A stretch of 52,234 bases of DNA from Anaeromyces robustus (lineage: Eukaryota > Neocallimastigomycota > Neocallimastigomycetes > Neocallimastigales > Neocallimastigaceae). Shown here piece after piece: positions 1-52,234 of this stretch; positions within the stretch are counted from its first letter, which is position 1; each line of letters opens with the position of its first letter. The notes under the pieces are model-generated. The model was given only the letters and a program-made list of their open reading frames with translations. It had not been told where the DNA came from and ran no database searches. The translations under genes and the position numbers were made by a program. The stretch is from positions 1-52,234 of the forward strand of contig MCFG01000439.1 of NCBI GenBank assembly GCA_002104895.1, written 5' to 3'.

Positions 1-579
1 TAGGTTATTGTAGGAAATTAATAATATATAACAATATAAAATAAGAAATTATCTAAAACACTATTGAATATTCACTTAATTAATTACAAGATTTATTTAT
101 ATACTATACATTCGTTCATTTATTTATGTTTGATATTTATATTTTATTTATTATTAATTTGATTGTTAATATCGACTCAAAGAGTCAAATAAGATAAAAT
201 ACATGAATTTATATATTCAAAAATCTATTCTGAATTATTACATGATTGGGCAATTTATTTAAAATAAGAATTATATAATTATTTAATTATTATTTTAATT
301 AAATAAATATAATATTATGAACTAGATAAATTATTATATATTATATTAATTAAGTGTATAAAGAATTAATATTTAAATAAATTTATTTCAATGAATATAT
401 ATTATTAATTTAAGTAAATTATTATTTAATAATTGAGTGAATATATTTATTATTAATTAAATAAATAATATTATTCCGAGAGATAAAGAGTAAGGTTCGA
501 ACCAGAGACAACCAACATAATAATAGAAGCAGGTAGAACTGAGCCTAATTGATAGCCATAATGAATTCATATCATTACA
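1..579 (+). mobile_element. LTR of tRNA-targeting family (fam1), left end outside the window
   Basis: Copy of the fam1 LTR. It starts about 22 bases into the family consensus, so the first bases lie off the window, and it ends with the family's terminal TTACA at 579. Sequence shared with the copies at 34704, 44729, 46258, 47230 and 48485 identifies it. It may be a solo LTR or the right LTR of a longer element; the window does not show which. Its inner end is 67 bp upstream of tRNA-Asn at 647. It differs more from the consensus than the 47230/48485 pair does, so it is older. Antisense A-box-like (536-547) and B-box-like (493-503) sequences are present. Confidence 0.85.
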
Positions 580-646
580 AAAAAAATTATGGGTTAGGAA
601 ACAATGAATATTTAATGAAATATTATATTCTTTAAGTAACAAAAGA

Positions 647-720
647 GCTCTTATGGCGCAATTGGCTAGCGCGTTCGGCTGTTAACCGAGAGGTTGGTGG
701 TTCAAGCCCACCTAGGAGCG
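647..720 (+). tRNA. tRNA-Asn(GTT), copy 1
   Basis: A 74-nt cloverleaf. The 7-bp acceptor pairs GCTCTTA with TAGGAGC, the discriminator is G, and the anticodon loop CTGTTAA carries anticodon GTT, which reads Asn codons AAC and AAU. The T arm has the usual GGTTCAAGCCC form. There is no intron and CCA is not encoded. A T-run directly downstream can end Pol III transcription. The 5' flank has a TATA-like AT stretch about 30-40 bp upstream, and an LTR ends 67 bp upstream. Identical to the copy at 2962. Confidence 0.97.
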
Positions 721-1137
721 TTTTTTGTATTTTTAATAATTTATTTTTTACCGAATTTAACAATACTTCAATATTAAAGCTAATTTTAAATATATAAAAT
801 AATAAAAAGTATATAAAGTTAATCTTTTAATACATTCCACATGATTATTTAAAGAATTTGATATTTCTATATTTTCATTACTTTCCAAATAATTGAAGAA
901 ATTCGAAAGATCTGCAATAATGAAATAATTTTTTGTAAAGATAATAATAAAATTATTATATTTTAAAGAATATATTAAGAATATTAATACGGATTATAAA
1001 GAAGTTATATAATTATTGTTTATGAATATACTGTTTCCTGCATCATGAAAAATATAATATTTCATTAAATATTAACTATTTCCTAACTCATAACTTTAAA
1101 CTTTTTTATTCCTAATAAGTAATAAATAAAAGTTTTA
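721..1137. repeat. AT-rich spacer with an orphan tRNA 5' flank
   Basis: No gene seen. The part at about 1016-1110 resembles, in inverted orientation, the conserved 5' flank of the tRNA-Asn genes (compare 585-646 and 2900-2961), but no tRNA body is attached. The approximately 30-base stretch at 1016-1045 recurs in the same orientation at about 50216-50245, next to another tRNA-less flank. This looks like debris from rearrangement of tRNA-bearing repeats. Confidence 0.5.
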
Positions 1138-2487
1138 TAATAAATAATTATTACTTGAATTCAATAAAATTAAAAATAAAATAATCTTTTTTGTTTTAAA
1201 TTCTTTTTTATTTATTATTCTTATTTTTAAATACAAATTATTGATCGTTTTTATAAAAGAAAGAAAAATTATCTTCCTTTTATAATACATGAATTTTTAT
1301 TATTATAGTCTTTCGACTTTTATTATTATTATTATTATTTATTTAATTAATTTAATTATTATTTACTTATTTTATAATATAATTCACTATTCTATATATT
1401 ATATTCTAAGATTTATTTTAATATCAAATATTACTGTTATTATTATTTATTAATATTTTCTATTCTAATTATTAATCTATTTAGTGTTTTAAATAGAAAT
1501 TAAAAATAAATATTATACTTTTATACAGAAATACATTTAACTTCTGTATTATACATTTTATAAATAATTCATTTATTTTGTAATTAATTATTTTATCTAT
1601 TTTATTTTATTTTATTTTAAAATAATATACAGAATATTTATTTTCTGAATTTGCCCAGGGTTTTTAAGTTGGAGAGAAAGAATAAGGGAAAAAGGGAAAA
1701 TAATGGATAATATTATTATTTAATTATAATTATTTATATATTTATTATTATAAATATTTATTATTATAATTATATTAAAGTATTAAATTTATTAAAGATT
1801 AATAATAGAAATATTAATAATTATTTTTATAAGAATATAAATAAAATATATTAATAAAGTATTAAAAAATATTTGATATTGGTAAAATAATTATAATAAA
1901 ATATTAATAAAATTATTTAAAATATTATTTATTATATATATAAAATATTAATATGATTTATTAAAAATTATTAATAAAGATATAGAATTTATTATAAGAT
2001 ATTAATAAGATTTATTTAATATTGAATTTATATAAGATATTAATAAAATTTATTTAATATAAGAATATTGATAAAATTTATTATAAGAATATATATTATA
2101 AGAGTATTAATAATATTTATTATAAGAATATATATTATAAGAGTATTAATAATATTTATTGTAAGAATATTTATCATAAGAATATTGATAAAATTTATTA
2201 TAAGAATATTGATAAAATTTATTATAAGAATATTTTTTATAAAGTATTAATAAGATTTTTTTTAAGATATTAATAAAATATTTATAATTTAATATAAGAT
2301 ATTAATAAAATATTGATAATATAAGAATAATTTTCAATATAGATAAAATTATTATGTTTTAAGATATTAATAATATTATAAAGGAGTTTTATTTAATGCT
2401 AGTTTATATTGAATAAAAGGTTTAAAAATATGAGTTTGGAAATAATGTGTATTTAAGGGAATATTTTAACATCCAACCACCGTAGAA
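1138..2487 (+). repeat. 5' flanking repeat of tRNA-Asn, homologous to 47164-50195
   Basis: A long repeat leading up to tRNA-Asn copy 2. Its inverted homologue lies at 47164-50195 upstream of a tRNA-Arg gene. Clear landmarks shared by both are the CAGGGTTTTTAAGTTGGAG stretch near 1657 (inverted near 49660), the gaaagactataataataa-type stretch near 1300 and 50030, and the last about 80 bp before the tRNA. Much of 1700-2400 is a degenerate minisatellite of AATAT/ATAAG/TTTATT units, which explains the Ile/Leu-rich open frame at 2068-2250. The AAACC target that is occupied at 47225 is unoccupied here. Confidence 0.75.
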
Positions 2488-2561
2488 GCTCTTATGGCGC
2501 AATTGACTAGCGCGTTCGGCTGTTAATCGAGAGGTTGGTGGTTCAAGCCCACCTAGGAGCG
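2488..2561 (+). tRNA. tRNA-Asn(GTT), copy 2, variant
   Basis: Same 74-nt cloverleaf and GTT anticodon as the other two copies, with two base differences. One is in the D loop. The other is in the 3' side of the anticodon stem, turning a G-C pair into a G-U wobble. Both are compatible with folding, so it is probably still usable. TATA-like TATTTAA lies about 32-38 bp upstream, and a T-rich stretch follows immediately. Its 5' flank is the copy shared with the tRNA-Arg at 47090. Confidence 0.93.
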
Positions 2562-2961
2562 TTTTCTTTTAATATTTTTAATAAATTTTTTTTACCGAAT
2601 TTTATTAATATTATATAATATTAATAATATCCTAATGAATAATTTTTTTATATCAAATATAATAAAATATTGTACTTACTAAATTTTATTATAAGATATT
2701 AATAAAATATTGATATTATAAGAATAATTTTTTGTAAAGATATTATAAAAAATTATAAAAATTATTACATTTTAAGAATAATTTTTTATAAATATATTAT
2801 TAAAATTATTATATTTTTAAGAAGATTAATAAAGATTAATATGCATTATAAAGAAGTTTTATTTTTATATTAATTTATAAAGAATAAAAAAAGTTTTAAA
2901 ATTATGGGTTAGGAAATAATAAATATTTAATGAAATATTCTATTTTTCAAACAACGAAGAA

Positions 2962-3035
2962 GCTCTTATGGCGCAATTGGCTAGCGCGTTCGGCTGTTAA
3001 CCGAGAGGTTGGTGGTTCAAGCCCACCTAGGAGCG
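2962..3035 (+). tRNA. tRNA-Asn(GTT), copy 3
   Basis: Sequence identical to copy 1 over 74 nt, with anticodon GTT. The last 70 bp of its 5' flank, including the GGGTTAGGAAA stretch, match copy 1, but no LTR is present. It therefore serves as an unoccupied paralogous site for the insertion upstream of copy 1. T-runs follow the gene. The spacer 2562-2961 before it is AT-rich and holds no other gene. Confidence 0.97.
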
Positions 3036-3146
3036 TATTTTTTCATTTTATAAAATTTATAAAATATTTTATTTAATAATTTTTTATTACCAAATATAAA
3101 AAATAAAATTATATAATATAATATAATATAATATAATATAATATAA

Positions 3147-3177
<31 letters not shown>

Positions 3178-3826
3178 AAAAAATGGTAATGAAGAAATTT
3201 TTTTTTTATTATTGGATTTAAAAAGTTTATAGATATATATTTAATTATATTTATTTAACATTTTTCTTTTTTTCTTTTTTATTATTTATAATGAAATTCA
3301 TATAATTAAATATATAAGTATAATATATATAATAAATATATATATAATGTATTAAAATAAATAAAATCATACTTTTAAAGTTTTTATTTATTTTTTATTT
3401 TTTTTTTTGTTGTTTTATTTTTCAAAAAATGTTGTTGAAAATTTAAAATTTAACTTTATTTTTTAATTTTTTTTATATTTTAAATAAAAACTTTAAATTA
3501 ATTAAAAATAAATAATAAAAATAATTTATTGTTATGTTATATGTATATGAATTATATTATATATATTATATATATTTTATTTTATTTTATTTTATTTTGG
3601 ATAATTCCTTCATATAATTTAATATTTAATATTTAATATTTAATTATTATTATTTTTTATTACTGTTACTGAATTTTATTAAATATAACTACTTTTTTTT
3701 TTTTTTTTTTCTTAATTTTTTTTTTTTTTTTAAAAAGGAAAAATTATAAAGATTATAATTTATAATTTAGTTATTATATATATATATATATAAACAACTA
3801 TTAAAAGTGTAGAAGAAGAATTTTAT
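3036..3826. other. Intergenic AT-rich DNA upstream of ODAD3
   Basis: No gene seen. It holds a short ATAAT pentanucleotide tandem array (about 3112-3148) followed by an AAAT array, then T- and A-runs. The last 150 bp must contain the ODAD3 promoter and leader, but I see no convincing element beyond poly(T) tracts. Confidence 0.6.
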
Positions 3827-5453
3827 ATGCCTAGACAAAATCAAATTGATGAAGAGCTTCGTGATTTGAAGCTAAGATTTGAATTATTAGGTAATTGAAA
3901 AATAAATATATATATATCTACCTACCTACATATATATATAAATGAATATTAATTTTAATAATAATATATATATAAATAATAATAAAAAAAAATAAACATA
4001 TTTGTTCTAATTTATATATATATATTACTAAAATTATCATTTACTTCACTTTTTTTTTTATATATATATATATATATATTTAATGCATATATAAATATCT
4101 GGAAAAAAAAATTGACGATATAAATATATATTTAATGAAATCATCTCATTTTTTTTATATTTCTTTGATTTTAAAATATAAAATTCCTATATTATTACTA
4201 TGTATCTATATATATCAATTAAAAAAACAAAAACAAAAATAAAAACAAAATATGGAATAAAAATGAATATATATATAAATATATATATATAAATATATAT
4301 TAATATTAATATTTAAAAATGGATAGATGGGGATCGTAAAGCTTATTATGAATCGTCACAAATGACGATACGGAAAAATAAAGAAGAAATAGCACAATTA
4401 GCAGCACAAAATAAAGAATTACGATCAACTATAGCAAAATTAAGAAAGGTATTAAAAACAAAAAATAATGATAGATAGAAAAAAAAAATAAAAATAAAAA
4501 AATAATAAAAAAAAATATTATGTATTATAAATATAATATATAAAAATAATATTTTATTTTATTTTATTTTACTATTATACTAAACAAAATTCATCATTAC
4601 TAATATAAATATTATACATTATCATATAATATCATATTATATATATATATATATATATATATTTTCTTTTCTTTTTCTTTTTTCTTTTTTCTTTTTTTAT
4701 ATTTTTATTTTTATTTTTATTTTTCATTTTATATTTACTATTATTTATACAAAATAATTAATTTTTTTCTTTTTCATATTTTAAACAAAATTAATTTTCA
4801 AATTTTCAAATATTATATATAATAAAATAAAAATAAAAACAAAAAAACAAAAAATATTTTTTTTTTTATTTTATTATTATTATTTTTTTTTTCCCTAAAT
4901 TTTTATTTATTGTCAAAAACAATATTTTTTATAACCACAATTTTTTTTTTTTTTTAAAACAAACAAACAAACAAACAAACAAACAAACAAAAAAATAAAC
5001 AAACAAACAAACAAATAATTTTTTTTAATAAATTTATCATAATTATTAATGTATTTTATGAAAAACAAAACAAAACAAAACAAACTAAATTTACCAACAA
5101 TATATACTTAATATGAAATAAAAAAAAATAAAAAAAATAAAAAAAAAAAATTCAAAATTCAAAATTCAAAATTCAAAATTCAAAATTCAAAATTCAAAAT
5201 GAATAAAAAAATAAAATAACATATATATATATATATATAAAGTTTGAAAAAGATGTAACTCCTAGAAGTATATTGAATATGACTTCATTTGAAAAATTCG
5301 ATCATGAAGTAATTGATTCTCAAAAAAGGTGTGATAAGTTAAAATGTGAATTAGAAAGGAAGGAAAAACAACTTTATGAATTGGAAGATAATTATTTAGA
5401 TTTAAAGAAAATATCTGAAGGACTCAATAATAAAAATAATCCACAAATGAAAG

Positions 5454-5493
<40 letters not shown>

Positions 5494-6205
5494 TAAAGAA
5501 CGAAATATTATATTATAATAAATGAATGAAAATATATATATATATATTCTTATTATATTAATATTTTATTTTATTTTTTTTTTTTTATATTTTTATAATT
5601 ATCATTTATAATAATAAATAATAATAATAATAATAATAATAAAAATAACTAAACAACAACAACAAAAAAAAAATAAACGTTGACAATAACAATGACATAA
5701 CAAATAACAATAAATAACAATAATTATTATATAATATATATATATATGTGTGTGTGTGACTATATAGGAAATTAGTAATTTAGAAAATCGATTAGATAAA
5801 GCTTTAATTAAATATAATGAAGCTCAATCTATTAAAAAAATGTATGAACAAATCTTAAAAAAATTACAAGAAGAACAATTAACATTTGATCAACAATTAG
5901 CTTATTATGAAAAAACACTTAAAATGAAAAAACAAGATATAGTAGAATTAGAATATATGTCAAGAGATGCTAATCATGCCAAAGAAATTGCAAAGGTAAA
6001 ATAGGGATTTTTTTTTTTTTTTTAAATAATAATAATTTTTATATATATTTCAATTATTTTATTTTATTTTTTAAATTTTTATTTATATATAAAATAAATT
6101 AAAAATATGTTATATGTTATATTCAAATCAATGAATTTTGAATTTATATTTTATAAATATTTTTTTCCTTTTCTTTTTCTTTTTCTTTTTTTATTTTTCT
6201 TTTTC

Positions 6206-6238
<33 letters not shown>

Positions 6239-6731
6239 AATAAAAAATTCTGATATATCTTTGTATAATATATTTATTATATTATTATTTTTATTCATAT
6301 AATAATTATTTAAATTATTATTAATATACTTTCAATGAAATATATATACTTATTATATTTTTTATTTTTATTTTATTTTTCTTTTCTTACCCTTTTGGAT
6401 AATCAATTCTATAATTATATTTAAATGATATTTATAAAATTATATATAATTATAATTATAATAATAATAAGGCTGAATTAGCAAAATTTGAACAACAAGT
6501 GAATGAAGAAAGAAAACATCGTGAAAAAGAACTTGAAACCAAAAAAGAAATGGTTAAACAAAAGTTAGAATTCCATGAAAAGAATGATAGAAAGGTAAAA
6601 ATTAGAAAATAAAAAGTTAAAAAATAATAATAAATAATAAATAATAAATAATAATAAATAATAATAAATAATAATAAATAATAATAAATAATAATAAATA
6701 ATAATAAATAATAAATAATTAAATAATAATA

Positions 6732-6765
<34 letters not shown>

Positions 6766-7949
6766 ATAAAAAAGGTTCGTCAAATGGAAGAATTAAGAAA
6801 TGATATTCAAGTAACTCAAGATCAAGTGAATAAAGATCATTTTGATGAAGCTAAAGAAAAAAAATTAGCAGAATATGAAGAAACGATGAGATTAATTAAA
6901 GAAGCTACCGGAGTATCAGATGTTAATGATGTTATTAATAAATTCCAATCTCAAGGGGAAACTCATTCCCATTTAAAAAGTTTAGAAGAACAAAATCGAG
7001 CAAAAATTCAAGAATTAAAAGAACAAAGAGCTGCCATTATGGCAGAATATGATGAATTAAAATATAGTGGAGAAAGTCGACATGCTGCCAGTCAACGTAT
7101 TATTGATGAATTTCAAGAACATTTACGAGAAGCCGAAGAAAAATGTGATGAAGCCAAAAATAAATTTGAATGGGTATCTAATTTATTAAATAATGCGAAA
7201 GCTGGTATTCAACATTTATATGAAAAATTAGAAGGAATTAAATTAGTAAGAATTTTTTTTATTTTTTTTATTTTTTCATTTTTTTTTTTAATTTTTTTAA
7301 ATTTTTTCATTTTTTTTCATTTTTTTTTTATTTTTTTATTTTTTTAAGTTTTTTTTTTAATAATTAAAATATTTATTTATATATAATATTAATTATTAAT
7401 TTTAAATAATATATATATATATATTTATATATATACATATATAAAAGAAGAAAGAAGGAGAAGAAGGAAAAGAAGGAGGAGAAGGAGAAGGAGAAGGAGA
7501 AGAAAATAAAGAAGGAGAAGAAAATAAAAAAGAAAATCCTGATGCGGAAAGTGAAGAACAAATATTAGAAGTTACCGATGATAATATTGCTGATATATTA
7601 AATATATGTAATAAAAAACTTCAAATTCTTTATGAAAGTGTCCAAGAAAAACAAAAAGCTATTTTGGAAGTAATTATCCCTATAACTATAAATATATATA
7701 AATATATAGATAGATTACAATACATTATTAATAATAATACATATCAACAAATTTATATATAAATAATTATTATTATAATAATAATAATAAAAAAATATTA
7801 TTAATAAATTTAAATTTAAATTTAATTTTAATTATTAATAACAAAAAAAAAAAAAAATTAAAAAAAAAAAAAAATTAAATTAAAAAAATATATATATATA
7901 AATATTAATTAATTAATTAATGAAATTATTATTATTATTTTTTTTATTT

Positions 7950-7980
<31 letters not shown>

Positions 7981-8462
7981 TTTAGTCTGCTCAAATTGCT
8001 TCTGTTCAACAAAATCAACAACAACCTTCTACCGAGCCACCAGCCAATATTATTACCATTACCCAAGCTGGTTTACCACCTTACAATACACGTGTAAAAT
8101 TAAGATCAGCCTCCTTTGAAGAAGATAATGGTGAAGGTAAAAAACAAAAATAAAAAAAAAATTTTTTTGATTAAAATACAATTATAATTATTATAATTAT
8201 TATTTATTTTTTTCTTTTTCTTTTTTTTTTTTTTTTTTTTTTATTTTGTTTTATTATTCTTAAAACATAATTACTAATATTTTTTTTTAATAATATATAT
8301 AATATATATAATATAATGTATATTAAAGATAATGATGATAATGATGATGGAGGTGAAGTTTTAGATAGAGATACTATTAAGAAACAATTTACTCAAGTAC
8401 TTAATGCAAAAATAAAACAAACTAAAAAATCAAAGAAGAAGAGAAAGGATGATGATGATTAA
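3827..8462 (+). CDS. ODAD3: Outer dynein arm docking complex protein ODAD3 (CCDC151/ODA10 family), nine exons
   Basis: Exons: 3827-3890, 4327-4448, 5243-5452, 5768-5995, 6472-6594, 6775-7245, 7448-7669, 7986-8136, 8329-8462, all with GT-AG introns and consistent phases; 574 residues (animal ODAD3 is about 600). Family marks are LLDGDRKAYYESSQ near the N terminus (residues 20-33), an ATGVSDVNDV...SQGETHSHLKSLEEQN stretch in exon 6, then ELKYSGESR, and near the C terminus LPPYNTRVKL followed by an acidic and a basic tail. Almost all of it is predicted coiled coil. Known role in the family: needed to attach outer dynein arms to axonemal doublets, so it acts in the zoospore flagellum. Oddity: exon 7 opens with a Glu/Gly/Lys-rich low-complexity insert. 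The exon 7 start could be 7448 or 7451 (both in frame). It is convergent with TVP18. Confidence 0.9.
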
Positions 8463-9764
8463 AATAATTTATAATAATATATAAATAAATAAATAAATAA
8501 ATAAATCAAATTATTAATGTTATATATAGATATTATATATATATATATTCAAAAATATTTAATGGTAGTAGTAATATTTATTTTTTTTATGTTTTATTTT
8601 TTTTCTACTTTCTTCTTCTTCTTCTTTTTCCTCTTATTTTCTGTTTTGTTATAAATATTTTTTTTTCTATAAATATCATGTTTCAAACATTTTTAGCAAT
8701 TTTTTTTTTTTTTCATTCAACATTATTAATTTTTGAATTTACATAGATTTTTTTGTTTACCAAATAATCAAATAAATAAATAAATAAATAAAATAGATAT
8801 TAAAATTAAATATATGTATAGATTTTTATAAAAAAAAAAAAACAATTGATTATAATTTTTTTTTTTAATATTTATATATATATTTCTAATTATTTTTAAA
8901 ACTTCTTTTTTTTTTTATTTATATTTATATATTTATTTATATATTTATTTATACATATTTTTTAATAAATCATTTTTGAATAAAAATAAAAAAGAAAAAG
9001 TAAAAAAAAAATAAAAAAATAAAAAAAAAAAAAATGAGAATATTATATATTATTAATAACAATGAAAAAAAAAAAATTCTTTTTTTTAAATAGTTAATAA
9101 ATATTTTTTTTTTTTTTTTTTTTTTTACTTTTTCTTATTTTTAGAACAATTTTTATTTCCCTAAGAAAAGTAGAAAAATAAAATCACTAAATCTACTAAA
9201 GAAAATATTTTAAAAAAATTAGTTAAGAATATTATAAATACGCACCAAAAAACAAAAAACAAAAAAACAAAAAAGTATTTATTACTAACTATTATGAAAC
9301 TATTTTTAATGGTTAATTGTTAAAATAAATAAATAAAAAATAAAAAGTAAAAAAAAAAAAAAAAAAAACAAAGATTTTTTTTCATTTTTTCATTTTTTAA
9401 TATTTCATTCTAATATTATAAATGTTATTTTATTTATTTCTAATATATAATATTATTAAATATTTTATTTTTTTTCATTTTTTTAGATCTTTTATTTCTA
9501 AAAAAAAAATATTTATTTTTTTCAATTTAATTATATAATTTATTTATAATAAAATAAAAAAAAAAAATTATTTGTTTTTTTCAATTTAATTGTTTTCATA
9601 ATTATATATATTTATTAATAAAAAAAAATTTTTTTTTTTAAAGTATAAGTTGATATATATATTTCTTGATAAAATAAATGTATATTATATATATTAAATA
9701 ATTATTTGCATACAAATTTTTAAAAAAAATTCTTTATCCTTTCTTTTCTACTATATAATATAAA

Positions 9765-9804
<40 letters not shown>

Positions 9805-9859
9805 TTAAATATTTAAATATTTTTTTTATAAACAAAAAAACTGTTATATGTTGTTATGC
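8463..9859. other. Convergent intergenic region, ODAD3 to TVP18
   Basis: Space of 1.4 kb between two 3' ends. It is composed of A-runs, T-runs and AAAT arrays. No exon-like stretch, tRNA or other structured gene was seen on either strand. Poly(A) signals of both genes must lie here, but AATAAA-like strings are too common to choose one. Confidence 0.6.
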
Positions 9860-11156
9860 TTAGACATGGGTAGCAAGATCAATGAAATTGCTAGTACCAG
9901 TTAAAGAACTAGTAACACGTTCTTCATTCTTGAATTGTGCAATACCGTAAGCGATAGCACTACAAGTTAATAAAATAGTTGGGAAAATGAAAGCAGTTAA
10001 AACACCGTGGAATTCGAACATCCAGTTAACAATAGCAATACTATTAATAATATTATTATATATTTATTATATTATTTTTGGATAATAAATAATAAAAATC
10101 ATAGAATATAATAAAATTGGTACAAAAAAAAATTTTTTTTTTGTTTTTTAAATATTTAGTATTTATTACATTATATAAAAGATTTTAAATAATATATTTA
10201 TAAATTTTTAAAAATATATGGCTTTTTTTATTAGAAATACTTACATTAAGTATAATAAAGCTCTTAAAATATTCTTTTCTAAGAATTTAACATATTCATC
10301 ACTATTTTATTTTATTTTTAATTTATTATTTAAATAAAAAAAAATTAAATAAAATTAATATTCATAAATTTGATTTTGATTTCGAAAAATTTTAAAATTA
10401 AATCGAATTAAATAGAATACTTACATCTTTGGAGAAGATGGGAGACACTATTTTAATAATATTATTTATTTTTTTTATTAAAAAATTAATGTTGTTAATA
10501 TATATATTTAATATATATATTTATGATTCATTTTGAATTTCATTTTTTATTTTTTAAAAAAAACAAAAGAAAACTAAAAAATTATTAAATATATATTACC
10601 TTCATGAAGATTGGGATTTCAAGTAATATGATGATGGCACCGAATATACTATATATATTTTAAATTAGTATTATTTATAATATATAAATAAAAAAATATT
10701 ATTCTATTATTACATATATATATTTAATATTTACAGATCTAAGATTCCTTGTAAAGTTTCAGCTGCATCTAAGAATATAATAGAGAAAATGGCACCTGGG
10801 GATAAAATAATCATAACTATAATAATTTTATTAAAAAAAAAAACAAAAAACAAACAATTAGATAATTTTGAAAATATATATATATGTATGACTATTTATT
10901 ATTTATCATAATAAAAAAATATAAAATAACAATAAATATAAATAAATATTTACAAGCTGCAGAGATAATAGCAAGCCTATTATTTAAAGTATAAAAAGTT
11001 AAGAAAAAAATATTATTAATATATTTCTATATACCAATAATTTTATACATGAATAAATATTTTAAACATTATTATTATTTTTTCATTAAATATATACCAT
11101 TGACCGTAAATGGTGCATTGTCCTGAAGTTAATTCACTAACAAAGTCAAATTTCAT
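9860..11156 (-). CDS. TVP18: Golgi membrane protein TVP18, seven exons
   Basis: Exons in coding order: 11156-11098, 10976-10954, 10816-10735, 10648-10600, 10447-10425, 10301-10245, 10040-9860. Two exons are only 23 nt long. All introns are GT-AG. The product is 157 residues (yeast Tvp18 is 167). Family marks are IYGQWLAIIS (residues 16-25), LLEIPIFMKCLPSSP (63-77) and a following hydrophobic pair. Four membrane segments are visible at about 21-42, 51-70, 91-106 and 111-133. Tvp18 is a small four-span protein of late Golgi vesicles, related to the Flower family; its exact biochemical role is unclear. None of the exons forms a long frame by itself, so the gene is easily missed. The start is the first ATG, just before the conserved region. 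Confidence 0.88.
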
Positions 11157-14100
11157 TTTTCTAAATTTTAATTACACTTTTATTGTTTTATTGTTTTTGT
11201 AAAATATAATTAATTGATTATTTAATAAACCAATTTTATTTTTTTTATATATTGCAATCGATAATAAATATATAAACAATATAATAATATAATAGAAAAT
11301 AAAGATAAAAAAGATTAATATTAATTTTTAAATATTTATTGTTATATTTTTATTTTTTTTTTTATAAAATTAATATTAAAGATTAAAGAATAATTATTAA
11401 AATAAACAATAAATAAAAAATAGAAAACATTAAAAAAAAAAAAATGTAAAGATAAAATAATAATAATAATAATAATAATAAATCTAAATAAACAATCTTT
11501 TAAATTAAAAAATTTTAAAAGATGATAAAAAAAATAGTATAAAAAGTAAACATAAAAATACACTTTTGTTTCGTATAATAAACAAAAAAGTTTTATAATA
11601 CCTTTTATGAAGTCTTTATACAAATTTTTTGGTGATATATATATATTTTTACACTGTTTATTTTTAAATCGATAAATAAATTTTTTTTTTTCGTTTTGAA
11701 GTGTTTTTTTTTTTTTTGTGAAATAAAAAAAAAAAAAAAATAAAATTCTCAATTATTTATAAAGAAATAATAAACTTTTTTTTTTTTTCAAATCGTTAAA
11801 AAAAGAAAAAAAAATACAAAAAAAAATTAAAAATAAAAAAAATCTTAAATAGAAAAAAAAAAATTTTTTTTTTTCTAATAATAAATAAAATAAAATACAA
11901 ATAATAAGTAAATAAATGAATAAATAAATAATTATTAAATAAATAATTATATAAATAATAAATAAATAAATAAACAAATAAATAAATAAATATTTAATGA
12001 TAATTAAATAGTATTATTTAATATAACAAAAGAATTGATAAATGTAAAAATAAAATAAATATATAAATAAATAATGATTTAAATAAATTAAATAATAAAA
12101 TAAATAAAAAATATAAAGATTTAAATAAATAAAAATATGTATTATAAATAAAGATTAATATAAAAAAATAAATTAAAAATTAATATTATTGAAATTAATA
12201 AATATATTTAAATATTATATTAGTTTTAGTATAGTTATAATATATATTCTTATATATTTTAATATATATAATAAATATTATTTTATTATTTATTTAACTT
12301 TTATTTAAATAAATAATTATGAACTCATTCAGTTCTTATTACATTCTTATATATTTATTTAAATATTTATTATATATTTATTTATATTTTAATATAGGTC
12401 TTCATTGAATTATAATATATAAATTTAGTATAGGAAGAAAACTATTAATATATTAAAATGTAGTCAATGATACATCCATTCATTGATTCATAAATCCATA
12501 AATTTATGTTATTTCTATTTATAATATTATATAATAGAATAGAATAGAATATATTTAATATTATATTTAATAATATATTTTAATATATAGGATGTATAAA
12601 AATGGTAATTTTTTTATATACAGAATAAATTAATAAATAAATTAATTAATACAAAATAAAATAAAATAAATAAATAACTAAAATAAATAAATAAATAAAT
12701 ATAAAATAAATAAAATAATAAAAAAAGTGTTTAGATTGTAGGTGTGTGAGTAATGTTGAAAAAAAAATTGTTGTAGTGGCCGTTGTGAAGTTGAATTTTT
12801 ATGGTCGATTGTTTATATAAAAATTAATTTAAATTATTAAAACCAAAATAATTAAATTTAAATAATATATAATAATATAAAAATATAATATATAATAATA
12901 ATAATTATAATATATAATAATATAATAATATAATAATATATATAATATATTATAATAATTATTTTATTTTATTTTATTCTTTAGAAGATGATTTACATTT
13001 ACATTTACATTAATTAATATTGTATTACATTACATTGTTAATAATAATAAATTAGTTATTATTTAATTATTTATTATTTAATTATTAGTTAATAATTAAT
13101 TAATGTTTTATTTTATTTTTTACTCTTATCTCTTAATCCTTTTTTTATTTAATTATTATTTTTTTTGTGGTGACATGACATGACGTAATGTATTACCATG
13201 TAATACAAATACAATACATTAAATACATTTTTAGTTTATTAATAAAAAGTAAAAAGAAAAAGAAATCTTTACTAACTAATAGAGAAATAATAATAATAAT
13301 AATAATAATATTTAAAATAATAATAATAGTAGTAAAGATAATATTTATAATAATAATAATAATAGAAATAGAAATAAAATTTTTAATGTATTTAATAATG
13401 TATTGACCGTAAAGGATTAAAAGATTTTAATTCTTTTTTTCTTTTACATAGAAATAATGATAAAATAAATTATAATAGAAAGTTTTAATTTTTTTTTGTA
13501 TTTGAAAATGTGTGAAAAATAATTAAAAATTTGATAAATATAGAAATTTTTAAAATTTCCTTTATTATATTGGTAAATTAGACTGAATAATATTTTAATA
13601 TTTTACTTTTTTTTTTATTGTGATTATGTCTTTTTTAAAAACATTAAAAAGGGGAAAATTTATCTTTTTATTTTTATAAAATTTTTATATTCCATTAACT
13701 TGTGAATTAATTATTTAAAAGAAATATTTCCTTTTAAGTTTTATTTTTTTTATGTTTTTATTATTATTATTATTTTCATATTCTTTTTATCCAATGAAAC
13801 TTAATTAATATTTTTACTCAATTATATAATTAAATTTAATAATTCTATAGGTATTTAGAATTTGAAATGATTTTTTTCCTTTTCGATTATATCTTTCTTA
13901 GAAAACATTAAAGGGGTATCATTTTTTTATTCTTATTTTTATTATATGAATTATTAAATCTCGTTTTAAACTATGATAATTTGATTATCTTTTAGAAAAT
14001 ATTTCCTTTTAAGTTTTATTTTTTATGTTATTATTATTATTATTATTATGATTACTTTCTTTTATTTTTCTATCATCTAATAAAACTCAATTATTATTAT

Positions 14101-14384
14101 TATTTTTTTTTACTTTTTACTTTTTAGTTTTATTTAATAACGTTTAAAGTTTAGAGAAAGAGGAAAAATCATTGGCATTTTTCAAAATTTCAAAATTTCA
14201 AAATTTCAAAATTTCAAAAATTTTAATTTATTTTTATATATAAAAGGAAATTTTTATATTAAAAAAAAAAAAAAAGGGAAAAATTTTTTATTTTTATTTT
14301 TTTATTATTTTTTTATCTTAATTTTATTTTTATTTTATTTAATTCATCAAATCTTAATAATTATTAAAAATTAAATATGAAAAA

Positions 14385-14451
<67 letters not shown>

Positions 14452-15475
14452 ACAAATAAATAAATAAATTAATAAATAAATAAATTAATAAATAAATAAA
14501 TAATAATAAATAAATAAATAAATAAATAACAATAATAAATGAATGAATAAATAATATCAATTTAAATAAATATATTACATTTTTTAATATATTTTAATTT
14601 TTATTAGTATTAAATAATAATACTCTTTTGAGTCAACTAAATAAAAAAAAATTATCTTTTTTAATAACTTTTTCTTCTTTTGATATTTTTTATCTATATT
14701 AATTAATTATTTGCTTATAACTTAATAATAATTAAGTTCGATATTCATCTTTGTTATTTTTTATTTATTATTACTTTGTTATTTTTTATTATCTATTATC
14801 TATTATTTATTACTTATTATTTATTATTTTTTAATTCAAGGCTAATTTTTTCAATTTTATTTTTATTCTATTCTATTAATTGAGTTACTGCCGATTTAAA
14901 TTAAAAAAAAAAAAAAAATAACAATAATTATTATTTAAAAAGAATTTTCTTTTTTCTTTTTCTTTTTCTTTTTTTTTTTTTAATAATTTATTATGATGTT
15001 TAATATATCATATTATAATTTTTATATTTTTAAATATAATAATGTAAAAAAGCTACCAATTGACAAATGTTAAAGACAAAATAATATTCATAAGATTAAA
15101 AAAAAAAAGTAATGAAAATCTTTTACTAAGCGATAAAGAAATTCTTATATATATATATATAGAAAAATTAAAATATATATTTTTATTTATTTATTATTTT
15201 TATTATTTTTTATGATGTATTTTTAAGTTATATATATAAATTAATGAATTAATTCAATACAATAATTAATTTTAATGGAATGAAAATCAAAATACAGTAT
15301 AAAAACAAATATATATAAAAATTTTTTTTTTTTTTTAGTGGGGAATGTTTTATAATATAATAGTAAGTAAATTTTAAATTTTTTTTTTTTTTTTTTAGTT
15401 TATAGTTTTTAGTTTTTATTTATTTTGAAAATATTCTTCATTTTAATGTTATGTAATATATGTGAATTTCTTTTA
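11157..15475. other. Intergenic AT-rich desert between TVP18 and DRC3
   Basis: No coding exon was seen in 4.3 kb. It contains an 8-bp TTTCAAAA tandem array (about 14180-14219), an AAAT array (about 14378-14538), long A/T runs and AAT arrays. Two patches are less AT-rich: about 12725-12815 (GT-rich, no open frame) and about 13165-13205 (repeated TGACATGACA and TGACGTAA, a CREB/ATF-like string). Either could be regulatory, but nothing shows that directly. The Phe/Leu/Ile-rich frames here come from low-complexity DNA. Confidence 0.55.
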
Positions 15476-15719
15476 TTAGAATACACTATCTTCAGCTTGT
15501 TCAATTTCATAATATAATCTTTCTACATATGTTACAATTTCTATTACTCTTTTTCTATTTCTTTGAATTTCTTCTGTATGAGTTCGTTGTATTTCATCTT
15601 CAAATTCTTTATTACAACCACTAGAAAGTCCATCTTCCTACAATTTTTATAAAATATTTTATTATATTATATAGAAAATATATATTTATTATATTTATTA
15701 TATTTATTAGTAAAGTAAA

Positions 15720-15759
<40 letters not shown>

Positions 15760-16667
15760 GATATGTATTTCTTCATTAATTTTACTTGTTGATCGAATTT
15801 CAGTAGATGGAAATCATGTGTAGCATTTAATGAATTTAATATAATTTCTTTATCACTTAAAAGCTTTATTATTGTTATTATTATAATAATATATATTAAT
15901 AATTAATATAATATATGTATATATATATATTTTTTTTCAAGTAAAAATAATAACATAATTAATATATATATAATAAATTAAATAAAAAAATAAAATTTAG
16001 TAATTTTATTTATATTTACTTCTCTAAGTTCTTCATTTTCTATTGAATCCATATCACTTTTATGTATACGATCATAAGTACTCATAATACATTCCGTATA
16101 CCTTTCAAAATAATTATTTTCTAATTCACGAATACGTGCCATAGTATATATGAGAAATTATAAATATATATATACAAAATATATATATACAAAATACTCC
16201 ATTAAGGTGAATAACTTTTTTTTTATTATATTTTAAAAAAATGAAATGAAAATAATAATAATGATCATAACTATTTGTTTTCTTTTTTTTTTTTTTCTTT
16301 ATATATATAATAATATTTTTTTTTATATTTAAAGGATATTTTGTTTGTCCACATTCTAACATAGAATTAAATAATTCTTGTAGATTTTTTTCATAATCTC
16401 TTAAAATTTCCTAATACATTATAAATATTGTAATAAGAAATAAAAATTTTTTTATTTTTTATTTTTTTTTAATTATTATTATTATTATTATTATACACAT
16501 AAATATATAATTTATTATAAAGGTAAAAAATTATTACTTCAAATTGTTCTACAATTGTCATTTCTAAGGCCATTAATTGATTTGCCGTTTCATCTACATC
16601 ATGTTTCATTGATTTTACGGCTTCATCTACTTCTTTTATATCTTTCATATTCATTACTGTTCTAATA

Positions 16668-16708
<41 letters not shown>

Positions 16709-17585
16709 GTATAAAATAAGTAAAAAAAAAAAAAAATTATTTAATTCATGTAAATATATACATAATTATTTTATTATATCCTTAAAGTAATTTTAAATAT
16801 TTTTATTAATTTTATTTTATTTAATTTTATTTTATTTATAAAATACGTTACCACTTTTTTCCGATGTTCTAAATCATTAACTAATTTTATACCTTTACTA
16901 TCTGTTTCTGCTTTAGCATCTTCAATGGCTTTTGTTATTAATTCCTTTTCTTCTTGAACTTCTGAATGTTTTTTTAAAATAAAATCTTTCATTTCTATTA
17001 TGATAATATCAAATTTTGCTCTATAAGTGTTTATTTATAAATTTAATATAATATAATATAATAATATAATATAATATAATTTATTATTGGAAATATATAA
17101 ATATATAAATATAAAATAAAAATGATAAAAGAATTAAGGATATTTAATAAAATAATAATAATAAATATCTTATTTTAATATAATTAATGCTTTTTTTTTT
17201 TTTTATTTTTTTATTTTTTTCCCTTTAACTATCATTATAATAATAATTTAATATATTATATTTTATTATATATATATATATAATTTTTTTTAAAAGTAAA
17301 AAAAAAAAAAAAGTATAAAAGGATATTCTTCATTTAAATCTTGAATTTTTTCTGGGGCTAAAATATTAAGTTTATGAAAATCTGGATCTTGTTCAAACAT
17401 ATCATTAAATAACATATCTATATTTTTTATATGTGCTTCCTATAAATATTTTTTTTTATAATAAATAAAATAAATAAATAATAAAAAAGGAATATGAATT
17501 GAAATTTTAATATTATTATCATATATATTATTTATTCTTATTATTATTATTATAATAATTTTTATTAGATAATTAAATATATATA

Positions 17586-17632
<47 letters not shown>

Positions 17633-19448
17633 GTATTTATTGTATTATGTTTTCATTTAATAAATAAAATCTTATTACTTCAAATAATTGTTCCAATTTC
17701 CTTCTTTGTTCTTGTTTTTCTTTTTTACTTTTCATAATTTTTTCTTCTTCTTCCAAAGCAATTAAATCATCTAAATATAATGCTCTACTTTTTTCAACCT
17801 TTATTATTATTTATTATTATATATTAATATTAATATTAATGTTATTAATAATATTATTATTATTGTCATTATTTTTATATTATTATTATTATTATTATTG
17901 TTGTTGTTATTGTTGTTGTTATGAAAATATTTTTAATATATATGAATATATGAATATAGATATATAAAAATAAAAAAAAATTATATTTATTTTAATAACA
18001 TTTTAAAGGTATAAAAGAATTTTATATATAAATATTATATATAGATATAGATATATGTATAAATATTTATTATAAATATGTATTATACGTATATATATTA
18101 TATATATATATATATATTAAAAATTATACCTCTTCTTGATTAATAAGTCTATAATCCAAATATTTCAAATTTTTAAGATTAGCTAATATATAGGATTTAT
18201 AATTTTTATCATTACATATTTTATTTCCTGCAGCATTTAATACTCTTAAATTTTCAAATCTAGTTAGATATAATATCTATTGTATATATTAGGATAATAA
18301 ATAATTGTATTAATAATAAATAATGAAAATAAATAAATAAATTGAATATAATATATTCATTTTTTATTTAAAGTAATATATATTATAAATAATAATAAAA
18401 AAAAATAATATATATTATAAATAATAAAAAATTAATTCTATTTTTTAATAATTCATTTTAATAATTGAGTTTATAATAATAATCAATTGTTTATTATTAA
18501 TATTAATATTAGTATTATTATTATTTTAAACTACTAAAATATACATACATTTTCTAAACTACTAAGATTATTATTGCCTATTGAAAATACGGTTAATTTT
18601 GTTAAATCATCCATATTTTCAATTTTAGAAATTCTATTATTAAATAGAGATAAATCGGTCAAATTTACAAGCTCATTTATTCCTTCTATAACCGTAATAT
18701 TATTAAATGATAAATCTATATAATATGATATGACGATATGACGTATATATTAACAATTAATATAATAATAATAATAATAATAATAAAATATTTTATTTAG
18801 TTGTTACTATCATTATTATATAATGACAAAATTCTTTGTATATAATATTAATATATATTTTTAATTATTCAGTGAAATTGTTATAAAAAAAAAAGAAAAA
18901 GTATATATTATATATTACCAAGCCATGTTAAATTTACTAAAAAATTAATATTTTCTATTTTTTCTATAATATTATTATCCAATTGAAGTTTTGTTAAATT
19001 TTTAAGAGACCATAAATTATTAATTTTCAAGATATCTTTTGTGGATGATAAATTAAGTATTAAATAAAAAAAAGTATATTATATATATATATACAAAATA
19101 TATATATAATATATATATTAATCTATGTTCAAAAAATTTTATAATTATATATTAATATTATTTAATAAATTTTCTTTTTTTTCCATTTTTAATTTCTTTC
19201 TAATTATTATTTCTATATATTCTAAATTTCTTTTTTCTTTTTCTTTATTCTTTTTCTTTTTTTTTTTTTATTTTTATTTTTTTACTTTTATAATCTAAAC
19301 GTATAGATTTTACTTCCTCTGGATCAATTCCTTCTTTTTTTGCAATTTCTGCAATTTCTGGTGTTATTTGTTCATTTATTGCTGTATTAATTAATTCTTC
19401 ACTAATAACTACAGGATCTACCGAAGCATAACTCACAAATGTAATCAT
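15476..19448 (-). CDS. DRC3: Nexin-dynein regulatory complex subunit DRC3 (LRRC48), twelve exons
   Basis: Exons in coding order: 19448-19286, 19035-18919, 18715-18549, 18276-18130, 17798-17679, 17439-17327, 17026-16852, 16669-16538, 16410-16340, 16143-16020, 15863-15786, 15637-15476. Product 522 residues; human DRC3 is 523. Residues about 45-175 are leucine-rich repeats with the family's NILKINNLW, KLQLDNNIIEKIENI and LSLFNNRISKIENM; then the cap with YLDYRLI. Residues about 195-522 are coiled coil, including MARIRELENN, ATHDFHLLKFD and RNRKRVIEI. Known role: the nexin link between axonemal doublets that regulates dynein. Ten... of its eleven introns nine are GT-AG; those after exons 6 and 9 instead start with ATATCC and appear to end in AC (separate entries). 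The 3' site of intron 6 has an alternative AG six bases downstream. Divergent from the F-box/ankyrin gene. Confidence 0.93.
16144..16339 (-). other. Candidate U12-type AT-AC intron 9 of DRC3
   Basis: On the minus strand exon 9 ends ...GGACAAACAAA and the next bases are ATATCCTTTA, the consensus donor of minor-spliceosome AT-AC introns. The exon 10 reading frame resumes after ATATAC as T ATG GCA CGT, giving MARIRELENN, which aligns with MAQCRDLENH of animal DRC3. No GT donor or AG acceptor nearby restores this. A CACCTTAAT string, close to the U12 branch consensus TTCCTTRAY, lies inside, but about 57 nt from the acceptor, which is farther than usual. Confidence 0.75.
17027..17326 (-). other. 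Candidate U12-type AT-AC intron 6 of DRC3
   Basis: The minus-strand donor after AATGAAGA is ATATCCTTTT, an exact match to the minor-class AT-AC donor consensus. No GT is available for about 95 nt downstream. The acceptor ...AAACAC followed by TTATAGAGC gives DYRAKF in frame, matching ETYKDKF of animal DRC3 in length. Using the AG six bases further on also stays in frame (EAKF), so an AT-AG intron cannot be excluded. An ATCCTTAAT branch-like string is present but about 120 nt from the acceptor. Confidence 0.78.
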
Positions 19449-24017
<4,569 letters not shown>

Positions 24018-26703
24018 ATGATAGGAATAAACGAAAACGAAACATATACTGCAGTAAACGATAAAACTTCTGTCAAAGAAGTTTCAATATATAACAAATC
24101 AATAATAGATAAACAAAATGAAGATAATAAAAGTATAAAAAAACAACCTTCAGTATTTAATAAATCAATAAATGAAAGATCTTCAATATTAGCAGAATCA
24201 ATACTTGCCAATTCTATATTTTCAGATAATAATAATGATATTAATGAAACTATAAATGCTATGTCATTAGATGAAAAATTTATGGAAGAAGTACCTGAAG
24301 GTAAAGAAATGAATAGTAAAATTATTAGTGATAGTATATTAAGAGAAAAATCAATAGCAGGATTATCTATGATAGAAAAAGAAAATTTTGAAAATTCACC
24401 TATTGTACAATCAGCATCAATAAAATCAAAAACACCTTCAGTTGAAAGACATGGATCTTATGCTATGGATAAAGCTATAATGGAAAATGGAGATATTGAT
24501 AGAAGACCATCTTTTATAGATAAATCCATTATTGAAGAAGAAGATCCAAAATTTATCAATGAAGAAGATATGATTGATGAAAATGATAAACATTATATGG
24601 AAAGATCAATTATTATAGAAGAACCCATTGTAAAACAAAGTTCCATCATTGATCCTTCAACTATAACTTCATTTGAAAAATCAAAAATAAATAAAAGTAG
24701 AACGGAAAGTGAAAAGAAACGTAAAAGTCAAGCCTCCATTCTAAAGGAAGAAAATTCAAGAATATCAGATAAACGAAATAGTACAGCTAATAAATCAATG
24801 AATAGTGAAGCTAATACTTCTATCGCCAGTAGAACTAATAAATCCATGTCTGTAGATTATAGTATTACTTCAGATGCAGATCGTTCTACCGCTAGTGTTA
24901 AAAGAAAGATTTTAAGTATGCTTTTCATACCAAATACTCGTTCCTCTACTCATGGTTCTGTACGTTCAAGTCGATTATTTGGAGTACCTTCCAAACCAGC
25001 TAAAACGGAAAAGAAAAGAAAAACCGTATTCACGGATTTACCCGATAATGCTATACAACTTATTTTTAAATATATTGGTGAAACTTATTCCATTGAATTT
25101 AAACATACTTGTTCTAAAACTTATCGTGTGGGTAATCATCCAGATACAATCGCTAAATGGCTTTATTATTATTATGATCCAAAAGTATTAACGATACCTG
25201 AATCGGATCAACAAATTGCTTTTAAAAATCGTGTCATTGTTACCAATGATGTTATTGCTTCCATTGTCAATAATATTGATGAAAAAGTAGTAGAAGATTT
25301 TGATGATAATTTAAAAAATTCCTTAACCGCTTATGCTTTGAAAAAAGATGATTTAAATTTATTACAAGCTCTTTTTAAACCTTTCTGTTTTAATGTAGAA
25401 GTAGGTTTAGTGAGTATTGCTTGTCAAAATCAAAATCGTACCTCACAAGAATTTATAAGTTATCTTTTTGAAAAAGATTTTATTCTACCAAAATCCACCT
25501 TTTTCGAAGCTTGTCTTCGATACAATACCTATGTTATCAATTGTTACCTTAATTATAATGATATCACGCATAAAGAAATTGATGATTATTTCAAAAGTGT
25601 TGAAAAGAGACCCTTCCATCCTATGGTGGCCGCTGCACGTGCAGGTGATATGACTTTAATTAAAAATTTAATTGAAGATATTGGTTGTAGTCTTTCACTT
25701 TTTGGATATTATGCCTTTATTAAGGCTATTTCTCATAATAGATTAAATATTGCTAAATATATTTTCAATTTATATCCACAATTGGATCTTAATGATAATG
25801 AAATGATGAATATTGTTTCTAAGGCAGCGGAAAGAGGTAGATTAGAAACCATTCGTTTAATTAAATATGTTTATGATAAACGTTATGGTAAATCGAAAAG
25901 TGTTAATGTTTTCCGTAAACCAGGTATTTTAGCTAATGCTATTACGGCTTCTGCTCTTGCAGGACAATTAGAATGTTGTGTATGGTTAATGGAAAGAGAG
26001 AAAAAATATATTAATGCTGAATATGCTAATAGAATTTTAGAATGTTTCACCGTCCATTTAAAAGGTAAATCTCATTTACCTTTATTACATAGAGCAAGAT
26101 TCCTACAATATTTAAGTCGTTTCCCAACAGATTTTAAAAGTAAAAATGGTTATGATTTATTAAAAGTCGCTATTACAAATGATGATGTAGATACTATTAC
26201 AGTACTTAATGATAATGGTGTGGATATTCGAGCAGATAATGAACAAGCACTTCAACTTGCTTGTGGTTTAGGAAAAATGAAAGCTATTAAAGCCTTATTA
26301 GATAAAGGAGCTCAACCTAATAAATATGTTTTACGTTCTATAAAGAAAGGTGTTGTTATTAATGGTAATATATATCGTTTAGATCGTGATAAAAGAAATG
26401 AAGTAACAAGAATTATAAATGCACAGGTATGTATAAAAAAAAATATAAAAAAATAAAAAAAATAAAAAAATAAAAAAAAAAATAAAAAAAAAATAAAAAT
26501 ATAAATAATTATTATTAGTAAAAAACTTATTAAATTAAAAAAATTATAAATAATAAATAATTGATTATGATTTTTAATATATATATGTATATAAATATTT
26601 AATTAATAATATAATTCTAATTTTTTTTTATAATATATATATTTTTTTTTAAAAAAAAAAAATTTAGTCATCCAAAAGAATATCATTTTCATTCCAAAAA
26701 TAG
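24018..26703 (+). CDS. F-box and ankyrin-repeat protein with serine-rich N-terminal domain, two exons
   Basis: Exon 1 is 24018-26426. A consensus donor GTATGT follows, and exon 2 (26668-26703) adds SSKRISFSFQK before the stop, giving 814 residues. Reading through without splicing would end at 26456 with nine different residues. Residues 1 to about 330 are charged and serine-rich, apparently disordered, with many NKSI, DKSII, RSSI and NTSI motifs. An F-box-like segment starts at FTDLPDNAIQLIFKYIG (residues 338-354). Residues about 430-790 are ankyrin-like helical repeats, clearest at HPMVAAARAGDMTLIKNLIE and QLACGLGKMKAIKALLDKGA. By family knowledge it may be a substrate adaptor of an SCF ubiquitin ligase, with the ankyrin part binding the target; that is inference. 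I recognise no named orthologue. Base composition is richer in G and C than the surroundings, as in the other genes here. Confidence 0.85.
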
Positions 26704-26948
26704 GATAAAAACAAATGAAAAAAACTAATATATATATATATACCAAAGAAATTTTTATGATCAAATAATAGAAAAAGAATTTTCAATAAAAAGGTCAATA
26801 TACCTATTATGATTAGTTAAAAAAAAAAAAAAAAAACAATTAGCAACAAGTAAAAAAAAAAAAAATTAGAAATAAGAAAATAAAATAAATAAAAAAAAAA
26901 AAAAAAGAGAATAAAAAACAAGATTAATTATAATTATGAAATTAAATT

Positions 26949-26990
<42 letters not shown>

Positions 26991-28012
26991 ATAAATAAAA
27001 CTATCAATATTATTAAAAAAAAAGCAATATTTTAATAATAAGCAATAGTTTAAAATACACTTTTATCAATGAAATTATTTTAATGAATGATATTAAAGTA
27101 AATCTAGATAAAGGTAAAGAATTTTTTAAGTTAAGATTAGATAAAAAAAAAAAAAAAAAGTATTATAGAATATATCTGATGATTAACTATTTTTTAATAA
27201 TTAATAAGATAATGTTAAAAAAAAAAGTTTTTGTAAATAAAATTATTTATTTTTTTTTTAACCAAAAAAAAAAAAAAAAAAAAAAAAATTTCAATAAAAA
27301 AAAAATATATATATAAAATTATAATAAAAATTATAATTATTTTTTATGATTATAATAATAATAATAATAATATAAAAAGATTTTTCTTCCAAATTTAATG
27401 GACTAATAATAATAATAATAATAATCATTTATTACACTATTATAAAATATTAATCATCAAAATATATTGACAATAATATACCAAAAAATAAAATAAAAAA
27501 TAAAAAAACAAAAACTTAAAAAAAAAAAAAATATAACAAAAATAACAAAAATAACAAAAATAAAATAACAACATAAAAATAAAACAAAAAAGCATATTAT
27601 TATATTATAATTATTATAAATATAATTAAATATAAAAATATAGAATAATAGAATAAATATAAAAAAATAATAATAGTAATAATAATAATAATAAATAATA
27701 ATAAATAATAATTAATAATAATATTAATATTAATGTCATTTATGAGCTGGAATTTTTTATTTATTATATTTTATTTTTTTTTTTTTTTTTTTAATTTTTT
27801 TTTTTAATAATATTAAAAAAAAAAAAAAAAGAAAAAAAAAGTAATGAAATATATAGATATAAAAAAAAAATGATAATTTAATAATAAAAATTATTATCAT
27901 AATACATTAATATTAGTATTATTATTATTATTAATTTTTTTTTTTCGTTTTTTTCTTGTTAATAGAATAACATTTTAAAAATAAAATATAATAAATATTT
28001 GTTTATTGTTAT

Positions 28013-28043
<31 letters not shown>

Positions 28044-29473
28044 ATTAAATTAAAAATTATATTTAAAAAAATATATATATATATATAGAGAAATTATATT
28101 ATATATTTATAATATGTTTAAAAAAAAAAAAAAAAGATAAATATATATATATATTACAGGAAAAATGAAATAATTAATATAAAATAATTTTTCTTATATA
28201 TATATACACATACATAGAAAAGTGAAAAAAAAAAACTTTTTTATTTATACTATTCTTTTTTTTTTTTTTTTTTTCCTTTTTTTCATTTTAATTTTTTTGA
28301 TTCTTTGAAAAACACTTTACAAAAAAATAAAAGAAGAAAAAAAAAAGAACAATAACATAAAAAACATATATAATATATAATATAATCTAAAAATAATATA
28401 AAAAAATAATATTAATAATAATTATCTTTAATAATAATGGATATATATTAAACGAAAAATAAAAAAAAAAACAAAAAATATATAAAAATATAAAGCATTA
28501 CACATATATAATATAAATATTAACAAAAATATAAAATATTAATAATAAAAATTAAATAAAACGATATTAACATAAAACATTAAAACATAAAATATAAAAC
28601 CTAAAACACTTAAAAAAATAAATAAGTAAATAAGTAAATAAGTAAATAAATAAATAATAATAATAATTTTTTGAAGTAAAAGTTGAAAAAAAAGAAATCA
28701 CTAAATAGGAAAGAAGAGAAAAGAAAAGAAAAAAAAAAATAGATTATATTTATTAATCCATTAAAAATGAAATTGATTTATCTTTTTAATATTATTATTA
28801 TTTATTATTTATTTATGTATTTATTTATTTATTTATTTATGTATATTATCCTTTTTTTTTTTCTTATTTTATTATTATTATTTCTTTATTATTTCTTTTT
28901 TTTTTTACCCTCAATTTTTATTCCTTTATAATACTGTTTAAATAATCAAATTAAAATAATTTTTTTACCATATCACTTAAAAACCTTATTTCCTAATTTT
29001 TATTAATACCTTCATTTTTTTTTTTTTAATAACTATAATAATAATAATATTTATATTTATATGCTATTTTTTATGTTGTGATGATTAATGATTTTATATA
29101 ATAATTAAAAAAATAATAGTAATAATAATAATTAAATATGTTATTTATTTATTTCTTTATTTATTGTTTATTGTTCATTATTCTTTTATTGTTATTATCA
29201 TTAGTCAATTTTTTTTTTTTAAGTGTTGTTGTATACTTTTTTTTTTTTTTTTTGGTTGATGATTATATTTTTTAGTTAATTAGACTTAAAAAAATATATA
29301 AAAAAATATATATATATCTATTAAATCGAGATTAATTATTAGATTATTTTGATAAATTCTAATTATAATGAAACATCTTTTTTATGAGTGTGTGTGTATG
29401 TCATTGATATTAATGGTTTAGTAATTTTCTTTTTTTTTTTTTTCTTTTTTTTTTATAAAGTTACAACTTTATT

Positions 29474-29504
<31 letters not shown>

Positions 29505-29729
29505 CTTACTTTTATTATTTATTTATTTATTATTTATTATTCATTCATTCATTTATTTAAATATATATAATATTAAATTATAATTTTTGTATATCCAATT
29601 TTTTTTTTTAAAAAAATTTTTTTAAATAAAATAATCTATATGGATAATATATTGATAATATATTTATGAATAAATGATAATTCATTTACTTAAATATGAT
29701 TGGCTAATAAAAGAATGGTAATGTTTAAA

Positions 29730-29763
<34 letters not shown>

Positions 29764-30134
29764 TAAAAAAATATAAAAAAATATTAAAATAATAAATAAT
29801 AAAATAATAAATAATTTTTAATAATAAATATCGATTATATTTATTTATATATATTTATTGATATTTTATATTTTATATTTTATATAATATTACTACATTA
29901 TATTTTATTATATTAATATAAAAATAATTAAAATAAAAAAAAATTTTTTTTATTTTTATTTCAATTCTATTATTATTTTAAATTTAACATTTTTAAAAAA
30001 AAATAAAAAAATAAAAAATAAAAAATTAATAATTAGAATTAGAATTTATACAATTAATTTATTTATTTTCTTTTTTAATTCTTATTTGTAAATAGTTAAA
30101 AATTACTTTTTTTTATTTATTTATTTATATCCCT

Positions 30135-30170
<36 letters not shown>

Positions 30171-30172
30171 AA
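26704..30172. other. Intergenic AT-rich region before DBP9
   Basis: No coding exon was recognised. It is dominated by homopolymers, including an A-run of about 35 at about 26954-26988, plus T-runs, AT dinucleotide arrays and AAAT arrays. The Lys-rich frame at 27083-27316 has no codon structure typical of genes here and is interrupted by A-runs. The last 60 bp before DBP9 are an AAT array ending directly at the start codon. Confidence 0.55.
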
Positions 30173-33818
<3,646 letters not shown>

Positions 33819-34565
33819 TTTTAATAATATGAAATTAATTATATAAAAAAGAAAAAAAAAGGGAGAAAAAAATTTTCTTTTTTTCTTTTCTTTTTTGTTT
33901 CTATTAGATTATCAGTAATTATAGAGTCAAACTTTTTTTTTTTTCCTACTTTATCATAACAAAAAAAAAAAAAAAAAAAAAAAAAATATGTTATACTATT
34001 TTTAAATTTATAATTTTAGTATTTTAAAAAATTTTTTTTATTAATTAATGGCTAATAGATTTTTATCAATATTTCTCAAAAAAATTTTTTTTCTTCATAT
34101 TCTTTTCTTTAAAAAAGTAATTTATTTATTAATATTTATTTAAAATATAAAAAATAATATATATATATTTTTTTATTCTCTTTTATCTATTTATCTTTTT
34201 TCATATATAAAAAAAATTATATAACTATTATATTTTAGTAATAATAATAATATATTTATTATTATTAATTTCTTGTTTTACACAACAACATAAAAAAATA
34301 AAATAAAATAAAATCATAAAAAAAAATTTAAAAATAAAAAAATTAAATTTTAAATATATTGTTTTTTTTTTTTTTAATAAGTATGTTTTTGAAAATAATA
34401 ATAAATATATAAATATATATAGATATCTATTTATATATATTCTTTTATCTTTTATTATTCTTTTTTATTTTGTTTTTAATACAAAAAAAATAATTTATAT
34501 AAAATGATTTTAATAAAAAAAAAAAAACATTTTTTTGAAAGATAAAAAAAATGAAAAAATTTAAG
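33819..34565. other. Intergenic region, DBP9 to tRNA-Arg cluster
   Basis: No gene seen. AT-rich with A- and T-runs. The last 40 bp form the T-rich (minus-strand) 3' flank of the first tRNA-Arg gene, where Pol III is expected to stop. Confidence 0.6.
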
Positions 34566-34639
34566 CACTCACGGCGGGACTTGAACCCGCAATCTTCAGA
34601 TTAGAAGTCTGACGCCCTATCCGATTAGGCTACGCGAGC
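34566..34639 (-). tRNA. tRNA-Arg(TCT), copy a
   Basis: A 74-nt cloverleaf. Acceptor GCTCGCG pairs with CGTGAGT, including G-U at the first and fifth pairs; the discriminator is G. The anticodon stem TCAGA/TCTGA closes loop CTTCTAA with anticodon TCT, which reads AGA and, by wobble, AGG. T arm GCGGG-TTCAAGT-CCCGC. No intron. AGA is the main Arg codon in AT-rich genes, which fits the amplification. TATA-like TATATTT lies 32-38 bp upstream, and the LTR at 34704 lies 64 bp upstream. Confidence 0.97.
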
Positions 34640-34703
34640 TTCTATTAAACATAAAAATTTTTAAAATCTTTATATTTAAGTATAATTCAATTCATATGAT
34701 TTT

Positions 34704-35308
34704 TGTAAAGATTTGGAGTGACCACTAGGTTATTGTAGGAAATTAATAATAAATAATAATATAATATATTAAATTATTTATAACACTATTGATTATTCAC
34801 TTAATTAATTAGTAGATTCATTTATATAATATATATTTGTTCATTTATTTATGGTTGATAAATAAATAAAATATAAAATTTTATTTATTATTAATTGATT
34901 GTTAATATCGACTCAAAGAGTCAAATAAAATAAAATACATGAATTTATATATTCAAAAATCTATTCTAAATTATTACATGATTGGGCAAATTATTTAAAA
35001 TAAGAATTATATAATTATTTAATTATTATTTTAATTAAATAAATATAATATTAAGAACTAGATAAATTATTATATTAATTAAGTGAATAATAAATTAATA
35101 TTTAAATAAATTTATTTCAATGAATACATATTATTAATTTAAGTAAATTATTATCTAATAATTGAGTGAATATATTTATTATTAATTAAATAAATAATAT
35201 TATTCCGAAAGGTAAAGAGTAAGGTTCGAACCAGAGACAACCAACATAATAATAGAAGCAGGTAGAACTGAGCCTAATTAGTAGCCATAATGGATCCATA
35301 TCATTACA
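34704..35308 (+). mobile_element. fam1 solo LTR with 5-bp target duplication
   Basis: A 605-bp LTR beginning TGTAAAG and ending ATTACA (TG...CA), flanked by the direct repeat ATTTT at 34699-34703 and 35309-35313. No internal region or second LTR is attached, so it is a solo LTR left by recombination. Close to the 47230/48485 LTRs, apart from a small AT-rich length difference, so fairly young. The target duplication lies at -60 to -64 of tRNA-Arg copy a. The matching unoccupied flank is upstream of copy b (about 35764-35827). Confidence 0.9.
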
Positions 35309-35827
35309 ATTTTTTTTTTTGAATAATCATATATAAAAATAATATTTTTTTTAAAAAAGAAAGAAAAAAAGAAAAAACTTAATATTATAATTATTTATTT
35401 TGGTATTATTATTATTATTATTATTATTATTTATTTTTTTATATTTATTTTTGTTTGAAAAAAATTTTAATTATAATAATATTCATAATCATGTTGTTTA
35501 AGATATTAATTAGAATATTTATTTGAATTAATATATTTATTAACAATTTTTTAAAACATAATTTGAATTATACCATTAATAATAAAAAAAAATATAAAAA
35601 ATAAAAAGATATGAATTGAATAATATTTAAAATATATATATATATTCATTATTATTAAAATTTATTATATAGGATATTAATTAGAATATTTAATATAAAG
35701 TTATATATTTATTTAATAACTTTTTAAAATTTATTTTGAATATACAATTAATAAAAAAAAAAAAAAAATCATATGAATTGAATTATACTCAAATATAAAG
35801 ATTTTAAAATTCTTTCACCTAACAGAA
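35309..35827. other. Spacer between LTR and tRNA-Arg copy b
   Basis: No gene seen. AT-rich with a TTA array at about 35405-35432. The last 60 bp match the 5' flank of copy a in inverted orientation, including TATA-like AAATATAAAG at 35791-35800. Confidence 0.6.
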
Positions 35828-35901
35828 GCTCGCGTAGCCTAATCGGATAGGGCGTCAGACTTCTAATCTGAAGATTGCGGGTTCAAGTCCCGCCGTGAGT
35901 G
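35828..35901 (+). tRNA. tRNA-Arg(TCT), copy b
   Basis: Identical 74-nt body to copy a. Head to head with copy a across the LTR, and tail to tail with copy c. T-runs begin 7-10 bp downstream. No element is inserted at -60, so its flank shows the uninterrupted state of the site used at copy a. Confidence 0.97.
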
Positions 35902-36567
35902 CTTAAATTTTTATTTTTTTATTTTTTTAATATATATAAATTGATATATATATTTTTTTTTTAGTTTTTATTTCTTTTTAATTTTTATTTATATATTTAT
36001 ATATTATCAAATAAATGATATATATATTATCTTATTTTATTCATAGGTATATATATATATTCTTTAAAAATTTTTATATCTCTTCTAATTAACAAAATTA
36101 ATCCAATTCAATATATATTCATTATGTTAAATGTCTTAATATAAAAAAAAAAAAAAATTAAAGAAAAAATATTTTTGTTTTTATTTTTTATGTATATTAC
36201 GAAAATTTATCATTAAAATTGATAATTAAAACAAAAATATTATTATATTCAACTTAAATAAATTTTTTTATGTCAATATTATATATAATGATTTATATTT
36301 ATGTGAATATATATAATATAAAAAAAAATAAAAAAAAAAAAAAAAAAATAAAAGTATTAATTTTTATTAATTAAATCAAAAAATTCTACCTTTTCTTCTT
36401 TTATTTTTTTATTTATAGTATAAAAAATAATTGAGAAAAATTATTATTATAAAATGAAAATATATTTATAAAAATTGAAAAAGAAAAAAAAATATCTATA
36501 TATATATATACATATATAGATTAAAATATTAACAATTTTAAATAAAAAAAAAATGAAAAAATTTAAG

Positions 36568-36641
36568 CACTCACGGCGGGACTTGAACCCGCAATCTTCA
36601 GATTAGAAGTCTGACGCCCTATCCGATTAGGCTACGCGAGC
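36568..36641 (-). tRNA. tRNA-Arg(TCT), copy c
   Basis: Identical 74-nt body. Convergent with copy b; the 35902-36567 space between them is AT-rich and gene-free, and its two ends are inverted relatives (tRNA 3' flanks). Its 5' flank lacks the stretch with the usual TATA-like element that copies a, b, d, e and f share. The sequence joins after about 10 bp to a part found about 200 bp upstream of copy f, as if deleted. Confidence 0.96.
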
Positions 36642-36654
36642 TTTCGTTGAATTT

Positions 36655-37620
36655 ATGATAAATAATGAAATTTTTATAGTACTTTTAATTATAATATTAA
36701 CTTTTAAAAATTCTAATTAGTTTTATTTATTATTATTCTCTATAATTTATTATTAATTTACTTTAATTATAATTATTTTCTAAACTTCAAATAATTAATA
36801 AATTTTAATATTATATTGAATTATCATTTAAAATAATTAATAACATTAATAAAAAAATAATAAGATTATTAAATTATATTTTAAAACAATATCTTTATCA
36901 TTATTATCTTAAACTAAATCAATTCTTAAAAATATTATTGAATATTAAATTTATATAAATTATAAACAATTTATAATTAATGTTATAAAAATAATAAACG
37001 ATTCTAAAATATTTTAATTAAATAATATGACTCGAAAATAGTTTCTAAAAACACTTTTAAAATACCTTCTAAATACTTTTTAAATATTCTTTACACTTAA
37101 ACATTTCTAAATTAGAAATAACAACTAATTTTATTTACTTTATAAATAAATAAACAGTTTATCTTTATAATTTTATTAATAATATTATTTATTTTTATTA
37201 TTTATTTTATTAATATTTTTATACATTTTTACTTATTTTATTCAATAATTTTTAATTATTTTATTTATATTTTTATAAATACTTGTATTATTTTATTTAT
37301 TATTGTAAATAGTTTAATTTTAAAGAAAAATATAAATACATGTAAATATTTTTATGTAAATTAATTCTTTACTACTATTTTTAATAATAGCTTAGTCATA
37401 AATATAATAAATTAATAATTATTAGAATAAATTACTAAATTAAAATATATAATCAACATAAAATAGTTTAGTTAAGAATAAAACTACTATTTAATAAATA
37501 ATAATAAATTTAATAAAATTTTAATAAATAAATTTTATATTTTAAACTTAATAATAAAACTGTGTTTTTATAAAACAATTTTAGTGTTTAAATTTACAAT
37601 CTACTGGAAAATAACTTAGA
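36655..37620 (-). repeat. Long tRNA-Arg 5' flank repeat (copy upstream of c)
   Basis: Diverged homologue of about 41940-42720 (upstream of copy f) in the same orientation and of about 50850-51500 (upstream of the pseudogene) in inverted orientation. Shared landmarks include TAAATTATAAACAATTTATA, GTTTCTAAAAACACTTTTAA and the ATAAAATAGTTTAGTTAAG region. It contains no open frame of note. It shows that the amplified unit can include about 1 kb upstream of the tRNA. Confidence 0.65.
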
Positions 37621-37708
37621 CAGTTATTCTGAAAATACATAGGTAATATCACTTTCTTCCCTATAAAGAATTAAGATATTACCATTTTGTATTATTTAGT
37701 TTTTTTAA

Positions 37709-37845
37709 AACCCTTATATTTGGAGTTAATTCAATTTCTAATTTTTAAAATCTTTTGTTAAAGAATTTTTAAAATTTTATATATATATACAAAGAGTTTT
37801 GAATCTTTTATATTTGAATATAACTCAATTCAATAATTTTTAAAC
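37709..37845 (-). repeat. Orphan tRNA-Arg 5' flank without a tRNA
   Basis: Two successive copies of the flank type seen upstream of copies d and f (AAAACCCTTATATTTGGAG, then TTTTATATTTGAATATAACT), but no tRNA body is attached. Likely a remnant of a lost or partially copied unit. Confidence 0.55.
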
Positions 37846-38694
37846 CGTACAAAAATATAATATTATAATATTTTATAAATATATACTACCAATGAAGTTA
37901 TTAGTATCTTAGAATTTATTAATTATATTAATAATGAAATAAAAAATGTTCATTACCTCTTTTTTCTGATTGAATGATAATTCTGTTTCTTTTGATTACT
38001 ACGAGAATATATATACTTTTTTTACCTTAATTTCAATATTTGTTAATTATTATATATGTGATTATGATGATATTTACCATTATATATAAAATATTCTATG
38101 ATATAATTATAATTAATGAAAATACAAAAATAAAATGAATAATTATCTATAATACCCCAATACTATTGTAAATTAGACTATCAATATCATTTATAATATA
38201 AAATTAGAATTTGAAAAATCATATGAAAAAAATCCAGTTAAACTTATATATATATTCTTTTCTTTTTAAATTTTTATTCATTAAATCTTTTTTTTTTTTT
38301 ATTTTTTTTTATTTTTTATTTCTTTATTTCTTTATTTCTTTATTTTTTTATTTTTTTATTATTTTATATTTTTTAAATTTTATTCATTAAATCTTCTTTT
38401 TTTTTATTTCATTTTTTTTTTTTCATTTTTATTATTAACCTTTTTATTTTTTTTTTCTTTATTTCTTTATTTCTTTATTTCTTTATTTTTTTATTTTTTT
38501 ATATTTTTTATATTTTTATTATAAATATTTTTTTTCTATTATTTTATTTTAATTTTTTTAAAAAAGTATTTTATTTACATTGTATTAAATCATTATAATG
38601 TAAGAGTTACAATTAATGATATAAATAAATAATTTTTTTTATCATAAAAATAATAGTTTATAAAACAAATTAAATACTGCTATAATTTTTTGTT

Positions 38695-38696
38695 GC

Positions 38697-38763
<67 letters not shown>

Positions 38764-38797
38764 GTTATTGTTATTATTATTATTATTATTATTACTA
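38695..38797. repeat. TTA trinucleotide array
   Basis: About 100 bp of TTA/ATT repeats with a few G and C interruptions (TTATTG, TTACTA). Confidence 0.9.
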
Positions 38798-39182
38798 TTA
38801 CTATTTTCTTTTATAAGTTAACTATGATAAATTTATTAAATTATAATATTATATATCACAAATTGGAAAATATAGAATTCAATGATACCAACAAGGAAGA
38901 TAAAGAAAATAAATAAAAATAATAAATTCAGTAATAATGTCATTGAAGAATAAGAAAAAAAAAGGAAAATAAAAAAAATGAAATAAAAAAATACAAGAAA
39001 TCTATAAATGAAAAATGTTATTTTAAATAACACACTCTTAGAGAAAAAAGTTCAAATAAAGAAGAAATCTATAAAAATGCTAAATAATGGAATATAATTA
39101 GATAAAGTGAAAGTATTTGAAATTCTATCTGAAAATTCAACAAATATTATTTATAGCTTTATATATAATGAAATAATAAATA

Positions 39183-39221
39183 AAAGTATTAGTATATTAG
39201 CCACTAATATACTAATACTTT
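39183..39221. repeat. Perfect 18-bp inverted repeat with 3-nt loop
   Basis: AAAGTATTAGTATATTAG is followed by CCA and its exact reverse complement. It would form a stable hairpin in RNA or a cruciform in DNA. Nothing gene-like adjoins it. Function unknown. Confidence 0.85.
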
Positions 39222-39724
39222 ATGATTATTATTTGTCATTAATAATTATTTTTTTTTTTTTATAAAAAAAATTATTTTTATTTTATTTTCTTATTTTATA
39301 TTTATATATATTAAATAATGAAAAAGCATTTATTAATGATTTTTTCTTTTTATTTATTTATTCTTTTATTCTAATAACTCTTTTTAAATTATATTTATAA
39401 ATAACATTAATTTTTTAAATATATTTTTATATAATTTACATAAATATTTCTTTTATCAATATATTCACTATATAGAAGAAAAAAAATTTTTTTAATATAT
39501 ATAATAAATAAATTGAATATTAAAAAAAAAAAAAAAAAACTAATATTTTTTATTTTTTCAATTATCAATGAACTATTTTTTGAATTTGAAAAAAAAATAT
39601 ATAAAGTTTATATGTATATTTAAAGAAATAATGAAGTAAAAAATAAATAATTAATTAATTAATTAAATGGTTTAATGAATAATAAAAGTTTAAAAAAAAA
39701 AATATATAAAAATAAAAAATTAAG

Positions 39725-39798
39725 CACTCACGGCGGGACTTGAACCCGCAATCTTCAGATTAGAAGTCTGACGCCCTATCCGATTAGGCTACGCGAGC
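39725..39798 (-). tRNA. tRNA-Arg(TCT), copy d
   Basis: Identical 74-nt body. It forms the left outer end of a large palindrome with copy e. The 5' flank carries TTTATGTTTGG in place of the TATATTT of other copies at about -32. Confidence 0.97.
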
Positions 39799-40252
39799 TT
39801 CCGTTGATTTAAAAATTTTTAAAACCTTTATGTTTGGTTATAATTCAATTGCTAATTTTCAAAACCTTTACATTTGATTATAATACAAATTATATTTTAA
39901 TTAATAATATAAAATATTTAATTAATAAGTATTAATAAAAATTTTATGTCAATATTATATTATATATATATGTATAATACTAAAAATGAAAAAATGAATA
40001 AATTAAAAATATTTTTGAGGAAAAAAAACATTTTTGTATATAACAGATTTTTTTATTAAATTGATAATAAAAATGAGAATATTGTTATATTTAATAATGA
40101 ATATATATATATATTGAATTAGTTTAGTTGAATCAGAAGAATTATATAAATAATTTAAAAAAATAATATTTATAAAAAAAATAAAAATAAATTAATCTAC
40201 ATTAAATAATTATATTATAATCTATATATTTAAAATTTTTCAAGGTCTAATG

Positions 40253-40685
40253 TCTCTCAAATTAGTGGCATTACCTTATCTTATTTTCAAATTTTTTAAA
40301 ACCTTTATATTCAAGTATAATTCAATTCATAAAAATCATATTATATGTCGAATATTAATGGATTTAAAGCTGAAATTCTCTAATAAATGAATTGAAATTA
40401 AATTTCATTATTAACAAAATCATTTAAAATAAATTCAATTTTTATCAAAAAAATGAATATTAAAGATTATCTAAATTATAAAATTAATAGTTTTGGACCA
40501 TTAAAATATCAATTTAATTTAATCCTTAATAAATTAATAAAACAAATGAAAGGAAATAACGAGAACTCTTCAAATATTGAATTGAAGATTTCCCCCATTT
40601 CCTTCTGATGTTATCTCATCGAGAAACTATGCTCAATAGCTACATTATATTTTAATTTCAGCTCATATGGATCATTAATTTGCTA
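40253..40685. other. Single-copy centre of the tRNA palindrome
   Basis: Less AT-rich than the surroundings, with CCCCCATTTCCTTCTG and CTCATCGAGAAACTATGC stretches. It includes a tRNA-Arg flank fragment (about 40297-40330) and a 51-codon open frame from an ATG at 40453 to a stop at 40606-40608 with mixed residue use. I recognise no family. It could be a captured exon or simply spacer. Confidence 0.4.
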
Positions 40686-41115
40686 AACATTAGACCTTGA
40701 AAAATTTTAAATATATAAATTATAATATAATTATTTAATATAGATATAATTCATTTTTATCTTTTTATAAATATTATTTGTTTTAAATTATTTATATAAT
40801 TCTTCTAATTCAACTAAACTCATTCAATATTCTCATTTTTATTATCAATTTAATAAAAAATTTGTTATATATAAAAAAGTCTTTTTCTTCAAAAATATTT
40901 TTAATTTATTCATTTTTTTTATTTTTAGCATTATATATATATATATAATATAATATTGACATAAAATTTTTATTAATATGTATTAATTAAATATTGTATA
41001 TTGTTAATTAAAATATAAATATAATTTTTATTATAATCAAATGTAATGGTTTTAAAAATTAGCAATTGAATTATAATCAAATATAAAGGTTTTAAAAATT
41101 TTCAAATTAATAAAA

Positions 41116-41189
41116 GCTCGCGTAGCCTAATCGGATAGGGCGTCAGACTTCTAATCTGAAGATTGCGGGTTCAAGTCCCGCCGTGAGTG
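41116..41189 (+). tRNA. tRNA-Arg(TCT), copy e
   Basis: Identical 74-nt body, the right outer end of the palindrome. TATA-like ATATAAAGG lies at about -28 to -36. Tail to tail with copy f. The space 41190-41673 is AT-rich, gene-free and contains a run of about 38 A at 41371-41408. Confidence 0.97.
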
Positions 41190-41362
41190 CTTGCAAATTT
41201 TTCAATATTTGTTTATGCATTTTTTTTTTTATAAAATAAATTTCAATAAAAACTTTTAATTATTATATATAATATAATTTCATTATTTATAATATTTTTT
41301 ATTATTATTTTCTTTAATATTTTATTTTAATTATTTATGGTTTTTTTTTTAAATTTTAAAAT

Positions 41363-41424
<62 letters not shown>

Positions 41425-41673
41425 TATAAAATACAATATATACTAATAATCATTATATAATTATTATATAAACTGATAGTAAAAAATGAAATTTTTTTAA
41501 GTTTGATTGTATAAATAAAGAAAAATTTTTACCTCAAATATAATATTTTTAACATAGTTTATATAAATATCATTATATATTTAAAAAAATAGAGAAGTAA
41601 AGAAATAAAAAAAAAAAATTTTTTTGAATAAAAATTTAAAAAAAAAAAAATTCAATATAAAATAAAAATTAAG

Positions 41674-41747
41674 CACTCACGGCGGGACTTGAACCCGCAA
41701 TCTTCAGATTAGAAGTCTGACGCCCTATCCGATTAGGCTACGCGAGC
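41674..41747 (-). tRNA. tRNA-Arg(TCT), copy f
   Basis: Identical 74-nt body. The flank has TTTATATTTGGG at about -30 to -38, then a second, related flank segment at about 41810-41870. This double flank resembles the orphan at 37709-37845. Confidence 0.97.
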
Positions 41748-43891
41748 TTCTGTTGATTTCAAAATTTTTAAAACCTTTATATTTGGGTATAATTCAATTG
41801 CTAATTTTTAAAAGCTTTTGTTAAAGAAAGAATTTTTAAAATTTTTATATATGAGTATAATTCAATTCATAATTTTTATTTATTGAGAAAATAAACGGAT
41901 TTAAAGATATTTTTATAATATAAATTCTTTTGAGCTCATAATAAATAATAAAAATTTATATTACTTTTAAATATAATAACTTCTAAAATTTATTATTAAT
42001 TACTTTAATTTTTATTATGTACTAAACTTCAAATAAATGATTAATAAAATTTAATTTATATCAAATTATTGTTTTAATAATTAATAATATTAAATGAAAA
42101 TAATAGATAGATTATAACTTATACTTTTAAATAATATTTTTATTATTAATCATAAATATTAAATATAAAATTTATGTAAATTATAAACAGTTTATAAATT
42201 AATATTATAAAACAATTCAAAAGTATTTTAATTAAATAATTTGACGTAAAAACAAAAAATTTCTAAAATACTTTTAAAATAATTTTTAAAATAATTTCTA
42301 ATTACTTTTTAATTATTATTTACACTTAATAATATTAATTGGTATTTCCAATTTAGAATTATTTTATAATTTTTATTTTTATTACTATTATTATTTAATT
42401 TTATTATTTATATTGCTATTTTTATACATTTTTAAGTATTCTATTTAGTAATTTTTATTCATTTTTGTATTATAAATTATTGTATTGTTTTTTTATTATT
42501 ATAAATAGTTTAATTTTACAGAAAAACATAAATATTTTTTAAATATTTTCATGTAATTATTTCTTCTTTATAAATGTAATAATAATTAGATTAGTTAAAT
42601 GAATAATAATAATTAAAATAGTTTAATTTATGATTAATAATTTTGTATTTAAAAATAAAAATAATAAATAAAAAAAATTTAAAAAAAATTCCTTTTATTT
42701 TTTAAACATTGATTTTCAAGAAAAATTATTGTTCTTTAAATTATTGCCTAAAAAATGAAAGGAGTAAAAGTTTATAATACAAAATTTACTCCTTTTAAAT
42801 AGAAAATATATATATTATTTTTAATTATTATTGTTTATTTATTATTTTTTCACATTTATTTTTAAATTAGTTAAAAAATTAAAATAATAATCATATACGT
42901 TGATGTTTTTAATATTTATTATTATATTAAAAAATATTCTTTATTCTATTATATGATTTGATATATTATAAAAATTATAAATTTTTTATTCGTTATATTC
43001 TTTATTTTCAATTTTAAACATTATATCTTTCTTTATAAGTTAAATTAAAATATATGAAGAAACATTACTGTAGGAATTAATAATACTTTTATATTTTTTT
43101 AATTAAAAAAATTTTTATTTTATTAAGTTTATTTTTTTTATAATATATAATACTAAGAATGACAATTAGTACTATAAATTTCAATTATACCATATAAACC
43201 ATAAATACTATCATAATCATAATTTTAGTATAAGGATTACTATAATATAGAACACCAACTGATTTATACAGGTATTATTTTTATTATATATTAAAGTAGA
43301 ATCATATTTTGTAGCAATTATAAATTTAAGTGATTTTCTACATAAAAGCTTTTTATATCTATGACTATTATAACGAATTAAATAAATTATACCAGATCTT
43401 TGATAAGTTTCAGTTTAAGTAATAAATTTGAGAGTATAATTGATATTCTTTTCACAATTAATAAATGTAATCCTATTTCAAACCATTATAATCAGGTTCA
43501 AAATAATTAATATTAAATGTGTATTTATATTTGATTATTATCATATTATACGTAAATATTTTTTTAGTTTATTGAATTATTTATAAAAACAAAATATATT
43601 ATTATTATAAAAAATAGAAATTTCTTTTATTAATTAAATAATAAATAATCTAATATTAAATATAAATATAAATTTTGTAAGTAAAAAAAAATTTGAATAA
43701 AGTTCACTAATGTTACTTCAATATTTATTTACTTATTAACTATAAAATATGGTAAAAAATATTAAAAAATTTTTATATTCATAAAATATTAATATTTTTA
43801 ATGAAGTAAAATAAATAAATAAAATAAATAAAAAAAAAATTATGAATAAAAATTTAAAAAAAAAATTTAATAAAGGAAAAATAAAAATAAA
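41748..43891. other. Flank repeat and AT-rich spacer between tRNA-Arg copies f and g
   Basis: About 41940-42720 is the homologue of 36655-37620. A short inverted repeat (AAAGGAGTAAA / TTTACTCCTTT) lies at about 42758-42799. The part 43050-43860 is less repetitive but has no open frame that I can support. Confidence 0.55.
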
Positions 43892-43965
43892 CACTCACGG
43901 CGGGACTTGAACCCGCAATCTTCAGATTAGAAGTCTGACGCCCTATCCGATTAGGCTACGCGAGC
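43892..43965 (-). tRNA. tRNA-Arg(TCT), copy g
   Basis: Identical 74-nt body. First of four same-strand copies (g, h, i, j) in a tandem array of units about 450-510 bp long once insertions are removed. Two LTR insertions of different families lie just beyond -60 of this gene. Confidence 0.97.
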
Positions 43966-44030
43966 TTCTATTGAAATTAAATTTTTTTAAACATTTATAT
44001 TTAAGTAGTGGACGAAATTAAATTTTTAAT

Positions 44031-44724
44031 TGTTAGGTTTCCAACTGGATTATTTTCTAATTTAAATAAGTCTACTAGGTCGAATGACTAATTATATAGT
44101 TTTTATAATTAAATAGTTTTTATAATTAAATAATATTTAAATAATAACTAAATTAATTGTAATGCAAATAACACAATATTTATTTAATAATAATAATAAC
44201 ACTTTAAGATTAACTTTTTAATAGTAAATTTTATTTAAAAATAAGATATTGATAATATTAATATAACTATATAATTCAGGTGTTAATAACCTTACAAAGA
44301 ACATTAAATATAACTTTATGTTATGTTCTTTTATACTTTGTAAGTTTGATAATAATAATATAAAATATAATATAAAATATTAATACATTAATTTAATACA
44401 TTAATTTAAAGTGATACGTTAACGTATAATATAATTAATAATTTGTAATATAATAAGTTATTAATATCGATATTAAATAGTAATAAAATTAATATATTAT
44501 TCAATATAATTGAATATATATAAATAATATATATATTAAAATATATTATTAGATTATTTAAATAATCTTAAATTATAATATTTAAAATAAAATATTATAA
44601 TAATAATTATTATATATAATTATTATAAAAAATTATTAATAATTATTATAATAAATAATAATATTATATATCAAAATAATTGAAATTATAAATTCTAATT
44701 TCAATTGCACTTGATGTCTTGACA
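44031..44724. mobile_element. Second-family (fam2) solo LTR, nested at the edge of a fam1 LTR
   Basis: A 694-bp segment running TGTTAGG...TTGACA (TG...CA), flanked by the direct repeat TTAAT at 44026-44030 and 44725-44729. The right repeat overlaps the first base of the fam1 LTR, so fam2 inserted at the junction of that LTR with the tRNA flank, after it. There is no second LTR or internal region. Its sequence is unlike fam1. The target lies at -61 to -65 of tRNA-Arg copy g. Single copy in the window, so family boundaries rest on the termini and duplication only. Confidence 0.75.
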
Positions 44725-44728
44725 TTAA

Positions 44729-45305
44729 TGTAATGATATGGATCCATTATGGTTACCAATTAGGCTCAGTTTTGCCTGATTCTATTATTATATTGGTAGT
44801 CTCAGGTTCGAACCTTATTCTCTACCTCTTGGAATAATTTTATTTATTTAATTAATTATAAATACATTCATACAATTAATAAATAATAATTTACTTAAAT
44901 TAATAATATATATTTATTAAAATAAATTTATTTAAATATTAATTCTTTATTCACTTAATAAATATAATAATTTTTCTAGTTCATAATATTATATTTATTT
45001 AATTAAAATTATAATTAAATAATTATATAATTCTTATTTTAAATAATTTGCACAATCATGTAATAATTTAGAATAGATTTTTAAATACATAAATTCATGT
45101 ATTTTACTTTATTTGACTCTTTGAGTCGATATTAACAATCAAATTAATAATAAATAAAATCTAAATATCAACAATAATTAAATGAACGAATATATATTAT
45201 ATAAATAAAAAGTGAATATTCAATAGTGTTCAAAATAATTTCTTATTTTATGTTATTATTTATTATTAATTTCCTACAATAAAGTGGTCAATACAAATCT
45301 TTACA
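44729..45305 (-). mobile_element. fam1 solo LTR, old copy
   Basis: A 577-bp minus-strand copy of the fam1 LTR, the most diverged in the window, hence the oldest. The direct repeat TTTAA lies at 45306-45310 on the right. The left copy is at 44025-44029, now separated by the later fam2 insertion. Taking fam2 away puts this LTR's target at -60 to -64 of tRNA-Arg copy g. The antisense A-box-like and B-box-like sequences persist in this old copy. Confidence 0.85.
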
Positions 45306-45619
45306 TTTAAATTATTTCATTTTTTCACTTAATATAAAAAATGCTTAAAAAATAAATTTATTTTACTAAAATCAAAATTTATTTTTTTTTTTTTACATAT
45401 TTTATATTCAAAAAAATTTTAAAAATATAATTGATTAAAATATTAATTCACTATGGAAGTTTGGTTGAATTGAATTTTTTGTTAATATTATATTTAATTT
45501 TATTAATTATCAAGTAATAAATATTAATATAATGTATTTAAATATAAAAATAAATATAAAAATTAATGTTAATAATAAATATCTTTATATTTTAAATAAA
45601 AAAAAAGTGAAAAAATAAA

Positions 45620-45693
45620 CACTCACGGCGGGACTTGAACCCACAATCTTCAGATTAGAAGTCTGACGCCCTATCCGATTAGGCTACGCGAGC
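45620..45693 (-). tRNA. tRNA-Arg(TCT), copy h, variant
   Basis: The 74-nt body has one difference from the other copies: the T stem has GTGGG instead of GCGGG, giving a U-G pair opposite CCCGC. This still folds. The first flanking base upstream also differs. Probably functional. Confidence 0.93.
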
Positions 45694-46119
45694 CTCTGTT
45701 AAATGCAAAATTTTTTAAACATTTATATTTAAGTAGAGGACGAAATTAAATTTTTAAAATTATTTCATTTTTTCACTTAATATAAAAAATACTTAAAAAT
45801 AAATTTTTTTTTCTAAAATCAATAAAATAAATTATTTTTACTAAAATCAATATTTATTTTTTTTTTACTTATTTTAAATTCAAAAATTTTTTTCAAAAAT
45901 GTGATTAATTAAAATATTAATTCACTATAATGGAAGTTTGGTTTAATTTTTTGTAAATATTATATTTAATTTTATTAATTATCAAGTATTAAATATTAAT
46001 ATAATGTATTTAAATATAAAAATAAATATAAAAATTAATGTTAATAATAAATATCTTTTTTTATGATAATAAATATCTTTATTTATATTTTATAAAAAAA
46101 AAAATAATGAAAAATAAAG

Positions 46120-46193
46120 CACTCACGGCGGGACTTGAACCCGCAATCTTCAGATTAGAAGTCTGACGCCCTATCCGATTAGGCTACGCGAGC
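46120..46193 (-). tRNA. tRNA-Arg(TCT), copy i
   Basis: Identical 74-nt body. TATA-like TTTATATTTAA lies at -29 to -39. The snap-back LTR element begins 64 bp upstream. Confidence 0.97.
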
Positions 46194-46257
46194 TTCTGTT
46201 GAACATGAAATTTTTTAAACATTTATATTTAAGTAGAGGACGAAATTAAATTTTTAA

Positions 46258-46709
46258 TGTAAAGATTTGGTGTTACCACTAGGTTATTGTAGGAAATTAA
46301 TAATAAATAATAATATAATATATTAAATTATTTAAATCACTATCGAATATTCACTTAATTAATTATTTATATAATATATATTTATTCATTTATTTATGGT
46401 TGATATTTATATTTTATTTATTATTAATTGATTGTTAATATCGACTCAAAGAGTCAAATAAAATAAAATACATGAATTTATATATTCAAAAATCTATTCT
46501 AAATTATTACATGATTGGGCAAATTATTTAAAATAAGAATTATATAATTATTTAATTATTATTTTAAATAAATAAATATAATATTAAGAATTAGATAAAT
46601 TATTATATTAATTAAGTGAATAATAAATTAATATTTAAATAAATTTATTTCAATGAATACATATTATTAATTTCCTACAATAACCTAGTGGTCACTCCAA
46701 ATCTTTACA
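46258..46709 (+). mobile_element. Snap-back fam1 LTR derivative with inverted ends
   Basis: A 452-bp element. About 416 bases of the fam1 LTR from its TGTAAAG end run forward, then switch within a shared ATTATTAATTT to the reverse complement of the same TGTAAAG end. Both termini are therefore the same LTR end, an inverted repeat of about 50 bp. It is flanked by a perfect direct repeat TTTAA (46253-46257 and 46710-46714), at -60 to -64 of tRNA-Arg copy i. The strand given is that of the long part. Confidence 0.85.
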
Positions 46710-47089
46710 TTTAAATTATTTCATTTTTAAACATTTATATTTAAATAGTGGACAAAATTGAATTTTTCAAATTATTTCATTTTTTTTACTTAAATATAAA
46801 TGCTTAAAAAAAAAGTTTTTTCCCTAAAATTCAAATTCTTTTTTTTTTTTTTTTACTTATTTTATATTTAACAAAATTTTAAAAATGTGATTGATTAAAA
46901 TATTAATTCACTATAATATAAGTTTGGGTGAATTTTTTTTAATATTATATTTAATTTTATTAATTGTCAAATAATAAATATTAATTATCAAATAATAAAT
47001 ATTAATATTAATAATAAATATCTTTATTTATAATAATAAATATCTTTATATTTTAAAAAAATAAAAAAAAATAAAAATAAAAATTTAAA

Positions 47090-47163
47090 CACTCACGGCG
47101 GGACTTGAACCCGCAATCTTCAGATTAGAAGTCTGACGCCCTATCCGATTAGGCTACGCGAGC
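47090..47163 (-). tRNA. tRNA-Arg(TCT), copy j
   Basis: Identical 74-nt body, but its 5' flank (47164 onward) is of the tRNA-Asn type, homologous to 1138-2487, not of the Arg type seen at g to i. TATA-like TATATA lies at -30 to -35. A complete two-LTR element starts 66 bp upstream. Confidence 0.97.
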
Positions 47164-47229
47164 TTCTGCTGAATGCTGATACAATATTCCCTTATATACA
47201 CATTATTTCTAAACCCATATTTTTAAACC

Positions 47230-47822
47230 TGTAATGATATGGATCCATTATGGCTACTAATTAGGCTCAGTTCTACCTGCTTCTATTATTATGTTGGTTG
47301 TCTCTGGTTCGAACCTTACTCTTTACCTTTCGGAATAATATTATTTATTTAATTAATAATAAATATATTCACTCAATTATTAGATAATAATTTACTTAAA
47401 TTAATAATATGTATTCATTGAAATAAATTTATTTAAATATTAATTTATTATTCACTTAATTAATATAATAATTTATCTAGTTCTTAATATTATATTTATT
47501 TAATTAAAATAATAATTAAATAATTATATAATTCTTATTTTAAATAATTTGCCCAATCATGTAATAATTTAGAATAGATTTTTGAATATATAAATTCATG
47601 TATTTTATTTTATTTGACTCTTTGAGTCGATATTAACAATCAATTAATAATAAATAAAATATAAATATCAACCATAAATAAATGAACAAATATATATTAT
47701 ATAAATGAATCTACTAATTAATTAAGTGAATAATCAATAGTGTTATAAATAATTTAATATATTATATTATTATTTATTATTAATTTCCTACAATAACCTA
47801 GTGGTCACTCCAAATCTTTACA
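47230..47822 (-). repeat. 3' LTR of the short fam1 element
   Basis: On the minus strand it starts TGTAAAG and ends ATTACA. A-box-like TAGGCTCAGTTC (47262-47273) and B-box-like GGTTCGAACC (47306-47315) lie on the plus strand, that is antisense to the element, 44 nt apart as in a tRNA gene. Confidence 0.93.
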
Positions 47823-48484
47823 ATATCGACTCCACGTTGAAACAACACCCACTACCTTGTTGTAGGACCAATCCTTCCAAGGTTTTCACCGTTCAACGTT
47901 TCAATAAACGCCATAAATCGAAAATCTATTTTCAATAATATTAAAATAAGAACAACAATGCATCCATCAATCTTTTTCGGAAATTTTTTAATTTTACCAA
48001 TCGGTTTAAAAAATGATGCGTTTTTCACTAAATATAAATTATCTCCATCAGGAGTACACTTTGAACTAGTTTGGAACATTCTAGAACAGTTTTACCTATT
48101 TTTCTTCTCAAAAAATCTTTATTTCAATTTTGATGCCGTTAGCCGCATTTTTTGGTAATTTTCTGTTCATACTCAATTCTACTAGAAAACCAGATACCAA
48201 TTTATCTTTATTTTATCTGTGCCTGCCATATAATACCTCTTAAACTCTACTTCGATATAAAATTTTAACTACTATTTTAGGATACGTTACCGCTAAATAA
48301 TCAAATACTATAACTCTAATATTTTAATATATCTTTTTGTAGATACTATCTTATACAAATTTTTTTTTTTTAGGCTTTTAATGATTACTCTCGATTATAA
48401 CTCTCTTTAGATTATCTACAAACTCTTATTTACTATTCTTTTATATTAGCGATCGTCTGGTATCCGATCTTTAGAGGAGGACCA
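47823..48484 (-). other. Internal region of the short fam1 element
   Basis: A 662-bp segment, less AT-rich than the LTRs. It includes a GATCG/CGATC hairpin close to the candidate primer-binding site. A 75-codon open frame (47852-48079, minus) has no family I recognise. I cannot point to a clear polypurine tract. Confidence 0.75.
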
Positions 48485-49077
48485 TGTAATGATATGGATC
48501 CATTATGGCTACTAATTAGGCTCAGTTCTACCTGCTTCTATTATTATGTTGGTTGTCTCTGGTTCGAACCTTACTCTTTACCTTTCGGAATAATATTATT
48601 TATTTAATTAATAATAAATATATTCACTCAATTATTAGATAATAATTTACTTAAATTAATAATATGTATTCATTGAAATAAATTTATTTAAATATTAATT
48701 TATTATTCACTTAATTAATATAATAATTTATCTAGTTCTTAATATTATATTTATTTAATTAAAATAATAATTAAATAATTATATAATTCTTATTTTAAAT
48801 AATTTGCCCAATCATGTAATAATTTAGAATAGATTTTTGAATATATAAATTCATGTATTTTATTTTATTTGACTCTTTGAGTCGATATTAACAATCAATT
48901 AATAATAAATAAAATATAAATATCAACCATAAATAAATGAACAAATATATATTATATAAATGAATCTACTAATTAATTAAGTGAATAATCAATAGTGTTA
49001 TAAATAATTTAATATATTATATTATTATTTATTATTAATTTCCTACAATAACCTAGTGGTCACTCCAAATCTTTACA
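48485..49077 (-). repeat. 5' LTR of the short fam1 element
   Basis: 593 bp, identical to the other LTR by eye. A-box-like at 48517-48528 and B-box-like at 48561-48570 on the plus strand, again 44 nt apart. Confidence 0.93.
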
Positions 49078-49082
49078 AAACC

Positions 49083-50195
49083 TTTTATCCCATATAAACT
49101 AACATTTAATAAAACTTCTTTATAATATTATTAATATCTTAAAACATAATAATTTTATCTATATTAAAAATTATTTTTATATTATCAATATTTTATTAAT
49201 ATCTTAAAATAAATTATAAATATTTTATTAATATCAAATAAATTTTATTAATACTTTATAATTAATATTCTTATAATAAATTTTATCAATATTCTTATAA
49301 TAAATAAATATTATTAATATTTTATATTAAATAAATCCTATTAATATCTTATAATAAATTCTATATCTTTATTAATATTTTAAATAAATCTTATTAATAT
49401 TTTATAATAAACTTTATATATAATAAATAATATTTTAAATAATATTTTATCAATATCAAATATTTTATAACACTTTATTAATACATTTTATTTATATTCT
49501 TATAACAATAATTATTAATATTTCTAATTCTAACCTTTAATAAATTTAATACTTCAATATAATTATAATAATAAATATTTATAATAATAAATATATAAAT
49601 AATTATAATTAAATAATACTATCCACTCTTTTCCCTTTTTCCCTTATCCTTTCCCTCCAACTTAAAAACCCTGGACAAATACAGAAAATAAATATTCTGT
49701 ATATTATTAAAATAAAATAAAATAAATAAAATAATAAAAATTAATTATAAAATAAATGAATTATTTATAAAATGTATAATACAGAAGTTAAATGTATTTC
49801 TGTATAAAAGTATAATATTTATTTTTAATTTTTATTTAAAACACTAAATAGATTAATAAAATATTTAATAATTAGAATAGAAAATATTAATAAATAATAA
49901 TAACAATAATAATTAATATTAAAATAAATCTTAGAAAATAATGTTTAGAATAGAGAATTATATTATAAAATAAATAATAATAATTAGATTAATTAAATAA
50001 ATAATAATAATAATAATAGTCGAAAGACTATAATAATAAAATTCATGTATTATAAAAGGAGGATAATTTTTCTTTCTTTTATAAAACGATCAATAATTTG
50101 TATTTAAAAATAAGAATAATAAAAATAAAAGAAGAGTTAAACAAAAGATTATTTTATTTTTAATTTTATTGATTCATTAGTAATAATTATTTAGT
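49083..50195 (-). repeat. Continuation of the tRNA flank repeat, inverted homologue of 1138-2400
   Basis: After the AAACC duplication the sequence resumes exactly where the paralogue near 2419 continues (CCTTTTAT then TATAAACTA). It runs on through the CTTTTCCCTTTTTCCCTTATC stretch near 49630 (part of the shared CCCTGG landmark) to the ATAATTTTTCTTTCTTTTAT stretch near 50065. No gene inside. Confidence 0.75.
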
Positions 50196-51848
50196 ATATA
50201 AGTTAATTATATTTATTGTTTATGAATATACATGTTTCCTGCATCAATGCAAAAAATTTAAACATTTATATTTAAATAAAGAACGAAATTTAATTTTTTA
50301 TTGTATAAAACAATAACTTATCGAATTAATTTTAAAAATAATATAATAATATTAATAATGTTAATAATTATAATTATATTTATTTTTAAAATAAAAAAAT
50401 GAAAAAATACAATATTTGATTAATAAAAATCAATAATTTTATTATATTATATATATTTATATTATATAAATAATTATATATAATATATAGACATAATTTT
50501 TTTTTATTATGATTGTTATTGTTTTAGATTTTTTTTGTTAATTATGATTATAAATATTCAATATCATTAAAACTCATTATTAGATATTATATATTTATTA
50601 ATGATTTTAAAAAATATTTTGAGTAAATGATTAATAAAAAAAAATCATTGATCGAATTATACCCAAATATAAATGCTTAAAATATCGTGTATGAAACATA
50701 TAAAAATATTATATTTCTTATTTCTAAGAAAAGTGATAATATTTATGTCCGATGGGAATAATTGTATAAATTATTCTTAAACAAAATTTGTTTTATTAAA
50801 AACACAATAAAATTTGTTTTATTATTAAAAATGTTTTATTAATTTTATTTATTTAAAATAAATTTTAAAAGTTAATTAAAATTAAAAAAATATAACTATT
50901 CTATGATAATTATTTTTAATCTTTGAATATTATTATAATTTTTATTATTTAAAATTATTAAACTAAACTATTTTAAAACTAAACTATGTTTTTAATTTTA
51001 TTATGACTAATTCTATGTTATAATTAGGAAAGAGTTAATTATATAAAATATTTATATTTATTTATATTCTTCTTGAAATTTAAACTATTTATAATAAAAA
51101 GAAATAAAAGAATAATTATTTACAATTAAATAATTAATAAAATAATAAATATAAAATATTAATAAAAGAATTATTTAGAATATAGAAAATAATTAAAGTA
51201 TTAATAAAAGAAGTATTTTGAGTAATAAAATAAACAAGTTTGTGTTTATTAATTTTTAATAAAATTAATTATTAATTTTAATTTAGAATTATTATTATAT
51301 TATAAAGAATAATTAAGAATTATTTTAAAGTCATATTATATTATTAAAGTGTTTTAATTTATAATTTTAAAATAATTATTAATAATAATATTTATTTTAT
51401 TTTAATAAAAGTATTAAAAACATTGTCAAAAATATTCATTTTGTGTTCTGTTTACTTTTAAAGTGTAATTTATTATTTTTATTAATATTAAAAGTAATTT
51501 CTCGAAGTTATGAATTTTATTTAATAATATTTATTAATTTAATTTTTGATAAATTAAATTTTATTATATCTTTCTAGAAAACTAAAGTTAATCTTGTTGT
51601 AAATTTTTGATAAATTATTTAATTGATTTTTGGTTTAACCTAAAAATCAGTTATTATAATTAATTATTATTTATTAATTTAATTATTTATCACGTATTAA
51701 GTAGAATAAAAGAATGATCAAATAATTTTAGTTTGTTAATTATATTTTATAACTTATGTGGTTAAGTGAAAAACAGAAATAATTTAAAAAATTTAATTTC
51801 GTCCACTACTTAAATATAAATGTTTAAAATTTTTTACGTTCAATAAAA
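50196..51848. repeat. Orphan flank and diverged tRNA-Arg 5' flank repeat
   Basis: At about 50216-50310 a short conserved stretch (TTTCCTGCATC) leads into a tRNA-Arg-type flank without a tRNA. About 50850-51500 is a diverged inverted homologue of 36655-37620. The last 70 bp before 51849 are a normal tRNA-Arg flank (TTCGTCC then TACTTAAATATAAATG). No protein gene was seen. Confidence 0.55.
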
Positions 51849-51909
51849 GCTCGCGTAGCCTAATCGGATAGGGCGTCAGATATTGCGGGTTCAAGTCCCG
51901 CCGTGAGTG
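51849..51909 (+). pseudogene. tRNA-Arg(TCT) pseudogene lacking the anticodon arm
   Basis: 61 nt: acceptor, D arm, T arm and discriminator are unchanged from the intact copies, but 13 bases are missing. These are the anticodon loop with the TCT anticodon and the 3' half of the anticodon stem. The 5' flank keeps its TATA-like element and both internal promoter boxes survive, so it might still be transcribed, but it cannot decode. It is the only damaged body among eleven Arg copies. Confidence 0.93.
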
Positions 51910-52234
51910 TTTATTTTTTATTTTTTTATATTTAAATACATTATAGTAATATTTAATACTTGATAATTAATAAAATTACATATAATTTAAAAATATATAT
52001 TGATAATCACTGGAAATTATTTTTAAAATTTTTAATAGAAATTGATTTTGTAGAGTTTATTATAATAATATTAACAAAAAATTCAACCAAACTTCTATTA
52101 TAGTGAATTAATATTTTAATCAATCACATTTTTGAATTTTTTTGAATATGAAATAAGTAAAAACAAAAAAAATTATTTTTATATATTTATATTTAAGTGA
52201 AAAAATGAAATAATTTGAAAAATATAATTTTGTC
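51910..52234. repeat. tRNA-Arg 3' spacer of the tandem type, inverted, running off the window
   Basis: Homologous, in inverted orientation, to the spacers at 45310-45619 and 45760-46119 (shared TAATATTTAATACTTGATAA and TAGTGAATTAATATTTTAAT stretches). It ends inside the flank, so another tRNA-Arg unit may follow beyond the window. Confidence 0.75.

What the first reader, a model, noticed from the sequence alone, without database searches (positions are those of the whole stretch)
34566..49082. LTR elements integrate at one fixed distance (-60 to -67) upstream of tRNA genes
Seen: six insertions, each with its 5-bp target site measured from the mature tRNA 5' end. 34699-34703: -60/-64 (Arg a). 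44025-44029: -60/-64 (Arg g, fam1). 44026-44030: -61/-65 (Arg g, fam2). 46253-46257: -60/-64 (Arg i). 47225-47229: -62/-66 (Arg j). 580-584: -63/-67 (Asn 1, only one side visible). Targets differ in sequence (ATTTT, TTTAA, TTAAT, AAACC, A-run), tRNA species differ, and both orientations occur, so the common factor is distance, not sequence. Known: yeast Ty3 integrates a few bases from Pol III starts, and Dictyostelium TRE5 elements about 50 bp upstream of tRNA genes. A tight window near -62 for an LTR element in a gut-fungus-like genome is, as far as I know, undescribed. Inference: the integrase is guided by TFIIIB or TFIIIC on the promoter.
Basis: partly seen in the sequence, partly recalled or inferred. 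Interest (0 to 1): 0.95.

Follow-up and report, generated by a model that had tools for sequence, protein, structure and literature searches.

The report
Retrotransposons landing 62 bp before tRNAs
In what is very probably an anaerobic gut fungus, short retrotransposons insert about 62 bases in front of tRNA genes, and at the same spacing in front of tRNA-like start signals carried by other retrotransposons, so some mobile elements bring along landing sites for others.

Summary
All six target positions check out. I compiled 75 insertions of the 593-bp-LTR element ("fam1") by hand from the 70-Mb assembly. In 20, a tRNA gene starts 64-68 bp from the LTR edge (12 anticodons; orientation 10:9). 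In 16 more, a tRNA-like A/B-box unit at the start of another LTR stands at that distance; in 3, a SINE-like repeat has its B box at the same offset. The other 36 show nothing of the kind (two after un-nesting do). For the 69 insertions that could be permuted within their loci, 33 hits face a mean of 0.09.

The window's full copy has a perfect empty site elsewhere (466/466). Class II tRNAs keep the spacing although their B box moves, so the anchor is on the start/A-box side.

fam1 is non-autonomous. The autonomous Ty3/gypsy family fam2 uses the same spacing and is the likeliest integrase donor. A further family, fam4, ends 14-17 nt from the same starts.

New variant of Pol III-targeted Ty3/gypsy integration: I found no LTR element with this spacing, nor LTR-borne promoters reported as targets. 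Tether and donor are inferred.

The parts
34565..34639 (-). tRNA-Arg(TCT) gene a, target of the fam1 copy at 34704
34704..35308 (-). fam1 solo LTR (605 bp; sense is -, since the TGTAATG end is on the right); TSD ATTTT 34699-34703 and 35309-35313; d = 65
43892..43965 (-). tRNA-Arg(TCT) gene g, target of an older fam1 copy and of fam2
44031..44724 (-). fam2 solo LTR (694 bp, sense TGTCAA..CCTAACA on the - strand); TSD TTAAT 44026-44030 and 44725-44729; d = 66; the LTR of an autonomous Ty3/gypsy family
44729..45305 (+). older fam1 solo LTR, 89% identical to the young copies; TSD TTTAA 44025-44029 and 45306-45310; d = 65 before fam2 entered
46119..46193 (-). tRNA-Arg(TCT) gene i
46258..46709 (.). 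fold-back fam1 LTR, TGTAAAG terminus at both ends; TSD TTTAA 46253-46257 and 46710-46714; d = 65
47090..47163 (-). tRNA-Arg(TCT) gene j
47177..47183 (-). tRNA-side terminus of a fam4 element (TGTATCA read towards the gene), 14 nt from the tRNA start; fam1 is inserted inside this fam4 end
47230..49077 (+). full-length fam1: 5' LTR 47230-47822, interior 47823-48484, 3' LTR 48485-49077 (LTRs identical); TSD AAACC 47225-47229 and 49078-49082; d = 67; empty site on contig C219
47263..47273 (+). degenerate A-box-like stretch of the fam1 LTR (AGGCTCAGTTC)
   Evidence: by alignment with the X2 unit by eye
47306..47315 (+). B box of the fam1 LTR (GGTTCGAACC)
48459..48484 (+). end of the interior with polypurine tract (GGTATCCGATCTTTAGAGGAGGACCA), shared in part with autonomous X1 and, more distantly, fam2
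1..579 (-). diverged fam1 LTR cut by the contig start; target side 580-584
   Evidence: d = 68
647..720 (+). tRNA-Asn(GTT) gene 1, target of the copy at 1-579

Best explanation
fam1 is a short non-autonomous Ty3/gypsy-type LTR element (593-bp LTRs, 662-bp interior, 5-bp target duplications) in a probable anaerobic gut fungus. Its cDNA is inserted by an integrase tethered to the transcription complex assembled on type 2 (A box/B box) Pol III promoters, so the strand transfer falls about 59-67 bp upstream of the mature RNA start whatever the local sequence. Shown: the fixed spacing from tRNA genes, from A/B-box units at the start of other LTRs and, by B-box offset, from a SINE-like repeat; a perfect empty site; both orientations; several LTR families at the same spot. 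Inferred: the tether is TFIIIB or the TFIIIB-TFIIIC assembly, because the spacing follows the start/A-box side and not the B box; and the enzyme comes from the autonomous family fam2 or a close relative, which uses the same spacing and whose integrase resembles that of Ty3 (about even odds for this last step). LTRs of X1 and X2 carry tRNA-like promoter units, so those elements are themselves targets and create new sites where they insert.
For: 20 of 75 insertions at d = 64-68 from tRNA genes of 12 anticodons and 16 of 75 at the same distance from LTR-borne A/B units; the B-box motif GGWTCRANNC falls at offset 115-119 in 33 of 39 outward occurrences within 400 bp of 126 edges, 3 more at 126-127 in class II tRNA-Ser genes; permutation mean 0.092, maximum 2, against 33 for 69 permutable insertions; perfect empty site 466/466; 43 of 51 two-edged copies have exact 5-bp duplications; orientation 10:9 at tRNA genes; class II genes keep d = 64-68; fam2 edge to TGTAACGR gap of 37-39 in 7 of 8 genome-wide pattern matches with 22-52 allowed; fam2 integrase: Ty3 is the best match among solved structures.
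Against: 36 of 75 insertions show no Pol III unit in the DNA held (34 after un-nesting two), some of them inside Ty3/gypsy coding sequence. No insertion of the families looked for was seen 36-40 bp in front of fam1's own degenerate unit, apart from X starts, whose order of insertion is ambiguous. The donor integrase is not shown: fam1's PPT region resembles X1 more than fam2, and X1's own edges are not at this spacing. Pol III occupancy of the LTR units is untested. One genome only.
Confidence: 0.87

Rival explanations
1. Insertion is untargeted; copies elsewhere were lost by selection or ectopic recombination, and those in a tolerated slot upstream of tRNA genes survive.
For: 36 of 75 copies lie elsewhere, including inside other retroelements.
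Against: A 5-bp-wide slot is too narrow for tolerance: the neighbouring positions should be equally safe. The copies are young (51 of 59 full-length LTRs at least 99% identical to the window's). The same slot is used in front of LTR-borne units, where no host gene needs sparing.
Confidence: 0.04
2. The integrase recognises a DNA sequence or structure at about -62, such as a conserved upstream element, not the Pol III complex.
For: Several targets share the same upstream DNA, because fam4 ends lie there.
Against: 24 distinct duplications among 28 intact ones; in front of LTR-borne units the target lies in unrelated flanking DNA; near-identical spacers account for 13 of the pairs among 40 edges.
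Confidence: 0.04
3. The tRNA units were duplicated together with one inserted LTR.
For: tRNA-Arg genes are in arrays, contigs C219 and C378 are near copies over the stretch compared, and the C397 pair and perhaps C445/C459 are single events.
Against: Different duplications, orientations and tRNA species; perfect empty site.
Confidence: 0.02
4. Targeting is real, but the donor integrase is that of the chromodomain element X1 and not fam2.
For: fam1 and X1 share CGTCTGGTATCCGA and GGAGGACCA next to the 3' LTR, and similar termini TGTAA..TTACA.
Against: X1/X2 5' edges: 0 of 28 near a Pol III unit, though 4 abut their own PPT and 14 have fam1 in front, leaving 10 informative; 0 of 7 outer X1 3' ends. 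fam2 edges do stand at the spacing, and fam2 has a related CGTCTGGAATCCGA stretch.
Confidence: 0.25

Closest known systems
Ty3 (S. cerevisiae) and Ty3/gypsy kin Tj1, Ylt1, Tyl3, Tyl6, Beta/Tca8
   Same: Ty3/gypsy LTR elements inserted at a narrow fixed distance upstream of Pol III genes; Ty3 integrase is the best solved match of the fam2 integrase
   Different: They insert 1-10 bp from the start site or 6-30 bp from the mature sequence (PMC5911963 Table 1, section 11 read; PMC4600332 passages); here about 59-67 bp. fam4, not fam1, occupies a Ty3-like slot
DGLT-A and Skipper-2 (Dictyostelium)
   Same: LTR elements at tRNA genes in an AT-rich genome; Skipper-2 has a diverged chromodomain (PMC5006619 passages; PMC5911963 section 12)
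   Different: DGLT-A 13-33 bp upstream; [quoted passage not shown]
TRE5 (Dictyostelium) and NLTR-B (Polysphondylium)
   Same: Fixed window upstream of tRNA genes, 40-54 and 39-64 bp: the closest distances on record that I found (PMC5911963 Table 1)
   Different: Non-LTR elements; TRE5 in one orientation. fam1 has LTRs, 5-bp duplications and both orientations
Helenus / TRIMp3
   Same: Non-autonomous LTR elements with a tRNA-like Pol III promoter in the LTR; fungal members have 5-bp duplications (PMC10886601, passages)
   Different: Reported fungi there are Pucciniales and three Agaricomycetes, with Copia as likely helper; 'upstream of tRNA' does not occur in that text. Here such a unit also starts the LTR of an autonomous Ty3/gypsy element and stands at the insertion spacing
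Cassandra
   Same: Short non-autonomous LTR element with a Pol III promoter in the LTR (listing and abstracts only)
   Different: 5S rRNA-derived, in plants; targeting to Pol III promoters not mentioned in the abstracts shown

Membership tests
Pol III-targeted Ty3/gypsy elements (Ty3-like behaviour) | Insertions concentrated at a fixed distance upstream of Pol III genes | tested here: met
   20 of 75 at tRNA genes, 36 of 75 with LTR-borne units, 39 of 75 with the SINE-like repeat
Pol III-targeted Ty3/gypsy elements (Ty3-like behaviour) | Slot at or next to the transcription start | tested here: not met
   d = 64-68 for fam1; only fam4 ends at 14-17 nt
Pol III-targeted Ty3/gypsy elements (Ty3-like behaviour) | Own integrase of Ty3/gypsy type | tested here: not met
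   fam1's 662-bp interior has no room for pol; the co-targeting family fam2 has H2C2, rve and SH3 domains
Pol III-targeted Ty3/gypsy elements (Ty3-like behaviour) | Integrase binds TFIIIB | not testable with these tools
   needs biochemistry
Helenus / TRIMp3 | tRNA-like A and B boxes in the LTR | tested here: inconclusive
   fam1: perfect B box, degenerate A box; X1 and X2: both boxes
Helenus / TRIMp3 | Non-autonomous, two LTRs, PPT, 5-bp duplications (fungi) | tested here: met
Helenus / TRIMp3 | Recognisable primer-binding site | tested here: inconclusive
   the interior starts ATATCGACTCCACG; no primer tRNA was identified and no systematic search was made
TRIM in the strict, small sense | Very short element (hundreds of bp; limit recalled) | tested here: not met
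   1848 bp with 593-bp LTRs
TRE5-like tRNA-targeted elements | Non-LTR element, single orientation | tested here: not met
   LTRs and 5-bp duplications; orientation 10:9 at tRNA genes

The most novel reading that the evidence does not exclude
The tRNA-like A/B-box units at the start of X1/X2 LTRs are mobile landing pads: they recruit the Pol III initiation complex and thereby direct the insertion of other LTR families, so the supply of targets multiplies with the elements and is not limited by the number of host tRNA genes. Because a run of four or more T follows the B box within 4-25 nt in all 32 LTR units held, they are unlikely to drive full-length element RNA, which leaves a targeting, boundary or small-RNA role. 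With fam4 at about -15 and fam1, fam2 and fam5 at about -62, the Pol III initiation complex would be a two-slot docking platform shared by competing families.
Probability: 0.35. Interest if true: 0.9.

Novelty: new variant of a known kind. Interest (0 to 1): 0.77.

Why it matters
It adds a precise new distance to a short list of Pol III-linked LTR insertion sites, in an early-diverging fungal lineage for which my searches found no report. It offers natural experiments (class II tRNA genes, LTR-borne promoter units, two slots at about -15 and -62) that separate the start side from the B box as anchor. If LTR-borne units act as landing sites, elements enlarge each other's safe haven, which would help explain nested clusters and would give a reason other than transcription for keeping tRNA-like promoters in LTRs. 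The related integrases of fam2 (no recognisable chromodomain) and X1 (with one), 41% identical over 417 residues, make the targeting determinant testable by domain exchange.

Tried and rejected
Rfam searches at gathering threshold for other Pol III RNAs beside the unexplained copies gave only tRNAs; the SINE-like repeat has no Rfam match up to E 5. X1 as a self-targeting element: not seen (informative cases are few, see rivals). The search for an autonomous partner through a supposed primer-binding site rested on a wrong reading: the X1 3' end shows that stretch to be the PPT, so fam1's sense was reversed from then on, and the labels 5' and 3' in earlier outputs and are in the old sense. C181, looked at because an integrase hit lies nearby, showed no coding frame of 100 aa on that strand in the part held. 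Two LTR-unit distances other than 65-68 were seen, 113 and 144: they are the far sides of two insertions already counted (C295, C219:51515). The control regions at other places asked for were never obtained; the null uses the same loci and leaves out 6 of 75 entries whose held pieces are under 500 bases (C382, C397, C445 twice, C533, C596). As an outside bound, even 2506 first-look tRNA candidates in 70.17 Mb (only 63 were scored) would give about 0.01 expected hits for 150 edges by my arithmetic. One search's output was cut; the unexplained flanks were printed again. The hand-compiled list of 75 contains one-edge and contig-end copies, two fold-backs and two compound arrays. The structure of the fam2 integrase C terminus was not predicted. 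Abstracts and titles only were seen for most papers listed; five papers were opened (PMC5911963 outline and sections 11 and 12; PMC4600332, PMC5006619, PMC10886601 and PMC8632968 as passages).
Full report
WHAT WAS CHECKED. The window is the whole contig C378 of an unnamed 70.17-Mb, 769-contig assembly. It holds 10 tRNA-Arg(TCT) and 3 tRNA-Asn(GTT) genes. The host is very probably an anaerobic gut fungus: the dockerin family CBM_10 has 683 first-look candidates, 150 of them scored and listed, and none in the 14 control genomes; 24 of 26 2-kb windows of the contig have 8-17% GC. That this family marks Neocallimastigomycota is recalled, not tested.

THE ELEMENT. The LTR is 593 bp (605 bp in the copy at 34704-35308). 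Genome-wide, a 26-base piece of one LTR end matches 78 times and a 23-base piece of the other 88 times, both at up to two mismatches. The 662-bp interior of the window copy has 28 matches, of which 18 cover it from end to end at 99-100%. That length leaves no room for pol, so the element is non-autonomous. Of 59 full-length LTRs in the DNA held, 35 (the query included) are identical to the window's and 51 are at least 99% identical; the two most diverged are 88% and 89%, and both of these (C271:42522, d = 67; window 44729, d = 65, read from the sequence) stand at the spacing, so the habit is long-standing.

THE SPACING. I compiled 75 insertions by hand and fetched flanks for them. d is the distance from the outermost LTR base to the first base of the mature tRNA; the 5-bp duplication lies just inside it. 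Twenty of 75 have a tRNA gene pointing away from the element at d = 64-68, mean 66.6, with 12 different anticodons for 10 amino acids. Sixteen more (17 edges) stand at the same distance from the start-equivalent of an A box/B box unit that is not a tRNA gene. Of the 39 unclassified, three have a B-box-like GGATCGACACC at offset 115, 117 and 118, the offset found for ordinary tRNA genes; it belongs to a repeat with 183 first-look candidates and 40 scored copies and no Rfam match. Un-nesting adds window 44729 and C219:65322 (corrected d = 66); C219:30990 looks alike but its duplication is unclear. The other copies include one-edge and contig-end pieces, copies abutting other LTR families, and, by eye, copies within Ty3/gypsy coding sequence (C571, C19).

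STATISTICS. In 126 outer edges, 400 bp each, the motif GGWTCRANNC occurs 39 times in the outward direction: 33 at offset 115-119, 3 at 126-127 and 3 elsewhere; on the other strand it occurs 3 times. Placing insertions at random within their own held loci gives a mean of 0.092 hits at 64-68 and a maximum of 2 in 2000 runs, against 33 observed, for the 69 of 75 entries that could be permuted; over all 75 the observed figure is 37 edges or 36 insertions. This null keeps the local richness in tRNA genes.

INDEPENDENCE. 43 of 51 two-edged insertions have exact 5-bp duplications; 28 tRNA- or LTR-unit-targeted ones with an intact duplication show 24 distinct ones. Among 40 target edges, 13 pairs have near-identical spacers. 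Most lie where fam1 entered copies of the same fam4 end; their members differ in the position of the duplication, in orientation or in the flank sequence, except C445/C459, which share position and orientation and may go back to one event although the units behind them differ. The C397 pair is a mirror duplicate and counts as one entry. Orientation at tRNA genes is 10:9 plus one fold-back, at LTR units 7:8 plus two undefined, at the SINE-like repeat 0:3. The window's full-length copy has identical LTRs, and contig C219 carries the same flanks without it, 466 of 466 bases identical with a single AAACC. That is direct evidence of a recent insertion 67 bp upstream of a tRNA gene.

WHERE THE ANCHOR IS. 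In three class II tRNA-Ser genes the B box lies at offset 126-127, yet d is 67-68; for one tRNA-Leu gene d is 64. The spacing therefore follows the start/A-box side. This fits TFIIIB and argues against the B box alone; it does not separate TFIIIB from the A-box half of TFIIIC or from Pol III.

THE LTR-BORNE TARGETS. The non-tRNA units lie 35 bp inside LTRs that start TGTAACG. A 21-base piece of the X1 unit occurs 350 times genome-wide at up to two mismatches (reversed control 2); only the first 100 places are listed. Six of those 100 lie 1.16-1.23 kb downstream, on the same strand, of an integrase hit (C134, C193, C214, C219, C249, C295; compared by eye, and one search scored 150 of 235 candidates), and five of the six have a second copy 6.55-6.83 kb upstream. 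The 3' part of the C219 one encodes an integrase end with H2C2, rve, SH3 and chromodomain, then a PPT and the LTR. So X1 is an autonomous Ty3/gypsy element whose LTR starts with a tRNA-like unit in the sense direction. X2 is a second short family, with fam1's PPT and no frame of 120 aa in the 9.9 kb around one copy. fam1's own LTR starts with a degenerate A box and a perfect B box. In all 32 LTR units held, a run of at least four T follows the B box within 4-25 nt; in fam1 the first comes after 222 nt. In so AT-rich a genome that is no sign of selection, but it makes full-length Pol III transcripts unlikely. X1/X2 edges themselves are not near Pol III units: 0 of 28 5' edges, of which 4 abut their own PPT and 14 have fam1 in front, leaving 10 informative, and 0 of 7 outer 3' ends.

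WHO INSERTS IT. Other LTR families share the slot: fam2 at 66 and 68, fam5 at 64, 66, 67 and 72, fam7 at 69. fam2, the second family at the window's Arg-g gene, is autonomous: LTR pairs 6.34-6.35 kb apart in five cases (C88, C179, C209, C554, C633) and integrase hits about 1.38 kb before the 3' LTR in five (C88, C209, C303, C367, C554), compared by eye, which list 41 full-length LTR copies of 2420 candidates. Of the three other fam2 loci returned by rank, two (C179, C747) have an A/B unit at the spacing and one (C633) does not. A search not chosen by Pol III genes, fam2 edge then 22-52 bases then TGTAACGR, gives 8 places; the gap is 37 (4), 39 (3) or 45 (1), i.e. d = 66, 68 or 74; two of the 39s share one spacer. 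The fam2 integrase end is 41% identical to X1's over 417 residues, up to the SH3 domain; it has no Chromo match up to E 10, and Ty3 is its best solved relative. By eye its C terminus could be a decayed chromodomain. Ty3 integrase uses a vestigial chromodomain to bind TFIIIB (PMC8632968, passages), and Skipper-2, with a diverged chromodomain, targets tRNA genes while Skipper-1 does not (PMC5006619, passages). I therefore favour fam2 as donor, at about even odds; fam1's PPT region resembles X1 more closely.

A SECOND SLOT. fam4, with termini TGATACA..TGTATCA and 521-522 bp long in two cases, ends 14-17 nt from the start of 9 of 52 tRNA genes and 4 of 32 LTR units held; TGTATCA was seen at no other distance within 150 bp. 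This is close to the Ty3 and DGLT-A position.

WHAT IS KNOWN. Table 1 of PMC5911963 (sections 11 and 12 read) lists LTR elements at 1-33 bp, or within about 1 kb for Ty1, Ty2 and Ty4, upstream of Pol III genes, and non-LTR TRE5 and NLTR-B at 39-64 bp; no LTR element at about 60-67. Helenus (PMC10886601, passages) carries tRNA-like sequences in LTRs of rusts and three Agaricomycetes; 'upstream of tRNA' does not occur in it. Searches on gut-fungal retrotransposons gave nothing relevant in the titles and abstracts shown; searches on LTR-borne Pol III promoters, chromoviruses at tRNA genes and non-autonomous LTR elements at tRNA genes gave nothing closer than the papers named. Subscription papers are mostly missing and the library holds no bioRxiv set, so absence from print is not established.

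VERDICT. Observation confirmed and extended. Targeted integration is well supported; the tether and the donor integrase are inferred; the landing-pad reading is open.

Noticed in passing
window 46258-46709; C213:75493-75709; C242 and C166 (about 195-bp palindromic LTR): Fold-back LTRs: the same terminus at both ends. The first two have a 5-bp duplication on each side, as if integrated as such; their origin (self-primed cDNA?) is unexplained.
   Followed up: partly
51 two-edged fam1 copies, 59 full-length LTRs: Most fam1 insertions are solo LTRs although 35 of 59 LTRs are identical to the window's: either very fast LTR-LTR recombination or direct integration of single LTRs.
   Followed up: no
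window 47177 outward; C219:30990 and C219:65322: fam4, an element with TGATACA..TGTATCA termini ending 14-17 nt from Pol III starts; one case shows a 4-bp duplication. Its coding partner was not sought.
   Followed up: partly
C158:92123-92349, C260:54339, C445:244999: A dispersed SINE-like repeat starting near GTCGACCAGTTTCTATCCTGG with a B-box-like GGATCGACACC; 183 first-look candidates, no Rfam match.
   Followed up: partly
C505:20706-25054: Tandem array of fam1 sharing LTRs (four LTRs, three interiors) within one 5-bp duplication.
   Followed up: no
window 51849-51909: tRNA-Arg pseudogene lacking its middle part, scored as tRNA by Rfam (43 bits) and not called by ARAGORN.
   Followed up: no
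contigs C219 and C378: Near copies of one tRNA-Arg array differing by LTR insertions, probably haplotypes: a ready set of empty and filled sites; only one site was compared.
   Followed up: partly
window about 47792-47880: Across the 5' LTR/interior junction of fam1, CCTACAATAACCTAGTGG is nearly complementary to CCACTACCTTGTTGTAGG (by eye), like a stem around a primer-binding site; no primer tRNA recognised.
   Followed up: no
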